From Bradyrhizobium sp. cir1 (GTDB lineage: Bacteria > Pseudomonadota > Alphaproteobacteria > Rhizobiales > Xanthobacteraceae): a stretch of 64,000 bases of DNA. The DNA lies in the NCBI RefSeq assembly GCF_014198245.1, contig NZ_JACIHE010000002.1, positions 338,275-402,274 on the forward strand, written 5' to 3'. Positions 1 through 64,000 of the stretch are shown one piece after another (positions within the stretch are counted from its first letter, which is position 1; every line of letters starts with the position of its first letter). Position numbers and translations under genes: made by a program. The notes under the pieces are model-generated. The model saw nothing but the letters and a program-made list of their open reading frames with translations, was not told the origin of the DNA and did not search any database.

Positions 1-1284
1 CCGCTGAAGGGCGCGCGCATCGCAGGCTCGCTGCACATGACGATCCAGACCGGCGTGCTGATCGAGACGCTGGCGGCACTCGGCGCCGACATCCGCTGGG
101 TCTCCTGCAACATCTATTCGACGCAGGATCACGCCGCTGCTGCGATCGCGGCCGCCGGCATCCCCGTCTTCGCCGTCAAGGGCGAGACGCTGACCGAGTA
201 CTGGGACTACACCGCAAAGCTGTTCGACTGGCACGGCGGCGGTCACCCGAACATGATCCTCGACGACGGCGGTGACGCCACCATGTACGTCCATCTCGGT
301 CTGCGCGCCGAGAACGGCGACACCGCCTTCCTCGACAAGCCCGGTTCAGAGGAAGAGGAAGTCTTCTTCGCGCTTCTGAAGAAGCAGCTCAAGGAAAAGC
401 CGAAGGGCTACTTCGCCGAGATCGCCAAGAGCATCAAGGGCGTTTCCGAAGAGACCACCACGGGCGTGCATCGTCTCTATGACATGCAGAAGGCCGGCAC
501 GCTGCTGTGGCCGGCGATCAACGTCAACGACAGCGTCACCAAGTCGAAGTTCGACAACCTCTATGGCTGCCGTGAATCGCTGGTCGACGGCATCCGCCGC
601 GGCACCGACGTGATGATGTCGGGCAAGGTCGCGATGGTCGCGGGCTTCGGCGACGTCGGCAAGGGTTCGGCGGCCTCGCTGCGCCAGGCCGGCTGCCGCG
701 TGATGGTGTCGGAAGTCGATCCGATCTGCGCGCTGCAGGCCGCGATGGAAGGCTACGAGGTCGTGACCATGGAAGACGCCGCGCCCCGCGCCGACATCTT
801 CGTCACCGCCACCGGCAACAAGGACATCATCACCATCGAGCACATGCGTGCGATGAAGGATCGCGCCATCGTCTGCAACATCGGCCACTTCGACAACGAG
901 ATCCAGATCGCGGGTCTGCGTAACCTGAAGTGGACCAACATCAAGCCGCAGGTCGACGAGATCGAGTTCCCCGACAAGCACCGCATCATCATGCTGTCTG
1001 AGGGGCGCCTCGTGAACCTCGGCAACGCGATGGGCCATCCGTCCTTCGTGATGTCGGCGTCCTTCACCAACCAGACGCTGGCGCAGATCGAGCTGTTCGC
1101 CAACAACAAGGACGGCAAGTACAAGAAGGAAGTCTACGTGCTGCCGAAGGCGCTCGACGAGAAGGTCGCGCGCCTGCACCTCGCCAAGATCGGCGTCAAG
1201 CTCACCGAGCTGCGCAAGGACCAGGCGGACTATATCGGCGTGAAGCAGGAAGGTCCGTACAAGTCGGATCACTACCGCTACTGA
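1..1284 (+). CDS. ahcY: Adenosylhomocysteinase (S-adenosyl-L-homocysteine hydrolase), 5' end outside the window
   Basis: Cytosolic NAD-dependent enzyme that splits S-adenosylhomocysteine into adenosine and homocysteine, keeping the activated-methyl cycle running. The frame is open from base 1 and already reads [20 protein letters not shown], a conserved stretch near the N-terminus of the family, so the ATG at 37 is internal and the gene starts upstream of the window. The Rossmann motif [10 protein letters not shown] lies near the middle. The C-terminus ends in YKSDHYRY, the family's canonical end, so the 3' end is complete. A strong hairpin follows 29 bases after the stop. Identification is secure; only the start is missing. 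Confidence 0.97.
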
Positions 1285-1312
1285 GCCATCGGTTCGACCG
1301 ACCATCGATGCG

Positions 1313-1344
1313 AAGCCCCGGAGCGATCCGGGGCTTTGTTGTTT
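1313..1344 (+). terminator. Rho-independent terminator of ahcY
   Basis: A perfect 10-bp stem (AAGCCCCGGA / TCCGGGGCTT) closes a GCGA tetraloop and is followed by TGTTGTTT. It starts 29 bases after the ahcY stop codon. Confidence 0.9.
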
Positions 1345-1444
1345 CGGCGCATGGAATTCAACTCGCTTTGCAGTTGCGGCACGGCCGATTGCCAATTGAC
1401 GGCCAGCAGCGGCGGGCGGACAATCCTCCTCGGCGGAGGAAACC

Positions 1445-2661
1445 ATGCAACAAGAACATTTCGACGTGCTCATCGTCGGTGCCGGGCTATCAGGCATCGG
1501 CGCGGGCTATCATTTGCAGACCAAGTGCCCGGCCAAGAGCTACGTCATCCTGGAGGGGCGCGATTGCATCGGCGGCACCTGGGATTTGTTTCGCTATCCC
1601 GGCATCCGGTCCGACAGCGACATGTTCACGCTGGGCTATTCGTTCAAGCCGTGGACAACACGCCGGAGTTCAAGGGCACGGCGGATTTCGCCGGCCGCAT
1701 CGTGCATCCGCAGAAATGGACCGAGGACATCGACTATGCCGGTAAGCGCGTCGTCGTGATTGGCTCCGGCGCAACCGCGGTGACGCTGGTGCCGGAGCTC
1801 GCCAAGAAAGCGGCGCAGGTCACCATGCTGCAGCGCTCACCGACCTATGTGGTGTCGCGCCCTGCGCACGATCCTGTCGCCAACAAGCTGCGCCGCAATC
1901 TGCCGACGCAGCTTGCCTATCATCTGATCCGCTGGCGCAACGTGATGTGGGGGATGTTCTTCTTCCAGCTCAGCCGGCGCAGGCCTGCGAAGGTGAAGGA
2001 CCTCATCCTCAAGGGCGTGCAGATGGCGCTCGGGCCCGACTATGACGTCGCCACCCATTTCACGCCACGCTACAATCCCTGGGACCAGCGTCTGTGCCTC
2101 GTGCCCGACGGCGATCTGTTCAAGGCGATCCGCGAGCAGAGGGCGTCCGTCGTCACCAGCGAGATCGACACGTTTACGCGCGACGGTATCCGCCTGAAGG
2201 ACGGCCGCGAGCTTGCCGCCGACATCATCGTGACGGCGACGGGGCTGGTGCTCCAGGTCGTTGGCGGTCTCGAGGTCAGCGTCGACGGCCGCGCCGTCGA
2301 TTTTGCCAAGGCGCTGACCTACAAGGGCATGATGTATGCCGACGTACCGAACATGGCCTCGGCCTTCGGTTACACCAATGCGTCCTGGACGCTGAAATGC
2401 GATCTCACCTGCGAATATGTCTGCCGGCTCATCAACTACATGGACCGGCATAATTTCCGGCAATGCATGCCGCACAATGACGACCCCGAAATCACCGCGC
2501 AGCCCTCGCTCGATTTCACCTCGGGCTACGTGCAGCGCTCGGTCGCCAAGATGCCGAAGCAGGGTTCGAAGCGGCCGTGGCGGCTGTACCAGAACTACGC
2601 GCTCGATATCGTCTCCCTGCGCTTCGGCCGGATCGACGACGGCGTGATGCAATACTCCTGA
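1445..2661 (+). pseudogene. Flavin-containing monooxygenase, broken by an internal deletion and frameshift
   Basis: Remnant of an NAD(P)H/FAD-dependent monooxygenase (FMO / Baeyer-Villiger type). The first part, from ATG 1445 (AGGA-containing ribosome site just upstream), has the FAD motif GAGLSGIGAGYHL and the GGTWDLFRYPGIRSDSD block and runs in frame 2 to about 1656. The rest of the protein, from NTPEFKGTADFAGRIVHP onward with the NADPH motif VIGSGATAV and ending ...DDGVMQYS, is in frame 1. In intact relatives roughly 80 residues separate these blocks (active-site loop and the first part of the NADP domain), so about a quarter kilobase is missing and the deletion also shifts the frame. Neither fragment should make a working enzyme. 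The 3' part still has normal codon use, so the event looks recent. Confidence 0.85.
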
Positions 2662-2699
2662 CCTTGCTACGTAGGATACCGGGATAGCCTCGCGTTCCC

Positions 2700-2728
2700 T
2701 TGAGACGAATCGCGACTTGCGGTAGTAT
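2700..2728 (+). promoter_or_regulatory. Candidate sigma-70 type promoter for the parA-phasin operon
   Basis: TTGAGA (2700-2705) and TAGTAT (2723-2728) are separated by 17 bases, about 75 bases upstream of the parA start and downstream of the monooxygenase remnant. It matches the housekeeping consensus at nine of twelve positions. Prediction only. Confidence 0.45.
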
Positions 2729-2803
2729 TTTTTGCGCTGCAAGAAGTTTATTTCCGACAGCGTCTGAGTTCCGCGTCGTTGCCGTCTTGAGGGGAGCGCG
2801 GGC

Positions 2804-3424
2804 ATGCACGTCCTTGCCCTGGTTACGCAAAAAGGCGGAAGCGGCAAGAGTACGCTGTCCGTTGGACTGGCGGTGGCAGCAATGCAGCGCGCGGAACGCG
2901 TCGCTCTCATTGAGGCGGACGCGCAAGGCACGATCTCGAGATGGAATGAGCGCCGCGAGCATCCCTATCCTCGCGTCGAACGCGTTACCGATCCTGCCGA
3001 GATCGAACCGTTGATCGCGCGCCTGAGGGCCGAAGGTGTTTGGCTTGCCATCATCGACACAGCTGCCACGACCAACAGCCTGGCGATGCGCGTCATCGCC
3101 TGCGCCGATCTCTGTCTCATCCCGGCGCGCCCGAGCCCGGCCGATATCGAAGCCGCAATCCCTACACTGATCGCCATTCGCAGGCTCAACCGCCAATTTG
3201 CCTTCATCCTCAATCAGACGCCGACGCGGGGGTGCCGGTTGAGCGAAGCTGCCACATCGCTAAGCTCGCTCGGCGTGCTTGCGCTCCCGTTTATTGCGCA
3301 GCGTAACGATCACCAGGATGCGCTCGGAGCAGGGTTGGGCGTGACGGAGTTCGCACCGGCGGGCAAAGCTTCGGACGAAATTGTCAGTTTGTGGGGTTGG
3401 ATCGCGGCGCACTTGGCCGAGTAG
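2804..3424 (+). CDS. Orphan ParA/MinD-family cargo-positioning ATPase
   Basis: A 206-residue ParA-type Walker ATPase. The deviant Walker A motif is QKGGSGKST (residues 9-17) with the signature lysine K10, the A' region reads LIEADAQGTISRWNERR (compare DADPQGS in ParA proteins), and the Walker B region is LAIIDTAATT. It has no N-terminal DNA-binding extension, like the small ParA proteins that position plasmids, carboxysomes or chemoreceptor clusters on the nucleoid. No parB gene or parS-like repeat cluster is visible nearby. The next gene, 10 bases downstream, encodes a phasin-like protein, the likely cargo adaptor. A GAGGGGAGCG ribosome site precedes ATG 2804. Family assignment is firm; cargo is inferred from context. 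Confidence 0.85.
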   Translation: MHVLALVTQKGGSGKSTLSVGLAVAAMQRAERVALIEADAQGTISRWNERREHPYPRVERVTDPAEIEPLIARLRAEGVWLAIIDTAATTNSLAMRVIACADLCLIPARPSPADIEAAIPTLIAIRRLNRQFAFILNQTPTRGCRLSEAATSLSSLGVLALPFIAQRNDHQDALGAGLGVTEFAPAGKASDEIVSLWGWIAAHLAE

Positions 3425-3434
3425 AGGGACGATT

Positions 3435-4064
3435 ATGGGAAAGGCGCGCTCAAAGCTGCCGGCTGACGTTGCACGCGCCGGGCGTCGCTCGCTGCTGGAA
3501 CTGGCGGCGGAAGTGAGCCGTGCGGTCGATGAGGGCTTGGCCATGCCGCCGGGCTCAGTCGCCGTCTTCCCCCAAGATGCGCCGCAGATCGTGCAAGAAG
3601 CGCCTGCTCCGATGACTGTTCCGGTACAAGAAGCGGCCAGCGTCATCGTTGCAAGACCTGAACCTCCGAGCAGTACCACCACTGATCTCATCGTGGACGT
3701 AGCCAAGGAGTATCAAGCCCGCGCTTTGGACGGCATGAGCGCTACGCTCAACTATGCCGATGACCTTGCAAAGTCACGGCTGGCCGGTGTGACATCAGAG
3801 GCCAATGGAACCGTCGTCGCGGAAAGCGATCTCATCGACGCGATTGGAACGGTAGCCGAGTGTCGTACCGTCGTGCTCGAACTGATGAAGGTCAATGCGG
3901 GCGCGACCTTGGAGTATGCGCGGGAGCTAGGCCGTGCAAAGACGCTGGCGGAGTTGGTTGAGCTGTCGGGCACGCATGCGCGAAAGCAATGTGAGTTAGT
4001 CCTGAAGCAAACCGAGTTGCTGAGATCGCTTGCTCAAAGCATGACAAAGCCCAGTGCCAGGTAA
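3435..4064 (+). CDS. Phasin-like protein, probable partner of the ParA ATPase
   Basis: A 209-residue protein read from ATG 3435, preceded by AGAGGG; in-frame codons upstream overlap parA and are less likely starts. Residues 1-50 are basic then hydrophobic, about 50-75 form a Pro/Val/Ala-rich linker, and the C-terminal half is a helical bundle. The end, ELVELSGTHARKQCELVLKQ followed by TELLRSLAQSM, is the pattern of phasin_2 proteins, which coat polyhydroxyalkanoate granules (the VELQ..FARKQ.E....Q..EL..LAQ type). It forms an apparent two-gene operon with the upstream ParA ATPase. What is seen is the phasin-like C-terminus and the linkage; that the pair positions storage granules is inference. 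It could be a non-PHA phasin-fold adaptor. Confidence 0.65.
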   Translation: MGKARSKLPADVARAGRRSLLELAAEVSRAVDEGLAMPPGSVAVFPQDAPQIVQEAPAPMTVPVQEAASVIVARPEPPSSTTTDLIVDVAKEYQARALDGMSATLNYADDLAKSRLAGVTSEANGTVVAESDLIDAIGTVAECRTVVLELMKVNAGATLEYARELGRAKTLAELVELSGTHARKQCELVLKQTELLRSLAQSMTKPSAR

Positions 4065-4089
4065 TGCCGCTCGCCTGCCGTCATCGCGC

Positions 4090-5337
4090 TCAGGATCTGC
4101 GCAGGATGATCAGGGCGAGCCCGAGATCGATCGCCAGCGCAAGGACGACCGCGCCGCCACCGAGGCCGAACAGGACCAGATAGTCTCCGCCAGTCTGCGC
4201 ATAGATCCAGGAGAAGCCGTACGCGGCGGCCGCCTGGAACAGTGCAAAGCTGGTGGTGGCACGGCTCCATGTCGCGCGCTGCTGTTCGGTCGAACGAGGT
4301 ACGAGCTCGTGGATGCGTCCGAGCACCAACGGCACGATGCCCGGCGTGAAGCCGCCGACCACCACGCTCGACACGATCAGCGACAGCGGCGCGGTGCTGA
4401 CGGTCGGCAGCAGCACCGCCGCTGCTTCGATCAGGAATGCCGCGCGCAGGGCGGGACCAAAGCCTGAGCGGTCGCCGAGATGGCCGGTGACGAGCGGGCC
4501 GACGATCGCGCCGAGGCCGTACAGCACCCAGTAGCGCGATCCCGCGGCAATGCCCTGGCCGAGCCCCCGCGCCACGAAATCGACGATGAAGACCATGTGC
4601 GGCACCAGCGCCACGGCATTGAGGCCGTACTGGACCAGCAGCGCACGGGTGGCCGTCGAACTGCGATGGTGCTTCCCTTGATGATGTGAAGGCGCAGCAT
4701 CGGCCTTGGCTTCCACAGGCCAGTTCCACCAGCTCGCGAGCGTGAGCACGGCAGAAAGCATGCCGAGGCCGTACCAGCTCTGCTGCAAGCCTTGTTGCAG
4801 GAGCAGCGGCACCAGCGTGCCCGATGCGGCGACGCCGAGGCCGACGCCGGCAAAGATCACGCCGCCGACGATGCCGCGCCTTGCGGGCGATGTGTGCGGC
4901 AGAATGACGGACGCCGCCAGCACCATGATGATGCCGCCGGTAAGGCCCGACAGAAAGCGCCAGGCGAAGAACCAGGTGAACGACACCGGGGCCGAGCTCG
5001 CAAAGAAGGAGAGGGTGGCGAGCAGCATCATCGCCCGCAGCGCGCGGACTGCGCCGATCCGGCTGGCGATGGCGCGTGCCGCGAGCGCGCCGGCGAGATA
5101 GCCGGCAAGGTTCGCAGCACCGAGATAGACGACATCGGACGCGCTGAACCATTTTGCCGCGATCAGGGCCGGGATCAGCGGCGTATAGGAAAAGCGGGCG
5201 AGGCCGAGTCCGACCAGCGATGCGGACAAGCCCGCGACCGCATATCGCCAGGTTCTTTGTGAAGTTGATTGGGACTCTGAGCCCGGCCGCGTATGCGGCC
5301 GGGTCTCGACGTGTCGCTTTGTATCTGCGTCGGTCAT
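4090..5337 (-). CDS. YbfB/YjiJ-type MFS transporter
   Basis: A 415-residue inner-membrane transporter of the major facilitator superfamily, with about twelve hydrophobic segments after a polar 30-residue N-terminus. The first segment reads GLSASLVGLGLARFSYTPLI, characteristic of the YbfB/YjiJ subgroup. Substrate unknown. It is the last gene of a minus-strand run: SDR (5622-6332), tautomerase (5369-5605), then this gene 31 bases on. All three lie divergent from a LysR regulator, so they probably form one regulated operon for a small organic compound. The start at 5337 has a GAGGATGAC-type ribosome site. Confidence 0.8.
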   Translation of the reverse strand: MTDADTKRHVETRPHTRPGSESQSTSQRTWRYAVAGLSASLVGLGLARFSYTPLIPALIAAKWFSASDVVYLGAANLAGYLAGALAARAIASRIGAVRALRAMMLLATLSFFASSAPVSFTWFFAWRFLSGLTGGIIMVLAASVILPHTSPARRGIVGGVIFAGVGLGVAASGTLVPLLLQQGLQQSWYGLGMLSAVLTLASWWNWPVEAKADAAPSHHQGKHHRSSTATRALLVQYGLNAVALVPHMVFIVDFVARGLGQGIAAGSRYWVLYGLGAIVGPLVTGHLGDRSGFGPALRAAFLIEAAAVLLPTVSTAPLSLIVSSVVVGGFTPGIVPLVLGRIHELVPRSTEQQRATWSRATTSFALFQAAAAYGFSWIYAQTGGDYLVLFGLGGGAVVLALAIDLGLALIILRRS

Positions 5338-5368
5338 GTCATCCTCCTGCGCGCGATGGCGCGCGGGG

Positions 5369-5605
5369 TCATCCTGTCTGGGCGGCGCGGCGGCGGCGGA
5401 ATTCCTGCACGGGCAGGCCGCCCCAGCCCCAATTGTCGGTGTCGACTTCCTCGATCACGACGAAGGTGGACTCGAGCGGCTTGCCGAGCACGTCGCGCAG
5501 GAGTTCGCTCGAGCCCTTGATCAGCGCGGCCTTCTCCTCCGCCGTGAGCGACGCCGCACCCGGCGTCGTTCCCTCGCGGGTCACTTGAATGGTGACGATG
5601 GGCAT
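5369..5605 (-). CDS. 4-oxalocrotonate tautomerase family protein
   Basis: A 78-residue protein beginning MPIVTIQVTREG. Removal of Met exposes the N-terminal proline that acts as the catalytic base in this superfamily, and the length fits a 4-OT monomer plus a short tail. ATG at 5603-5605 has a GAGGAG ribosome site at good spacing. The conserved stretch EVDTDNWGWGGLPVQEF matches the longer-tailed 4-OT subfamily. It lies between an SDR and an MFS transporter in an apparent operon. Likely a keto-enol tautomerase acting on a small dicarbonyl or unsaturated acid; the actual substrate cannot be read from sequence. Confidence 0.85.
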   Translation of the reverse strand: MPIVTIQVTREGTTPGAASLTAEEKAALIKGSSELLRDVLGKPLESTFVVIEEVDTDNWGWGGLPVQEFRRRRAAQTG

Positions 5606-5621
5606 CGTGGTTCTCCTCGGC

Positions 5622-6332
5622 TCAGTGGCCGGCACTCTGGCCGCCGTCGACATGCAGGATCTCGCCGGTGACGAAGGAGGCACGTTCGAGATAGAGCACG
5701 GCATCGACGATGTCGGACATCTCGCCCATGTGGCCCACGGGATGCATCGCGCCGTACTGCGCATGCGTCGCGACGGAGTGCATCGGCGACTTGATAATAC
5801 CGGGCGACACCGCATTCACGCGGATGCCGCGCCTGGCGTATTCGATCGCAAGCGATCTGGTCGCGGCGTTCAGCCCGCCCTTGCTCAGCGAGGCCAGCAC
5901 CGAGGGCACGTTCGAATTGGCGTGGTCGACCAGCGTGGTCGTGATCTGGACGACGTGGCCGGATCCCTGCTTCTCCATCTCGGCGATGGCGAGCTGCGTG
6001 ATGTTGAAGAAGCCGGCGACATTGGTGCCCATCACCGCGGCATAGTCTTCGGCCGTGTACTGCGTGAACGGCTTGGCGACGAAGATGCCGGCGTTGTTGA
6101 CCAGCGTGTCGACCCGGCCGAAGCGGGCGATCGCTTGCGACACCACGCGCTCGGCGGTGGATCGGTCGGCGATGTCGCCGGGAACGGCGAGAACGTCATC
6201 GTCGCCCGACGACTTGATGGAGCGCGCCGTTGCGACGACGCGATAGTTGCGATCGCGAAAACCCTGGACCAGGGCGGCGCCGATTCCCTGTGATGCACCG
6301 GTGATGATGGCGACCTTCTGCTCGATACCCAT
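5622..6332 (-). CDS. Short-chain dehydrogenase/reductase family protein lacking the catalytic tyrosine
   Basis: A 236-residue Rossmann protein with the nucleotide motif TGASQGIG (residues 11-18), NNAG (79-82) and the C-terminal pattern VDGGQSAGH typical of SDRs. The YxxxK catalytic motif is altered: the region reads SVLASLSKGGLNAATRSLAI, so lysine is at 151 but the residue four before it is Ala147. The usual serine site reads ITTTL, giving threonines. Cofactor binding should be intact, but classical proton relay through Tyr is not possible. It heads the minus-strand operon with the tautomerase and MFS transporter and is divergent from the LysR gene. It may use a different chemistry or have a binding role. 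Confidence 0.88.
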   Translation of the reverse strand: MGIEQKVAIITGASQGIGAALVQGFRDRNYRVVATARSIKSSGDDDVLAVPGDIADRSTAERVVSQAIARFGRVDTLVNNAGIFVAKPFTQYTAEDYAAVMGTNVAGFFNITQLAIAEMEKQGSGHVVQITTTLVDHANSNVPSVLASLSKGGLNAATRSLAIEYARRGIRVNAVSPGIIKSPMHSVATHAQYGAMHPVGHMGEMSDIVDAVLYLERASFVTGEILHVDGGQSAGH

Positions 6333-6544
6333 GACGGGCTCCTGTTGTTGGCTTGAAGACCTGCGCCAGCAGCGGCTGGCTTACGTGCTGAGGTACGCCG
6401 CAGCCGCCCGGCTGCGAATACACGTTGTCCGGCAGACTCCGTTACGCGGCGCGAACGAATGCCGGGTCGGCCTTTGGCGGCAGTTGTCGCGGCGCGGGGG
6501 AGCGCCTAGCCTGTCACGGGAATTTGACGGGGCGGAAGGAAGGC

Positions 6545-7468
6545 ATGGATCGTCTGGATGCGATGAATGTGTTCGTGCTTGCGGTGGACGAGGGGAGCCT
6601 CGCAGCCGCAGGGCGCAAGCTCGGCCGCTCGCCGGCGGCGGTGAGCCGCGCCATCGCCTTCCTGGAAGAGCGGGTCGGCGCCGCGCTGCTGCACCGGACG
6701 ACGCGCTCGATCAAGCTGAGCGAGGAGGGCGAGCGCTATGTCGCGATCTGTCGCCGCGTGCTTACCGAGCTGGAGGAGGCCGAGGACATCGCGGCCGGAC
6801 CGCGCACGGCACCGCGCGGCCTGCTCACGATCACCGCCCCCGTGGTCTCGGGCGAGATGGTGCTGCGGCCGATCCTCGACGCATTCCTCGACGCCTATCC
6901 GACCGTGTCGGCCAAGCTGCTGCTGTTCGATCGTGCGGTCAACCTGATCGAGGAGGGCGTCGACGTCGCGCTTCGCATCGGTCCGCTGGCGGATTCGGCA
7001 ATGGTGGCGATGCGGGTCGGCGGCATCAGCCGCGTCGTGGTGGCCGCTCCCCGTTACCTGAAACAGCATCCGCGCATCACCGAGCCGGGCGATCTCGCAA
7101 AACACCAGATCGTCGCGATGGCGCATCTGCCCAATTCCTGGACCTTTGCGCCGCAGGCGGGCGCATCGGCGCCGCGCACCGTGCAGTTCACCCCGCGGCT
7201 CGTCGTCAACAGCACCTATGCGGCAATGGCCTCCACCGTGGCCGGGCGCGGCGTGGCGCGGATGTATTCATACCAGGTGGCCGAGCAGGTCGCGCGCGGC
7301 GAACTCGAGATCGTGCTGGCGGACGATGAGGATCCGGAGATGCCCGCCCATCTCATTTGCCCGCAGGGCCGGCTATCGGTGTCCAAGGTGCGGGCCTTCA
7401 CCGACTTCGCCGTGCCCCGGCTGAAGAAGCAGTTTGCGCTGCTGAAGAAGAGCATCAAGGCGCGCTGA
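6545..7468 (+). CDS. LysR-family transcriptional regulator
   Basis: A 307-residue regulator from ATG 6545, which has a GGAAGGAAGG ribosome site; the frame is open further upstream but lacks such a site. The N-terminal winged helix-turn-helix reads MNVFVLAVDEGSLAAAGRKL and continues SPAAVSRAIAFLEERVGAALLHRTTR, the standard LysR pattern. Residues about 90-300 are the periplasmic-binding-like effector domain. It is transcribed divergently from the SDR-tautomerase-MFS run across a 212-base gap, the usual LysR arrangement, so it probably controls that operon and itself. The inducer is not known. Confidence 0.9.
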   Translation: MDRLDAMNVFVLAVDEGSLAAAGRKLGRSPAAVSRAIAFLEERVGAALLHRTTRSIKLSEEGERYVAICRRVLTELEEAEDIAAGPRTAPRGLLTITAPVVSGEMVLRPILDAFLDAYPTVSAKLLLFDRAVNLIEEGVDVALRIGPLADSAMVAMRVGGISRVVVAAPRYLKQHPRITEPGDLAKHQIVAMAHLPNSWTFAPQAGASAPRTVQFTPRLVVNSTYAAMASTVAGRGVARMYSYQVAEQVARGELEIVLADDEDPEMPAHLICPQGRLSVSKVRAFTDFAVPRLKKQFALLKKSIKAR

Positions 7469-7613
7469 GCCGCTTCGCGCCCAACAATGCGTTGTTTTGC
7501 GTATACGGCGGGTCGGTTGAATCGGCGATGGTTCCGAAACGGTTAACGCCGATTTAACGGATGAGTCTTAGCCTGTCTCGGCCGGGGTTACTCGCAAGGC
7601 CGAGGTGAGCCCA

Positions 7614-7769
7614 ATGGAAGCCCAGAAGATCGCGGTCGACGCCGTCGTCGCGCTGACCGATTGCGACCGCGACGCCGTGATCGCGTTCATCCGCCGGCTC
7701 TATCTTGCCGGCGTCACCGACCCCAAGCGCCTGACCTTCAAGGGCCTGCAGGCGCTGTCGCGGGCCTGA
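7614..7769 (+). CDS. Small conserved-type protein of 51 residues, function unknown
   Basis: A short frame from ATG 7614 to TGA 7767-7769, preceded by GAGGTGAG at about six bases. The product begins MEAQKIAVDAVVALTDCDRD and ends LTFKGLQALSRA; it is mostly helical by appearance, with alternating hydrophobic residues and no signal peptide. The strong ribosome site and GC3-rich codon use like the neighbouring genes support it as real. It lies between the LysR gene and the lipid hydroxylase gene. No function assigned. Confidence 0.6.
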   Translation: MEAQKIAVDAVVALTDCDRDAVIAFIRRLYLAGVTDPKRLTFKGLQALSRA

Positions 7770-7915
7770 TTCGGCTCGTTTCGGCCAGTTTGGCCCCAGG
7801 TTCCACCCCCCTTGCTCTCTCCGGCGTGATTGCAGCCCACCGGTGAATATCTTGCCGCTCGGGCCGGTCCGGAGTAGATGACGTCCCCGGCTGGGTCACC
7901 TGGGAACTTGGGGAA

Positions 7916-8845
7916 ATGCTGAAACAGCTTTTTGCGCCGCAACTTGTCATTTTGTATGTGCTTGCGGCCTCGACGATCTACGTTCACTTCCGCGGCAAGC
8001 AGCGGCTGCGCTTCGCGCGCCAGCTTGGTGACCACTCGACCTACCTCGCGCCCTATAACGTGCTGATGTACGCCGGCTCGGCCGTGCCGAACAAGCCGGT
8101 GATCTCGGTCGAGCAGTTTCCGGAGCTCAAACCCCTCAGCGAGAACTGGGAGACCATCCGCGACGAGGCCGTGCGCCTGTTCGACGAAGGCTTCATCCGC
8201 GCCGCCGCAAAGAACAATGACTGGGGCTTCTATTCGTTCTTCAAGAGCGGCTGGAAGCGGTTTTACCTGAAATGGTACGACGACTTCCTGCCGTCGGCGA
8301 ACACGCTGTGCCCGAAGACGGTGGAGCTGCTCAAGTCGATCCCGAGCGTGCACGGCGCGATGTTCGCGATGCTGCCGCCGGGCGGCAAGCTCGGCGCGCA
8401 CCGCGATCCCTTCGCCGGCTCGCTGCGCTATCACCTCGGCCTCGTCACGCCGAACTCGAACAAGTGCCGCATCCTCGTCGACGGCGTCGAATGCGTCTGG
8501 CGCGACGGCGAGGCCTTCATGTTCGACGAGACCTTCATCCACAGCGCGGAGAACGCGACCGACGTCAACCGCATCATCCTGTTCTGCGACGTCGAGCGTC
8601 CGATGAAGTTCGGCTTCATGACCGCGATCAACCGCTGGGTCAGCCATCACATCGTCAAGGCGTCGGCGACCCAGAACGTCGACGGCGAGAATGTCGGCGT
8701 GCTCAACAAGGTGTTCGGCAAGCTCTACGAGATCCATCTCGCCAGCCGCAAGGTCAAGGAGTGGAACCGCAACGTGTACTACGCGCTGAAATATTCGCTG
8801 ACGGCGCTGATCCTCGGCCTCATCGTGCTGTCGGCGCTGCGGTGA
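7916..8845 (+). CDS. lpxO: LpxO-like Fe(II)/2-oxoglutarate lipid A acyl hydroxylase
   Basis: A 309-residue aspartyl/asparaginyl beta-hydroxylase-domain protein with hydrophobic segments at both ends (about residues 8-24 and 287-306), placing the catalytic domain at the cytoplasmic face of the inner membrane. The iron triad is visible: HRDP at 162-165 gives His162 and Asp164, and FIHSAEN gives His209; Arg219 probably holds 2-oxoglutarate. This layout matches LpxO, which 2-hydroxylates secondary acyl chains of lipid A. Whether it acts on lipid A or on another lipid such as ornithine lipid cannot be settled from sequence. Transcribed alone, convergent with the next gene. Confidence 0.8.
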   Translation: MLKQLFAPQLVILYVLAASTIYVHFRGKQRLRFARQLGDHSTYLAPYNVLMYAGSAVPNKPVISVEQFPELKPLSENWETIRDEAVRLFDEGFIRAAAKNNDWGFYSFFKSGWKRFYLKWYDDFLPSANTLCPKTVELLKSIPSVHGAMFAMLPPGGKLGAHRDPFAGSLRYHLGLVTPNSNKCRILVDGVECVWRDGEAFMFDETFIHSAENATDVNRIILFCDVERPMKFGFMTAINRWVSHHIVKASATQNVDGENVGVLNKVFGKLYEIHLASRKVKEWNRNVYYALKYSLTALILGLIVLSALR

Positions 8846-8880
8846 CCCGCCTGCTGCGCGAAGGACGCGGTCAGTATTGT

Positions 8881-9423
8881 CTAGTGACTGTGTTTGTGCC
8901 CTGCGGAGCTGTCAGGGTGTTGGTAGCCTCGTAGCTCTGCGTATCGCTGCATCTGGCTCTGATCGAGCAAAGCAGCGGTCGGCAGATGATACTTGAGGTG
9001 GCTCTCGCGGAGCTGGCCCTGAGTTTCGGAAATCGCTGCAATGCTTGTCTTGAGCGACTCAGATGTCACGGCACGGGAAGAGAACAAATCTTCCAGCGCC
9101 GTCTCTTGTTCGATGAGCTTGTTACCCAAAGGAACGGTCTCTTGTTTCATGGCGTCGAACAGCCGCTGAACCTGGACGCGCTGATCCGCGGTCAAGTCGA
9201 GGCGATCACCAAGCTCGAGAACGTGACTGGGACCGGGATATCCATGGAGTTCGGCGGCAAGAGCCAAACCCATACCGCGTCCGGCGCGAAGATCATCGAC
9301 CTGCTGGTGTGACAGCGCCTTGATGGGGCGCTGCTCGAGGCCGGCATAGGGTTGGCTGGACTGCGCACTGGCAGCGCTGCAGGTGAGAACGAGTGAGACC
9401 GCAAGCAGAAGAAGGCGTCTCAT
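8881..9423 (-). CDS. Spy/CpxP-like periplasmic protein with LTxxQ motif
   Basis: A 180-residue protein from ATG at 9421-9423 (GGAG ribosome site), starting with a clear signal peptide MRRLLLLAVSLVLTCSAASA before QSS. The mature part is helical and contains LDLTADQRVQVQRLF, an LTxxQ motif as in Spy and CpxP, which are periplasmic chaperone or stress-sensor proteins. The C-terminus ends in GHKHSH, a possible metal-binding tail. The frame extends 14 codons further upstream, but that extension would spoil the signal peptide. It sits alone between convergent and divergent neighbours. A role in envelope or metal stress is inferred. Confidence 0.75.
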   Translation of the reverse strand: MRRLLLLAVSLVLTCSAASAQSSQPYAGLEQRPIKALSHQQVDDLRAGRGMGLALAAELHGYPGPSHVLELGDRLDLTADQRVQVQRLFDAMKQETVPLGNKLIEQETALEDLFSSRAVTSESLKTSIAAISETQGQLRESHLKYHLPTAALLDQSQMQRYAELRGYQHPDSSAGHKHSH

Positions 9424-9587
9424 GAATCTGGCTCCATTAAATCGACCCGGCCGATGCCGAAGCATCGGGCCCGGCTATGACCCGGTCTTGTCGCGATCGG
9501 TTGGTCTCGGAGTCCAAGACTTGCTGGATGGTTCGGCTCATGGCAACAAAGTTTCCCGTGATTGAGTAGCCGAATATGGAGCAGGCG

Positions 9588-10046
9588 ATGGCCTCCTTGC
9601 CGACCGCTAATACCGAGACGACGGAGTACTTCCGGTCATGGCTGGACACCTTCGCGGGCTATGTCCGCGAGGTCGACTACGCCTCGGCGCGGCCGCTCTT
9701 CCATCCGGACGTGCTCGCCTTCGGCACGCATAACGACGTCATCCCCGGCCTCGATCAATGGGTCAAGACGCAATGGGACAATGTCTGGCCGAAGACGGCG
9801 GACTTCCGTTTCGTCCTCGATCAGACCTCGATCCTCGCATCTCGTGACGGCACGATGACGACCGTGATCGCGCCGTGGACGAGCACGGGCTATCACCCCG
9901 ATGGCAGCGCATTTGCGCGGCCGGGCCGGGCGACGATGGTGTTTTCAAGAGATGGCGACGGCTGGCTGTGCGTGCATTCCCACATGTCGCTCAATCGCGG
10001 TGTGCCGCAGGCGAGCCATGCCAATCGGCCGGTGAAGGCCTGGTAG
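9588..10046 (+). CDS. NTF2-like/SnoaL-fold protein
   Basis: A 152-residue soluble protein of the nuclear-transport-factor-2-like fold. The N-terminal helix TEYFRSWLDTFAGYVREVDY is followed by ARPLFHPDVLAFGTH, the classic pattern of SnoaL-like and ketosteroid-isomerase-like domains. The C-terminal strands read TMVFSRDGDGWLCVHSHMSL. ATG 9588 is preferred because GGAGCAGG lies six bases upstream; an in-frame ATG at 9576 is an alternative. It has no operon partner and is followed by a bidirectional terminator. Enzymatic activity and ligand are unknown. Confidence 0.75.
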   Translation: MASLPTANTETTEYFRSWLDTFAGYVREVDYASARPLFHPDVLAFGTHNDVIPGLDQWVKTQWDNVWPKTADFRFVLDQTSILASRDGTMTTVIAPWTSTGYHPDGSAFARPGRATMVFSRDGDGWLCVHSHMSLNRGVPQASHANRPVKAW

Positions 10047-10061
10047 GTGCGACCGGAATGG

Positions 10062-10094
10062 AAAAGGCCCCGGGCATAATGTCCGGGGCCTTTT
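10062..10094. terminator. Bidirectional rho-independent terminator
   Basis: A perfect 12-bp stem AAAAGGCCCCGG / CCGGGGCCTTTT sits between two convergent genes (ends at 10046 and 10116). The A run and T run allow it to serve both strands. Confidence 0.9.
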
Positions 10095-10115
10095 GATTTC
10101 GAGATGTGCCGCCGC

Positions 10116-10817
10116 CTATTCCGGCTGGCCGATGCTCACCTTCAGCGTGCCGACGCCGTCGACGCCGCATTCGAGCTTGTCGCCGGGCTGCAGCTGCGAC
10201 ACGCCGGCGGGCGTGCCCGTCATGATGATGTCGCCGGCGGCGAGCTTCACCTGCTGCGAGAGCTGCCAGATCGTCTCCGGCACGTTCCAGATCATCTGCT
10301 CGAGGTCGCCCGTCTGCGCTTCCTTGCCGTTGACGGTGAGCCAGATCCTGCCCTTGGAGGGATGGCCGATCTTCGAGGCCGGCTGCAATGCCGAGGCGGG
10401 CGCGGAGCCGTCGAACGACTTGCCGATCTCCCACGGGCGCTCCTTCTTGCGCGAGGCGATCTGGAGGTCGCGGCGGGTGAGGTCGATGCCGACGGCATAG
10501 CCGTAGACGTGGTCCAGCGCCTTGTCGGCGGGAATGTTGAGGCCGCCGCTCTTCAGCGCGACGATCAGCTCGACCTCGTGATGCAGGTCCTTGGTCAGCG
10601 GCGGATAGGGAATGGTGGCGCCGTCGGGCACCAGCATGTCGGCGTGCTTGGCGAAGAAGAACGGCGGGGCGCGCTCGTCATTGCCCATCTCGCGGATGTG
10701 TTCGAGATAGTTGCGGCCGACGCACCAGATGCGGCGCACGGGAAAACGGCCGCTCTCCCCGACGACGGGAAGCGAAGCCTGGGGCGGAAGCGGGATGACG
10801 TAGGAGGCGGCGTTCAT
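10116..10817 (-). CDS. Fumarylacetoacetate hydrolase (FAH) family protein
   Basis: A 233-residue member of the FAH superfamily, metal-dependent enzymes that hydrolyse or decarboxylate 3-oxo or acylpyruvate compounds. Visible motifs are RIWCVGRNYLEHIREMG, FFFAKHADMLVPDG, the metal-binding HHEVELIVAL and the C-terminal GDIIMTGTPAGVSQLQPGD. The length fits fumarylpyruvate or acylpyruvate hydrolases rather than full-length FAH. ATG at 10815-10817 is used; the frame stays open into the upstream exporter gene, but that extension is not conserved-looking. It follows the ABC exporter by 37 bases and may share its transcript. Exact substrate unknown. Confidence 0.85.
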   Translation of the reverse strand: MNAASYVIPLPPQASLPVVGESGRFPVRRIWCVGRNYLEHIREMGNDERAPPFFFAKHADMLVPDGATIPYPPLTKDLHHEVELIVALKSGGLNIPADKALDHVYGYAVGIDLTRRDLQIASRKKERPWEIGKSFDGSAPASALQPASKIGHPSKGRIWLTVNGKEAQTGDLEQMIWNVPETIWQLSQQVKLAAGDIIMTGTPAGVSQLQPGDKLECGVDGVGTLKVSIGQPE

Positions 10818-10854
10818 GAAGCGGTCTCGCTGCTCTTGAGGTTGATAAGGAACT

Positions 10855-12657
10855 CTATGCGGTTGCGCTGACCGGCGCCAGAGCGACGGCGTCGTGATGT
10901 TGCAGGCGGAAGAAAGAAGCATAGCGCCCGCCGCGCCGCAGCAGCTCGTCGTGGCGGCCCTGCTCGACGATCTCGCCGCCCTCGACCACCAAAATGCTAT
11001 CTGCGTGCATGATGGTGTGCAGGCGGTGCGCGATCACGATGGTGGTGCGGTTCTGGCAGAGATGCTCGATCGCCTCCTGCACCTGCCGCTCGGATTCGGA
11101 ATCGAGCGCGGCGGTGGCTTCATCGAGCAGGATGATCGGCGCGTTCTTGAGCAGCGCGCGCGCCACGGCGATGCGCTGGCGCTGGCCGCCGGAGACCTGC
11201 GTGCCGTGCTCGCCGACCGGCGTGTCGTAGCCGAGCGGGAAGCCCATGATGAAATCATGCGCGCAGGCCGCCTTCGCCGCCTCGATGATCTCGTCCTCGC
11301 TCGCGCCCGGCTTGCCGAAGGCGATGTTGTTGCGGATGGTGTCGCGGAACAGATAGACGTCCTGGCCGACATAGGCGGTCTGTGTGCGCAGCGATTTGCG
11401 CGAGACCGAAGCGATCGACTGGCCGTCGATCACGATGTCGCCTTGCGCCACCTCGTGGAAGCGCAACAGCAGCGCCAGAACGGTCGACTTGCCGCCGCCG
11501 GAGGGGCCGACCAGCGCGGTGACCTTGCCGGGCTCGGCGACGAAGCTCATGCGGTTGAGCACGGTCTCATTGGCGCGATAGGAGAAGCTGACGTCGCGCA
11601 GCTCGATCCGGGCGTCAGAGAGCTTCAGCGCCGGCTTGTCATCATCGGAATGCTCACTGGCGGGACTGTCGACGACCTCGAGCAACATACGCGCGCCGAC
11701 GAGCTGGCTGTTGAGGTCGATGTTGAGCCGCGCCAGCCGCTTGGCCGGCTCGGTCGCCATCAGGAACGCGGTCATGAAGGAGAAGAATGCGCCGGGCGTG
11801 GCGTTGAGCGCAACCACGCTGTAGCCGCCATAAAGCAAACAGCCGGCAACGGCGAAGCCGCCGAGCATCTCCATCAGCGGGTTGGAGCGGTTGGCGACGC
11901 GGGCCATCTTGTTGGCGTTGCGCTCGACGATCGCGATGTTCTCGTCGATGCGCTTCTGCATGGTGTCTTCGAGCGTGAACGCCTTGACGGTGCGGATGCC
12001 CTGCAGCGATTCCTGCATCGTCTCCATGATGTCGGCGGTGCCGGTGAACTGGTTGAAGGCGAGGCCTTTGATGCGCTTGACCAGCTTGCGCAGCACCAGC
12101 ATCGCCGGCGGCACCGCGACGAGGCCGATGAACGACATCAGCGGATCCTGCCACACCATCACGCCGATCATGGCGAGCAGCATGAGCAAGTCGCGCCCGA
12201 TGGCGTTGACCAGCATGTTGAGCACGTCGGTAATGGATTTTGCGCCGGCCGTCAGCCGCGCCAGGAATTCGGAGGAGTGCCGCTCGGAGAAGAAGCCGAC
12301 GCTTTCGCGCATCAGCTTGGCGAACAGCTGGCGCTGGTTGGTGGCAAGGATCGCGTTACTGATCTTGGTCAGGATCACCATGTGGCCGTAGGTCGCCACG
12401 CCCTTGATGAAGAGCAGGATCACTGTGATGCCTGAGAACATCGCGATGCCCGGTATGTTCTTGTCGACATAGGCCTGGTTGATGACCTGGCCGAGCACAT
12501 AGGTCGCGCCCGCGGTCGATCCGGCGGCAAGCGCCATCAGCGCGAAGGCGACGAGATAGCGCCGCCAGTAGACGATGCCCTGTTCGGTGACCAGGCGGCG
12601 GATCAGGACCGCTGCCGCGTAGGGATCGTCGGTGATTTTCTTTGGAAACTGGGCCAT
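10855..12657 (-). CDS. msbA: MsbA-type ABC exporter (fused permease and ATPase)
   Basis: A 600-residue half-transporter with an N-terminal six-helix membrane domain (about residues 30-320) and a C-terminal ATPase. Walker A GPSGGGKST is at 384-392, the signature VSGGQRQRIAVARALL and Walker B IILLDEATAALD follow, and the H-loop is in TTIVIAHRLHT. Architecture and length match lipid A/lipid flippase MsbA and related exporters. It lies downstream of galE on the same strand, next to the LPS region, which supports a glycolipid export role, but sequence alone does not exclude another lipid or drug substrate. Confidence 0.75.
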   Translation of the reverse strand: MAQFPKKITDDPYAAAVLIRRLVTEQGIVYWRRYLVAFALMALAAGSTAGATYVLGQVINQAYVDKNIPGIAMFSGITVILLFIKGVATYGHMVILTKISNAILATNQRQLFAKLMRESVGFFSERHSSEFLARLTAGAKSITDVLNMLVNAIGRDLLMLLAMIGVMVWQDPLMSFIGLVAVPPAMLVLRKLVKRIKGLAFNQFTGTADIMETMQESLQGIRTVKAFTLEDTMQKRIDENIAIVERNANKMARVANRSNPLMEMLGGFAVAGCLLYGGYSVVALNATPGAFFSFMTAFLMATEPAKRLARLNIDLNSQLVGARMLLEVVDSPASEHSDDDKPALKLSDARIELRDVSFSYRANETVLNRMSFVAEPGKVTALVGPSGGGKSTVLALLLRFHEVAQGDIVIDGQSIASVSRKSLRTQTAYVGQDVYLFRDTIRNNIAFGKPGASEDEIIEAAKAACAHDFIMGFPLGYDTPVGEHGTQVSGGQRQRIAVARALLKNAPIILLDEATAALDSESERQVQEAIEHLCQNRTTIVIAHRLHTIMHADSILVVEGGEIVEQGRHDELLRRGGRYASFFRLQHHDAVALAPVSATA

Positions 12658-12719
12658 CCGTAGTCCATTGACGGCGCAGGGAAGCCTGCCCGCGCGTCAG
12701 GGATCGAATGGCCTCTGTG

Positions 12720-12759
12720 CCCGCTCAAGCGGGGTTTTTCAAGCCCAATTAAGGGCTTG
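12720..12759. terminator. Paired hairpins between galE and the ABC exporter
   Basis: CCCGC-TCAA-GCGGG followed by GTTTTT (12720-12739) would terminate plus-strand transcription. CAAGCCC / GGGCTTG (12740-12759) forms a second stem that on the minus strand lies just after the galE stop, without a good U run. These may end galE transcription and block antisense reading out of the exporter gene. Confidence 0.4.
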
Positions 12760-12773
12760 CGTCCGGACGGAAT

Positions 12774-13787
12774 CTAGGCCGAGACGGCCTGGCGGAGCTC
12801 GCCATGGCGCTCGCGGAACAGCTTGTCCTCCCAGGCCAGCGCGTGGGCTGCGATGGTCTCGAGGTCGTCATATTGCGGCTTCCAGTCGAGCAGGCCGCGG
12901 ATGCGGCTGGTGTCGGCGACCATGGTCATGATGTCGCCGGGCCGGCGCGGGGCGTACTGGACGGCGAAGCTGCGCCCGGACACCCGGCGCACCGCGTCGA
13001 TGGTCTCCAGCACCGAATAGCCGCGGCCATAGCCGCAATTCAGCGTCGTCGAGGCGCCGCCGTTGCGCAGGTAAGCGAGCGCCGAGCGATGGGCCTGCGA
13101 CAGGTCCGTGACGTGGATGAAGTCGCGGATGCAACTGCCGTCCTGGGTCGGATAGTCGATGCCGAACACATCGATCTTGGCACGCTGTCCGGTTGCGGCC
13201 TCCACCGCGATCTTGAGCAGATGCGTGGCGCCGACGGTGGCAAGCCCGATGCGCGCCTGCGGATCGGCGCCGGCGACGTTGAAGTAACGCAGGGTCACGT
13301 ACTGCATGCCGTAGGCGGCGGCGACGTCGTGCAGCATGATCTCGGTCATCAGCTTCGACGAGCCGTAAGGCGACAGCGGCCGCGTCGGCGCGTGCTCGGG
13401 CACCGGCACCTGGTCCGGATTGCCGTAGACCGCCGCGGTCGAGGAGAAGATGAAGCGGCCAATGCCGCGCTTCACGGCGACGCTGAGCAGGTTGCGTGCG
13501 GTGACGAAATTGTTGCGGTAATAGCCGAGCGGATCGCGCATCGAATCCGGCACGACCACCGAACCCGCGAAATGGATGATGCTCTCGATGTTGTGCTGGG
13601 CGATCACGCCTTCGAGCAGGTTCTCGTCGCCGGCGTCCCCGATGAACAGCGGCACGCCTTCCGGCAAGTACGCCGAGAAACCGGTGGAGAGATCGTCGAT
13701 CACGACGACGTCCTCGCCGGCTTCCGCCAGCGCCAGGACCGTATGACTTCCGATATAACCGGCGCCGCCGGTGACTAGCACAGTCAT
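12774..13787 (-). CDS. galE: UDP-glucose 4-epimerase
   Basis: A 337-residue extended SDR that interconverts UDP-glucose and UDP-galactose, supplying galactose for surface polysaccharide. The NAD motif GGAGYIG is at 7-13, the catalytic block FSSTAAVYG around 114-122 and YGSSK gives Tyr141 and Lys145. Further GalE-specific pieces are RYFNVAGAD and DGSCIRDFIHVTDL. It is transcribed away from the lpcC-like gene. Length and motifs are canonical. Some family members also act on N-acetylated sugars; that cannot be told here. Confidence 0.93.
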   Translation of the reverse strand: MTVLVTGGAGYIGSHTVLALAEAGEDVVVIDDLSTGFSAYLPEGVPLFIGDAGDENLLEGVIAQHNIESIIHFAGSVVVPDSMRDPLGYYRNNFVTARNLLSVAVKRGIGRFIFSSTAAVYGNPDQVPVPEHAPTRPLSPYGSSKLMTEIMLHDVAAAYGMQYVTLRYFNVAGADPQARIGLATVGATHLLKIAVEAATGQRAKIDVFGIDYPTQDGSCIRDFIHVTDLSQAHRSALAYLRNGGASTTLNCGYGRGYSVLETIDAVRRVSGRSFAVQYAPRRPGDIMTMVADTSRIRGLLDWKPQYDDLETIAAHALAWEDKLFRERHGELRQAVSA

Positions 13788-13913
13788 GGTCTCACCCGTC
13801 TTCGATCAACGCGCAAGGCTAGCGCTTGCGTGGTGAAGAGGGGGTATCGGCGGTCCTGAACTGGTCACTATGCTTAATGTTGCGTATAGGGACCTTTCGA
13901 AACGGAGCATGAC

Positions 13914-14951
13914 GTGGCGAATTCTGAGGGCGATCTCGAGGTGATCGTGCCAAATCTGCACAGGCGCTATTCCGGGGTCACCGCGACCAACCGGATGGTG
14001 GCGCCGCGGCTGGCGAAACTGTATCGCGCCGCCTGGTTCGGCTCGGACGCGCCGGAAGGGATCGCGCGCTTGAGGACTGGCGATCTGCTGAGACTATGGC
14101 GTCGCAGGGCGCCGCTGATCTGGCACGCGCGCCGCAACAACGAGATGATCGCGGGCGTCGTGCTGCGCGCGCTCGGCTGGCCGCTGAAGCTCGTGTTCAC
14201 CTCGGCGGCGCAGCGGCATCACAGCTGGATCACGCGCTGGCTGATCCGGCGCATGGACGCGATCATCGCGACGAGTGACATCTCGGCCTCGTTCCTGAAG
14301 GTGAAGGCGACGGTGATTCCGCACGGCGTCGACACCGACGTCTACGCGCCGCCGGCGGACCGCGCTGCGGCCTTCGCGGAAGCCGCGCTGCCGGGCCGCT
14401 ACGCCATCGGCTGCTTCGGCCGCGTGCGCGCGCAGAAGGGCACCGATGTGTTCGTCGATGCGATGTGCCGCCTGCTGCCGCGCTATCCCGATTTCACCGG
14501 CGTCATCGTCGGCCAGGTCACGCCCGAGCAGGTGCCCTTCGCCAATGACCTGAAGAAACGCATCGAAACTGCCGGCCTGCAAGCGCGCATCGTCATCACC
14601 GGCGAGCTGCCGATCGAAGCGGTGCAGCGCTGGTATCAGCGCTTGACGATCTACGCCTTCACCTCACGCAACGAAGGCTTCGGACTGACGCTGATCGAGG
14701 CGATGGCGGCCGGCAGCGCGCTCGTCGCCGCGCGCGCCGGCGCGGCCGAGCTCGTGGTGGAGGATGGTGTCACCGGCGTGCTGATCCCGACGGGCGATGC
14801 CGATGCGCTCGCGGCTGCGGTCGAGCCGCTGATGCATGACGTGGCTGCGGCGACTGCGATGGGCGAGCGCGGGCGGGCGCGGGTGCTGGCCAAGTTCAGC
14901 CTGGATGCCGAAGCTGCTCGGATCGGCGACGTCTATAGGCCCTTGCTTTGA
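13914..14951 (+). CDS. lpcC: LpcC-like LPS core glycosyltransferase (GT4)
   Basis: A 345-residue GT-B fold transferase starting at GTG 13914 (ACGGAGC upstream; the ATG at 13909 is out of frame). It has the N-terminal VPNLHRRYSGVTATNRMV and the block LIWHARRNNEMIAGVVLRAL that closely follow rhizobial LpcC, the mannosyltransferase acting on the Kdo region of the LPS core. HGVDTDVYAPP and the GT4 motif SRNEGFGLTLIEAMAAG are present. Soluble or peripheral on the inner membrane. The neighbouring heptose and mannose precursor genes fit a core-assembly role. Sugar specificity is inferred from similarity. Confidence 0.75.
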   Translation: MANSEGDLEVIVPNLHRRYSGVTATNRMVAPRLAKLYRAAWFGSDAPEGIARLRTGDLLRLWRRRAPLIWHARRNNEMIAGVVLRALGWPLKLVFTSAAQRHHSWITRWLIRRMDAIIATSDISASFLKVKATVIPHGVDTDVYAPPADRAAAFAEAALPGRYAIGCFGRVRAQKGTDVFVDAMCRLLPRYPDFTGVIVGQVTPEQVPFANDLKKRIETAGLQARIVITGELPIEAVQRWYQRLTIYAFTSRNEGFGLTLIEAMAAGSALVAARAGAAELVVEDGVTGVLIPTGDADALAAAVEPLMHDVAAATAMGERGRARVLAKFSLDAEAARIGDVYRPLL

Positions 14952-15072
14952 GCTGCCGCTTCGCGACAGCGGACGAAAAGCGAGAAAACAACCCCATGCA
15001 CAGTAGCCGAGAGAAGTTGAATCAACGAGCTGCGCGACGGTGAGGCGTTTCTGCGGATTTTTCGAAATTTAT

Positions 15073-15102
15073 TTGACTCGTCGGGCAAAACATCACTAGA
15101 CT
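15073..15102 (+). promoter_or_regulatory. Candidate promoter for higBA
   Basis: TTGACT (15073-15078) and TAGACT (15097-15102) with 18-base spacing lie about 110 bases upstream of higB, in a locally AT-richer gap. Confidence 0.45.
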
Positions 15103-15169
15103 TTCACCATCGCAAAAATCGTCAGCCGCCTATCCGCCCACTTTCCAGCGGCCGGGCTCCAAGTATTTG

Positions 15170-15207
15170 TTCCCGCATTGGGAATTTGGATTGATCCCAT
15201 TTTGGGA
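15170..15207 (+). promoter_or_regulatory. Twin palindromes upstream of higB, candidate HigA operator
   Basis: TTCCCGCATTGGGAA (15170-15184) and TCCCATTTTGGGA (15195-15207) are two inverted repeats of the same half-site (TCCC-N5-GGGA) whose centres are 24 bases apart. They sit directly before the toxin start, where a HigA antitoxin dimer would repress its own operon. Confidence 0.55.
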
Positions 15208-15214
15208 ACATGCT

Positions 15215-15505
15215 ATGGCAGCCAAAAAAGCACTCAAGGCTTTTTGGGGCCGATACCCCAAGTCGGAGACGCCGCTGGGGACTTGGTATGAAATCGTTTC
15301 AAAGGGGGACTGGAGTGGTCCAGCAGATCTGAAGAGGGCGTTTGGAAACAACGTGGACTTCGTTGGCGACAACAGAGCCATCTTCGACATCGGCGGCAAC
15401 AAGTATCGCCTCGTGGTTCATTTCTCCTACAAGTTCAAAACAGCACTCATCAAGTTTGTCGGCACGCACGACGAGTATGACGGAATAGACGCGGAGACTG
15501 TGTGA
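15215..15505 (+). CDS. higB: HigB-type mRNA interferase toxin
   Basis: A 96-residue RelE-fold toxin of the HigB family: an N-terminal AKKALKAFWGRYPKSETPL helix, then WYEIVSKGDWSGPADLKRAF, DFVGDNRAIFDIGGNKYRLV and the C-terminal IKFVGTHDEYDGI. Such toxins cleave mRNA on translating ribosomes. ATG 15215 is chosen with GGGA eight bases upstream; a TTG at 15167 in the same frame would place both palindromes inside the gene. The stop codon overlaps the antitoxin ATG by one base (TGATG). Toxin-first order is the usual higBA arrangement. Confidence 0.88.
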   Translation: MAAKKALKAFWGRYPKSETPLGTWYEIVSKGDWSGPADLKRAFGNNVDFVGDNRAIFDIGGNKYRLVVHFSYKFKTALIKFVGTHDEYDGIDAETV

Positions 15506-15888
15506 TGATGGACGTGAAGCCTCTTCACAACGAACAGGATTACGACTGGGCGATCCGCGAGGTGTCCCGCTATTTCGAGGCCGAGCCGACTCCTGGCACG
15601 CCCGATGGTGATCGCTTCGAAGTTCTGTCGTCGCTCATCAAAGTGTACGAAGACAATCACTACGCGATCACCCAGGGTGATCCAGTCGATGTCCTGCAGT
15701 TCGCCATCGAGTCGATGGGGCGCTCGCAGGCAGAATTGGCGGCTCTGATCGGACGCAATCGGGCATCCGAGATTTTGAATCGCGTTCGTCCACTGACATT
15801 GGAAATGATCCGCACCATCAGCAAGGAATGGAGCATTCCAATCGGTGCTCTGACAGCTCCATATGAGGTGGGACGTGCGTCTGCCTGA
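15505..15888 (+). CDS. higA: HigA-type antitoxin with C-terminal HTH
   Basis: A 127-residue partner of the upstream toxin, translationally coupled through a one-base stop/start overlap. Residues about 65-125 form an Xre-like helix-turn-helix: FAIESMGRSQAELAALIG, then RASEILNRVRPLTLEMIRTI. The N-terminal half (MDVKPLHNEQDYDWAIREVS) is the region that usually wraps the toxin. It should neutralise HigB and repress the operon at the palindromes before higB. A second ATG at 15508 is an equally possible start. Confidence 0.85.
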   Translation: MMDVKPLHNEQDYDWAIREVSRYFEAEPTPGTPDGDRFEVLSSLIKVYEDNHYAITQGDPVDVLQFAIESMGRSQAELAALIGRNRASEILNRVRPLTLEMIRTISKEWSIPIGALTAPYEVGRASA

Positions 15889-15922
15889 TCCGAGAAGTCC
15901 CGCGTCTGTGGGGCTTTTTGAA

Positions 15923-17002
15923 CTAGCGCTTCCCAGCTTCCCCCAGCACCCTCTCCGCAATCCCCACCACCTCGCTCGCTGCAATGTCCCGCATGCAGCG
16001 GTGGTCGTTCATCTTGCAGATCGTGCTCTGGCAGGGCTGGCATGACAGCACGCTCTTGTCCTGCACCACTGTTGCCGCCAGGCCGTTCAACGGGGCCCAG
16101 AGATAGGGGCTGGTCGGGCCGAAGATGCCCATGGTGGGCGTGCCGAGGGCGGCCGCGATATGCATCAGGCCGGAATCGTTGGAGATGGCGACGCCTGCCG
16201 CCGCCATGGCCAGCACGCCGTTGCGCAGATCGTTGCCGGTGAGGTCCCGCACCCCCGGGCCGCCAGCGGTCCCCGGACCGCCGGCCGCGACGATCTCCTG
16301 GGCGAGGCCCTTTTCGGCGGGGCCGCCGACCACCCAGACCTCGAGGCCGCGCTCGACCAGCAGGCGGGCGGCTTCCGGATAATAGGTCCAGCGCTTGGAG
16401 ACGCCGACCGAGCCGGGGGCCAGCGCCACGGCGGCGCCGGCGCTGAGGCCGCTCGCCTGCCGCCAGCGCACGATCTCCTCGGCCGGAACCCGTAATTGCG
16501 GCACCGGCCATTCCGGGGGCAGGGGCGCACCGTCGGGCTGGGCGAGGGCGGCGTTCTTGTCGATGAAGCGCGGCAGCTTCTTCTCGCCCCAGCGCCAGTG
16601 GTTGAGCAGCCCGAACCGGAACTCGCCGACGAAGCCGACCCGTTCGGGGATACCGGCCAGCGCCGGCGCGATGGCCGCCTTCCAGGTCCGGGGCAGCACC
16701 AGGGCGGTGCCGTAGTTCCGCTCGCGCAGGAGTTTTGCTAGGCCGAGCTGGCGGCCCACGGCCAGCCGGCTGCGCGGCAGGTCCCAGACGATCCCCTGCC
16801 GGACGCCGGGCATGTAGTCGACCAGCGGGGCGCACAGGGACGTGGTCAGCAGATCGACCGGCCGGTTCGGACAGCGCTCCTTCAGGACCCGCACCACGGT
16901 GTGATTCCGGACGAAATCGCCGATCCACATGTAGGGAATGATCAGGATCGGACGGGTGTCGTCCTGATCTGCATATCCACTAAGTTGCGAATCGTGGTTC
17001 AT
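15923..17002 (-). CDS. waaF: ADP-heptose:LPS heptosyltransferase (GT9, WaaF type)
   Basis: A 359-residue GT9 enzyme that adds L-glycero-D-manno-heptose to the LPS inner core at the cytoplasmic face. Seen are ILIIPYMWIGDFVRNHTVVR, the nucleotide-sugar site ALAPGSVGVSKRWTYYPE and the C-terminal NDSGLMHIAAALGTPTMGIFGPTSPYLW. A cluster of cysteines (SCQPCQSTICKMNDHRCM) near residues 325-340 is typical of WaaF. It is divergent from hldD, whose product makes its donor sugar. Assignment to heptosyltransferase II rather than I rests on these C-terminal features. Confidence 0.88.
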   Translation of the reverse strand: MNHDSQLSGYADQDDTRPILIIPYMWIGDFVRNHTVVRVLKERCPNRPVDLLTTSLCAPLVDYMPGVRQGIVWDLPRSRLAVGRQLGLAKLLRERNYGTALVLPRTWKAAIAPALAGIPERVGFVGEFRFGLLNHWRWGEKKLPRFIDKNAALAQPDGAPLPPEWPVPQLRVPAEEIVRWRQASGLSAGAAVALAPGSVGVSKRWTYYPEAARLLVERGLEVWVVGGPAEKGLAQEIVAAGGPGTAGGPGVRDLTGNDLRNGVLAMAAAGVAISNDSGLMHIAAALGTPTMGIFGPTSPYLWAPLNGLAATVVQDKSVLSCQPCQSTICKMNDHRCMRDIAASEVVGIAERVLGEAGKR

Positions 17003-17173
17003 TTGTTAATAGGGCCGAAGGCGACTGATAAGGCGGTTCGGTTAGCCGCTCCGGGCCGGAACGTAAAGCAGGGAGAGCGCGAGTCCAAAAGCGCGTGCCC
17101 AAAATGCTTACACTTTGGCAGATGATGCGCTACGGCAGGGTCGGACCTTAAGAAAATCGGGCAGGTAGGTGGA

Positions 17174-18154
17174 ATGTTGCTGGTGACCGGCGGGGCCGGT
17201 TTTATCGGATCGAATGTCGTGGCCGCGCTGAATGACGCCGGCCGCAGCGACGTCGTTGTGTGCGACCTGCTCGGCAATGACGGCAAATGGCGCAACCTCG
17301 CCAAGCGCCAGCTTGTGGATATCGTCCCGCCGGCCGAGCTGCTCGACTGGCTGAAGGGCCGCAAGTTAGATGCCGTGATCCATCTCGGGGCGATCTCCGC
17401 GACCACCGCGACCGACGGCGACCACGTGTTCGAGACCAATTTCCGGATGTCGATGCGCCTGTTGGACTGGTGCACGGCCGGCGCCGTGCCGTTCATCTAT
17501 GCCTCCTCGGCCGCGACCTATGGCGACGGCGAGGCCGGCTTTGGCGACGACGCCTCGTTGCCGGTACTGAAAAAGCTGCGGCCGATGAATCTCTATGGCT
17601 GGAGCAAGCACATGTTCGATCTCGCGGTCGCCGAACGGGTCGCGCGAGGCGAGAAGCTGCCACCGCAATGCGTGGGCTTGAAATTCTTCAACGTGTTCGG
17701 CCCGAACGAATACCACAAGGGCTCGATGATGAGCGTGCTGGCGCGCCGCTTCGACGACGTCAAGGCGGGCCGCGTCGTGCAGCTGTTCAAGTCGCATCGC
17801 GAGGGCATCGCCGACGGCGACCAGCGCCGCGATTTCATCTATGTCGACGACGTCGTGCGCGTCATCATGTGGCTGCTGGCAACGCCGGCCGTCTCGGGCC
17901 TCTTCAATGTCGGGACCGGCAAGGCGCGCAGCTTCAAGGACCTGATGCTCGCGGCATATGCTGCGCTCGGCACCAGGCCCAACATCGAATACATCGACAT
18001 GCCCGAGAACATCCGCGGCGCTTACCAGTACTTCACCCAGAGCGAGGTCGATCGCCTCTGCCGCGCCGGCTATAACGGAGGCTTCACGACGCTCGAGGAC
18101 GCGGTGAAAGCCTATGTCGGGGATTATCTCGACCGGCCCGACCGTTTCCGCTGA
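17174..18154 (+). CDS. hldD: ADP-L-glycero-D-manno-heptose 6-epimerase
   Basis: A 326-residue SDR that converts ADP-D-glycero- to ADP-L-glycero-D-manno-heptose, the last step of core heptose donor synthesis. Motifs: LLVTGGAGFIGSNVV at the N-terminus, ASSAATYG for the catalytic Ser/Thr, NLYGWSKHMFD carrying the YxxxK pair, and KFFNVFGPNEYHKGSMMSV, which is diagnostic for HldD (RfaD). The AGGTAGGTGG ribosome site is strong. It is followed 12 bases later by hldE, so both steps are co-transcribed. Confidence 0.95.
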   Translation: MLLVTGGAGFIGSNVVAALNDAGRSDVVVCDLLGNDGKWRNLAKRQLVDIVPPAELLDWLKGRKLDAVIHLGAISATTATDGDHVFETNFRMSMRLLDWCTAGAVPFIYASSAATYGDGEAGFGDDASLPVLKKLRPMNLYGWSKHMFDLAVAERVARGEKLPPQCVGLKFFNVFGPNEYHKGSMMSVLARRFDDVKAGRVVQLFKSHREGIADGDQRRDFIYVDDVVRVIMWLLATPAVSGLFNVGTGKARSFKDLMLAAYAALGTRPNIEYIDMPENIRGAYQYFTQSEVDRLCRAGYNGGFTTLEDAVKAYVGDYLDRPDRFR

Positions 18155-18166
18155 GGCTCTTTGATC

Positions 18167-19651
18167 ATGGCGACGCCCATTCTCGATTTTGACGCGCTTG
18201 CGAAAACGATCTCAGCCCGCACGGTGCTCTGCATCGGCGACATCATGCTGGACGAGTTCGTCTATGGCGAGGTGTCGCGGATCTCGCCGGAAGCGCCGAC
18301 GCCGGTCATCGCCGCCCAGCGCAGCGAGATCCACATCGGCGGCGCCGGCAACGTCGCGCGCAATATCGCTTCCCTCGGCGCGCGCTGCGTCTTCGTCGGC
18401 CTCGTCGGCGAGGACGATGCGGGCAAGCGGCTGGCATCAGCGCTGGCCGAACATGGTGCAATCGAAAGCGTGCTGGTGTGCGATCCGTCGCGGCCGACCA
18501 CGCGAAAAGTCCGCTTCGTTTCCGAGCATTTTTCCACGCATATGCTGCGCGCGGACTGGGAGCAGGCGGCGCCTGCCTCCGACGCGATCGAGACCGAGCT
18601 GATCGAGGCGATCCTGCCGCAGATCGCGCGCGCCGACGTCGTGCTGCTGTCCGATTACGCCAAGGGCGTGCTGACCGCGCGCGTGATCCGCCACATCATC
18701 GATGCCGCGCGAAAGCTCGGCAAGCCGGTGATCGTCGATCCCAAGAGCCTGAACTGGGCGATCTATCGCGGCGCGACGCTGCTGACGCCCAATCGCAAGG
18801 AATTCTCGGAAGCCACCCGCAGCCGCGCCGACAGGCCGCAGAGCATCGTCGATGCCAGCGAGGACGTGATGCGGCTCGCCGATTGCGAGGCGATCCTGGT
18901 CACGCAGGGCGAGCACGGTATGACGCTGGTGCCGCGCAAGGGCGAGGCGGTTCACGTTCCGGCGGTTCCGGTGAAGGTGCGCGACGTCTCCGGCGCCGGC
19001 GACACCGTCGCCGCCGCGCTCGCGGTCTCGATCGCGGCGGGCGCGGACTGGGACACGGCGCTGCGCGTTGCCAACGCCGCCGCTGCCGTCGCCGTCGGCA
19101 AGCAGGGCACCGCCAGCGTGAGCGCGGCCGAGCTGCGGCGAAAGATCCTGCCGCACGCCTATCTTGCGGCCGAGGAGAAGATCGTGCTCGAGGCTGGTGC
19201 GCTGGACGCGCAGCTCGCCGAATGGAAGCGGCAGGATTTGCGCGTCGGCTTCACCAATGGCTGCTTCGACATCCTGCATCCCGGCCACGTCAAGGTGCTG
19301 ACCGCGGCGCGCGCCGCCTGCGACCGCCTGATCGTGGGCCTCAACAGCGACGCCTCGGTGCGGCGGCTGAAGGGCGCCGATCGTCCGGTCCAGGACGAGC
19401 GTGCGCGTGCTGAGGTGCTCGCCGCGCTCGAAGCGGTCGATCTCGTCGTCATCTTCGAGGAGGACACGCCGATCGACCTGATCGCCCGGATCAAGCCGAG
19501 CGCACTGGTGAAGGGCGGCGACTACACCCGCGAGCAGGTGGTCGGCCACGAGGTGGTCGAGGCCGCGGGCGGAGTGGTCGTGCTGGTCGACATCCTCCAG
19601 GGTTTCAGCACGACGGCCCTGATGCATCGCGCGCGGGGAGGGGCCAAGTGA
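18167..19651 (+). CDS. hldE: Bifunctional heptose-7-phosphate kinase / heptose-1-phosphate adenylyltransferase
   Basis: A 494-residue fusion. The N-terminal PfkB-type kinase (about 1-330) has [26 protein letters not shown] and the anion hole [12 protein letters not shown]. The C-terminal nucleotidyltransferase (about 350-490) has [17 protein letters not shown] and [12 protein letters not shown]. Together they make ADP-D-glycero-D-manno-heptose for hldD. ATG 18167 is used rather than an in-frame TTG two codons upstream. The stop overlaps the next gene's GTG start (GTGA), pointing to translational coupling with the ligase-like gene. Confidence 0.95.
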
Positions 19652-20958
19652 GCGCTCAAGTGACAGGTGAGGCGACGACGCTGGCCCGGGAGACGGCCGG
19701 CCAGATGCTGTCGCGCCGCTTGCGCAGCCCGGCAGCCTGGAGCGAGACGGTCGACCTGTTCGCGATCCTGACCGCGGCCTCGCTGCCCTGGTCGACGTCG
19801 CTGGCCGGGATCTTCAACGCCTTGATGCTCCTCTGCATGGTGCCGTTCCTCGACGTCCGCGCGTTCCTGCAATCGCTGACGCGTCCAATCTGTGCTGCGC
19901 CGATCGCGTTGGTCCTGCTCGCGCTGGTCGGGACGCTGTGGTCGGACGCGGCCTGGGGCGCGCGCTTCTATGCCGTCAATCCGACCGTCAAGCTGCTCGT
20001 GCTGCCGGTCCTGCTCTATCATTTCGAGCGTTCGCCGCGCGGGCGCTGGATCTTCGTCGCCTTCCTGGTGTCCTGCGCGCTGCTGTCGGTGATGTCCTGG
20101 CTGGTCGCGCTCTACCCGAACCTCGCGCTCAAGACCGATCCGCCCGAGCGCGGCATCTTCGTCAAGAACTATATCGACCAGAGCCAGGAATTCACGTTGT
20201 GCGCCGTCGCGCTGGCCTATCCCGTCGTGATGCTGCTGCGCGAGAAGCGCTACTGGCTCGCCGGGCTGCTCACCGCGCTGGCGCTCAGCTTCTTCGTCAA
20301 TATGGCTTTCGTGGTGGTGTCGCGCACCGCGCTCGTCACCGTTCCGATCATGTTCGGCGTGTTCGCGCTGCTTCATTTGAGCTGGCGCAACATCGCGATC
20401 ATTTTCGCCGCTCTGATCGCCGGAGCGTTGCTTGCCTGGCAGGCCTCGCCGCAATTGCGCAAGACCGTTGACACCTTTGCTAGCGACTACACGCGCTATA
20501 TGGAGAAGGGCGAGCCGAGCTCGGCCGGCCTGCGGCTCGAATTCTGGCGGAAGTCGCTCGGCTTCTTCGCGGGGGCGCCGATCAAAGGGCACGGGACGGG
20601 CTCGTCGCGCGGATTGTTCGAGCGTGCCGCCACACCCGCTGGTCCGTACCTTGCCTCTGCCGAGGTGATTGGCAACCCGCATAACCAGACGCTGAACGTC
20701 GCCGTGCAATGGGGCGTCATCGGCATCGCCGTTCTCTACACAATCTGGATCCTGCATCTCCTGCTGTTTCGCGGCGATGGCCTCGCCAACTGGATCGGTC
20801 TGCTGGTCGTGGTGCAGAATGTCTTCACTTCGTTGTTCAACTCCCATCTGTTCGATTTCCACGAGGGCTGGATGTACGTCATCGGCGTCGGCGTTGCCGG
20901 CGGCATGGTGATCCGGGCACAACAGGCCGAGACGAAGATGGGGGAAGCTGGTTCCTGA
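19648..20958 (+). CDS. O-antigen ligase/polymerase-like membrane protein
   Basis: A 436-residue polytopic inner-membrane protein, about eleven or twelve hydrophobic segments, with a large periplasmic loop (about 260-345) containing [16 protein letters not shown] and the motif [14 protein letters not shown], which matches the H(x)NxxL-type signature of the Wzy/WaaL/RfaL family (Wzy_C). It would join polysaccharide to lipid A core, or polymerise repeat units. The GTG start overlaps the hldE stop. In a core-heptose operon ligase is the more natural reading, but WaaL and Wzy are not easily told apart from sequence. Confidence 0.8.
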
Positions 20959-22956
20959 ATGGCCGCGCGGCTGGCAAGTCCTGTTAAGATGGGCTATCAG
21001 CGCGGTCAGGTTGCACCCAACGGGATATTCATCGGTCGGCGGATGACGCGTCTTTCGCATCTCACCTCGCGCAATTTCCTGATCGCGCTCCATGATCTGC
21101 TGGCGACCACGGCGGCACTGTTCGTCGCCTTCTATCTGCGTTTCGAGGGCGGCGAAGGCTTCTACGACCGCCTGCCGCTGCTGTTCCAGATCCTGCCCTA
21201 TTTCCTCGCCTTCAGCGTGGTGGTGTTTTTCGTCTTCAACCTGACCACGACGAAATGGCGCTTCATCTCGCTGCCGGACGCGCTGAACATCATCCGCGTC
21301 GCGAGCGTCCTGACGGTGGCGCTGCTCGTGCTGGACTACATCTTCGTCGCCCCCAATGTCCGCGGCGCCTTCTTCCTCGGCAAGGTGACGATCGTCCTCT
21401 ACTGGTTCCTCGAGATCACCTTCCTCAGCGCGCTGCGCATGGCCTACCGCTACTTCCGCTATACGCGGGTGCGGCGTCATGCCCGCACCGACGATGCGGC
21501 GCCGACGCTGCTGATCGGCCGCGCCGCGGATGCCGAGGTGCTGCTGCGCGGGATCGAGAGCGGGGCGATCAAGCGGATCTGGCCGGTCGGCGTGCTGTCG
21601 CCGTCGAGCTCGGATCGCGGTCAGCTGATCCGCAACGTGCCGGTGCTCGGCGGCATCGACGACGTCGAGGACGTCATCGCCGACTTCGCCAAGCGCAACA
21701 AGGCGATCGGACGTCTTATCATGACGCCGTCCGCGTTCGAGCCGGAGGCGCGTCCGGAATCGATCCTGATGCGGGCGCGCAAGCTGGGCGTGATCGTCAA
21801 CCGCATGCCTTCGCTGGAGAGCGGCGATACGCCGCGTCTGACGGCCGTCGCGGTCGAGGACCTGCTGCTGCGACCGAGCGAGAAGATCGACTATGCGCGC
21901 CTCGAAGCCCTGATCAGGGGCAAGGCGGTGATCGTCACCGGCGGCGGCGGCTCGATCGGTTCCGAGATCTGCGAGCGCGTCGTCGCCTTCGGCGCCGCGC
22001 GCCTGCTGATCGTGGAAAACTCCGAGCCGGCGCTCTACGCGGTCACCGAGGCGCTCGCCGTGCACGGCACGGCCGCCGCGATCGAAGGACGGATCGCCGA
22101 CATCCGCGACCGCGAGCGCATCATGCGCCTGATGGCTGAGTTCAAGCCGGATATCGTGTTCCACGCCGCGGCCCTCAAGCACGTGCCGATCCTTGAGCGC
22201 GACTGGAGCGAGGGCGTCAAGACCAACATCTTCGGCTCGATCAACGTTGCCGATGCCGCGCACGCCGCCGGCGCCGAGGCCATGGTGATGATCTCGACCG
22301 ACAAGGCAATCGAGCCAGTGTCGATGCTCGGCCTCACCAAGCGCTTTGCCGAGATGTACTGCCAGGCGCTGGACCACGATCTTGGTGCAGGAAGCAGCGG
22401 AGCCGGGCCACCGATGCGGCTGATCTCGGTCCGGTTCGGCAACGTGCTGGCGTCGAACGGCTCGGTGGTACCGAAATTCAAGGCCCAGATCGAGGCCGGC
22501 GGCCCGGTGACGGTGACTCATCCCGATATGGTCCGCTATTTCATGACCGTCCGCGAGGCTTGCGACCTCGTCATCACGGCGGCGACGCACGCGCTCGGAA
22601 CTGTGCGCTCGGACGTGTCAGTCTATGTGCTCAACATGGGCCAGCCGGTGAAGATCGTCGATCTCGCCGAGCGCATGATCCGCCTCTCTGGCCTGCAGCC
22701 GGGCTACGACATTGATATCGTGTTCACCGGGATGCGGCCGGGCGAGCGGCTGCATGAGATCCTGTTCGCCTCCGAGGAGCCGACCCGCGAGATCGGTGTG
22801 GCCGGCATCATGGCGGCGCAGCCGAACGAGCCGCCGATGCAGACGCTGCGCAAATGGATCGCAGCGCTGGAGCAGGCGATCGCCCGCGACGATCGTGCCA
22901 CGATCAGGACCATCCTGAAGGATGCGGTCCCGGAATTCGGCTCGACCGCCGCCTGA
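20959..22956 (+). CDS. WbpM/CapD/FlaA1-type nucleotide-sugar 4,6-dehydratase with membrane domain
   Basis: A 665-residue protein: four N-terminal membrane segments (about 45-180), a CoA-binding-like Rossmann region (about 190-310) and a C-terminal SDR domain with VTGGGGSIGSEICERV near 330. Such enzymes convert UDP-GlcNAc to the 4-keto-6-deoxy sugar that starts QuiNAc or FucNAc synthesis for O-antigen. The catalytic region reads STDKAIEPVSMLGLTKRFAE; the position of the classical tyrosine is occupied by leucine, in line with long WbpM-type enzymes that have Met there. The start directly abuts the ligase stop; ATG 21043 is an alternative start 28 codons in. Confidence 0.88.
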   Translation: MAARLASPVKMGYQRGQVAPNGIFIGRRMTRLSHLTSRNFLIALHDLLATTAALFVAFYLRFEGGEGFYDRLPLLFQILPYFLAFSVVVFFVFNLTTTKWRFISLPDALNIIRVASVLTVALLVLDYIFVAPNVRGAFFLGKVTIVLYWFLEITFLSALRMAYRYFRYTRVRRHARTDDAAPTLLIGRAADAEVLLRGIESGAIKRIWPVGVLSPSSSDRGQLIRNVPVLGGIDDVEDVIADFAKRNKAIGRLIMTPSAFEPEARPESILMRARKLGVIVNRMPSLESGDTPRLTAVAVEDLLLRPSEKIDYARLEALIRGKAVIVTGGGGSIGSEICERVVAFGAARLLIVENSEPALYAVTEALAVHGTAAAIEGRIADIRDRERIMRLMAEFKPDIVFHAAALKHVPILERDWSEGVKTNIFGSINVADAAHAAGAEAMVMISTDKAIEPVSMLGLTKRFAEMYCQALDHDLGAGSSGAGPPMRLISVRFGNVLASNGSVVPKFKAQIEAGGPVTVTHPDMVRYFMTVREACDLVITAATHALGTVRSDVSVYVLNMGQPVKIVDLAERMIRLSGLQPGYDIDIVFTGMRPGERLHEILFASEEPTREIGVAGIMAAQPNEPPMQTLRKWIAALEQAIARDDRATIRTILKDAVPEFGSTAA

Positions 22957-22962
22957 CATCTT

Positions 22963-23979
22963 TCAGGACGTCTGACGGCTGGAGAAGCGCCACAGCACGA
23001 CGCCGATCGCGATCGCTCCCGCTATAAGCGCAAGCGCCGTGGTCATCGAATCGGCGTGAATTGTGGCGATGGCGAGCCATGCCAGCACCAGATTGAGCAC
23101 GAGCGCCTCGCCGACCACCCGCTTTACCGTAAACCCGTTGTCGGTTGCACGCTGATAGAAATGCGAACGGTGCGCCGACCAGAACGGCTGGTGCCGGGAA
23201 ATGCGCCGAAACAGCGTGATGGTAGAATCCGCAAGGTAATAGCCCGGCAGCAGCAGCGCTGCGGCAGGTTGTCCGTGCCAGGCAAGATCCAGCAGGCACC
23301 AGCCTAGCAACAAGCCAATTGGCAGGCTGCCGACATCGCCCAGGAAAACTTTCGCGACCGGCTTGTTGAAGGGCGCGAAACCAAGCATGGCGCCGCACAG
23401 CGTGGTGGCGATCAGCATTGCAGGCCATGAGAGATCGCCGAGCCATCCAAGCAGCAACAGCGCGGCGGTGACCGGCACCACTTCCGCCACCGTCATCAGG
23501 TCGAGCCCGTCCATGAAGTTGACGAGGTTCACGAACCAGATGCCGGCGAGCAGGATGAGGCCGCGCTCCAGCGCAAGCGGCATGGCCGGCACGACATGCG
23601 CGCTCTCGGGCGCGGTGAACACGACGGCGCCTACGGCCGCCGCCTGCAGCACGAGCCGCACGGTCACCGGCAGCGATACGATGTCGTCGGCGAAACCGAC
23701 CAGGGCGATCGCGATTGTCGCAATGACCAGCGCCGGCGGGATCGCGACGTTCGCCCAGGCCGCCCACGCCAATGCGACCAGCAGTGTCGCCGAGATCACC
23801 GCGATGCCCGCGCCCTGCGGGGTCGGGACGCGATGCGAGGAGCGTGCATTGGGCCGCGCCAGCGCGTAACGCTGGAGCAGGGGGCGGCTGGTCCAGGTGA
23901 TGAGAGCCGATATCAGCGCGGCGATCGCGACAGCCAGCAGCGAGGGTGCGGCGGCGACGGCTTCGGTGGCTGGGTTCAC
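22963..23979 (-). CDS. WecA/WbpL-like polyprenyl-phosphate sugar-1-phosphate transferase
   Basis: A 338-residue inner-membrane enzyme of the MraY/WecA superfamily that loads the first sugar phosphate onto undecaprenyl phosphate to begin O-antigen synthesis. Signature loops are present in order: VGFADDIVSLP, NFMDGLDLM, KVFLGDVGSLPIG and the C-terminal HRSHFYQRA typical of WecA-type enzymes. It starts at GTG 23977-23979, overlapping the upstream gene's stop by three bases of GTGA. Lying next to the WbpM-like dehydratase suggests the initiating sugar is the QuiNAc or FucNAc type, as with WbpL; this is inference. Confidence 0.88.
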   Translation of the reverse strand: MNPATEAVAAAPSLLAVAIAALISALITWTSRPLLQRYALARPNARSSHRVPTPQGAGIAVISATLLVALAWAAWANVAIPPALVIATIAIALVGFADDIVSLPVTVRLVLQAAAVGAVVFTAPESAHVVPAMPLALERGLILLAGIWFVNLVNFMDGLDLMTVAEVVPVTAALLLLGWLGDLSWPAMLIATTLCGAMLGFAPFNKPVAKVFLGDVGSLPIGLLLGWCLLDLAWHGQPAAALLLPGYYLADSTITLFRRISRHQPFWSAHRSHFYQRATDNGFTVKRVVGEALVLNLVLAWLAIATIHADSMTTALALIAGAIAIGVVLWRFSSRQTS

Positions 23980-24935
23980 TCAGGCACTCCGAACTGAGCC
24001 GAGCCTTGGGCGGCTTTCTCCGCGCTGAGGATCCAGACGAGGCCGCCGACTGCGCCGACAATAAAGTACACAGCGCCGAACAGCAGCGAGATGTTGACGC
24101 CCTCGTTTGCGGCAAGTCCCGCGAAGCCGAAGGCGAGGCCCATGGTGGCTTCGCGCACGCCCCAGCCCGCGATCGAGATCGGCATCATCGTGATCAGCAT
24201 CACCGGCGGCACGAGCTGGAAGACATCGCTGAAGCCGACCGGAGCGGCGATCGACTGCACGACGCACCAGGCGATGACGACGGTCAGCACATGCACGGCG
24301 AGCGACAGGATCGAGACGATCGGTCCGCGCGCGCGGCTGAAGATCACGCGGTTCGCGATCACCGCGCAGGCGTGGATGTGATGGGTGGCCCACCAGGTTT
24401 TCAGCCAGCGCCATTTCAGCGCGCCGAAGACCAGGAAGCCGAGGCCACCCGCGAGCGCGGCGAGATCGACCAGCAGCAGCGCCGAGCGCCCGTGCGGATC
24501 GGTGATGAGGGCGTAGCTCCATGGCAGGCTCGCCACGATGAGGATCGCGAGCGCGATCAGGCCGATCGCGCGGTCGACGAAGATCGAGTAGGTCGCCGCG
24601 CGCCAGCCGGCGCCGGCGCGCGCGACCAGCCACAGCCGGACCGCGTCGCCGCCGATCGCGGAGGGCAGGGTCTGGTTGAAGAACGAGCCGATCACGTTGT
24701 AGCGCATCGCGCGGGCGAGCTCGAGCGGCGCGCCGCATTCGGCACTGATCTCGCGCCAGCGCAGCACGCCGACGAAGATCTGCAGGAACGTGACGGCGAT
24801 CGCGAGGCCGATCCAGAACAGGCTGGTCACGGTGAAACGCGAAAACAGTTCGGACAGATCGACCTTGCGCAGCGCGAGGTAGAGCAGCGCCGCGGAAATC
24901 AGGATCTTGGCCGTCGACAGCAGGATTCGGCGCAT
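23976..24935 (-). CDS. Lysylphosphatidylglycerol-synthase-type (UPF0104) membrane protein
   Basis: A 319-residue membrane protein with about eight segments and no soluble synthase domain. It has the family's NQTLPSAIGGDAVRLWLVAR block and MPISIAGWGVREATMG near 235-255, both typical of the flippase-like membrane half of MprF relatives. ATG at 24933-24935 gives the N-terminus MRRILLSTAKILISAALLYL; an upstream extension of the frame is not membrane-like. It overlaps the WecA-like gene, so the two are probably made together, suggesting lipid or polyprenyl-linked sugar handling. Function inferred, not established. Confidence 0.75.
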   Translation of the reverse strand: MRRILLSTAKILISAALLYLALRKVDLSELFSRFTVTSLFWIGLAIAVTFLQIFVGVLRWREISAECGAPLELARAMRYNVIGSFFNQTLPSAIGGDAVRLWLVARAGAGWRAATYSIFVDRAIGLIALAILIVASLPWSYALITDPHGRSALLLVDLAALAGGLGFLVFGALKWRWLKTWWATHHIHACAVIANRVIFSRARGPIVSILSLAVHVLTVVIAWCVVQSIAAPVGFSDVFQLVPPVMLITMMPISIAGWGVREATMGLAFGFAGLAANEGVNISLLFGAVYFIVGAVGGLVWILSAEKAAQGSAQFGVPE

Positions 24936-25167
24936 CTCGCCCGCATGAACAGGGTTTGCGAAGATTGTGGCAACCCGACGCGAGGCGCCGAATTCGGCCG
25001 CTTTGGTATGGTTTTGGCGCCGATCTTGCAATAGCCGTGATAAGGAGCGGTCATAAGCGGCGGTCACGAACGGCCGTTATGACGGGCCGGACGGCACTTG
25101 CGACCCCCGCGATGCGGCGGCTAGAGAGGCGCAGAAAGGCCGGGGGATCGGGTCCCTTGGGAACAGG

Positions 25168-26157
25168 ATGACGGATCAGGCGATTTTGGTCACGGGTGCC
25201 GCCGGATTCATCGGCTTTCACCTCGCCCGGCAGCTTTTAGCCGAAGGCCGGCCGGTCGTCGGGCTGGACAATCTCAACAGCTATTACGACCCGGCGCTGA
25301 AACAGGCGCGCCTGGAACTGCTCTGCCGCGATTCCCGCTTCGCCTTCGTCAAGGCGGATCTCGCCGACCGCGAAGCCATCGCGGCGCTATTTGCGCGCCA
25401 CCGTTTCACGCATGTCGTGCATATGGCCGCCCAGGCCGGCGTGCGCTACTCGATCGAGCAGCCGCAGGCTTACGTCGATTCCAATCTGGTAGGCTTTCTC
25501 AACGTGCTGGAGGGCTGCCGCCACAACGGCTGCCGCCATCTGGTCTATGCCTCGTCATCCTCCGTTTACGGCGCCAACACGAAACTGCCATTTGCGGTCG
25601 AGGACCGCACCGACCATCCGGTGAGCTTCTACGCCGCGACCAAGAAGGCCAACGAGGTGATGGCGCAGTCCTACAGCCATCTCTACCGGCTGCCGGTCAC
25701 CGCCTTGCGCTTCTTCACCATCTACGGCCCGTGGGGCCGGCCCGATATGGCCATGTTTCTGTTTGTGAACGCCATCATGGAGGGCCGGCCGATCCGGCTC
25801 TTTAACCATGGCAAGATGCGTCGCGACTTCACCTATATTGACGACGTCACCCGTGTCGTGTCCAAGCTGATCGATCGGGTGCCTGCGGATGATCCGGCTG
25901 CCGCAAATGCGCCGTCTAAGGTCTACAATGTCGGCAACCACCGCCCCGAGGAGCTGATGCATGTCGTCGGTCTCCTGGAGCAGGAGCTGGGTCGGACGGC
26001 GATCAAAGAATTGCTGCCGATGCAGCCGGGAGACGTTTTGGAAACGTTCGCGGATGTCGAGGACCTGATGCGCGACACCGGCTTTGCGCCGTCAACGCCG
26101 ATCGCGCAGGGGGTCCGTAACTTTGTCACCTGGTATCGGGACTACTTCAAGGTTTGA
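25168..26157 (+). CDS. lspL: UDP-glucuronate 4-epimerase-like extended SDR
   Basis: A 329-residue extended SDR with ILVTGAAGFIGFHLARQL at the N-terminus, GLDNLNSYYDPALKQARL (typical of LspL/CapI UDP-GlcA 4-epimerases), HMAAQAGVRYSIEQPQAYVD, ASSSSVYG and SFYAATKKANE with the YxxxK pair. The C-terminal half contains RFFTIYGPWGRPDMA and RRDFTYIDDV, also UDP-glucuronate epimerase hallmarks. It would provide UDP-galacturonate for LPS core or exopolysaccharide. The next gene (manC) starts one base after its stop, so they are one transcription unit. Confidence 0.88.
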   Translation: MTDQAILVTGAAGFIGFHLARQLLAEGRPVVGLDNLNSYYDPALKQARLELLCRDSRFAFVKADLADREAIAALFARHRFTHVVHMAAQAGVRYSIEQPQAYVDSNLVGFLNVLEGCRHNGCRHLVYASSSSVYGANTKLPFAVEDRTDHPVSFYAATKKANEVMAQSYSHLYRLPVTALRFFTIYGPWGRPDMAMFLFVNAIMEGRPIRLFNHGKMRRDFTYIDDVTRVVSKLIDRVPADDPAAANAPSKVYNVGNHRPEELMHVVGLLEQELGRTAIKELLPMQPGDVLETFADVEDLMRDTGFAPSTPIAQGVRNFVTWYRDYFKV

Positions 26158-26158
26158 G

Positions 26159-27577
26159 ATGACGATGGACAAACGCATTATCCCCCTGATCATGTGCGGC
26201 GGTGCCGGCACGCGGCTGTGGCCCGCCTCGCGCGAGGTGCGCCCGAAACAGTTCCTGCCGCTGTTCGGCACGCGCTCGACCTTCCAGGACACGCTGCTGC
26301 GCGTCTCGGATGCATCGCTGTTCGATCGCCCGATCGTCATCACCAATGCGGCCTATCGCTTCATGGTGCTGGAGCAGCTCGCCGAGATCGGCATCGAGGC
26401 CGACGTGATCCTCGAGCCGATGCGGCGCGACTCCGGCCCGGCCATCGCCGCCGGCGCCGTGTTCGCGCAGAACCGGGCCAGCGAGGCCATCGTGCTCGCG
26501 CTCGCCGCCGATCACGTCGTGCAGGACAATGCCGCCTTCGTCGCGGCGTGCCGCGAGGGCCTCACCGCCGCGAGTGCCGGGCGCATCGTCACCTTCGGCG
26601 TCAAGCCGGAGCGGCCGGCGACCGAATACGGCTATATCAGCCCGGGCGACGTCATCTCCGGCCAGGTGCACGCGGTTGCGCGCTTCGTCGAGAAGCCTGA
26701 CGCCGTGAAGGCGGCCGATTACGTCAATTCGGGCTATCTCTGGAACAGCGGCAACTTCATGTTCCCGGCGAGCGTCCTGCTCGACGAATACCGCAAGGTC
26801 GATGCGGCGAGCGTCGAGGCGGTGTCCAATGCGGTCACCAATGCCGGCCGCGATCTCGGTTTCGTCACGCTGGAGCCGGAGGCGTTCGGCGCGGCCAAGG
26901 CGATCTCGATCGACTACGCCGTGATGGAGAAGACCTCGCGCGCCGCCGTGGTGCCGGTGTCCTGCGGCTGGTCCGACGTCGGCTCCTGGCACGCGGTGTG
27001 GGAGCTGTCCGAGAAGGACGCACAGGGCAACGCGGCGCACGGCACCGCGGTGTTCGAGGATTCCCGCAACTGCAACGTCACCACCGACCAGGCGCTGGTC
27101 GCGCTCGAAGGCGTCGACGATCTCGTCGTGGTCGCCACTGCGGATGCGGTGCTCGTCTCGCGCCAGAAGGATGCCAACGGCCTGAAGCGCCTCGTCACCA
27201 AGCTCAAGGCGGTCGCACCGAAGGTCACCGAGGAGCATCTGAAGGTGCACCGTCCGTGGGGCAGCTACCAGTCGGTCGACAATGGCGAGCGCCACCAGGT
27301 CAAGCGCATCGTGGTGAAGCCGGGCGGGCGGCTGTCGCTGCAGAAGCATCACCATCGCGCCGAGCACTGGATCGTGGTCCGCGGCGCGGCCCGCGTCACC
27401 GTGAACGAGACCGTGAAGACCGTGCACGAGAACGAGTCGATCTACATCCCGATGGGCGCGGTGCACCGGATGGAGAACCCCGGTAAAATCATGCTGGAGC
27501 TGATCGAGGTTCAGACCGGCAGCTATCTCGGGGAGGACGACATCATCCGGATTGAAGACGACTATCAAAGGTCGTAA
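26159..27577 (+). CDS. manC: Bifunctional mannose-1-phosphate guanylyltransferase / mannose-6-phosphate isomerase
   Basis: A 472-residue type II PMI/GMP enzyme making GDP-mannose. The N-terminal nucleotidyltransferase has MCGGAGTRLWPASREVRPKQ and FVEKPDAVKA; the C-terminal cupin isomerase has HRPWGSYQSVDNGERHQVKR, LSLQKHHHRAEHWIVVRGAA and IPMGAVHRMENPG. ATG 26159 is used (a second ATG is at 26165). Directly behind the UDP-glucuronate epimerase gene. GDP-mannose is the donor needed by an LpcC-type mannosyltransferase, linking it to the gene at 13914. Confidence 0.94.
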   Translation: MTMDKRIIPLIMCGGAGTRLWPASREVRPKQFLPLFGTRSTFQDTLLRVSDASLFDRPIVITNAAYRFMVLEQLAEIGIEADVILEPMRRDSGPAIAAGAVFAQNRASEAIVLALAADHVVQDNAAFVAACREGLTAASAGRIVTFGVKPERPATEYGYISPGDVISGQVHAVARFVEKPDAVKAADYVNSGYLWNSGNFMFPASVLLDEYRKVDAASVEAVSNAVTNAGRDLGFVTLEPEAFGAAKAISIDYAVMEKTSRAAVVPVSCGWSDVGSWHAVWELSEKDAQGNAAHGTAVFEDSRNCNVTTDQALVALEGVDDLVVVATADAVLVSRQKDANGLKRLVTKLKAVAPKVTEEHLKVHRPWGSYQSVDNGERHQVKRIVVKPGGRLSLQKHHHRAEHWIVVRGAARVTVNETVKTVHENESIYIPMGAVHRMENPGKIMLELIEVQTGSYLGEDDIIRIEDDYQRS

Positions 27578-27695
27578 CCAGCAGGCTCCGAATCACGCGA
27601 CCCGGGCCGAAATAGCGGCCTCTTTCAGCGGCTTAAGGCCCGGGGAACGTGTAACTTTTTGAATCAAATCGTGTCCGGTCAGCTAGCTCCGCATT

Positions 27696-27711
27696 CGCCA
27701 CAAATGTGGCG
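27696..27711. promoter_or_regulatory. Perfect palindrome upstream of the gnnA-like gene
   Basis: CGCCACA-AA-TGTGGCG, seven-base arms, lies 51 bases before ATG 27763 in the 185-base gap after manC. Size and position fit a dimeric regulator's operator; no T run follows, so it is not a terminator. Low confidence on function. Confidence 0.3.
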
Positions 27712-27762
27712 TCCATGCTAGAAGCGGCGCCGGGGATTTGAAGTGAATCGGGGTTTGCTCAG

Positions 27763-28767
27763 ATGAGTTCCAAAGGGTCTGCACCGGCAAAGGCCGGTTT
27801 ACGCGTCGGCGTCATCGGCGCGGGCGTGATGGGCAGCAACCATGCCCGCGTGCTCAGCGGCCTGCCGGGCGTCAGCCTTGTCGGCGTCGTAGATCCGTCG
27901 CCCGCCCATCGCGCGCGCGCGACGGAACTGGCCGATTGCGCGAGCTTCGAGACGCTCGACCAGCTCTTCGCCGCCGGCGTCGATGCCGTCACCATCGCGG
28001 CGCCGACCCATCTTCATCACGAGGTCGCGCTCGCCTGCATCGCCAAGAACATCCATGTCCTGGTCGAGAAGCCGATCGCATCGACGGTGGAAGAGGGCCG
28101 TGAGATCGTCGCCGCCGCGCACAAGGCCGGCGTGACGCTGATGGTCGGCCATGTCGAGCGCTTCAATCCGGCGGTCGCCGCCGTCAAGCAGGCGATCGCG
28201 GGCGAGGACATTCTCTCCATCGCGATCACGCGCGTCGGTCCGTTCCCGCCGCGCATGTCCAATGTCGGCGTCGTCATCGACCTTGCCGTGCACGACATCG
28301 ACCTGATCCGCTGGTTCACCGAATCCGACATCGTCGAGGTGCAGCCGCAATTGTCGAGCGCGGTCGCCGAGCGCGAGGACATCGCGCTGTTGCAGTTCCG
28401 CACCGCCAACGGTGTGCTCGCCCACATCAACACCAACTGGCTGACGCCGTTCAAGGCGCGCAGCGTCACGGTCGCGACCCGCGACAAATACGTGATGGGC
28501 GATCTGCTCACGCGCCAGGTCACCGAGTGCTTCGGCTTCAAGCCGGATGGTAGCTATTCGATGCGGCATCTGCCGGTCGGTCATGACGAGCCGCTGCGCG
28601 CCGAGCTGATCGCGTTCCTCAAGGCGGTGCGCCATGGCGAGACGCCGGCGGTCACCGGCGACGAAGGCGTCGCCAGCCTTGAGATCGCCACGCAGTGCCT
28701 GGAGGCGCCTTCGCGTCCCGCCGCGGCATCGCCCGCCCGCAAGGGGCCGCGCCGCGTCGCCGGCTGA
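27763..28767 (+). CDS. gnnA: Gfo/Idh/MocA nucleotide-sugar 3-dehydrogenase, GnnA-like
   Basis: A 334-residue NAD(P)-dependent oxidoreductase with VGVIGAGVMGSNHARVLSGL at the N-terminus, the EKPIASTVEEGREI motif carrying the family's catalytic lysine, and GHVERFNPAV plus DLAVHDIDLIRWF. The last ~20 residues are a basic, Ala-rich tail. It is followed 39 bases later by a DegT-type aminotransferase; the pair matches GnnA/GnnB, which turn UDP-GlcNAc into UDP-GlcNAc3N, the precursor for lipid A built on 2,3-diaminoglucose. Bradyrhizobium lipid A is known to have that backbone. WlbA-type (UDP-GlcNAcA) activity is the main alternative. Confidence 0.7.
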   Translation: MSSKGSAPAKAGLRVGVIGAGVMGSNHARVLSGLPGVSLVGVVDPSPAHRARATELADCASFETLDQLFAAGVDAVTIAAPTHLHHEVALACIAKNIHVLVEKPIASTVEEGREIVAAAHKAGVTLMVGHVERFNPAVAAVKQAIAGEDILSIAITRVGPFPPRMSNVGVVIDLAVHDIDLIRWFTESDIVEVQPQLSSAVAEREDIALLQFRTANGVLAHINTNWLTPFKARSVTVATRDKYVMGDLLTRQVTECFGFKPDGSYSMRHLPVGHDEPLRAELIAFLKAVRHGETPAVTGDEGVASLEIATQCLEAPSRPAAASPARKGPRRVAG

Positions 28768-28806
28768 TCCCTTTCCATGTCGACCGCTCAAACTTCAGAA
28801 GGCGCC

Positions 28807-29958
28807 ATGAACCAGCATCTTCGTTCCGAACCCATTCCCTTCATCGACGTCGGCTCGCAGCGCCGCCGGCTCGGCGCTTCGCTCGATGCCGCGGTCAAGC
28901 GCGTGCTCGACCACTGCCAGTTCGTCAACGGCCCCGAGGTGTTCGAGCTCGAAAAGCAGCTCGCAGCCTATAGTGGCGCCAAGCACGTGATCGGCTGCGC
29001 CAGCGGCACCGACGCGATCCTGATGGTGATGATGGCGATGAATGTCGGGCCCGGCGACGCTGTGCTGTGTCCGTCCTTCACCTTCATCGCGACGGCGTCG
29101 CCGGTGGCGCGGACCGGCGCGACGCCTGTCTATGTCGACGTCGACGAGACGACCTTCAACATGAGCCCGGAGTCGCTCAAACGCGGCATCGCGACCGCCC
29201 GCAAGGCCGGCCTGAAGCCCGTCGCGGTGATTCCGGTCGACCTGTTCGGCCAGCCCGCCGATCACGACGCCATTGCCGAGATCGCCAGGGACGAAGGCCT
29301 GTTCGTGCTCGACGACGCCGCGCAGGGGTTTGGCGCGAGCTACAAGGGCCGCAAGCTCGGCACGCTGGCGCACGCCACCGCGACCAGCTTCTTCCCGGCC
29401 AAGCCGCTCGGCTGCTTCGGCGACGGTGGCGCGATCTTCACCGATGACGACGAGCTCGCGGCCACGCTGCGCAGCATCCGCGTGCACGGGCAGGGCGTCG
29501 ACAAATACGACAACGTCCGCCTCGGCCTCACCGGCCGGCTCGACACCATGCAGGCCGCGGTCCTGATCGAGAAGCTGAAGATCTTTGACGACGAGATCGT
29601 CGCCCGCAACAAGGTCGCGGAGCGCTATGCGCGCGGGCTCTCCAATGTGGTCATTGTGCCGCGCCTTGCGCCCGGCAACACCTCGGTCTGGGCGCAGTAC
29701 ACGATCCGTCTTCCTGAGGGCACCGATCGCGACGGCTTTGCCGCCGCGTTGAAAGCCCAGGGCGTACCGACCGCGATCTATTACGGCAAGTCGATGCATC
29801 AGCAGACCGCCTACAAGCAGTATCCGGTCGCAGACGGCGGATTGCCGGGTTGCGAGAGCCTGTCGCAGGACGTCATCAGCCTGCCGATGCACGCCTACCT
29901 GACCGAAGCCGACCAGGAGCGAATCATCGCCGCCGTCCGCGGCGCGCTGGCGAGCTGA
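28807..29958 (+). CDS. gnnB: DegT/DnrJ/EryC1/StrS nucleotide-sugar aminotransferase, GnnB-like
   Basis: A 383-residue PLP enzyme from ATG 28807, chosen because AGAAGG lies just upstream; ATG 28777 in the same frame has no visible ribosome site. Typical motifs are IGCASGTDAI, CPSFTFIATASPVARTGATP, DDAAQGFGASYKG and SFFPAKPLGCFGDGG, where the lysine binds PLP. It would aminate the 3-keto sugar made by the adjacent oxidoreductase. The linked pair supports UDP-GlcNAc3N synthesis for lipid A; a 3-acetamido O-antigen sugar is an alternative because no acetyltransferase is visible nearby either way. Confidence 0.75.
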   Translation: MNQHLRSEPIPFIDVGSQRRRLGASLDAAVKRVLDHCQFVNGPEVFELEKQLAAYSGAKHVIGCASGTDAILMVMMAMNVGPGDAVLCPSFTFIATASPVARTGATPVYVDVDETTFNMSPESLKRGIATARKAGLKPVAVIPVDLFGQPADHDAIAEIARDEGLFVLDDAAQGFGASYKGRKLGTLAHATATSFFPAKPLGCFGDGGAIFTDDDELAATLRSIRVHGQGVDKYDNVRLGLTGRLDTMQAAVLIEKLKIFDDEIVARNKVAERYARGLSNVVIVPRLAPGNTSVWAQYTIRLPEGTDRDGFAAALKAQGVPTAIYYGKSMHQQTAYKQYPVADGGLPGCESLSQDVISLPMHAYLTEADQERIIAAVRGALAS

Positions 29959-29964
29959 ATTCTT

Positions 29965-30037
29965 CCCTCTCCCCTTGCGGGAGAGGGTGAGTTTGTGTCT
30001 ACCAGCGTCGCTGCCCTCTCCCGCAAGGGGAGAGGGC
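29965..30037. repeat. Intergenic inverted repeat, CCCTCTCCC family
   Basis: CCCTCTCCCCTTGCGG... (29965-29987) and its reverse complement (about 30014-30036) flank a 26-base spacer between gnnB and murJ. Each arm is itself a near-palindrome (CCCTCTCCC / GGGAGAGGG). This is a REP/RPE-like element common between genes in this group. Confidence 0.8.
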
Positions 30038-30099
30038 GCAGTAATGCGCATCGCAAGATGCAATCGACCTCTGCCCGATAAGCCTCTAGAAGAGTCCGC

Positions 30100-31629
30100 A
30101 TGCTCGGACGCATCTTCACGGTCGGTGGTTACACGCTGCTCTCGCGGCTGACGGGATTTGCCCGCGACATCATGCTCGCGGCGATCCTCGGCGCAGGCCC
30201 GGTGGCCGACGCCTTTTTCGTGGCGCTGCGGCTGCCCAACCACTTTCGCGCGATCTTTGCCGAGGGCGCCTTCAACGCCGCCTGGGTACCGGCCTATGCG
30301 CATGTCCATGGCGAGAAGGGCGAGGCGGCTGCACACCTGTTCGCCGACCGCATCTTCACGCTGCTGCTGGCCTCGCAGGTGGTGCTGCTGGTCCTCGCCT
30401 GGCTGTTCATGCCGCAGGCCATGAGCATTTTGGCACCAGGCTTTTCCGAGGATGCCGAGCAGCGCAAGCTCGCGATCGAGCTGACACGGATCACCTTTCC
30501 CTATCTGCTGCTGATCACGCTGGTGACGCTCTATGGCGGCATGCTCAACGTGATGCAGCGTTTTGCCAGCGCCGCGGCCGCCTCGATCTTCCTCAACGTC
30601 GCGATGATGATGACGCTGGCGGTTGCCGTCTGGTTTCCGACCGCGGGCCATGCCGCGGCCTGGGGCGTCCTCATCTCCGGCTTCCTGCAATATTTCCTGC
30701 TGGCGGGCGATCTCGCCCGTCATGGCGGCCTGCCGCGCTTTGCGCCGCTCAAGCTCGACGAAGATGTCCGCGGTTTCTTCAAGGCGTTGGGTCCCGCGAC
30801 GCTGGGCTCGATGGGCACGCAGGTCGCACTGTTCGCCGACACCATCATCGCGACCTTCCTGCCCGCCGGCGCGCTGTCGGCGCTCTATTATGCCGACCGG
30901 CTCAACCAGCTCCCGATCGGCGTCATCGGCATCGCCATCGGCACGGTGCTGCTGCCGGAGATGTCGCGGCGGATCACCGCCAACGACCATGACGGCGCGA
31001 TGAAGGCGCAGCGCCGCGCCTTCGACTTTACGCTGCTGTTCTCGATCCCGTTCGTCGCGGCCTTCATCACCGTGCCCGATGCGATCATGCGCGCGCTGTT
31101 CGCCCGCGGTGCGTTCTCCAAGGCCGATGCCGCCGCCGCCGGCGCCACGCTCGCGGCCTACGCCATCGGCCTGATCCCGTTCGTGCTGATCCGCAGCGCG
31201 GTCGCGACCTTCTATGCCCGCAAGGACACCGCAACGCCGGTGCGGGCGTCGCTGACAGGCATCGTCGTCAACGTTGCGCTGAAGATCGCCTTGATGGGAT
31301 CGCTGGCTCAGATTGGCCTCGCGCTGGCCACCGCCGTCGGCGTCTGGACCAATCTGTTGCTGGTGCTGTTCTTCGCGGTACGGCGAGGTTTTCTCGTGCC
31401 GGACCGCGCCTGGCTGCTGTCGCTCGGCAAATTTCTGCTGACTGGAATCATCCTGGCTGCGGCCTTCTGGCTGATTGCGCGTTTCAGCCCAGCCGCTCTT
31501 GCCTCCGTGCACGCCTTCCGGGACGAAGCAACGCTGGCCTTGCTCGCCGTCGGCGGCACGGTCGTCTATGCGCTCGCGATCCTCTTGTTGTTCGGCCGCA
31601 AGTGGCTGGTCTCGCTGGTGCGCGGCTAG
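30100..31629 (+). CDS. murJ: Lipid II flippase MurJ (MviN)
   Basis: A 509-residue inner-membrane protein of the MOP superfamily with about fourteen segments. The N-terminus reads FTVGGYTLLSRLTGFARDIM and continues GPVADAFFVALRLPNHFRAI, then FAEGAFNAAWVPAY, all hallmarks of MurJ, including the conserved arginine and acidic residues of the central cavity. It moves lipid-linked peptidoglycan precursor across the membrane and is normally essential. It stands at the end of the envelope gene region, separated from gnnB by an inverted repeat. Confident assignment. Confidence 0.95.
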   Translation: MLGRIFTVGGYTLLSRLTGFARDIMLAAILGAGPVADAFFVALRLPNHFRAIFAEGAFNAAWVPAYAHVHGEKGEAAAHLFADRIFTLLLASQVVLLVLAWLFMPQAMSILAPGFSEDAEQRKLAIELTRITFPYLLLITLVTLYGGMLNVMQRFASAAAASIFLNVAMMMTLAVAVWFPTAGHAAAWGVLISGFLQYFLLAGDLARHGGLPRFAPLKLDEDVRGFFKALGPATLGSMGTQVALFADTIIATFLPAGALSALYYADRLNQLPIGVIGIAIGTVLLPEMSRRITANDHDGAMKAQRRAFDFTLLFSIPFVAAFITVPDAIMRALFARGAFSKADAAAAGATLAAYAIGLIPFVLIRSAVATFYARKDTATPVRASLTGIVVNVALKIALMGSLAQIGLALATAVGVWTNLLLVLFFAVRRGFLVPDRAWLLSLGKFLLTGIILAAAFWLIARFSPAALASVHAFRDEATLALLAVGGTVVYALAILLLFGRKWLVSLVRG

Positions 31630-31783
31630 GCGCGTTTCAATCCGGTGAGCCAAAGTGTGCTGCGGTTGGCGAGACATGCCGGAAGCAGCCACCACGTATA
31701 CGGCTCTCCTCTGGTTCCCGCCACATGCTAACGTTAAACCTCGGTCGAGTTTGAAAGGGTGTGGTGCCACCAACGGTTATGCG

Positions 31784-34576
31784 ATGACCAGACCGGCAAA
31801 AAAGACAGCTTCGCCGCCGAAAGGGCGCGCTGGTGCTGCCCCTGTGTCCCCAAGTTTGCGGGGCCGAGCGCAGGACATTGCCTTGATCGATCACCTGATC
31901 GAGCGGATCGACCAGGGTGGATCCACGATTGTGATCAGCGGCGAGCCTGGCATCGGGAAATCTGCGCTCCTCGATGTGGCCAGGCACAGGGCCAGTGAAC
32001 GCGGCTTCACCGTTCTGGGTATGACCGGCGTCCTGGCCGAAGTGCATTTGCCGTTTGCAGCACTTGAACAGGCCCTGCGTCCGCTGATGAAAGGGGCCGT
32101 AGGCCTTGTCCCTCGCCAGCGCTCGGCCTTGCTCGCCGCTTTCGGCATGCATGATGACGCGGGGCCGCCCGATATTTTCCTGGTTGCACTCGCGACGCTG
32201 TCCCTTCTGAGCGAAAGGGCGACGCGCGAGCCTCTCCTGCTTGTCGCCGACGATGCCCAATGGCTGGATCAGGCGACCTATGAAGTGCTGGCATTCATCT
32301 CGCGCCGATTGAGTTCGGACCCGATCGTTCTCGTCGTGGCCATGCGCGATGACTTCAAGAGTTCGCTCGGCGACGCCTCTACCTACAGGCTGCGACTTTC
32401 GGGACTTGATGCGGCCGACGCCGAGCATCTGCTCGATGCTAATGCGCCGGGCCTTCCTGCGGAGCTGCGCAGCCGCTTCCTTAAAGAGGCCTCGGGTAAT
32501 CCGCTAGCTCTTGTGGAACTGCCCCGCGGAGAACGTGCCGCTGGAGATATACCGTGGCTTCCGCTGACCGACCGGCTCGAGCGCGCCTTCTCCAACCGCT
32601 TGCCCGACCTCCCGCACATCGCGCGATTGCTGTTATTCGTGACGGCAGAGAACGACAGCACATCGCTCCACGAAATCCTTTTCGCCGGTCAAGCTGTGTT
32701 GGGCGAGCGCGTGGGTATCGATGCCATGGCGCCCGCGGTCGCCGCCAAGCTCATCGAAATCAACGGAACGGAGGTGCGGTTTCGGCATCCGCTGGTTCGC
32801 TCCGCCATGCACCAGGCCGCCGACCCGGTGACCCGCCAAAGAATCCACGCCGCGCTTGCTGCGGTCATTCACGATCAGCTCGACCGCCAATTATGGCATC
32901 GTGCCGCAGCTACAATCGGGCCTGACGACGAGCTTGCTGGCGAATACGACCGGATGGCGGCGCGAGCGTTGCGGCGAGGCGCCGTGGCCATGGCGATCGA
33001 GGTTCTGGAAAGCGCGGCACGGCTGAGCAGCACGGCGAAAGCCAAAAGCGACCGGCTGTTGCGGGCAGCCGAACTCGCCGCCGATCTCGGCCAGCCAGAA
33101 CTGATGGAGCGCCTGCTGCGGCAGGCCGACATCGACGAATCCAATCAATTGGCGCTGGTTCGGATCGCCTGGTGTCGTGAGATCAGCCAACCCCCAGCGG
33201 TCAACGATCCCGCGAAGATTCTCGCCTTGATCGGGTTCGCCGCGCGAGCCCACACCGCCGGCGCGATTGATCTCGCCAGCAATCTGCTTTGGCGAGCCGC
33301 ACAACGCTGCTGGTGGAGCAGCGCGAGCGATGAACTCTGCGCTAGGGTTCACGACGCGGCAACGCGGCTGCAGTTGCCCGATACGGACCCTCGCCTGATC
33401 GCAATCTCCGCTTACGTCGAGCCGCTGCGGCGGGGCGCCGATGTGTACCTCAAGCTTCAGGGGCTCGCGGGAAATGCGCACAACGATCCCACCGTTGCGA
33501 GCATCCTCGGCAGCATCGCGAATGTCGTCGGCACCTTCGACATCGGCGTGTCCTTTCTCGCCGAGTCCAGCGCTGCGCTCCGTACGCAGGGACGGCTCAG
33601 CGATCTCGCCCGCGTGCTCTTCGCCCAAGGGTGGGCGGAAACGGAAGTCGGTGACTGGCGGGGAGCCATGAGGGAAGCAGAGGAATCCGCTCGCCTCGCC
33701 GAAGAGACGGGCGGGCTCCCGTGGATTGCCGCGGCCACGATCCTGAAAGCGAGGCTCGCAGGGATGCAAGGCAATCTGGAGCAATCCGAAGCCTATGCGG
33801 CGCAGGCGGAAGCCCTGGCCCTGTCGATCGGCGCGAGTTTCCTGCTGGCCATGTTGCAGATCGCGCGAGGCGTATCCGCAATCGGCGCGGGCCGTCATTG
33901 GGAGGCCTTCGAGCATCTGCGGCGACTTTTTACGACGGCCGATCCCGCTTTCAATTTCGGCGTTCGGTTCTTCGGGCTTGCGGATTTCGTGGAGGCCGCC
34001 GTTTCGTCCGGCAATGCGGACGCGGCGAGCCGCGTGCTCGATGAGATCGAGCGTGCCTCGGCTCCGACGCCGGTGCCGTGGGTCGGGACGATGCTGCAAT
34101 ATGGCAAGGCGCTCCTCGCGGCGCCGGAAGATGCCGAACAGTTCTTCCTGCAAGGTCTTGGACCGGCCGCGAAGAAATGGCCGTTCCTGCGTGCCCGCTT
34201 CTTGCTGGCCTATGGCAGATGGCTGCGCCGCCAGCGAAGATCGGCCAATGCGAGGGCCCCGTTGCGCGAGGCGCGCGACATGTTCGATGCCCTCGGCGCC
34301 TCGCCCTGGAGCGATCGGGCCCGGGAGGAATTGCGTGCTTCGGGTGAAACCAGCCGCCGGCGAACCGAACAGGTGTGGGAAACGCTGACCCCACAGGAGC
34401 TTCACATCGCGCAACTCGCCGCCGAAGGTCTCTCGAACAAGGAGATCGGCGCCAGACTGTACCTGTCTCACAGAACCGTCGGGTACCACCTGCACCGGAT
34501 CTTTTCCAAGGCCGGCATCACCTCGCGGGCCGGGCTCGGCCCCATTCTCGCAAGCATCAGCCGCCCCGCGGACTGA
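31784..34576 (+). CDS. Large ATPase LuxR-type transcriptional regulator (LAL family)
   Basis: A 930-residue regulator read from ATG 31784. An N-terminal AAA/STAND ATPase has Walker A GEPGIGKS (53-60) and a Walker B region PLLLVADDAQWLD. A long helical, TPR-like middle follows, and the C-terminus has a LuxR helix-turn-helix: LTPQELHIAQLAAEGLSNKE, then SHRTVGYHLHRIFSKAGI. This matches MalT-like LAL regulators that bind ATP and an inducer before activating promoters. The secreted hydrolase gene begins 98 bases downstream on the same strand and may be its target. Inducer unknown. Confidence 0.88.
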   Translation: MTRPAKKTASPPKGRAGAAPVSPSLRGRAQDIALIDHLIERIDQGGSTIVISGEPGIGKSALLDVARHRASERGFTVLGMTGVLAEVHLPFAALEQALRPLMKGAVGLVPRQRSALLAAFGMHDDAGPPDIFLVALATLSLLSERATREPLLLVADDAQWLDQATYEVLAFISRRLSSDPIVLVVAMRDDFKSSLGDASTYRLRLSGLDAADAEHLLDANAPGLPAELRSRFLKEASGNPLALVELPRGERAAGDIPWLPLTDRLERAFSNRLPDLPHIARLLLFVTAENDSTSLHEILFAGQAVLGERVGIDAMAPAVAAKLIEINGTEVRFRHPLVRSAMHQAADPVTRQRIHAALAAVIHDQLDRQLWHRAAATIGPDDELAGEYDRMAARALRRGAVAMAIEVLESAARLSSTAKAKSDRLLRAAELAADLGQPELMERLLRQADIDESNQLALVRIAWCREISQPPAVNDPAKILALIGFAARAHTAGAIDLASNLLWRAAQRCWWSSASDELCARVHDAATRLQLPDTDPRLIAISAYVEPLRRGADVYLKLQGLAGNAHNDPTVASILGSIANVVGTFDIGVSFLAESSAALRTQGRLSDLARVLFAQGWAETEVGDWRGAMREAEESARLAEETGGLPWIAAATILKARLAGMQGNLEQSEAYAAQAEALALSIGASFLLAMLQIARGVSAIGAGRHWEAFEHLRRLFTTADPAFNFGVRFFGLADFVEAAVSSGNADAASRVLDEIERASAPTPVPWVGTMLQYGKALLAAPEDAEQFFLQGLGPAAKKWPFLRARFLLAYGRWLRRQRRSANARAPLREARDMFDALGASPWSDRAREELRASGETSRRRTEQVWETLTPQELHIAQLAAEGLSNKEIGARLYLSHRTVGYHLHRIFSKAGITSRAGLGPILASISRPAD

Positions 34577-34674
34577 TCGCCGTCCCGTCATCGGACCGGT
34601 CATTTGACAGAAGCGGCATCCCCTCCGCGCGGGCTAGCTGTGCGATTGCGTCTACCCTCAAGCAAAAGCTGACC

Positions 34675-35709
34675 ATGAAACTGTTCTCTTCATTCGCTAT
34701 CCTCAGCCTCGGAGCAATCCTCATGACTCAAGCCGCCGATGCGGCCCCCGACGCCGGCACCGACCCCCGGATCGATCCCCAGGTTCGCGCCTTCCTGCGC
34801 GAGATCAACAAAGATCCGAGCCCGTTCTGGGAGCTGCCCCAGCCCAAGCCGCAGGAGATCCTGACGGACCTTCAGAACAAGACGGCAGTCGATATGTCGG
34901 GGGTGAACACGACCAAGCAGACCATCACCCAGGACGGTCAGTCTGTGAAAGTCTACATCATGAAGCCTGAGCACGTGACCGGAAAGCCCGGCGTGCTGCT
35001 GTTCATTCATGGCGGTGTCTGGATCGTCGGGAATTTTCAGAACCATCAACGCTTGTTGCGAGACCTGGTCGTCGGCTCCGGCCAGATCGGTGTTTTCGTC
35101 GAGTATACTTCGCTACCCAAGGCGCGTTTCCCAACTCAGCTCGATCAGTCCTATGCCGTGCTGAAATGGGTGGCGAACCATGCCGAAGAGTTCGGCGCCG
35201 ATGGTAGCCGGATCGCAGTCGCCGGCAATTCGGTTGGCGGCAACATGACCGCGGCATTGTCGCTGATGGCCAAGGACCGCAGCGGCCCCAAGATCAGCTA
35301 CCAGGTCCTGATGATCCCGGCGACCGACGCCAGCGTCGACACCGCGTCCTATCACGAATATGGCACCGGACGATTTCTGGCCCGCGCTTTCATGAAGTAC
35401 GGCTGGGATCTGTACGCGCCGGATGAATTGCTGCGCAACAACCCCTACGTCTCGCCGCTGCGCGCCAACCTGCAGCAATTAAAGGGGCTTCCCCCGGCTC
35501 TGGTCGTCACCGCAGAGAACGACCCGCTGCGCGACGAAGGCGAGGCTTACGCGCGCAAGCTCAAGGAGGCCGGCGTTTCCGTGATCGCGACCCGCTACAA
35601 CGGGATGATCCACGACTTCGTCCTGCTGAACGGCATCCAGAGCGATCCCGAGCCCCAGGCCGCGATTCGCCAGATGTCGGCGGAGATCAAGGCGCATCTG
35701 GCGCCCTGA
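34675..35709 (+). CDS. Exported alpha/beta hydrolase of the hormone-sensitive-lipase type
   Basis: A 344-residue protein from ATG 34675 with a signal peptide ending near TQAADA-AP (about residue 23). The hydrolase fold shows the oxyanion motif FIHGGVW, the nucleophile elbow AGNSVGG (GxSxG with Ser), the acid in TAENDPLRDEG and the catalytic His in MIHDF. This is the HSL/esterase IV layout, so an esterase or lipase acting in the periplasm or outside the cell. It follows the LAL regulator and may belong to its regulon. The frame is open far upstream, but that part overlaps the regulator and lacks a ribosome site. Confidence 0.85.
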   Translation: MKLFSSFAILSLGAILMTQAADAAPDAGTDPRIDPQVRAFLREINKDPSPFWELPQPKPQEILTDLQNKTAVDMSGVNTTKQTITQDGQSVKVYIMKPEHVTGKPGVLLFIHGGVWIVGNFQNHQRLLRDLVVGSGQIGVFVEYTSLPKARFPTQLDQSYAVLKWVANHAEEFGADGSRIAVAGNSVGGNMTAALSLMAKDRSGPKISYQVLMIPATDASVDTASYHEYGTGRFLARAFMKYGWDLYAPDELLRNNPYVSPLRANLQQLKGLPPALVVTAENDPLRDEGEAYARKLKEAGVSVIATRYNGMIHDFVLLNGIQSDPEPQAAIRQMSAEIKAHLAP

Positions 35710-35835
35710 TCCAGCCCTGGAAGAGCAGGCGGCGACACCGTCGCCGCTTGCGTCGTCCTGTCCGGCCCCGACGAACGCTCCTGGCTAGGACTCGCCTCCA
35801 GGATGCCATCCGATCTCCGCACACCCCTTGAGTTT

Positions 35836-35940
35836 ATGCGATTGGCGTGGTATCAGCCGCTCATGATTAAATCCGTGCGCAACGTCAACCTCTCGCACAT
35901 GACCTGCTTCGGCTGGGCCGTGGAAGGAGTCGCGCGCTAG
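35836..35940 (+). other. Short leader-like frame or small RNA region before DUF1127
   Basis: The 330-base gap 35710-36039 holds this 34-codon frame (ATG 35836 to TAG 35938-35940; begins MRLAWYQPLMIKSVRNVNLS) followed 27 bases later by a strong terminator. There is no clear ribosome site. A short independent transcript, either coding or a small RNA, would explain the terminator, because the hydrolase stop is more than 250 bases upstream. Nothing else is recognisable in the gap apart from a short GCGGCGA/TCGCCGC inverted repeat near 35730-35750. Confidence 0.25.
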
Positions 35941-35967
35941 GAATTCGACGACGACATCTTTTCCACC

Positions 35968-35997
35968 AGGCCCCGCCGGCATCGGACGGGGCCTTTT
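35968..35997 (+). terminator. Rho-independent terminator upstream of the DUF1127 gene
   Basis: AGGCCCCG (35968-35975) pairs with CGGGGCCT (35987-35994), and the stem is followed by TTTTC. It separates the upstream transcript from the DUF1127 gene at 36040. Confidence 0.75.
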
Positions 35998-36039
35998 CAT
36001 TGGCCACGCTCCGTGCCGGCACAACAGCAGGAGCATCCG

Positions 36040-36315
36040 ATGCCACCACAACAGACGAACATCTCATCCGAGATTGAGCGCGATGCCGCGAGGCTCCGCC
36101 TCGACCTCTCCACCGTCTTGAGCCTGCTCGGGCGATACTGGCGCACGTTTCAGGGCTGGCGCCGGCGTTCACAGGTCACTCTGTACGACCTGAGCGACAG
36201 GGAGCTGATGGATATCGGCTTGACGCGTGGCGAGATCGACTCCATCGCGCCTGAACGCGCTATCGATAGGCTGAGAGATCGCGCCGCGGATCTATGGAGG
36301 CGCGGTGGGATGTAA
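36040..36315 (+). CDS. DUF1127-family small protein
   Basis: A 91-residue protein from ATG 36040, with AGGAG six bases upstream. The C-terminal half has the DUF1127 pattern: WRRRSQVTLYDLSDRELMDI, then GLTRGEIDSIA. It is longer than most family members owing to a polar ~35-residue N-terminus. Small arginine-rich DUF1127 proteins in rhizobia and Agrobacterium are linked to phosphate, carbon or stress responses and RNA interaction; which applies here is unknown. The DUF1152 gene follows 26 bases later and may be co-transcribed. Confidence 0.8.
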   Translation: MPPQQTNISSEIERDAARLRLDLSTVLSLLGRYWRTFQGWRRRSQVTLYDLSDRELMDIGLTRGEIDSIAPERAIDRLRDRAADLWRRGGM

Positions 36316-36341
36316 GAGATCAACCGGATGGTTCGACAAAC

Positions 36342-37277
36342 ATGATTCCGTTTCTTGAACGACTCGATCATGCAAGCAAAGTGCTCGTTGCGGGCTGTGG
36401 CGGCGGCTTCGACGTTTTCGCCGGGGTCCCGTTTGCGCAGCGTCTGACGGCGCGGGGTAAGGAGGTGGTATTCGCCAGCTTCTCCTTCACGAACTTATGG
36501 CTATGCGGCGGCGAGCGTGTCGGGGAGGCGATTTGGCGCGTCGATCAGCGCGCCGTGGAAATTCCTTACTTCCCGGAGAAGTGGCTGGCCGAATGGCTCG
36601 GTCGCCGCGAGCAGCTCGTGCCGATCTACGCCTTCGCGAAAAGCGGGGTTCGGCCGCTCGCGGCGGCGTATCGCTGGATCATCGATTCCCATGACATCGA
36701 TACCGTGGTCCTGGTTGACGGCGGGACCGACAGTCTCGTGTTCGGCGATGAGCCCGGCGTCGGAAGCGTCGTCGAGGACGCTGTCTCGCTCGTGGCTGCC
36801 GATCAGGCCGCGGGCGAAAACGTGCTGCTCGCCGCAATCGGTTTCGGCGTAGACCATTATCACGGTGTCTCGCATCACGCGTTCCTGGAGAACACAGCCC
36901 AGCTGATTCGCGATGGCGGGTTTCTCGGCATGTTCTCGCTGTCGCAGGGCAGCAGGGAGGCCGAGGCCTTCCTCGATCTGGTGGATTACGCCAACCAGCG
37001 CCAGCCGCAGCATCCGAGCATCGTGTGCAATTCGATCGCGAGTGCACTGCGGGGCGAGTTCGGCAACTATCATGCCACCAACCGGACGAGCGGAAACGAG
37101 CTGTTCATCAATCCGCTGATGTCACAATACTGGACGTTTCAATCCTCAGCGGTGGTGCGTCGCATGGCCTATGCGGGACAGCTGGCCGGAACCGAGCGAA
37201 CTGAGGACGCCCGCAGGATCATCGATCTTCACAGGGAAATGACCGAGCTGCGGCCTTTCCGCCCAATTCCACTCTGA
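36342..37277 (+). CDS. DUF1152-family protein
   Basis: A 311-residue soluble protein from ATG 36342. The N-terminus VLVAGCGGGFDVFAGVPFAQ is a glycine-rich, Rossmann-like opening, and VVLVDGGTDSLVFGDEPG with IGFGVDHYHGVSH in the middle are the conserved DUF1152 blocks. The acidic and histidine residues suggest a metal- or nucleotide-binding site, but no activity has been established for the family as far as I know. It follows the DUF1127 gene closely and is convergent with the Fic gene (12-base gap). Confidence 0.75.
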   Translation: MIPFLERLDHASKVLVAGCGGGFDVFAGVPFAQRLTARGKEVVFASFSFTNLWLCGGERVGEAIWRVDQRAVEIPYFPEKWLAEWLGRREQLVPIYAFAKSGVRPLAAAYRWIIDSHDIDTVVLVDGGTDSLVFGDEPGVGSVVEDAVSLVAADQAAGENVLLAAIGFGVDHYHGVSHHAFLENTAQLIRDGGFLGMFSLSQGSREAEAFLDLVDYANQRQPQHPSIVCNSIASALRGEFGNYHATNRTSGNELFINPLMSQYWTFQSSAVVRRMAYAGQLAGTERTEDARRIIDLHREMTELRPFRPIPL

Positions 37278-37289
37278 CAGGGCGCCGGT

Positions 37290-38030
37290 TCAGTCCTCTT
37301 GTCCGGAGCCTTGCGCGCGATTGCGCTTGAGTTCTTGTGCTTCGTAGCGGGCTTTGAGCGCCGGATCGCTGGTATCGCCAGCGACCGTATCCGCATCGCT
37401 GCCGTCTAGACCCGGTGCGGCCTTGATGGCGTCGGCAAGTCCCTTCAGGTCGGGGCTCTCCTGAACAAATGGCTTTAGATAGGCGTCGAGTTTGTCCTTA
37501 CCAGGCTCATCGAGCTCTTGGGTCAAGGCTGTAAGGTATTCATCCTTGCCGGTGGCGGACCAATCGATGCTGATCGCGGCACGCCGCGCCATCTCGGCAT
37601 GAACCAGCATAATCGTGCGTCCGTTGCCGTCGAGGAAGGGATGTCCATAGGCGAGATAGCCCATCACCTCGCCCGGTTTTTTCGCCATGAAGGCCCTGTC
37701 TTGGCCCTTCTCCAGCGCGTAGTTGATGGCTTTGCGAATATCGCTTGGATGCGCAAAGAGAACGGATCCCTTTTTCACAAAGATGTGGGGCGCATTCTTG
37801 AGGCGGTCCTCTCCGGCCCATGGAAACACCGCTTCGAAGAGCGTCTTGTGGGTCTGCTGCACGTCGGCGTAGGTCAGGGACGATCGCGCCTGAAGATACT
37901 CTACGGCGGCATCGATGCCGGTTAGGAACGAGTTGTGCAGAAGACGCTGAACAATGTCGGGATCCTTGGCTTTTGCGACGTTGCGCAAGTAACCTTGCGT
38001 CGCAAAATCACCGAAAGGATCGAAGGTCAC
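37290..38030 (-). CDS. Fic-domain AMP-transferase-type toxin
   Basis: A 246-residue Fic protein. The active-site motif HPFLDGNGRT is the full canonical HxFxDGNGR, so nucleotide transfer (AMPylation) to a target hydroxyl is expected. A polar, charged tail of about 45 residues follows the Fic core. The GTG start (38028-38030) overlaps the stop of the small upstream gene as GTGA, so the two are translationally coupled. I see no [S/T]xxxE[G/N] inhibitory helix in this protein, so any control should come from the partner. Toxin-antitoxin assignment is inferred from this layout. Confidence 0.85.
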   Translation of the reverse strand: MTFDPFGDFATQGYLRNVAKAKDPDIVQRLLHNSFLTGIDAAVEYLQARSSLTYADVQQTHKTLFEAVFPWAGEDRLKNAPHIFVKKGSVLFAHPSDIRKAINYALEKGQDRAFMAKKPGEVMGYLAYGHPFLDGNGRTIMLVHAEMARRAAISIDWSATGKDEYLTALTQELDEPGKDKLDAYLKPFVQESPDLKGLADAIKAAPGLDGSDADTVAGDTSDPALKARYEAQELKRNRAQGSGQED

Positions 38031-38281
38031 GGACGGCTTTCGCGCAGATAGCGTGCCTGAAGGCGTACCGCCTGGACGCGGCTCAAAATCCCGGCGCGTT
38101 GCAGGGCAACAATGGTGTTCTCGATATCATCGAATTTCACGTCATCGCCGGAGAGGCGTGTGGCGTGGTGAGCAAAAACGTCGTTTGACGACACAACGAC
38201 CGCCACGTTGTTGCTGCTCGCAAGCCGTCGAATGACTTCGGCGGTATAGCGGGGCCGGGTCGCAGAACGTCGAGCGGACAT
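38027..38281 (-). CDS. Small protein coupled to Fic, probable antitoxin
   Basis: An 84-residue basic protein from ATG at 38279-38281 with a GAGGAG ribosome site, ending by overlap with the Fic start. The start MSARRSATRPRYTAEVIRRL is rich in arginine. Class I Fic antitoxins are small, lie just upstream and carry [S/T]xxxE[G/N]; here the nearest match is FDDIEN, with Phe instead of Ser/Thr. So position and size fit an antitoxin, while the motif does not. It may be a novel inhibitor, or a DNA-binding partner with VVVSSNDVFAHHATRL as core. Function inferred. Confidence 0.6.
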   Translation of the reverse strand: MSARRSATRPRYTAEVIRRLASSNNVAVVVSSNDVFAHHATRLSGDDVKFDDIENTIVALQRAGILSRVQAVRLQARYLRESRP

Positions 38282-38455
38282 GGATTCTCCTCGTCTTCAA
38301 TATAGTACGGAGAGACCTGAAAATCCATCATGTTGCGGCATCCGGGCCAAGCCCAGGGACCAGGGCGCCGGGAGTCTCCACGCCCAAACCCATTTGCCTT
38401 GCCACTTTTTCCACGGCAATATGCCGACAAAACAACCATAGGACGGGTCAAGACA

Positions 38456-40765
38456 ATGGCGGCTCCCATCAAGTTCGGCGTTGGCCAAAGCGTGCTGCGC
38501 AAGGAGGATGACGCGCTCATCCGCGGCAAGGGCCGCTATACCGACGATTATGCGCCGCAGGCCGCGCTCCGCTGCTTGATGCTGCGCTCGCCGCATGCGC
38601 ATGCCAAATACACCATCGATGCGAGCCGTGCCCGCAGCCTGCCCGGCGTCGCGCTGATCCTGACCGCCGACGACGTGAAGGACCTCGGCAATCTGCCGTG
38701 CCTGTTCAATCTCGAGACCGATCCGTTCACCGGCCCGCCTTACCCGATCCTCGCCAAGGACGAGGTGCGCCATGTCGGCGATGCCATCGCCTTCGTCGTC
38801 GCAGAGACCATCGACCAGGCGCGGGACGCGATCGAGGCGATCGAGGTCAAATGGTCGCCGCTGCCGGCGGTGACCGGCGTCGTCAACGCCGTGAAGAAGG
38901 GCGCGCCGCAGGTCTGGCCGGACAAGGCCGGCAACGTGCTGTTCGACGTCTCGATCGGCGACAAGGCGGCGACGGACGCTGCCTTTGCCAAGGCGCATGC
39001 AGTCGCCGAGATCTCCATCGTCAATCCGCGCGTGGTCGCGAGCTTCATGGAGACGCGTGCGGCGGTGTGCGAATACGACGCCAAGCGCGACCATCTGACG
39101 CTGACGGTCGGCAGCCAGGGCAGCCACCGCCTGCGCGACATCCTGTGCCAGAACGTGCTCAACATCCCCACCGACAAGATGCGGGTGATCTGCCCCGACG
39201 TCGGTGGCGGTTTCGGCACGAAGCTGTTTCCGTACCGGGAATACGCCCTGATGGCGGTCGCGGCGCGCAAGCTGAAGAAGGCGGTGAAATGGGCGGCCGA
39301 CCGCTCCGAGCATTTCATGGGCGATGCGCAGGGCCGCGACAACGTCACCACCGCGAAGATGGCACTGGCCGAGGATGGCAAGTTCCTCGCGATGGATTGC
39401 GATCTGATGGGCGACATGGGCGCGTATCTGTCGACCTTCGGGCCCTACATCCCCCATGGCGGTGCCGGCATGCTGCCGGGCCTCTACGACATCCAGGCCT
39501 TCCACTGCCGGGTGCGCACCATCTTCACCCACAGCGTGCCGGTGGACGCCTATCGCGGTGCGGGCCGGCCCGAGGCGGCCTACGTGATCGAGCGCCTGGT
39601 CGATGCCTGCGCACGAAAACTCGGCATGACGCCGGATGTCATCCGCCGCAAGAATTTCATCCCGCCGAAGGCGCTGCCCTACAAGACCGCCACCGGCAAG
39701 GTCTACGATTCCGGCGACTTCGCCGCGCATCTGAAGCGCGCGATGGAGATCGCGGAATGGAAGGAGTTTCCCAAGCGTGCCAAGGCGGCCAAGAAGCACG
39801 GGCTTATCCGCGGCATCGGCCTTGCGAGCTATGTCGAGATTTGCGGCGTGATGGGTGAGGAGACGGCCAATGTCCGCCTCGATCCCAATGGCGACGTCAC
39901 CGTGCTGATCGGCACGCAATCGAGCGGGCAGGGCCATCAGACCGCCTATGCGCAGATCGTCGCGGAGCAGTTCGGCCTGCCGCCGGAGCGCGTGCATATC
40001 CACCAGGGCGATACCGACGAGATCGCGACGGGCCTCGGCACCGGCGGCTCGGCCTCGATCCCCACGGGCGGAGTCTGCGTGGAGCGCGCTGCGGGCGATC
40101 TGGGCAAGAAGCTGAAGGAGCTTGCAGCGCAGGCGCTGGAAGCGAGCGCCGGCGACCTCGAGATTACCGACGGTGTGGTCCGCATCTCCGGCACCGACCG
40201 TTCGATCTCCTTCGCCGATCTCACCAAGCGGCCCGGCGCTGATCCGTCGAAGCTGAATGGCAGCGCGACCTTCGCCAGCGCCGACGGCACCTATCCGAAC
40301 GGCACGCATCTGGCGGAGGTCGAGATCGATCCGGCCACCGGCATCATCAGAATCGTCAACTACGTGATCGTCGACGATTTCGGCAAGACGCTCAATCCGC
40401 TGCTGCTGGCCGGCCAGGTCCATGGCGGCGCCATGCAGGGCATCGGCCAGGCGCTGATGGAGCAGGTAGTTTATGGCGCCACCGACGGCCAGCTGATCAC
40501 CGCCACCTACATGGACTACGCGCTGCCGCGGGCGGCGGACGGTCCGTCCTTCGTGTTCGAGACCCACAACATCCCCTGCAAGACCAATCCGCTGGGAGTG
40601 AAGGGGGCGGGCGAGGCCGGCGCGATCGGTTCCTGTCCGGCCGTCGTCAACGCCATCGTCGACGCCCTCTGGCGCGAATACAAGATCGACCACATCGACA
40701 TGCCGGCAACGCCGGAACGGGTGTGGATCGCCATCAGCGAGCACCACCGCCGCCACAGCCTCTGA
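38456..40765 (+). CDS. Xanthine dehydrogenase/CoxL-like molybdopterin subunit (form II type)
   Basis: A 769-residue large subunit of the molybdenum hydroxylase family from ATG 38456. It has the N-terminal domain opening RKEDDALIRGKGRYTDDY, the MPT-binding DVGGGFGTK (248-256) and the active-site loop AYRGAGRPE (365-373). That loop is the form II type; true CO dehydrogenase (form I) has AYRCSFR. Near the C-terminus KGAGEAGAIGSCPAV carries the catalytic glutamate. No CoxM (FAD) or CoxS (2Fe-2S) gene is next to it: upstream is the Fic pair and downstream a cytochrome c. It probably oxidises an aldehyde or heterocycle with partners encoded elsewhere. Confidence 0.88.
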   Translation: MAAPIKFGVGQSVLRKEDDALIRGKGRYTDDYAPQAALRCLMLRSPHAHAKYTIDASRARSLPGVALILTADDVKDLGNLPCLFNLETDPFTGPPYPILAKDEVRHVGDAIAFVVAETIDQARDAIEAIEVKWSPLPAVTGVVNAVKKGAPQVWPDKAGNVLFDVSIGDKAATDAAFAKAHAVAEISIVNPRVVASFMETRAAVCEYDAKRDHLTLTVGSQGSHRLRDILCQNVLNIPTDKMRVICPDVGGGFGTKLFPYREYALMAVAARKLKKAVKWAADRSEHFMGDAQGRDNVTTAKMALAEDGKFLAMDCDLMGDMGAYLSTFGPYIPHGGAGMLPGLYDIQAFHCRVRTIFTHSVPVDAYRGAGRPEAAYVIERLVDACARKLGMTPDVIRRKNFIPPKALPYKTATGKVYDSGDFAAHLKRAMEIAEWKEFPKRAKAAKKHGLIRGIGLASYVEICGVMGEETANVRLDPNGDVTVLIGTQSSGQGHQTAYAQIVAEQFGLPPERVHIHQGDTDEIATGLGTGGSASIPTGGVCVERAAGDLGKKLKELAAQALEASAGDLEITDGVVRISGTDRSISFADLTKRPGADPSKLNGSATFASADGTYPNGTHLAEVEIDPATGIIRIVNYVIVDDFGKTLNPLLLAGQVHGGAMQGIGQALMEQVVYGATDGQLITATYMDYALPRAADGPSFVFETHNIPCKTNPLGVKGAGEAGAIGSCPAVVNAIVDALWREYKIDHIDMPATPERVWIAISEHHRRHSL

Positions 40766-40891
40766 CCCCGATCTCCGCGCGCACGGGAATAAACGCGCCG
40801 CGCGGGGTTCTATCCATGATGGGTCCCGGCTTCCCCTGAAGCCGGTGAGGTCTCATTCCCTGAACGTATCGAGAGCCGGAGAAACGGACCA

Positions 40892-41341
40892 ATGAAGCGG
40901 ACGATGATTGTCGCGGGCGCCCTCGTGCTGGGCGCCGGCGCCGTAATGGCGCAACAGGAGATTGCCGTCCAGCAGGACAATCTGATGCGCTCGCAGGCAA
41001 AGAGCCTGTACTCGGTCATTCAGAAGATGACCAAGGGCGACATTCCCTACAACCAGAAGGCCGTCGACGAGGCGATTGCCAATCTGGAGGCGGACGTCGC
41101 CAAGATCGCCAAGACCTTCGAGGTCAATCCCAAGCAGGACGTCGTGAATGCGTCCTACGGCTCCTCGCCGAAGGTCTGGCAGAACAAAGCCGATTTCGAC
41201 TCCAAGATCCCGCCGGTGCAGAAGGCGATCGCCGACGTCAAAGGCAAGATCACCAATGTCGCGAGCCTGAAGGCGGCCTACAGCGCGATCAACGACCGCT
41301 GCAACGATTGTCACGAAACCTATCGCTTGAAGTTGAAATAG
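40892..41341 (+). CDS. Class II cytochrome c (c556 / cytochrome c-prime type)
   Basis: A 149-residue periplasmic monoheme cytochrome: signal peptide MKRTMIVAGALVLGAGAVMA before QQ, a four-helix-bundle body, and the heme motif CNDCH at residues 137-141 near the C-terminus, followed by ETYRLKLK, as in class II cytochromes. The axial residue near the N-terminus appears to be Met32 (DNLMRSQ), suggesting a six-coordinate low-spin c556 rather than a gas-binding c-prime. It lies 126 bases after the CoxL-like gene and could accept its electrons; that is inference. A strong terminator follows. Confidence 0.88.
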   Translation: MKRTMIVAGALVLGAGAVMAQQEIAVQQDNLMRSQAKSLYSVIQKMTKGDIPYNQKAVDEAIANLEADVAKIAKTFEVNPKQDVVNASYGSSPKVWQNKADFDSKIPPVQKAIADVKGKITNVASLKAAYSAINDRCNDCHETYRLKLK

Positions 41342-41362
41342 CGGGGCGACGAGGAATCGGTG

Positions 41363-41394
41363 AAGGGCGGTTGCGAAAGCAGCCGCCCTTTTTG
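41363..41394 (+). terminator. Rho-independent terminator after cytochrome c556
   Basis: AAGGGCGGTTGC / GCAGCCGCCCTT (one G-T wobble) with a GAAA loop, then TTTTG. It starts 22 bases after the stop codon. Confidence 0.88.
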
Positions 41395-41575
41395 TGTGGC
41401 CGCGAGTCGCAGCGAGCAGAAATTCTGTCCGCAAGGTCTGACGGATCGCGCTGAGAGCAGCTATCTTTATCCAACGGCCGTGCGCTGACACGAGTCGACG
41501 CAGCTTCCTCCGACAGCCTCACGACGTCGGGAGTTCCAACGCGCGGCGGACAGCTGAACCACAGCGAGGCAGGCC

Positions 41576-42859
41576 ATGGCAAAACCGTTCCCGTCGAAGA
41601 CCCATATCGGCAACCATATGCTGCATCCGGAAACCCTGATGCTGACCTATGGCTATGATCCGCAATTGTCGGAAGGCGCCATCAAGCCTCCGGTGTTCCT
41701 GACCTCGACCTTCGTGTTCAAGACCGCCGAAGACGGGCAGGACTTCTTCGATTATGTCGCCGGCCGGCGCGAGCCGCCGGAAGGCATGGGCGCGGGCCTC
41801 GTCTATTCGCGCTTCAACCACCCCAACAGCGAGATCGTCGAGGACAGGCTCGCGGTGTATGAGCGCACCGAAAGCTGCGCGCTGTTCTCCTCCGGCATGG
41901 CGGCAATCGCGACCACGATTCTCGCCTTCGTCCGTCCCGGTGACGTCATCCTGCACTCCCAGCCGCTCTATGGCGGAACGGAAACGCTGCTGACGAACAC
42001 GCTTGCGCGCCTGTCGATCGGCGCGGTCGGCTTTGCCGACGGCATCGATGAAGCCTCGGTCAGGCAGGCCTCGGAGGAGGCGATGGGCAAGGGCCGGGTT
42101 TCGATGATCCTGATCGAGACCCCCGCCAATCCGACCAACGGCCTCGTCGACATCGCGATGATCCGCCGCATCGCCGATTCCATCGGCAAGGCCCAGGGAC
42201 ACACGCCGATCATCGCCTGCGACAACACGCTGCTCGGCCCTGTGTTTCAGCGCCCGATCGAGCACGGCGCGGACCTGTCGCTGTATTCGCTGACGAAATA
42301 TGTCGGCGGCCATTCCGACCTGATCGCGGGCGCCGCGCTCGGATCGAAGGCGATCATGAAGGGCATCAAGTCGCTGCGCGGCGCCATCGGCACCCAGCTC
42401 GATCCGCATTCCTGCTGGATGATCAACCGCTCGCTCGAGACGCTGAGCCTGCGCATGGAAAAGGCCGATGCGAATGCGCGCCTGGTGGCGAGCTATCTGC
42501 GCGACCACCCCAAGGTCGCCAAGGTGCACTATCTCGGTCATCACGAGCAGGGCTCGCCCTCGGGCCGTGTGTTCGCGCGGCAATGCCTGGGCGCGGGATC
42601 GACCTTCTCGTTCGACATCGTCGGCGGCAAGGAGGCGGCGGTGAAATTCCTCAATGCGCTGCAGATACTCAAGCTGGCGGTGAGCCTTGGCGGCACCGAG
42701 TCGCTCGCGAGCCTGCCCGCGACGATGACCCATTCCGGCGTTCCCGCCGAGATCCGCCGGAAGATCGGCGTGCTCGATTCCACGATCCGGCTGTCGATCG
42801 GCATCGAGAACCCGTCGGATCTCATCGCGGATCTCGCGCAGGCACTGAATGCGGCTTGA
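41576..42859 (+). CDS. Cystathionine gamma-synthase / methionine gamma-lyase family PLP enzyme
   Basis: A 427-residue trans-sulfuration family enzyme. Motifs: [20 protein letters not shown], the substrate-side [10 protein letters not shown], the PLP cofactor region [32 protein letters not shown] and [13 protein letters not shown] where Lys forms the internal aldimine. The C-terminus has [20 protein letters not shown], as in methionine gamma-lyases and O-acyl-homoserine sulfhydrylases. Length is slightly above average owing to insertions. Gamma-elimination on methionine or cystathionine is likely, but sequence alone does not separate these activities. It has no close operon partners. Confidence 0.87.
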
Positions 42860-42907
42860 GCGGGCTTGACGTGAAACGTCAGTGGCTTCCTGCGGACGCC
42901 ATGGCGC

Positions 42908-43281
42908 CTAGAGCGGATTGGACGCGCGGCATGCCGACATGATCGCCGCGGCAGCCTCGTTGCTCTGCGCGCCCGAGAGCTGCCGCACGAGGCAGACGTA
43001 ATAGCCCTTGCTGGATGCATTCAGCAGGGAGTCGCCGTTGACGACGAGCCAGTTGCAGGCGGAGCGGATGTACTGCACGGCAAGGGCCGATCGCGTGTCG
43101 CGGATGGGGACAGCTCGCATTGAGCCTGCCTTTCCATGTCGCTTTGCGCGACCACCGGTCCGGAGGAGGAAAGCAACGCTCCGGCCACGATGAGGCTTGC
43201 CAGAACGTGCGAGCGCCCGTGCGCCCTTCTTCTTGTGTCGGCGTCGTTGGGCCGATCGAGAGCGCTGGAATCGAGACGCAC
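42908..43281 (-). pseudogene. Secreted four-cysteine (VF_A0006-like) protein with a one-base frameshift
   Basis: The upstream part, from a possible GTG at 43279-43281, encodes a signal peptide (VLASLIVAGALLSSSGPVVA, then QSDMERQAQCELSP). The downstream part, in another frame, reads RDTRSALAVQYIRSACNWLV, then GYYVCLVRQL and AAAAIMSACRA. Adding one C to the run of four Cs around 43105 would join them as CELSPIRDTRS, giving four cysteines in the family pattern. So the gene is broken by a single deletion in a homopolymer, or the sequence has an error there. No well-placed ATG is seen for the signal peptide. Otherwise it would be a small exported protein of unknown role. Confidence 0.6.
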
Positions 43282-43388
43282 AGTGCCACTCTGGAGATGG
43301 TGATGTCGAAGTTTACGGCGGAACGCGCGAGGCTGGCAAGGCACGAGGTTCGGAAATTGCCGGACCGTCAGATCCTCGCCCGAATCGA

Positions 43389-43421
43389 AAAGGCCGGGCG
43401 CTCCCTCCGCGTCCGGCCTTT
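43389..43421 (-). terminator. Hairpin downstream of the CHRD gene
   Basis: AAAGGCCGG (43389-43397) and CCGGCCTTT (43413-43421) form a 9-bp stem with a GC-rich loop. On the minus strand it lies 52 bases after the CHRD stop and ends in a short U run. Confidence 0.6.
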
Positions 43422-43473
43422 CCGCGACGAAGCTGCGTTTTCGCTTTGCTTCGTCACCCTGTTTCGTCACTTG

Positions 43474-43893
43474 CTATTTCGTCACTTGGCCGCGGATCTC
43501 ACCGCCTGGGTTCGCCGCCGTGTGGATGTTGATATAGTACTTGCCGCCGAGCAGGTCGGCGGCCTGCGCGTCGGTGAGCGTCGCTTCGCCCTTGACCGGG
43601 CTCGCGGCCGCATTGGCGATCGGGACCGCGACGCCGGCGTTCTTGCCGGCCTCGGCAGGGCCGTGGAAATGAGCGGCGGTGGCAGGGCCGGAGAGCCCGG
43701 AATAGCTGACGGTCCACGACAGCTTCTTGCTGGCAGCGTCATAGTCGAGCTCGGCCGTTCCGGTGCCGCTGCTGGTGTTGGCGGGTACTTCGGATTTGCC
43801 GTCCAGCGTCGCCTTCAGTTTCTCCGCGCTGGCCGGGGCGGCGAACGCAACGGCAGCTCCGAGTGCCAGTGTGGCAAAAACGGCTTTGGTCAT
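43474..43893 (-). CDS. CHRD-domain periplasmic protein
   Basis: A 139-residue exported protein: signal peptide MTKAVFATLALGAAVAFAAPASA, then one CHRD domain with KATLDGKSEVPANTSSGTGT, the strand SWTVSYSGLSGPATAAHFHG and the end YYINIHTAANPGGEIRGQVTK. CHRD domains occur in chordin and in many bacterial exported proteins; their bacterial function is not defined. The histidines of AHFHGPA and NIHTA are family-conserved. Single-gene unit, divergent from the diheme cytochrome gene. Confidence 0.88.
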   Translation of the reverse strand: MTKAVFATLALGAAVAFAAPASAEKLKATLDGKSEVPANTSSGTGTAELDYDAASKKLSWTVSYSGLSGPATAAHFHGPAEAGKNAGVAVPIANAAASPVKGEATLTDAQAADLLGGKYYINIHTAANPGGEIRGQVTK

Positions 43894-44047
43894 GGGTCTC
43901 TCCCTGTTGACGCCTGATTGCTGTCAACTTCCAAACAGTACGTCTTGCAGTTTATTCCCGCATTACAGCCGGACCATCTAAAATATTCGTGGCTGGATCG
44001 GGCGCGGCATGACCCGTAAGTTCGCGCGCTCACGATGGAATCATTGA

Positions 44048-44971
44048 ATGCTGCGACGAACGCTTCTTGCCGCCCTGATCGCCGCCGTTGCGGCTTTCGG
44101 CCTTTATTGGCGGTTGACCGCCCCGGCGGCGCTGGCCGCGCCGGCGCCGACACGCAACCCCGATCTTGCCAACGGGCAGGAGCTGTTCAACGCCGGCGGC
44201 TGCTCGTCCTGTCATGCGGTGCCCAATCAGCCCGATCGCCTGCGGCTCGGCGGCGGCCTTGCGCTCGGCTCGCCGTTCGGGACGTTCTACGCCCCCAATA
44301 TTTCCCCCGATCCGGCCGACGGGATCGGCCGGTGGAGCGAGGCTGATTTCGTCAACGCCGTGATGCGCGGCATCTCGCCCGAGGGCACGCACTACTTCCC
44401 GGCGTTTCCCTACACGTCCTATCATCTGGCGAAGATCGATGACGTCCGCGACCTCTTCGCCTATCTGAAGACGCTGCCGCCGGTGTCCGGCAGAGTGCGC
44501 GACCACGCGCTGCCGTTTCCGTTCAACATCCGCCGCAATGTCGGCATCTGGAAACTGCTGTTCATGGACACCGGGCCGTTCGTCGCGGACGCCGCACGCT
44601 CCCCGCAATGGAATCGCGGGGCCTATCTCGTGAACGGTTTCGGCCATTGCGCCGAATGCCACAGCCCGCGCAATCTGCTCGGCGGCATCGTCACGGCGCA
44701 GCGCTTCGCCGGCGGCCCCAATCCGGAAGGAGAGGGCTGGGTGCCGAACATCACGCAGCAGGGCATCGGCAGCTGGAGCGAGAAGGACATCGCCGATTTC
44801 CTCGAGACCGGCGACATGCCCGAGGGCGACAGCGCCTCGGGCGCGATGCGGCCGGTGATCAAGAATCTGGCGCAACTGACGGCGGAAGATCGCGCCGCGA
44901 TGGCCGCTTATCTGAAGTCGCTGCCGCCGGTGCAGGGACCGACACCGCCCAAGCGCAAGGAGGGCAGCTAG
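44048..44971 (+). CDS. Diheme cytochrome c
   Basis: A 307-residue protein with an N-terminal membrane anchor or signal (LLAALIAAVAAFGLYWRLTA) and two cytochrome c domains with heme motifs CSSCH (52-56) and CAECH (201-205). Candidate axial methionines are present after each (GISPEG region and GAMRP). It resembles the cytochrome subunit that accepts electrons from alcohol, aldehyde or molybdenum-type dehydrogenases. No dehydrogenase is adjacent; the nearest redox gene is the CoxL-like one about 3.3 kb upstream. Its stop overlaps that of the convergent gene in CTAG. Confidence 0.87.
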   Translation: MLRRTLLAALIAAVAAFGLYWRLTAPAALAAPAPTRNPDLANGQELFNAGGCSSCHAVPNQPDRLRLGGGLALGSPFGTFYAPNISPDPADGIGRWSEADFVNAVMRGISPEGTHYFPAFPYTSYHLAKIDDVRDLFAYLKTLPPVSGRVRDHALPFPFNIRRNVGIWKLLFMDTGPFVADAARSPQWNRGAYLVNGFGHCAECHSPRNLLGGIVTAQRFAGGPNPEGEGWVPNITQQGIGSWSEKDIADFLETGDMPEGDSASGAMRPVIKNLAQLTAEDRAAMAAYLKSLPPVQGPTPPKRKEGS

Positions 44972-45213
44972 CCCGTGCCGAACGCCTTGAAGGTGATGAT
45001 GGTGAGGGTGTCCTGGATGCCCGGCAGCACCTGCACCTTCTCGTTGACGAAGTGGCCGATGTCGGTGTCCTTGTCGACGTAGAACTTAACCAGCAAATCA
45101 TATTGGCCAGCGGTCGAGTAGATCTCGGAGGCGATCTCGGCTTCGGCGAGCGCATTGGCGACCGTGTAGGACTGGCCGAGCTTGCATTTGATCTGGACGA
45201 AAAAGGGAACCAT
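44968..45213 (-). CDS. Stand-alone Lrp/AsnC ligand-binding domain protein
   Basis: An 81-residue protein, MVPFFVQIKCKLGQSYTVAN at the start, then SEIYSTAGQYDLLVKFYVD and a final TLTIITFKAFG: the ACT-like RAM domain of Lrp/AsnC regulators without the DNA-binding part. Such proteins bind amino acids or regulate partners by co-assembly. ATG at 45211-45213 is chosen; the frame upstream is not conserved-looking. It overlaps the convergent cytochrome gene by four bases (44968-44971), sharing a CTAG that provides a TAG stop on both strands. Confidence 0.85.
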   Translation of the reverse strand: MVPFFVQIKCKLGQSYTVANALAEAEIASEIYSTAGQYDLLVKFYVDKDTDIGHFVNEKVQVLPGIQDTLTIITFKAFGTG

Positions 45214-45310
45214 TGCAGTCACTCCGAAAGCGCATCTGGCGGCTAATAGGCCAAAACCGGGGTGGCTTGGCAAGCGAACTTGCCGCCTTGCGGTTACCCG
45301 GGACCGACTC

Positions 45311-45409
45311 TAAAGCGCGATGAGATTTGGATAAATCGTCATCGCGCTTTAGGTTGTTGTTTACGCATGATCTTTTCGGAAAACCGCTTCGCACTTTTCC
45401 GGATCATGC
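45311..45409. repeat. Two adjacent intergenic inverted repeats
   Basis: TAAAGCGCGATGA / TCATCGCGCTTTA (45311-45351) is followed by GCATGATC..TTTCGGAAAA / TTTTCCGGATCATGC (45365-45409). Both are hairpin-forming and lie between the convergent-side Lrp-like gene start and the end of the histidine kinase gene. Elements like the second are very common between genes in Bradyrhizobium-type genomes. Confidence 0.75.
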
Positions 45410-45410
45410 T

Positions 45411-47390
45411 TTAGGAGGGCAGGGGCGCGCCGGCGAACGCGTCCCTGAGCCGATGGGCGAGCTCGGCATTGCGATAGGGCTTGGTGAGGACGATCGATTG
45501 GGCGTGCGCGCGGCCCTGCTCGACCAGGGTTTCCAGGGCGTAGCCGGACGAGAACACGACCGGCAGGCCGGGGCGGATGCGCCGGGCCTGGTCGGCGAGC
45601 TCCCAGCCGCTCATTCCGCCGGGCATCACGATGTCGGTGAACAGGAGGTCGATGGCCGGGTTGGTGCGCAGCAGCTGCAGGGCCTCCTTGCCATTGACGG
45701 CCGAGATCACGCGATATCCCAGCGCTTCCACGCGCAGCGTGACGGAGGAGCGGACGAACGGATCGTCCTCGGCGACCAGAATCGTTTCCTGGCCGCGGGG
45801 CGCGGCTTCCTCGCGCGCCTCGATGTTGGCGAGCGATTGCTCGCCGCCGGCATGCGGCAGGTAGATGCGGACCGTCGTGCCGAGGCCCGGCTCGCTGTAG
45901 ATCGAGACATGTCCGCCTGATTGCCTGGCGAAGCCATAGACCATGCTCAGCCCGAGGCCGGACCCCTTGCCGACCTCCTTGGTGGTGAAGAACGGCTCGA
46001 AGGCGCGCTCGATGACGTCAGGGGCCATGCCTTCGCCGTCATCGGTGACCGAGATCAGGGCGTAGCTGCCGGACGCGACCTCCGGATGCTGCATGCGATA
46101 GTGCTCGTCGATCGCGGTGAGCTCGGTGCTGAGGGTGAGATGCCCGCCCGATGGCATGGCATCCTGCGCATTCAGCGCGAGATTGAGCACGGCGGATTCC
46201 AGCTGGGCGCGGTCGGCGAAGGCCAGGATGGAGCCGGAGCCGAACGCCGTCCTGATCTCGATGTTCTCGCGGAGGGTACGCTTGAGCAGCTTGTGCATGG
46301 AGGTCAGGAGCTCGCGGCACTCGATAGCGCGGGGTTGCAGCAACTGGCGCCGGCTGAACGCCAGCAGCCGCTGCGTCAGCTCCGCGCCGCGTTCGCCCGA
46401 CTGGCAGATGTCGTCGGCGAAACGCTTGAGGTCAGGACGGGCCTTGAGCTGGTCGCTGAGATATTCCGCGTTGCCGATGATGACGGTGAGCAGATTGTTG
46501 AAGTCATGGGCGATGCCGCCGGAGAGCTGGCCGACCGTTTCCATCTTCTGCGCTTGCTGCAGCTGCTGCTCGGTCAGCTTGCGCCTGGTCAGGTCGTGAA
46601 CGATGCCGACATAGATCAGCTCGCCGTCCTGCCAGGCCTGCCCCACCGACAGGTCCATCGGAAAGCTCGATCCGTCCTTGCGCACGCCGACCGCTTCCCC
46701 GGTTGCGAGGCGCCGTTCTTGAGCGGTGGATGGGGGCCGCTTCTCGTCGGACATCAGCATGCCGATGTCGCGATTCATGACCTCGGCGGCGCGATAGCCG
46801 AACAGCCGTTCGCAGGCGGGATTGAACAGGAGAATGTGGGCTTGCGCGTCGAACAGGATGACGCCGTCGACCGCGGTGTCGACCACGGCGGTGAGGCGCG
46901 TCATGCTCTCGCGCAGCGCGCGCTGGGCTTCACTGACCTGGCCGAGCAGCTGCGCCGCATCCCGGTTCTTGGTCTCCTCCTCCAAGAGTGCGGCCTGGAC
47001 CTGCCGGAGCTCGAACGGCGAGGGGATGGTCAGGATCTTCGGCAGCAGCGGCCAGAGCGCGCCCGCGGTGAAGACCGACGCCACGGCGGTGAGCGCCTTG
47101 ACGATGCCCTCGATGCCGTAGACCGGCACCCAGAGCGTGTAGATCGACAGCACATGCGTCAGGCCACAGGCCATGATGAAGACGGCGAACGCCCAAAACA
47201 CCCATCCGAACTTGAGGTCGCGCCGTTTGGTGACGAGGATCGCAAGCGCGAACGGGATCGAGAAATATGCCAGTGCAATGCTGGCGTCCGAGACGACGTG
47301 CAGCCATATCAGCTCAGGCTCCCAGAGCAGGCAGATGCCGTGCGGGGAGAACATCGAGGAGTCGAGGAGACGTTCGAAATAGGCCCACAT
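45411..47390 (-). CDS. Hybrid histidine kinase with ethylene-receptor-like membrane sensor
   Basis: A 659-residue inner-membrane kinase. Three N-terminal membrane segments (about 28-53, 62-84, 95-119) match the ethylene-binding domain of plant ETR1: D35, Y42, I45, P46, I72, C75 and H79 fall exactly ten residues after ETR1 D25, Y32, I35, P36, I62, C65 and H69, the residues needed for Cu(I)/ethylene binding; K98 also matches ETR1 K91. Then come a PAS domain (about 165-270), a HisKA/HATPase unit with phospho-acceptor H295 in GGIAHDFNNLL, the G-boxes DDGEGM and GSGLGL, and a C-terminal receiver with D586 in LLFTDIVMPG. No separate response regulator is adjacent. Ligand binding is inferred from residue conservation. 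Confidence 0.88.
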   Translation of the reverse strand: MWAYFERLLDSSMFSPHGICLLWEPELIWLHVVSDASIALAYFSIPFALAILVTKRRDLKFGWVFWAFAVFIMACGLTHVLSIYTLWVPVYGIEGIVKALTAVASVFTAGALWPLLPKILTIPSPFELRQVQAALLEEETKNRDAAQLLGQVSEAQRALRESMTRLTAVVDTAVDGVILFDAQAHILLFNPACERLFGYRAAEVMNRDIGMLMSDEKRPPSTAQERRLATGEAVGVRKDGSSFPMDLSVGQAWQDGELIYVGIVHDLTRRKLTEQQLQQAQKMETVGQLSGGIAHDFNNLLTVIIGNAEYLSDQLKARPDLKRFADDICQSGERGAELTQRLLAFSRRQLLQPRAIECRELLTSMHKLLKRTLRENIEIRTAFGSGSILAFADRAQLESAVLNLALNAQDAMPSGGHLTLSTELTAIDEHYRMQHPEVASGSYALISVTDDGEGMAPDVIERAFEPFFTTKEVGKGSGLGLSMVYGFARQSGGHVSIYSEPGLGTTVRIYLPHAGGEQSLANIEAREEAAPRGQETILVAEDDPFVRSSVTLRVEALGYRVISAVNGKEALQLLRTNPAIDLLFTDIVMPGGMSGWELADQARRIRPGLPVVFSSGYALETLVEQGRAHAQSIVLTKPYRNAELAHRLRDAFAGAPLPS

Positions 47391-47661
47391 GATTGGGTTC
47401 CCGAGAGGATTGCGAGCCGGGGCCGGCCCGCAACATGGCGTCGCTGGACGAATCCACAGGCCAACCTCTCATTCATCGGAATCGATGCCAAGGCCGGGCG
47501 ACGCCGAGTCATATTTTGTGCACGATTGCGGGAAGACGGCGGCCCGGAGGCCCCGCTCTCCGCCTGATTCACTGGCCCATGGCCGGCCCGGCTTGCTGGC
47601 CCATCGGGGGCGCGCTAGGACAAAGCATGGCGGTGTCCTTCTCAAACGAACGTATCCGGCG

Positions 47662-48462
47662 ATGACGACGCCCGTTGCGCTCACCATCGCCGGCTCGGAT
47701 TCCAGCGGCGGCGCCGGCATCCAGGCGGATCTGAAGACCTTTGCCGCGCTCGGCGTCTACGGCGCCTCCGTGATCACGGCGCTGACGGCACAGAACACGC
47801 GCGGCGTCACCGGCATTCACGCCGTGCCGGCCGAGTTCGTCACCGCGCAGATTGATGCGGTGTTCTCCGATCTCGACATCGGCGCGGTGAAGATCGGAAT
47901 GGTCGGCCAGGCCGACAGCATCGATGCGATCGCAGCCGCGCTGTCGCGCTGGACGCCGCGCCACATCGTGCTCGATCCCGTGATGGTGGCGACGTCAGGC
48001 GATCGCCTGCTGGCGTCCGAAGCCGTCGACGCCTTGCACACGAGACTGCTGCCGCTGGCCTCGGTGATCACGCCGAACCTGCCGGAGGCCGCGGCTCTTC
48101 TCGGCGAGCCCGTCGCAGTGAGCGAGGCCGAGATCGAAAGCCAGGGGCGCCGGCTGCTGGCGCTCGGCTGCCGCGCGGTGCTGATCAAGGGCGGGCATGG
48201 CGAGGGCGCCGAGAGCATCGACTATCTCGTCACGTCCGGACACACGACCGCGCTCGCCGCGCCGCGCGTCGCCACCTGGAACACCCATGGCACCGGCTGC
48301 TCACTCTCCTCGGCGGTCGCCGCGGGGCTCGCCAAGGGCGAGGATCTCGAGCTTGCCGTGCGCAACGCCAAGGCGTGGATCAGTGCTGCGATCGCAGCCG
48401 CCGACCGCTTCAGCGTCGGCCATGGCCATGGGCCGATCCATCATTTCCACAAGTTTTACTGA
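47662..48462 (+). CDS. thiD: Hydroxymethylpyrimidine/phosphomethylpyrimidine kinase
   Basis: A 266-residue ribokinase-fold enzyme phosphorylating HMP and HMP-phosphate in thiamine biosynthesis. It has [20 protein letters not shown] at the start, the typical [29 protein letters not shown] and the anion hole [19 protein letters not shown] 47662 is used; upstream codons are not conserved. It stands alone, divergent from the histidine kinase. I looked for a TPP riboswitch in the 271-base gap before it and did not recognise one. Confidence 0.94.
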
Positions 48463-48680
48463 TGCCGGCTTTCGCGCGGCGCAACGGCTCCCCCCGTTAA
48501 CCAATAAGGCCGTGCGGTTCCGTGGTTTTGCGGGGGAGGCTAGCGGCGCCATGTCGCCTGATTGTCGCATGCGACTGATATTCGCGGGTAGGGCGAGGCA
48601 AGGCGTGATTCGTATTTGAAGGTGCCTCAAGGGTTCAATCAGTCATCCCCCTGTCACGGGACATTGTTACAGGCTGGCGC

Positions 48681-49493
48681 ATGGGAAGTTACGATGTGAG
48701 TGACGAGAGCCCGGAGCGGCGCTTTCGCACGTTGTTCATCTCCGACGTTCATCTCGGAGCCCGCGGTTCTCAAGCCGATCTTCTGCTCGACTTCCTGCGC
48801 TACCATGATGCCGACACGATCTATCTCGTCGGCGACATCGTCGACGGCTGGGCGCTGAAATCGAGCTGGCACTGGCCGCAGTCGCATAACGACCTCGTCC
48901 AGAAGCTTTTGCGCAAGGCGCGCAAGGGCGCCAAGATCATCTACATTCCCGGCAATCACGACGAGTTCCTGCGCAACTATTACGGCACGCATTTCGGCGG
49001 CATCGACGTGGTCGAGAACACCGTCCACACCGGCGTGGACGGCAAGCGCTATCTCGTCATCCACGGCGACATCTTCGATCTCGTGGTGCAGAACGCGCGC
49101 TGGCTCGCCCATCTCGGCGACAAGGCCTACGACTTCGCGATCCAGATGAATCGCTTCGTCAACTTCTTCCGCCGCATGTTCGGCGTGCCCTATTGGTCGC
49201 TGTCGCAATGGGCCAAGCAGAAGGTCAAGAACGCCGTCAACTATATCGGCGCGTTCGAGCAGGCGCTGGCAGCCGAAGCGCGGCGGCACGAGGCTGACGG
49301 TGTGATCTGCGGCCACATCCACTACGCCGTGATCCGCGACGAGGCCGGCATCCGCTACATGAATTGCGGCGACTGGGTGGAGAGCTGCACGGCTCTCGTC
49401 GAACACGACGACGGCCATTTCGAGATCATCACTTGGGCGGATCAGTTGCAGAAGCCCGCACAGGTGCCGCAGGTCGCAGCCAGAGCTGCATAA
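48681..49493 (+). CDS. LpxH-like metallophosphoesterase
   Basis: A 270-residue calcineurin-type phosphoesterase with the metal-site motifs LFISDVHLGARG, VGDIVDGW, IPGNHDEF and the C-terminal ICGHIHYAVIR. This is the LpxH (UDP-2,3-diacylglucosamine pyrophosphohydrolase) arrangement, but the YDFAIQMNRFVNFFRRMFGV insertion places it in a subfamily common in rhizobia. Rhizobia often make lipid A with LpxI instead, so another lipid-linked diphosphate is possible. A glycosyltransferase gene starts 13 bases downstream and probably shares the transcript. Confidence 0.8.
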   Translation: MGSYDVSDESPERRFRTLFISDVHLGARGSQADLLLDFLRYHDADTIYLVGDIVDGWALKSSWHWPQSHNDLVQKLLRKARKGAKIIYIPGNHDEFLRNYYGTHFGGIDVVENTVHTGVDGKRYLVIHGDIFDLVVQNARWLAHLGDKAYDFAIQMNRFVNFFRRMFGVPYWSLSQWAKQKVKNAVNYIGAFEQALAAEARRHEADGVICGHIHYAVIRDEAGIRYMNCGDWVESCTALVEHDDGHFEIITWADQLQKPAQVPQVAARAA

Positions 49494-49506
49494 CAAGGGC
49501 CACTTG

Positions 49507-50565
49507 ATGCGCATCCTGGTCGCGACCGACGCCTGGCACCCGCAAGTCAACGGTGTGGTTCGGACGCTGACCAAGCTGGCTGATGCCGCCAAGGGGCTCA
49601 GCTTTGAAGGTGTTGGCGTCGAGTTCACGTTCCTGACGCCGCAATCGTTCCGCACCTTCGCGATGCCGAGCTATCGCGACGTGCGCCTCGCGATGCCGCG
49701 TCCGGCGCGGATCGCGAGGCTGATCGAGGAGGCGCGTCCCGACAGCATCCACATCGCGACCGAAGGGCCGATCGGCCTGATGGTCCGCCGCTATTGCCGC
49801 CAGCGCAAGCTGCCGTTCACGACCAGCTTCCATACCCGCTTTCCCGAATATGTCCGCGCCCGCGTCCCGGTCCCGGGCTCGCTGATCTGGCGGGCGCTGC
49901 GCCGCTTCCATGCGCCCAGCAGCGCCGTGATGGCGGCAACGCCGGCGCTCGCCCGCGAACTGACCGAGCGCGGCTTCGACAATGTGGTGCTGTGGCCGCG
50001 CGGCGTCGACACCGGCCTGTTCCACCCCCGCGCCGTCGACCTCTGCCTGCCGGCGCCGGTGTTCCTGTCGGTCGGCCGCGTCGCGGTGGAGAAGAATCTC
50101 GAAGCCTTCCTCGAACTGGACTTGCCCGGCACCAAGGTGGTTGTCGGCGACGGCCCGGCGCGCGCCGCGCTCGAAGAAGCCTATCCCGACGCGATCTTCC
50201 TCGGTGAGAAGCACGGCGAGGCGCTGGCGGAAATCTATGCCGCGGCCGACGTGTTCGTGTTCCCCAGCAAGACCGATACCTTCGGCCTGGTCCTGCTGGA
50301 GGCACTTGCCAGCGGCCTGCCGGTCGCGGCCTTCCCCGTGAAGGGCCCCCGCGACGTCATCGGCGATGCGCCGGTCGGCGCTCTCGATCACGATCTGCGC
50401 AGTGCCTGCTTTGCCGCGCTCGGTGTCTCCCGGCAGGACTGCGTCGAATTCGCCGCCAACTACACCTGGGAGGCCTCGGCGCGGGTCTTCATCGACAGCA
50501 TCCAGGCGGTCGGCGCGGTGCTGCCGGGCCGAAACCGCGCGGAACAGCCCCGCCGGGTCGCCTGA
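49507..50565 (+). CDS. GT4 glycosyltransferase, glycolipid-type
   Basis: A 352-residue GT-B transferase from ATG 49507 (a TTG directly before it is in frame but less likely). The acceptor-side N-terminus is RILVATDAWHPQVNGVVRTL, with FTTSFHTRFPEYVRARVPVP and WPRGVDTGLFHP, as in SqdX/MgtA-like enzymes that glycosylate diacylglycerol or lipid carriers. The donor motif SKTDTFGLVLLEALASGLPV contains the conserved Glu. It is paired with the LpxH-like phosphoesterase, suggesting a shared glycolipid pathway in the membrane. Exact sugar and acceptor unknown. Confidence 0.8.
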   Translation: MRILVATDAWHPQVNGVVRTLTKLADAAKGLSFEGVGVEFTFLTPQSFRTFAMPSYRDVRLAMPRPARIARLIEEARPDSIHIATEGPIGLMVRRYCRQRKLPFTTSFHTRFPEYVRARVPVPGSLIWRALRRFHAPSSAVMAATPALARELTERGFDNVVLWPRGVDTGLFHPRAVDLCLPAPVFLSVGRVAVEKNLEAFLELDLPGTKVVVGDGPARAALEEAYPDAIFLGEKHGEALAEIYAAADVFVFPSKTDTFGLVLLEALASGLPVAAFPVKGPRDVIGDAPVGALDHDLRSACFAALGVSRQDCVEFAANYTWEASARVFIDSIQAVGAVLPGRNRAEQPRRVA

Positions 50566-50629
50566 GCGGGCAAATCCCTCGCGCGGAGGTGTCTTGCCCG
50601 GGCCTCATCGGCCGCGATAACATTCCGCC

Positions 50630-51613
50630 ATGACCGAACAGCTCCTCCCGGTTGGCCCCGCCGACATCGATGCCGCAGCGCGCGTGATTGCGCCCTACGC
50701 CATCCGCACCCCGCTGTTGTCCTTTCCCGTGCTCAACGAGCGTGTCGGTGCCAAGGTGTTCTTGAAGCCGGAGATGCTCCAGCGCACCGGCTCCTTCAAG
50801 TTCCGCGGTGCCTTCAACAAGGTGTTCTCGATCCCGCAGGACAAGCGCGCCGGCGGCGTCGTCGCGTTCTCCTCCGGCAACCACGCCCAGGGCGTGGCGG
50901 CCGCCGCAAAAATCCTCGACATGCAGGCGACCATCGTGATGCCGGCGGATGCACCGCTGTCGAAGCGCGAGCGCACCAAATCCTACGGCGCCGAGGTCGT
51001 GCTTTACGATCGGGACAAGGACGACCGCGAAGCGATCTCGCGCGGCATCGCCGAGAAGCGCGGTGCGACACTCGTAAAACCCTATGACGATCCCTTCGTG
51101 ATCGCGGGGCAGGGCACCGCCGGCCGCGAGATTGCGGAAGACATGGCAACGCTCGGCCTCAGCCCCGACATCGTGGTGGCGCCGGCTTCGGGCGGCGGCC
51201 TGATCGCGGGGGTCGCGACGGCCGTGAAGGCGCGCTATCCGCAAGCCGAGATCGTGGTCGCCGAGCCCGAGGCGTTCGACGATCACGGCATCTCCCTGAC
51301 CGCCGGCCATCGCGAGCCGCACCCGCCGGCCGGCCGCACCATCTGCGATGCGCTGATGGCCCTGATGCCGGGCGAGATGACCTTTGCGATCAACAGCAAG
51401 CTCTTGGCGCGAGGCGTCACCGCCTCGGACAAGGAAGTCGGCGCGGCGGTGGCGTTCGCCTATCGCGAGCTGAAGCTTGTGGTCGAGCCTGGCGGCGCCG
51501 TCGGTCTCGCCGCGCTGCTCGCGGGCCGCCTCGACGTTGCCGGCAAGAACGTCGTTATCGTGCTCTCCGGCGGCAATGTCGATGCGGACCTGTTCGCGGA
51601 GCTGGTGGCTTAG
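50630..51613 (+). CDS. Threonine/serine dehydratase (PLP fold type II)
   Basis: A 327-residue enzyme of the threonine ammonia-lyase family that deaminates threonine or serine to a 2-oxo acid. The PLP lysine is in GSFKFRGAFN, the cofactor loop in SSGNHAQGVAA, the phosphate-binding glycine loop in PASGGGLIAG, and the end reads IVLSGGNVDADLF. It lacks the C-terminal ACT regulatory domain of biosynthetic IlvA, so it is more like catabolic TdcB or a serine racemase-type enzyme. Transcribed alone; an inverted repeat follows. Confidence 0.88.
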   Translation: MTEQLLPVGPADIDAAARVIAPYAIRTPLLSFPVLNERVGAKVFLKPEMLQRTGSFKFRGAFNKVFSIPQDKRAGGVVAFSSGNHAQGVAAAAKILDMQATIVMPADAPLSKRERTKSYGAEVVLYDRDKDDREAISRGIAEKRGATLVKPYDDPFVIAGQGTAGREIAEDMATLGLSPDIVVAPASGGGLIAGVATAVKARYPQAEIVVAEPEAFDDHGISLTAGHREPHPPAGRTICDALMALMPGEMTFAINSKLLARGVTASDKEVGAAVAFAYRELKLVVEPGGAVGLAALLAGRLDVAGKNVVIVLSGGNVDADLFAELVA

Positions 51614-51615
51614 AC

Positions 51616-51720
51616 GTCATTCCGGGGCGCGCGCGAGCGCGAACCCGGAATCCATTTCCCCACCCATCCTGCTGCACAATGGATTCCGGGCCTGCGCCTC
51701 TCGGCGCATCCCGGAATGAC
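51616..51720. repeat. Nested inverted repeat, GTCATTCCGGG family
   Basis: Outer arms GTCATTCCGGG (51616-51626) and CCCGGAATGAC (51710-51720) enclose inner arms CCCGGAATCCATT (51644-51656) and AATGGATTCCGGG (51678-51690). It lies just after the threonine dehydratase stop. The nested layout suggests a mobile palindromic element of the REP/BIME kind. Confidence 0.85.
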
Positions 51721-51743
51721 CATGTTAAAGAGCTCAGATGAAG

Positions 51744-51773
51744 AAGGGGCAGAGCGTTTCCGCTCTGCCCCTT
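51744..51773. terminator. Bidirectional terminator
   Basis: A perfect 13-bp stem AAGGGGCAGAGCG / CGCTCTGCCCCTT with a TTTC loop. It lies 20 bases past the end of the caspase-like gene on the minus strand and after the threonine dehydratase on the plus strand. Confidence 0.88.
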
Positions 51774-51793
51774 TGTCGTTTCGCTTGCCGCGA

Positions 51794-53641
51794 TCAGTGC
51801 ATGAAGCCGCGGTGGTTGTTGCCGCCGCCCATGCTCGGGGCCTGGTTCATCGACTGGCGGAAGTTGTTGTTGCTGTTGACCATGCGGTTCGGCGTCGTGT
51901 TGAGCTGCGGACGGTTGGTCTGCACGTTGTTCTGGACCTGCACCTTGTTCACCGGGTTGTTGTTGAGCTTCACGATGCCGGTGTTGCCGTTGTTGACGCG
52001 GATCGGGTTGTTCTGCGTCTGAACAGGCTTCACGTCGACGGTCGAGCCGCCCTTGCCGACATTCACCGGCATGCTCACGATCTTGCCAGGAGAGCCGTTA
52101 TTCGAGCCGCTGGTCGAACCGCTGGTCGCGCCGTTGGCAGTGCCAGCGTTGTTGCCGCCATTCGTCTTGGTGTTGGTTACGGGCAGGGTCACAATTTTGC
52201 CGGTGCCGCCCGTGTTGTTGGTCGTGTTGGTCGGCGCAGGCAGGGTGATGATCTTGCCCGGATTCTGCGACGGCGTGCCGTTCGGCTGGTTGTTGCCCGC
52301 CGGCAGGCTCCCGACCTGGCCGCCATTGCCGAACTTGCCGATGACGTTGCTATCGACCGGCTTCTGCACGACCGGCAGATTGCCATTGACCTGCGCACCA
52401 CCATTGCCCTGCATCAGCGGCATGTATTTGGGCTGGCCGAGATTGCCCATCTTGAAGATCGGGGCAATGTTCTGCGGCGCCAGGAACTTGGTCGGCTGCA
52501 TCAGGGGGATCTGCTTCGGCTGCGCCTCGAGCTTCAGCGCGACTTGCGCATAGGGGCTGTTGCCGTAGCTGTCATAGAAGCTCTTGTAGCCGAGCGGCGA
52601 GTTGGCGAGCACCGCCTTGTGCCAGGCCTGCGAGATCAGGAGGTTGTTGAGCAGCCAGCGGATGTGGTCGCACAGCGGGTCGTGCGGATACATCCGGATG
52701 AACTCCTGATAGTATTCCGGCCGTCCCTCGGACACGACATAGTCATAGGCCTGACGGGTCGAGCGGCTCGGCAGATTGGAGGCCATCTGCACCACGGGCG
52801 CATTCACGGGCATGCGGTTGGCGGCCACGGCGGTGTCGCCGAAGAAGGTGAAGTCGCTCGTGAGCGATGAGCTCTCCCACGGGATCTGTGCGCCGCTGGT
52901 GCTCTGGTTCACCTGAAGGCGGACACGCTTGAACAGCTGCTCGATCGGCACGTTGGGCTCGCGTGCGACGTTCAGGAAGGCTTGCGTGTACGGGCTGTGG
53001 CCGCCGGTGCCATCGAGCGCTTCGGCGCCCGGCGCGGTGGAATAGCCGACGATCGAGCCGTTCGGCGCATCGACGATTGCCAAGCCGCGGCCAGCGTCGT
53101 TCACGGTCGGGAACGGGTTGTTGCGGCAGGCATCGAGGATGACGATGCGCATGCGGCTCGGGATCGTCTCCAGCGTCGACATCACGTCGACGAGGCGCAC
53201 CGAATTGTTGACGAGCTCGGTCGGGCTTGAGACTTTTGCGTCGACCGGAACGAGATAGTTCTCGCCGGCGAGCTGCACGCCGTGACCGGCGTAGTAGACC
53301 ATCGCGACCGTGTTCGGGCCGCGCGCGGACACTTTTGCGGAGAAGTCCTGGACGACGCGGAGCATGTCGTTCTGGCCGAGGTCGGTTGCCGAGACCACCT
53401 CGAAGCCGGCGGAGTTCAGGAACTGCGCCATCGACTGGGCATCATTGTCGGGATTGGCGAGCTGCGGCGCGTTCTGGTAGTTCGAATTGCCGATCACCAG
53501 CGCGACGCGCTGCTCCGGCCCTTGCATGGCGGTGGGGGCAGGCTGGACCGGGGCGACTTGCGCGGAAACAGGGCCGCAGGCGAAGCCGAACAGGCTCCCC
53601 ACGAGGCTAGCCGTCATCAGGAAAGGCTTTAGGCGGAACAT
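51794..53641 (-). CDS. Exported caspase-like (peptidase C14) protein with Asn-rich tail
   Basis: A 615-residue protein from ATG at 53639-53641 (AAAGGAG ribosome site) with a signal peptide (LMTASLVGSLFGFACGPVSA, then QVAP). Residues about 43-265 form a caspase/metacaspase domain with catalytic His120 in YYAGHG and Cys172 in LDACRNNPF. A helical region (about 310-400) follows. The last ~200 residues are low complexity, rich in Asn, Gly, Gln and Thr, with three related motifs (PGKIITLP, TGKIVTLP, PGKIVSMP). Such orthocaspases are arginine- or lysine-specific proteases in the cases studied. Export plus a disordered tail suggests a periplasmic or surface role. No partner gene is evident. Confidence 0.85.
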   Translation of the reverse strand: MFRLKPFLMTASLVGSLFGFACGPVSAQVAPVQPAPTAMQGPEQRVALVIGNSNYQNAPQLANPDNDAQSMAQFLNSAGFEVVSATDLGQNDMLRVVQDFSAKVSARGPNTVAMVYYAGHGVQLAGENYLVPVDAKVSSPTELVNNSVRLVDVMSTLETIPSRMRIVILDACRNNPFPTVNDAGRGLAIVDAPNGSIVGYSTAPGAEALDGTGGHSPYTQAFLNVAREPNVPIEQLFKRVRLQVNQSTSGAQIPWESSSLTSDFTFFGDTAVAANRMPVNAPVVQMASNLPSRSTRQAYDYVVSEGRPEYYQEFIRMYPHDPLCDHIRWLLNNLLISQAWHKAVLANSPLGYKSFYDSYGNSPYAQVALKLEAQPKQIPLMQPTKFLAPQNIAPIFKMGNLGQPKYMPLMQGNGGAQVNGNLPVVQKPVDSNVIGKFGNGGQVGSLPAGNNQPNGTPSQNPGKIITLPAPTNTTNNTGGTGKIVTLPVTNTKTNGGNNAGTANGATSGSTSGSNNGSPGKIVSMPVNVGKGGSTVDVKPVQTQNNPIRVNNGNTGIVKLNNNPVNKVQVQNNVQTNRPQLNTTPNRMVNSNNNFRQSMNQAPSMGGGNNHRGFMH

Positions 53642-53820
53642 GGCGTGCTCCTTTCGGCACTCATCTCGATGCGAGATTGGTTGCGAGGAAGACTGGCCGC
53701 GTTCGAGCCCGGGGACCGTGATCCCTGTCACCATGGTAGGTTGCGTGATCTGAATCACGCTTGGAACCTGCTATGGTGAATGGCTGGCCAATGACATGTT
53801 GCCTGAGGAAATGCCGTCAC

Positions 53821-54264
53821 ATGCTGAAATCGATCGATCCGATCCTCACGCCCGACCTGCTCTGGCTGCTTGCCTCCATGGGCCATGGCGACGACCTCGT
53901 TTTCGTGGATGCCAATCATCCCGCGACCCGCATCGCGCAGAGCACGACGTCGCAGCGCCTGATCCAGCTGCCGGGCATGAGCATGGAGGTGGCCATTCGC
54001 GCCATCATGTCGGTCTATCCGCTCGACGATTTCGATCCCGATCCGGTGCGTGTAATGATGCCGGTCGACGATCCCGATCGCGTGCCCGACGTGCAGCGCG
54101 CCGTGCTCGCGGAGATCGAGCGCGCTGCTGGCCGCACTGTCATTCCTGGCAAGCTCTCGCGTCCGGATTTCTATCGTGCGGCGGCGGTGGGGTTTGGCGT
54201 GGTGCAGGTCGGCGACAGCAGGGGCTATGGCTGCTTCCTGATCCGCAAGGGCGTGATCAGCTAG
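53821..54264 (+). CDS. RbsD/FucU-family sugar mutarotase
   Basis: A 147-residue protein from ATG 53821. MLKSIDPILTPDLLWLLASM and GHGDDLVFVDANHPATRIAQ are the FucU/RbsD opening, where the His of MGHGD acts in anomer interconversion. The C-terminus GVVQVGDSRGYGCFLIRKGVIS is also typical; FucU uses a Tyr in this tail. It would speed the anomer exchange of fucose or a related sugar. Unusually, no fucose or ribose transport or catabolic genes are adjacent; the neighbours are the caspase-like gene and a small secreted protein. Confidence 0.85.
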   Translation: MLKSIDPILTPDLLWLLASMGHGDDLVFVDANHPATRIAQSTTSQRLIQLPGMSMEVAIRAIMSVYPLDDFDPDPVRVMMPVDDPDRVPDVQRAVLAEIERAAGRTVIPGKLSRPDFYRAAAVGFGVVQVGDSRGYGCFLIRKGVIS

Positions 54265-54401
54265 CGGGGCTGCGTTCGATCGACGCACGCTCGATGCAAA
54301 GCGGAAGCGGTCATTGTGTGCGATGATCCCGCGCATGGCGACGAACAGGCAGCACTCGAATTTGAATGGCCTTCAAGCAGGCGAGCGTCTATGGTCGATC
54401 C

Positions 54402-54761
54402 ATGTCTCGCCTTGTGTGTCTATTCGTTGCTGTCATCTTGTCTCTGCTGCCCGCCGTCGCGCCGGCTGAGCCCGTGCAAAAGCGCCCCAAGCCGGTCTGG
54501 AAGGGCTACGGCTTCCTGCCGGGCTATCGTCAGCCGCTGAGCAACAGCATTCCGCTCTACAAGCAGAAGGACGCCATGCGCCGCCTCGCGCGCAGCGAGC
54601 GCCGCCATTGGTACATCGACCCCGTTCCGCAATATTACCGCTGGGATGGCGAGTGGCACTATTTCGGCCGACCCGGCTTCGGCGGCGGCCGCTACAACGG
54701 CGGCAGCTTCGGCCCGTGCTGGACGCGGACGCCGATCGGGGCGGTGTGGAATTGCGGGTGA
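54402..54761 (+). CDS. Small exported protein, Gly/Tyr/Trp-rich C-terminus
   Basis: A 119-residue protein from ATG 54402 with a signal peptide (LVCLFVAVILSLLPAVAPA, then EPVQ). The mature part is basic, then aromatic- and glycine-rich: PQYYRWDGEWHYFGRPGF, then GGGRYNGGSFGPCWTRTPIG, with two cysteines near the end that could form a disulfide. I recognise it as a rhizobial-type exported protein of unknown function. An ATG 12 codons upstream in frame would blur the signal peptide, so 54402 is preferred. It is convergent with the next gene (13-base gap). Confidence 0.65.
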   Translation: MSRLVCLFVAVILSLLPAVAPAEPVQKRPKPVWKGYGFLPGYRQPLSNSIPLYKQKDAMRRLARSERRHWYIDPVPQYYRWDGEWHYFGRPGFGGGRYNGGSFGPCWTRTPIGAVWNCG

Positions 54762-54774
54762 GCGCGCGCGGCGG

Positions 54775-55125
54775 CTAGGGGAAACTGCGGACGACCTCGA
54801 TCGAGCCGACGATTGCGGCATTGAACGCATCGAGGTCCTCGGCCGGAATCCAGTACTCCAGATGTGAGCGTCCGCCCGCTTCCTGCACGTCGTATTTTTC
54901 GATGAAGCTGCGCTCGACCGCAAAGCGCGTCACAAACCCAGCGCCGCTCGTCGGGACATTCCAGTCGCGCGCGATCTTGACGGCGTAGTCTTCCGTCAGC
55001 ACCGGATAGAAGATCGGCTGATCCGGCAGGCGCGGCGGAAACGCGCGCATGCCGGATTGCTCGATCAGCTCCAGCTCTTTCGGACCGACGGGACGCCAGA
55101 GGGTGAGGGTGTCTTTAGTGGGCAT
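54775..55125 (-). CDS. Conserved small protein, often labelled ADP-ribosylation/crystallin J1
   Basis: A 116-residue protein beginning MPTKDTLTLWRPVGPKELEL, then AFPPRLPDQPIFYPVLTEDYAV and a C-terminal EYWIPAEDLDAFNAAIVGSI. I recall relatives carrying the label ADP-ribosylation/crystallin J1, but it lacks the size and acidic metal motifs of ADP-ribosylglycohydrolases, so that label says little about function. ATG at 55123-55125 is used; the open frame further upstream runs into a repeat element and is not part of the gene. Function unknown. Confidence 0.7.
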   Translation of the reverse strand: MPTKDTLTLWRPVGPKELELIEQSGMRAFPPRLPDQPIFYPVLTEDYAVKIARDWNVPTSGAGFVTRFAVERSFIEKYDVQEAGGRSHLEYWIPAEDLDAFNAAIVGSIEVVRSFP

Positions 55126-55187
55126 GGGTACGATGATCGGGTTCTGCTGGCCCCTACATACACTGATGCCTCCGTCTACTCCATCAC

Positions 55188-55268
55188 CGTCATTGCGAGC
55201 GCAGCGAAGCAATCCAGAGTCTTTCCACGGAGGGGATTCTGGATTGCTTCGCTGCGCTCGCAATGACG
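55188..55268. repeat. Intergenic inverted repeat, CGTCATTGCGAGCG family (copy 1)
   Basis: Left arm CGTCATTGCGAGCGCAGCGA (55188 on) continues to AAGCAATCCAGA and pairs with TCTGGATTGCTTCGCTGCGC..AATGACG ending at 55268, about a 30-bp stem with a 20-base loop. A second copy is at 61975-62063. Confidence 0.9.
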
Positions 55269-55289
55269 GCGTGGAGAGCGCGCGTCCCC

Positions 55290-56702
55290 TTACGAGAAGA
55301 ACGCGATCTTCTCGGCCTGGGTCATGCGGCGGATGGGCGCGAGCGGGTCGTTGGCGGGCGCGCGGGGTTTTTGCAGGATGCCGCTGGCGAGGATGGTGGC
55401 GCCGAGCGAGGGCTCGGGCGAGGACAAGGGAGACGGCATCGGCAGCGTCGCGGTCGGCGCCGCGGCGAATGATGCCGTGGCCGTCATCGCCGGGGCCTGC
55501 TGCTCCATCACTTCGGCGGCGGCTTCGGCGATGGCGTCGGTGAGGCGCGCGAGCGAGTCCATCGCGATCGGTGCATGGGCTGCGGGCTCTTCCGCGACTG
55601 CGGCGGGCTCCGGTGCGACCGGCTCCGGAAGCTCGGCGGCGATCGGAACTCCGGCCTCAGCGGCCATCGGCTCCGGATTTGCGACGGCCATCTCGACCGG
55701 CTCGATGATCTCGTCGAACTCCGGATCGGGCGCCGCCATCTCCAGCGCGATGGCCTCGAGGATGGCTTCGTCTTCGGCTTCCGCGGCGGCGTCGAGCGAG
55801 AACTCGTCGGTGGCCTCAGAGGCCGCGCTGGGCTCTGCGACCGGCTCTTCAAGAGCGACGTCGTCAACCGCGGCGTTTCCAAGTGCCGCACTGTCGGGCG
55901 CGATTTCGCTGTCGGTTGCGATGTCCGGCGCGACGGTCGCGTCCATGGCCTGCTCGGCCATTGCGAATGCTTCTGCGGCGTCGGCTTCCTCAATCGCCGC
56001 TTCGGGCTCGGCAGCCACCGCGATGTCCTGCGGCATCTCCGTAAAAGCCACGGGCGCTTCGCTCGCCATCGCAGCAGGCATCGCCTCCACGGCCGGAGCT
56101 TCCGCGGCGGGCGGCGGTGTGTCCTGCGCCGGAGACGGCGAGGAACGTTCTGCCTGCGGCGATGCGCCGCCCTCGGTCTGCTCGATCCGATCCCTGAGCA
56201 GATCGAATGCGGCCTTGAGCTCGACGCGGGGGTCGATGGTCGACATCTGTCCGCAGGCGGCCTCGATCGAGGCGAGCTGCGAATCAATGAGGTCGCAGAT
56301 TCGCCCGTCGGCGCCGATCTCGCGCCAGCGCCAGGAGATCTCCTTGATGATGCGCACGCCGCGCGGGATCGGCGCGAGGCTCGCCTCGATCGCGGCGGGA
56401 TCGAACGCCGCGATCGCGATCGTCTCGGCTTCGCGGATGGCGCGGCGGATCTCGACCAGCGCCTCCGGCAGGCGGTCCTCGACGACGGGTTGTCGCTGTG
56501 CCGCAAGGGTTTCTTCGATTTTCGCGACCGCATCCAGCACCATGCGGGTGTCCGCATTGCGGTTGCGCTTGGCATATTCGCCGAGGAACCAGCGGCCGCG
56601 CGCGGTCTCCATGAAGGCTTCGCGGATCGCGTCGTAATCCTGCTCGTTCGGCTCGGCCGCACGGGCAGACATGGGCGAAAGGGCGAATGCTTCGTTGGCC
56701 AT
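55290..56702 (-). CDS. Ala/Glu/Pro-rich protein with conserved termini, function unknown
   Basis: A 470-residue protein from ATG at 56700-56702 (MANEAFALSPMSARAAEPNE). Residues about 15-160 look folded and helical, with AFMETARGRWFLGEYAKRNR as the most conserved-looking segment; similar segments occur in alphaproteobacterial chemotaxis-associated proteins. About 170-420 is a low-complexity acidic Ala/Glu/Pro region. The last residues, PIRRMTQAEKIAFFS, return to a well-ordered, conserved-looking motif. This layout suggests a scaffold or adaptor with a C-terminal docking peptide. The start is 75 bases from the divergent MFS gene. No function assigned. Confidence 0.7.
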   Translation of the reverse strand: MANEAFALSPMSARAAEPNEQDYDAIREAFMETARGRWFLGEYAKRNRNADTRMVLDAVAKIEETLAAQRQPVVEDRLPEALVEIRRAIREAETIAIAAFDPAAIEASLAPIPRGVRIIKEISWRWREIGADGRICDLIDSQLASIEAACGQMSTIDPRVELKAAFDLLRDRIEQTEGGASPQAERSSPSPAQDTPPPAAEAPAVEAMPAAMASEAPVAFTEMPQDIAVAAEPEAAIEEADAAEAFAMAEQAMDATVAPDIATDSEIAPDSAALGNAAVDDVALEEPVAEPSAASEATDEFSLDAAAEAEDEAILEAIALEMAAPDPEFDEIIEPVEMAVANPEPMAAEAGVPIAAELPEPVAPEPAAVAEEPAAHAPIAMDSLARLTDAIAEAAAEVMEQQAPAMTATASFAAAPTATLPMPSPLSSPEPSLGATILASGILQKPRAPANDPLAPIRRMTQAEKIAFFS

Positions 56703-56777
56703 GACAATCTCGTCGCGCAAATCAGTGCGCGTTACAGTAACGATCACCACGATATCGACCGAATCGCAATTGGTTTG

Positions 56778-57974
56778 ATGCAGTCCGAATCACAAATCCC
56801 CACGCCAGCCACCGTGAAGCGGCGATTCGCCGTGAGCCTTGCCCTGTTCTATTCGGCGCTGTTCGCGGTGGCGGGCACGCAGCTGCCGTTCTTCCCGGTC
56901 TGGCTGAAGGCGATCGGCATCGACGCGGCCTGGATCGGCCTCATCAACGCGCTGCCGGCGATCACGCGCTTCACCACGCTGCCGCAGATCACCGCCTTTG
57001 CCGAAAAGCGGCATGCCATTCGCGCCGGCATGATGCTGTCGGTGCTGGCGACGGCGATCGGCTTCACGGCCGTGGGCTTGCAGCATCAGCCGCTGGCGCT
57101 GTTCCTGATCTACGCACTGACCTGCATGATGTGGACGCCATCGACCCCGCTCACCGATGCCTACGCGCTGCGCGGCGTCGCCCGCTACGGTCTCGACTAT
57201 GGACCCCTGCGGCTGTGGGGCTCGGCGGCGTTCGCCGCCAGCTCGCTCGCCTGCGGCTATCTCGTCGACGTCATCGCAGGCCGCGACCTGATCTGGGTGA
57301 TCGTGGCCTGGGCGGTCGTTGCGGTGCTCGCCAGCCTGCTGCTGCAGCCGCTCGACGACATCAGGCGCAAGACGACGGAGAGGCATACCGACACGGCGCT
57401 GCTGCGCGATCGCGCCTTCTGGGCGTTGATCGCCTCGGCCGCGCTGATTCAGGGCAGCCACGTCGCCTACTACACGTTCTCGGCCATCAACTGGCAGCTC
57501 CATGGTCTCAGCGGGCTGACGATCGCAGGGCTGTGGACGCTGGGCGTGGTCGCCGAGATCGTCGTGTTCGCGCTGTCGCCGCGCTTCCTGCTGCACCCGT
57601 CCACGATGATGGCGATCGGTGGCTTAAGCGCCGTGGTGCGCTGGATCGTCACCGCCAACGAGCCGCCGCTGGCCTTGCTCGCGATCGTGCAGCTCGGCCA
57701 TGGTCTCACCTTCGGCATGACCATCGTCGGCACCATGAACCTCCTGGTGCAGCGCGTGCCGTCGCATCAGCTCGCGCGGGGGCAGGGCTATTACGCCGCA
57801 TGCAGCGGGCTGTTGGGCGCGACCACCTCGATCGCGTCAGGCGCGATCTACGCCCGCATCGGCGATGGCCTGTATTACGTCATGGCGGCGATGGCCGCGG
57901 CCGGCGCGCTTGTGATCTGGTCGGCGCGGCACCGGCTCACCGCTCATCCCCACAGTGAAGAGTCCGGCGGATAG
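56778..57974 (+). CDS. HcaT-like (PPP-family) MFS transporter
   Basis: A 398-residue inner-membrane transporter with about twelve segments. The N-terminal ALFYSALFAVAGTQLPFFPV and the loop TPLTDAYALRGVARYGLDYG followed by PLRLWGSAAFA are hallmarks of the phenylpropionate permease (HcaT/NupG-like) MFS subgroup. ATG 56778 is chosen. Its last 31 bases overlap the end of the convergent dipeptide epimerase gene. Substrate unknown; a link with peptide or murein turnover through the neighbour is possible but unproven. Confidence 0.85.
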   Translation: MQSESQIPTPATVKRRFAVSLALFYSALFAVAGTQLPFFPVWLKAIGIDAAWIGLINALPAITRFTTLPQITAFAEKRHAIRAGMMLSVLATAIGFTAVGLQHQPLALFLIYALTCMMWTPSTPLTDAYALRGVARYGLDYGPLRLWGSAAFAASSLACGYLVDVIAGRDLIWVIVAWAVVAVLASLLLQPLDDIRRKTTERHTDTALLRDRAFWALIASAALIQGSHVAYYTFSAINWQLHGLSGLTIAGLWTLGVVAEIVVFALSPRFLLHPSTMMAIGGLSAVVRWIVTANEPPLALLAIVQLGHGLTFGMTIVGTMNLLVQRVPSHQLARGQGYYAACSGLLGATTSIASGAIYARIGDGLYYVMAAMAAAGALVIWSARHRLTAHPHSEESGG

Positions 57975-58939
57975 ACGAGACTGCCGTCATAGCGCAGGCC
58001 GTGATCGCGGTCGCGCGCCAGCAGCAGGGGACCGTCGAGATCGACGAAGCGCGCCTGCGGTGTCACCAGCATGGCGGGCGCCATCGACAGCGAGGTCGCG
58101 ACCATGCAGCCGATCATGATCTCGAAGCCGAGCGCCTGCGCGGCGTCGGCCATGGCGAGCGCCTCGGTGAGGCCGCCCGTCTTGTCGAGCTTGATGTTCA
58201 CGGCGTCGTAGCGCTCGCGCAAGGGTGCGAGCGAGGAGCGGTCATGCACGCTCTCGTCGGCGCAGACCGCGAGCGGCCGCCTGATCCGCGCCAGCGCGTC
58301 GTCCTTGCCCGCGGGCAGCGGCTGCTCCACCAGGGTGACGCCGGCGGCGGCACAGGCGGCGAGATTGTGCGCCAGATTGGCTTCGGTCCAGGACTCGTTG
58401 GCGTCGACGATGAGCTCGGACCCCGGCGCCGCCTTGCGCACGGCCGCGATGCGCTCCGGGTCGCCCTCGCCGCCGAGCTTGATCTTCAGCAGCGGCCGGT
58501 GCGCCGCTCTGGCAGTGGCCGCAGCCATGGCTTCGGGCGTGCCCAGCGAGATCGTGTAGGCGGTGGTGCGCATCCCGGGCACCGGGCGGTCGAGCAGGCT
58601 CCAGGCCCGCCGGCCGGCCGCCTTGGCCTCCAGGTCGATCAGGGCGCAGTCCAGCGCGTTGCGGGCCGCGCCTGGGGGCATGGCGGCTTGCAGGGCCTGC
58701 CGGGTCAGGCCGCCGGCCACGGCCGCCTGCATGGCCTCAATGGCGGCAAGGGTCGCCTCGGGTGTCTCGCCATAACGGGGATAGGGCACGCATTCGCCGC
58801 GGCCGGTGAGGCCGTTCTGGCTCACTTCGGCCACAACGGTGACGGCCTCGGTCTTGGCACCCCGGCTGATCGTGAAGCTGCCGGCGATGGGAAAGCGCTC
58901 GATTCGCGCCACGAGGGCCGGAACTTTGCTGGAAGTCAT
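57944..58939 (-). CDS. L-Ala-D/L-Glu-type dipeptide epimerase (enolase superfamily)
   Basis: A 331-residue muconate-lactonising-type enolase superfamily member from ATG at 58937-58939. It has the KxK catalytic pair in LLKIKLGG, metal ligands in IVDANESW, LVEQPLP and VCADESVHD, and the second-side lysine in NIKLDKTGG. These, with RGECVPYPRYGETPE near the N-terminus, fit the dipeptide epimerases that recycle murein L-Ala-D-Glu. It converges on, and overlaps by 31 bases, the MFS transporter gene. Substrate range is inferred. Confidence 0.87.
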   Translation of the reverse strand: MTSSKVPALVARIERFPIAGSFTISRGAKTEAVTVVAEVSQNGLTGRGECVPYPRYGETPEATLAAIEAMQAAVAGGLTRQALQAAMPPGAARNALDCALIDLEAKAAGRRAWSLLDRPVPGMRTTAYTISLGTPEAMAAATARAAHRPLLKIKLGGEGDPERIAAVRKAAPGSELIVDANESWTEANLAHNLAACAAAGVTLVEQPLPAGKDDALARIRRPLAVCADESVHDRSSLAPLRERYDAVNIKLDKTGGLTEALAMADAAQALGFEIMIGCMVATSLSMAPAMLVTPQARFVDLDGPLLLARDRDHGLRYDGSLVYPPDSSLWG

Positions 58940-59083
58940 TTTGAACTCTGGCGAAATCTGAACCTGCTGGTTACCTGTAGCAACTAACATTAAACACTTG
59001 GGGATACCTTTCTCTGGGTAAGGGCGCGTGCGCAACTATCTGAATCCATCTGTTTCTTGCGCCCCGGCGCGGGAGCGGACATC

Positions 59084-60217
59084 TTGAACAGCGATCCGAA
59101 GCTGGAACGGATTGCGAAGGGCAACGCGCTGGCACTCTGCGCCACCGGAACCTGGACCGCGAGCTTCGCGCCGGTCCTGGAGCGGATGGTGGCGGATGCC
59201 GAGAAGCTCGCCGGCGGTCCGCAAAGCATCTTCATCGACGTCTCCGAGGTCGCCAAGCTCGACACGTTCGGCGCCTGGCTGATCGAACGGCTGCGCCGCA
59301 GCCTGACGCAAGGGTCGGTCGAGGCGCAGATCGCCGGGCTGTCGGCCAATTATTCGAGCCTCGTCGACGAGGTGCGGCGGGTCCGGGCGACGCCCGTGGT
59401 CGAGACCTCAACGATCACCATCACCGGCATGCTGGAGCAGATCGGCCGCACTGTCGCCGGCGTCGGCGGCACTGTGGCGGGCCTGATCGACATGCTCGGC
59501 GCGGTGCTGGCGGCGGGCATGCGCGTGCTGATCCACCCGCGCTCGTTCCGCCTGACCTCGACGGTGCACCACATGGAGCAGGTGTGCTGGCGCGCGGTGC
59601 CGATCATCGTGCTGATCACTTTCCTGATCGGCTGCATCATCGCGCAGCAGGGCATCTTCCACTTCCGCCGCTTCGGCGCCGACATCTTCGTGGTTGACAT
59701 GCTCGGCGTGCTGGTCCTGCGCGAGATCGGCGTGCTCTTGGTCGCGATCATGGTCGCCGGCCGCTCGGGCAGCGCCTACACCGCCGAGCTCGGCTCGATG
59801 AAGATGCGGGAAGAAATCGACGCGTTGCGTACCATGGGGTTCGACCCGATCGAGGTGCTGGTGCTGCCGCGCATGCTGGCCCTGGTGCTGGCGCTGCCGA
59901 TCCTCGCCTTCCTCGGCGCCATGGCCGCGCTCTATGGCGGCGGTCTCGTCGCCTGGCTCTATGGCGGGGTCGACCCCGAAGCGTTTCTATTGCGGCTGCG
60001 CGACGCCATCTCGATCGACCATTTCATCGTCGGCATCGTGAAGGCACCGGTGATGGCCGCGGTGATCGGGATCGTCGCCTGCGTCGAGGGGCTCGCCGTG
60101 CAGGGCAGCGCGGAATCGCTCGGGCAGCACACCACGGCGTCGGTGGTGAAGGGCATCTTCTTCGTCATTGTCATGGACGGCGTGTTCGCCATCTTCTTCG
60201 CCTCGATCGGGATGTGA
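59084..60217 (+). CDS. mlaE: MlaE-type lipid ABC permease with N-terminal STAS domain
   Basis: A 377-residue inner-membrane permease. Residues about 1-105 form a STAS-like domain (FIDVSEVAKLDTFGAWLIER), the part that is a separate protein (MlaB) in E. coli. The MlaE domain follows with IGCIIAQQGIFHFRRFGADI, REIGVLLVAIMVAGRSGSAY and EEIDALRTMGFDPIEVLVLP. It works with MlaF and MlaD to move phospholipids between membranes and keep the outer membrane asymmetric. TTG 59084 is chosen, with GGAG eight bases upstream; another TTG lies at 59057. First gene of mlaEFD. Confidence 0.92.
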   Translation: MNSDPKLERIAKGNALALCATGTWTASFAPVLERMVADAEKLAGGPQSIFIDVSEVAKLDTFGAWLIERLRRSLTQGSVEAQIAGLSANYSSLVDEVRRVRATPVVETSTITITGMLEQIGRTVAGVGGTVAGLIDMLGAVLAAGMRVLIHPRSFRLTSTVHHMEQVCWRAVPIIVLITFLIGCIIAQQGIFHFRRFGADIFVVDMLGVLVLREIGVLLVAIMVAGRSGSAYTAELGSMKMREEIDALRTMGFDPIEVLVLPRMLALVLALPILAFLGAMAALYGGGLVAWLYGGVDPEAFLLRLRDAISIDHFIVGIVKAPVMAAVIGIVACVEGLAVQGSAESLGQHTTASVVKGIFFVIVMDGVFAIFFASIGM

Positions 60218-60219
60218 CG

Positions 60220-60990
60220 ATGGCAGGCGAAATCCAAAATCCCATCATCCGCGTCCGCGACATCACCGTGCAGTTCGGCACGACGCGCGTGCTCGACGGG
60301 CTCAACCTCGACGTCAAGCGCGGCGAGATTCTGGGCTTCGTCGGCCCCTCGGGCGCGGGCAAGTCGGTGCTGACGCGCACCATCATCGGCCTGGTGCCGA
60401 AGGTCGCAGGCAGCATCGAAGTATTCGGCGTCGACCTCGATTCCTCGAGCACGTCGCAGCGGCGCAATGTCGAGCGGCGCTGGGGCGTGCTGTTCCAGCA
60501 GGGCGCGCTGTTCTCATCGCTGACCGTGCGGCAGAACATCCAGTTTCCGATGCGCGAATATCTACGCGTCTCGCAGCGGCTGATGGACGAGATCACCATG
60601 GCCAAGCTCACCATGGTCGGGCTCAAGCCCGAAGTCGCCGAGCGTTTCCCGTCGGAACTCTCGGGCGGCATGATCAAGCGCGTCGCGCTGGCGCGGGCGC
60701 TGTCGCTCGATCCGGACCTCGTGTTCCTGGACGAGCCGACCTCGGGTCTCGATCCAATCGGCGCCGGTGATTTCGACGAGCTGGTGCGGACGCTCCAGCG
60801 CACTTTGGGTCTGACCGTTTTCATGGTAACGCACGATCTCGACAGCCTTTACACCGCTTGCGACCGCATCGCCGTTTTAGGGAACGGTAAGATCATTGCG
60901 GCAGGGTCGATCGCCGACATGCAGGCCTCGCAGCATCCCTGGCTGAGGCAGTATTTCCATGGCAAGCGCGCCCGCGCGGTCATGAGTTGA
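60220..60990 (+). CDS. mlaF: MlaF-type ABC ATPase
   Basis: A 256-residue ATPase with Walker A GFVGPSGAGKSVLTR, the MlaF-like Q-loop segment GVLFQQGALFSSLTV, signature LSGGMIKRVALARAL, Walker B LVFLDEPTSGLD and the H-loop MVTHD. It energises the MlaE permease. ATG 60220 lies two bases after the mlaE stop; GTG 60214 overlapping the stop is less likely. Motifs and position identify it clearly. Confidence 0.94.
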   Translation: MAGEIQNPIIRVRDITVQFGTTRVLDGLNLDVKRGEILGFVGPSGAGKSVLTRTIIGLVPKVAGSIEVFGVDLDSSSTSQRRNVERRWGVLFQQGALFSSLTVRQNIQFPMREYLRVSQRLMDEITMAKLTMVGLKPEVAERFPSELSGGMIKRVALARALSLDPDLVFLDEPTSGLDPIGAGDFDELVRTLQRTLGLTVFMVTHDLDSLYTACDRIAVLGNGKIIAAGSIADMQASQHPWLRQYFHGKRARAVMS

Positions 60991-61006
60991 GTAGCCGGAG
61001 CACTTG

Positions 61007-61879
61007 ATGGAAACGCGGGCGAATTACGTCCTGATCGGATCGTTCACGCTGGCGGTGATCGCCGCGGCGATCGGCTTCGTGCTGTGGTTCCAGTCGCTGC
61101 ACACCACCAAGCAGCGCAGCCCCTTACGCGTCGTGTTCGAGGGCCCGGCGGCGGGCCTGCGCAACGGCGGCAGCGTCAATTTCAACGGTATCAGGGTGGG
61201 TGAGGTGGTCTCGGTGAAGCTCGACAACCCGCGGCGGGTTGTCGCACTCGCCATGGTCGAGAACAACGCCCCGATCCGCAAGGACACCCTGGTCGGCCTC
61301 GAATTCCAGGGCCTCACCGGCGTTGCCGCGATCTCGCTCAAGGGCGGCGAGGAGGCAGCACCGCCGCCGTCGCTCGACGAGGACGGCATCCCGACGCTGA
61401 CCGCCGATCCCAACAAGCTGCAGGACGTCACCGAGGCGATCCGCGGCACGCTGCAGAACATCAACAAGATCGTCGCCGACAATCAGGAATCGGTGAAGAA
61501 CTCGCTGAAGAATCTGGAGACCTTCACCAACTCGCTGGCGCGCAACTCCGAGAAGATCGACGGCGTGATGGCCAAGGTCGACGGCGTGATGCTCAAGGCC
61601 GACAACCTCATGCTCGGCCTCAACACGCTCGCCGGCGGCAAGGACGGCGGCGAACTGTTCCAGGCGGTGAAGTCGATCCGCGAGCTCGCCGACGATTTCG
61701 ACAAACGCTCCGGCGCATTGATCAGCGACGGCCGCCGCACCCTCGGCGACATCAGCCGCGCCGTGAACAATTTCGACCGCAACCCGACCCGCGTGCTGTT
61801 CGGCGCCAGCAACTCATCGCAAGCCGCCCCGCCGCCCGAGCCGCCGAAGCCGGCCGCACCTGAGCGCAGGCGGCAGTAG
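61007..61879 (+). CDS. mlaD: MlaD-type MCE-domain lipid-binding protein
   Basis: A 290-residue protein anchored by one N-terminal membrane segment (YVLIGSFTLAVIAAAIGFVL) with a periplasmic MCE domain: VVFEGPAAGLRNGGSVNFNG and GIRVGEVVSVKLDNP, then LEFQGLTGVAAISLKGG. A helical region after it may form the central needle seen in MCE hexamers, and the C-terminus is Pro/Ala-rich. Longer than E. coli MlaD (about 180 residues), as usual in alphaproteobacteria. It completes mlaEFD; no MlaC gene is adjacent. Confidence 0.92.
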   Translation: METRANYVLIGSFTLAVIAAAIGFVLWFQSLHTTKQRSPLRVVFEGPAAGLRNGGSVNFNGIRVGEVVSVKLDNPRRVVALAMVENNAPIRKDTLVGLEFQGLTGVAAISLKGGEEAAPPPSLDEDGIPTLTADPNKLQDVTEAIRGTLQNINKIVADNQESVKNSLKNLETFTNSLARNSEKIDGVMAKVDGVMLKADNLMLGLNTLAGGKDGGELFQAVKSIRELADDFDKRSGALISDGRRTLGDISRAVNNFDRNPTRVLFGASNSSQAAPPPEPPKPAAPERRRQ

Positions 61880-61974
61880 CGGCGCGTTTGCACGCTTCGT
61901 GTCCCGGACGCGCTGCAACGCCCTTAGCGTTGCTGCGCAGAGCCGGGGCATGAGAGGATGCATGCTCTCTCCAC

Positions 61975-62063
61975 CCGTCATTGCGAGCGAAGCGAAGCAA
62001 TCCAGATTGTCTCTGCGGAGGCAGTCTGGATTGCTTCGTCGCAAGGGCTCCTCGCAATGACGG
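61975..62063. repeat. Intergenic inverted repeat, CGTCATTGCGAGCG family (copy 2)
   Basis: CCGTCATTGCGAGCGAAGCG.. pairs with ..TCTGGATTGCTTCG and CTCGCAATGACGG. The right arm carries an insertion (TCGCAAGGGCTC) relative to copy 1 at 55188-55268. It lies between mlaD and the giant coiled-coil gene. Confidence 0.88.
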
Positions 62064-62090
62064 TGGTCGTGGGGTGACGCCGCTCCAAAC

Positions 62091-62120
62091 AAAAACGGAG
62101 GCCGTGAGGCCTCCGTTTTT
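62091..62120. terminator. Bidirectional terminator
   Basis: A perfect 13-bp stem AAAAACGGAGGCC / GGCCTCCGTTTTT with a GTGA loop, between the convergent mlaD side and the end (62148) of the coiled-coil gene. Confidence 0.9.
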
Positions 62121-62147
62121 CATTCGCTGCTCTTTGTTGTCCGCCGC

Positions 62148-64000
62148 TTACCCCAGCCGGCCCGCCGCGTGTGCGAGCAGGGTGTACACCAGCCCCGTCT
62201 CCGAGGTCAGGTGGCCGCGCAGTTCCTGCGGGCCGCGGCCGTCGCGGGCGACTTCGTCGAGCAGGCGCTCGAACTCGGCGACGTAGCGGTCGACGGTGCC
62301 CTTGAAGTTGCGGTCGGCGCGGTACTTGCGGGCGACCTCGTCAAAGGCCTTCTGGCCGGCGGGCGTGTAGAGGCGCTTGGTGAAGGCCTTGTTCTCGCCG
62401 CGCTGGTAGCGGTCCCACATCTCGGCGGCAAGGTTGCGGTCCATCAGCCGGCCGATGTCGAGCGACAGCGATTCCAGCGGATTGCTGCTTGCCTGCGGGG
62501 CCTGCGGCTGCGGTGCAGGTGCCTGGCGGCCGCGGGGAGCCTCACGTCCGGCCGGAGAGCCCTGGTTGGCGTCGGTGCGGTTGAGCAGGTCCGACAGCCA
62601 GCCGTCACGGCCCTGGTCGCTGCTGGAAGGCGCAACCGGCGGGGCTTCGGTGCGGCGCGAGGGAGCCGGCATGCCGAGGTCCGGCGGCGGCAGCGTCGAG
62701 GCGCTGCCGGTGTCGCGCATGCGGGTCTCGGTCGCCCGGCCGCCGACAGCCGCCATCATCGGCTCTTCCTGACGCTGGACGGCGACAGAAGCGCGGCCCG
62801 TCGTGGTGACGTCGAGGCCGCGGCCATGCTGGGCCACGATGCGGTTGAGCTCGGCGAGGGCCTCGATCTGGTCGACGATCACCTTGCGCATCTGCGCAGT
62901 GCTCTCGGCGGCCTCCTGCGGCATCTCGAGCACGCCGCGGCGCAGCTCGTTGCGGGTGGCTTCGAGCTCGTTGTGCATCTCGAACGCCATCTGCTTCATG
63001 CTGGAGACGAGGTTGGTGAACTTCTCGGTCGACTGCTTGAACATCGCATCCGCCTCGTCCGTAGTCTGGCGGTAGATGTCGTGCATCGCCTCGATGGTCT
63101 GGCGGTGCTCCTCCTCGGACGCCGAGCGCACCGCGTCGAACTGGCGGGTGATCGCGGCCGAGCCTGCGCCGGCGGTCTCGGCGACGACGCGGGCGATGTC
63201 GCGGGCACGCTCTTCGGCCGCGGCCAGCGATTCATCGAGCAGGCCGGTGAAGCGCGACAGCCGCTGGTCGAGATCGGCCGTGCGCAGGTCGATCGTGGTG
63301 ACGAGCGATTCCAGCGCCTGCTTGCGCTCGGCGAGCGAGGCGGTGGTGTTCTTGTTGCTCTGCTCCACGACCTGCGCGGCATCGACCAGCGCCTTGCCGT
63401 GCTTGTCGAACTGGGTCGACAGCTCGCCGAGATCCTGGAGCGCCTTCGTGGTCTTGCTGTTGAAGACGTTGAGCTGGTCTTCCAGGTTCTGCGTCGCCGC
63501 GCCGTTGCGCGAGGTGACGTCGTTCATCGCCGAGACGAAGTCGGCAACGCGCGTCACCAGCGCCCGCTCCAGCGAGTTGAGGTTGTCGTGCGCACCGGTC
63601 AGCACCTCCTGGAGCAGGATGTTGCCTTCGCGCAGGCGCTCGAACAGCGCCACCGTGTCGGTGCGCAGGATCTTGCTGGTCTCCTGCATCTCGGTGACCG
63701 CGGCGATCGAGACCTGGCGCGACTGGTCGATCGCGGAACGCGAGGCCTGCTCGAGGTCCTTGAGCGACTTGCCGACCGCGCCGGTCGCCATCTCGCTCGC
63801 CGCATTGATGGTGCGGGCGACTTCCGAGCCGTTGCCCATCATGGTCTGCGAGAAGGCATGGCCGCGCGTCTCGATCGACTTCAGCGCGTCGGAGGTGACG
63901 CGGTCGATGTCGAGCGTGAGCTGGCTGGTCTTGGAGCCGATCGCATCGACCAGTGCGCCGCGCTTGGAGTCGATCATGTTCGACAGACGGTCGGCCTGCT
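62148..64000 (-). CDS. C-terminal part of a giant coiled-coil protein, growth-pole-ring (GPR/RgsE)-like
   Basis: The frame runs to the window edge with codons continuing upstream of Met at 63977, so the N-terminal part is missing. The visible 617 residues start as long amphipathic, apolipoprotein/methyl-acceptor-like helices (SLAERKQALESLVTTIDLRT, many A/T/S/D/Q heptads), then a Pro-rich linker (about 420-500), then a folded C-terminus: AAEMWDRYQRGENKAFTKRL, then FDEVARKYRADRNFKGTVDRY and GLVYTLLAHAAGRL. This layout resembles the very large rhizobial GPR/RgsE protein that forms a ring at the growing pole. Identification rests on architecture and remembered C-terminal similarity, so it is moderate. 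Confidence 0.6.
   Translation of the reverse strand, partial: QADRLSNMIDSKRGALVDAIGSKTSQLTLDIDRVTSDALKSIETRGHAFSQTMMGNGSEVARTINAASEMATGAVGKSLKDLEQASRSAIDQSRQVSIAAVTEMQETSKILRTDTVALFERLREGNILLQEVLTGAHDNLNSLERALVTRVADFVSAMNDVTSRNGAATQNLEDQLNVFNSKTTKALQDLGELSTQFDKHGKALVDAAQVVEQSNKNTTASLAERKQALESLVTTIDLRTADLDQRLSRFTGLLDESLAAAEERARDIARVVAETAGAGSAAITRQFDAVRSASEEEHRQTIEAMHDIYRQTTDEADAMFKQSTEKFTNLVSSMKQMAFEMHNELEATRNELRRGVLEMPQEAAESTAQMRKVIVDQIEALAELNRIVAQHGRGLDVTTTGRASVAVQRQEEPMMAAVGGRATETRMRDTGSASTLPPPDLGMPAPSRRTEAPPVAPSSSDQGRDGWLSDLLNRTDANQGSPAGREAPRGRQAPAPQPQAPQASSNPLESLSLDIGRLMDRNLAAEMWDRYQRGENKAFTKRLYTPAGQKAFDEVARKYRADRNFKGTVDRYVAEFERLLDEVARDGRGPQELRGHLTSETGLVYTLLAHAAGRLG

Follow-up and report, generated by a model that had tools for sequence, protein, structure and literature searches.

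The plant ethylene receptor ETR1 is a hybrid kinase with a receiver, and the N-terminal cysteines of the protein form a dimer disulfide. Within the set of sequences compared here, the closest characterised relative of the protein described below is AzoEtr1 of Azospirillum brasilense; SynEtr1 of Synechocystis was outside the fetched set. According to the AzoEtr1 paper, residues 1-130 of AzoEtr1 bind radiolabelled ethylene saturably in yeast, disruptants show little or no ethylene binding, and the D35A and C75A versions do not restore biofilm formation (PMC11819568). The same source equates ETR1 D25, C65, H69 and K91 with AzoEtr1 D35, C75, H79 and K98, describes SynEtr1 as a dual ethylene and light receptor, which signals by phosphotransfer and requires the pocket Cys for binding, and states that plant ethylene receptors signal mostly without kinase activity (PMC11819568). 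Judged from titles and the openings of abstracts, the literature on microbial ethylene sensing names AzoEtr1 and SynEtr1 (PMC6682694), and also includes work on Komagataeibacter and on a fungal pair (Agaricus). No rhizobial or Bradyrhizobium ethylene receptor is named in these titles and abstract openings; the surveys of ethylene domains in bacteria to which PMC11819568 refers may include Bradyrhizobium proteins.

The window, i.e. the whole analysed stretch of 64,000 nucleotides of Bradyrhizobium DNA, contains an open reading frame with an ATG start, which encodes a protein of 659 amino acids (Table 1, stop codon included). The original prediction had placed a kinase gene at exactly this position without giving a strand; the gene lies on the minus strand. 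The fusion of PAS, kinase and receiver domains to the sensor was likewise confirmed, the PAS, HisKA, HATPase and receiver matches each scoring above their own Pfam cut-off. The ETR1_N domain (130.8 bits, E 2.3e-38, cut-off 27) was the single match to this family in the 8.65-Mb host genome, and the same search yielded 0 matches in 14 control genomes, thus the match is far above chance. With the HisKA His, the HATPase and the receiver Asp all present, the window gene encodes a hybrid histidine kinase. H295 and D586 were invariant in 136 of 136 close homologues (136 of 139 proteins, three outside 600-720 aa being excluded; the window protein is counted here and below). Of 7997 homologues, the 120 matches listed all had the same domains (ETR1_N, PAS, HisKA, HATPase, receiver). 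The named organisms among these 120 were Bradyrhizobium, save one labelled Frankia, and the best three among the matches listed were 95%, 93% and 93% identical to the window protein. The Bradyrhizobium diazoefficiens orthologue shares 93% identity with it. In our reading, to which we assign a probability of about 0.8, the protein is a hybrid kinase with a complete domain of the ethylene-binding type, likely working as an ethylene receptor. The proposed identity of the sensor is supported by the Pfam match, by the complete pocket and by 52% identity to the ethylene-binding AzoEtr1.

Table 1. Features of the kinase locus (positions in the window; residue numbers refer to the 659-aa protein)
Feature	Position	Strand	Basis
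Hybrid sensor histidine kinase, ethylene-receptor type (ETR1_N - PAS - HisKA - HATPase - receiver)	45411..47390	-	ORF and Pfam
ETR1_N ethylene-binding domain, residues 26-121	47028..47315	-	Pfam PF25487, 130.8 bits; recovered at the same place in the whole-genome search
Predicted helix 1, residues 25-55, with D35, Y42, I45, P46	47226..47318	-	AlphaFold2 model; alignment
Predicted helix 2, residues 62-87, with I72, C75, H79 (C75 and H79 presumed Cu(I) ligands)	47130..47207	-	AlphaFold2 model; alignment; AzoEtr1 C75, H79
Predicted helix 3, residues 91-120, with K98 (ETR1 K91)	47031..47120	-	AlphaFold2 model; alignment; AzoEtr1 K98
PAS domain, residues 165-268	46587..46898	-	Pfam, best among PAS models
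HisKA dimerisation domain, residues 287-349, phospho-acceptor His295	46344..46532	-	Pfam, homologue alignment
HATPase_c catalytic domain, residues 393-513	45852..46214	-	Pfam
Fused C-terminal receiver domain, residues 537-648, phospho-acceptor Asp586	45447..45782	-	Pfam, homologue alignment
Intergenic stretch upstream, between the divergent kinase and thiD genes	47391..47661	.	ORF map
thiD (hydroxymethylpyrimidine / phosphomethylpyrimidine kinase), conserved neighbour, outside the system	47662..48462	+	Profile matches, synteny
Cytochrome c protein, conserved neighbour convergent with the kinase gene, outside the system	44048..44971	+	Pfam, synteny

The pocket alignment comprised the window domain, ETR1 and 54 other domains. 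Left out were L001 (the window itself), L002 and L004 (duplicates of L016 and L017) and two pieces of L045, a fragment (554-1207) and a weak overlapping frame (928-2505). The seven pocket residues named in the original prediction were found where they had been claimed: D35, Y42, I45, P46, I72, C75 and H79 align with D25, Y32, I35, P36, I62, C65 and H69 of Arabidopsis ETR1 at an offset of ten through the first two helices. In helix 3 the offset drops to seven, and K98 is present at the position of ETR1 K91. We take Y32, I35, P36 and I62 to be residues that ETR1 requires for ethylene binding. The alignment with characterised ethylene-binding domains, which had been suggested as a check, thus gave a match at eight residues including K98.

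These eight residues were complete in all 26 other high-scoring Bradyrhizobium domains fetched and in 133 of the 136 close homologues. Among cyanobacterial relatives we took the best 80 of 571, and 78 of these had all eight; selection by similarity to a cyanobacterial query flatters the conservation in this set. Of 19 plasmid records with a match, 12 were fetched, and nine of the 12 named plasmid relatives had the complete set; the exceptions were Acaryochloris (K to Q), Deinococcus (P to A, K to R) and one of two Rhodovastum copies (D to S, K to D). A further conserved residue is C20, which occurs in 136/136 homologues and 80/80 cyanobacterial relatives and is aligned with one of the N-terminal cysteines of ETR1. 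The replacement of ETR1 Glu38 by Ala48 had been noted in the original prediction, with the comment that affinity may differ. Position 48 is indeed Ala, but the doubt about affinity falls, because the ethylene-binding AzoEtr1 likewise has Ala and, in the pocket, close-homologue and cyanobacterial sets, no aligned sequence except ETR1 has Glu at this position. In 10 comparisons the dN/dS of the ethylene domain was 0.06-0.26; the window gene is under purifying selection.

AlphaFold2 was run on residues 1-150 with an alignment that contained 34 cyanobacterial rows. The model has three long helices (mean pLDDT 82.1, pTM only 0.59; pLDDT below 50 for residues 14-19), with the Asp in the first, the Cys and the His in the second and the Lys in the third, in agreement with the three-helix N-terminus originally described. 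The domain is predicted to lie in the membrane. Searches of the PDB gave no sequence match to the ethylene domain at E <= 1 and no fold match to the modelled domain at E <= 0.001, thus the structural support consists of the helix prediction.

We infer membrane insertion, the copper and ethylene ligands, the direction of kinase control and the output, and the protein might work as follows. Three membrane helices in a dimer would hold Cu(I) between C75 and H79, with D35 and K98 positioning it, and ethylene would bind the copper. The resulting change would pass through the PAS linker and alter autophosphorylation of His295, which it would inhibit if the analogy with ETR1 holds. Phosphate would then move from His295 to Asp586 of the fused receiver, which would replace the separate response regulator encoded beside AzoEtr1, and from Asp586 to some phosphotransfer protein or to water. 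By analogy with AzoEtr1, the output may be surface attachment, biofilm formation or root colonisation, and carbon-nitrogen metabolism.

Eleven Bradyrhizobium loci with open frames of 683-867 codons were fetched, and in 10 of them the kinase gene is flanked by cytochrome c and thiD as in the window. In one of the ten syntenic loci (L015) the cytochrome c gene lies at a distance of about 4 kb; L011, the exception, is a member of a neighbouring subclade. The flanking genes are on the opposite strand, thus no partner can be read from the conserved gene order. Other neighbours encode a methionine gamma-lyase-like enzyme, a phosphoesterase, a glycosyltransferase and a dehydratase-like PLP enzyme, and in the scan of neighbouring ORFs we recognised neither a response regulator nor a gene related to ethylene. 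The first of these enzymes (41576-42859, plus strand) belongs to the methionine gamma-lyase / cystathionine gamma-synthase family (PRK07049, 767.6 bits) and is conserved near the kinase locus. The window also encodes, both on the minus strand, a caspase (Peptidase_C14) domain protein (51794-53758, 166.3 bits), which was matched in all ten syntenic loci, and a Fic/DOC family protein (37290-38030, 42.2 bits).

In loci fetched from genomes without the high-scoring domain, cytochrome c and thiD stood in the same order, with nothing between them that matched the kinase at the threshold of 45% identity across more than 60 residues, in 15 of 16 cases; in the sixteenth, thiD was outside the stretch. 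The two genes were within 600 bases of each other in seven of these loci and separated by 1.5-4.7 kb of other sequence in eight. The cytochrome c - thiD interval is thus a variable slot. Ten ORFs from seven of the eight filled gaps were searched with Pfam, which named at least one family in six gaps. The cargo of these slots (L138, L141, L147, L148, L150, L151) consists of NTP_transf_5 proteins, a DUF900 hydrolase, a zinc peptidase or a malate/lactate dehydrogenase; the slots of L139 and L153 measure 4.3 and 1.5 kb, and the one L139 ORF tried gave no family.

ETR1_N was present in 138 of 195 sampled Bradyrhizobium genomes. The best match reached at least 125 bits in 114, our definition of the high-scoring class, which counts any ETR1_N kinase and extends beyond orthologues of the window gene. 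Only weaker matches were found in 24 genomes and no match in 57, thus the gene is dispensable. The original prediction had also suggested a search for the sensor and for linked response regulators across the family. ETR1_N was found in 50 of 248 genomes and 15 of 47 genera in a sample of the family; no regulator turned up among the neighbouring ORFs scanned. In one genus of this sample (g23: G255, G339, G352, G373, G397, G419) the ETR1_N matches were very weak, about 27-35 bits in frames of about 440-500 codons, and possibly represent a further divergent branch. Genome G131 had five ETR1_N matches. Further Bradyrhizobium lineages with an intact pocket carry a PAS domain without a receiver (L005, L023) or a receiver without a PAS domain (L017, L018, L021).

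The host genome has matches above the cut-offs to both nodC and ACC deaminase. The high-scoring ethylene domain was present in 65 of 106 genomes with nodC and in 49 of 89 without it (Fisher p 0.39, genomes treated as independent and uncorrected for relatedness; p 0.88 in 183 better-quality genomes). We therefore rejected the domain as a symbiosis marker, a nodulation link being unsupported by co-occurrence with nodC; this independence points to a general trait of the genus and not to a symbiosis gene. ACC deaminase, above its cut-off in 171 of the 195 genomes, was too common to serve as a discriminating marker.

The independence from nodC, together with the lack of an ethylene-related gene among the neighbouring ORFs scanned, would also suit a receptor which uses the same Cu(I) site to sense copper or another small ligand or signal (acetylene, CO, redox) with no ethylene response of the cell. 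The site is primarily a Cu(I) site. We nevertheless consider this alternative unlikely: Y42, I45, P46 and I72, which the ethylene site of ETR1 needs, are conserved along with the residues around the copper, and the characterised relative AzoEtr1 binds ethylene.

Among solved structures the PAS domain is closest to the heme PAS of FixL (64.3 bits), and the window protein resembles FixL in having a PAS domain and in the PAS-then-kinase order. It is conceivable that the PAS domain is the true sensor, of oxygen via heme or of light via flavin, and that the membrane domain is a mere anchor, but several observations make this very improbable. Unlike FixL, the window protein has ETR1_N as membrane domain and, in the alignment, a Pro opposite the His of the FixL SRHDSYISRY stretch, which we take to be the heme ligand; the next seven FixL residues are missing. 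This disfavours a FixL-type heme oxygen sensor. By eye, we found no Cys-containing flavin motif in the PAS domain. The PAS was also the least conserved among the domains counted (mean 0.848 vs. 0.931 for the ethylene domain in the 136 homologues), and its dN/dS (0.23-0.44) was the highest in each of the 10 comparisons.

In two trees the window domain fell within a Bradyrhizobium group (14-row set) with support values of 95/98 and 99/96. The second tree, from which seven rows were excluded (six long branches and one near-copy), has a 100/95 branch that parts cyanobacteria and ETR1 from proteobacteria including AzoEtr1 and the window domain, the AzoEtr1 node being supported at 93/89; the long branches of ETR1, Deinococcus, AzoEtr1 and others make exact placement uncertain. 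Sixteen weaker-scoring Bradyrhizobium domains (L026, L027, L028, L030 and L032-L043), taken from 11 of the 24 genomes with that class only and from five with both classes, form one clade on a long branch (100/100 in both trees). All 16 keep D35, C75 and K98 and have Phe42, Ala46 and Arg79; the His presumed to bind copper has thus been lost in this sister clade. Pfam scans of three members (L034, L026, L035) showed hybrid kinases and gave no PAS match, and the proteins of the clade are possibly repurposed or locked receptors. A phylogeny placing the window protein in a family with another ligand had been named as evidence against the original prediction and was looked for; in both trees the protein is outside the His-less clade. 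In a subclade neighbouring the window group, L016 (G190) and L025 (G177) have short frames (529 and 240 codons), suggestive of truncation or a frame shift, or perhaps of an assembly error. The loss of His79, Pro46 and Tyr42 in all 16 sister-clade loci fetched and these short frames could suggest that the window protein, too, is decaying or has been repurposed and has ceased to bind ethylene, but with its intact frame, intact pocket, purifying selection and position outside the degenerate clade (100/100) this is hardly credible.

Returning to the ethylene receptor, we give about even chances to the broader idea that Bradyrhizobium has working ethylene sensing of its own, with several receptor lineages in over half of the sampled species and with a His-less sister clade re-tuned to another signal or to constant output. 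Bradyrhizobium is the genus of soybean symbionts, and ethylene restricts rhizobial nodulation and root colonisation. Bacterial lowering of ethylene by ACC deaminase has been studied far more than bacterial sensing. If this broader idea is true, the bacterium reads the very hormone with which legumes keep nodulation and root colonisation in check, in a genus where most genomes also carry the enzyme that lowers it. With a complete receptor pocket in a genetically tractable symbiont, rhizobial perception of host ethylene becomes directly testable, and the sister clade, lacking the copper His, is a natural comparison group for the residues that define the ethylene site.

It is useful to compare the window protein with known systems one half at a time. 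The kinase and receiver half resembles CckA and the PRK13557 family of PAS-kinase-receiver proteins. The scores (425.8 bits for PRK13557, 346.8 and 317.1 bits for two CckA models) fall far short of the curated cut-offs (631 and 1000 bits), and all three matches stop short of the ethylene-binding domain. As the NCBIfam equivalog cut-off of 1000 bits was not reached, the protein is not identified as CckA. Among solved kinase cores, 5idj (named histidine kinase) is the closest at 193.7 bits, followed by 5idm (named CckA) at 125.1 bits.

In the sensor half, the window protein shares with plant ETR1 the pocket residues and the helix order, with about 37% identity over the domain; unlike ETR1, which has a GAF domain after the sensor, it has a PAS domain there. 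Like SynEtr1 it is, as known from its sequence, a bacterial ethylene-type kinase with the pocket Cys; Pfam found no light-sensing domain of the SynEtr1 type between sensor and kinase, where only PAS models match. The resemblance to AzoEtr1 is the closest. The A. brasilense Sp7 protein is 52.2% identical to the window ethylene domain over 138 aa, and its locus, in which a receiver-like ORF (receiver judged by eye) overlaps the end of a 525-aa ORF, agrees with the published AzoEtr1 layout. AzoEtr1 and the window protein have D35, C75, H79 and K98 under identical numbers, the order ethylene domain - PAS - histidine kinase, and one such gene per genome (AzoEtr1 as reported, the window gene as found). 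They differ in that the receiver of AzoEtr1 (525 aa) is encoded by a separate gene overlapping its end, whereas that of the window protein is fused and no such gene lies directly downstream. The kinase cores are also of different kinds (GMAHEMSQPL in AzoEtr1, GGIAHDFNNLL in the window protein), thus the signalling half may behave differently. The same sensor appears to have been joined to different kinases, here to another kinase core and a fused receiver. The receptor family is already known, and the window protein is a new member of it, likely an ethylene receptor like AzoEtr1, with a fused receiver and a CckA-like kinase, in Bradyrhizobium, in which ethylene binding is suggested by the shared pocket.
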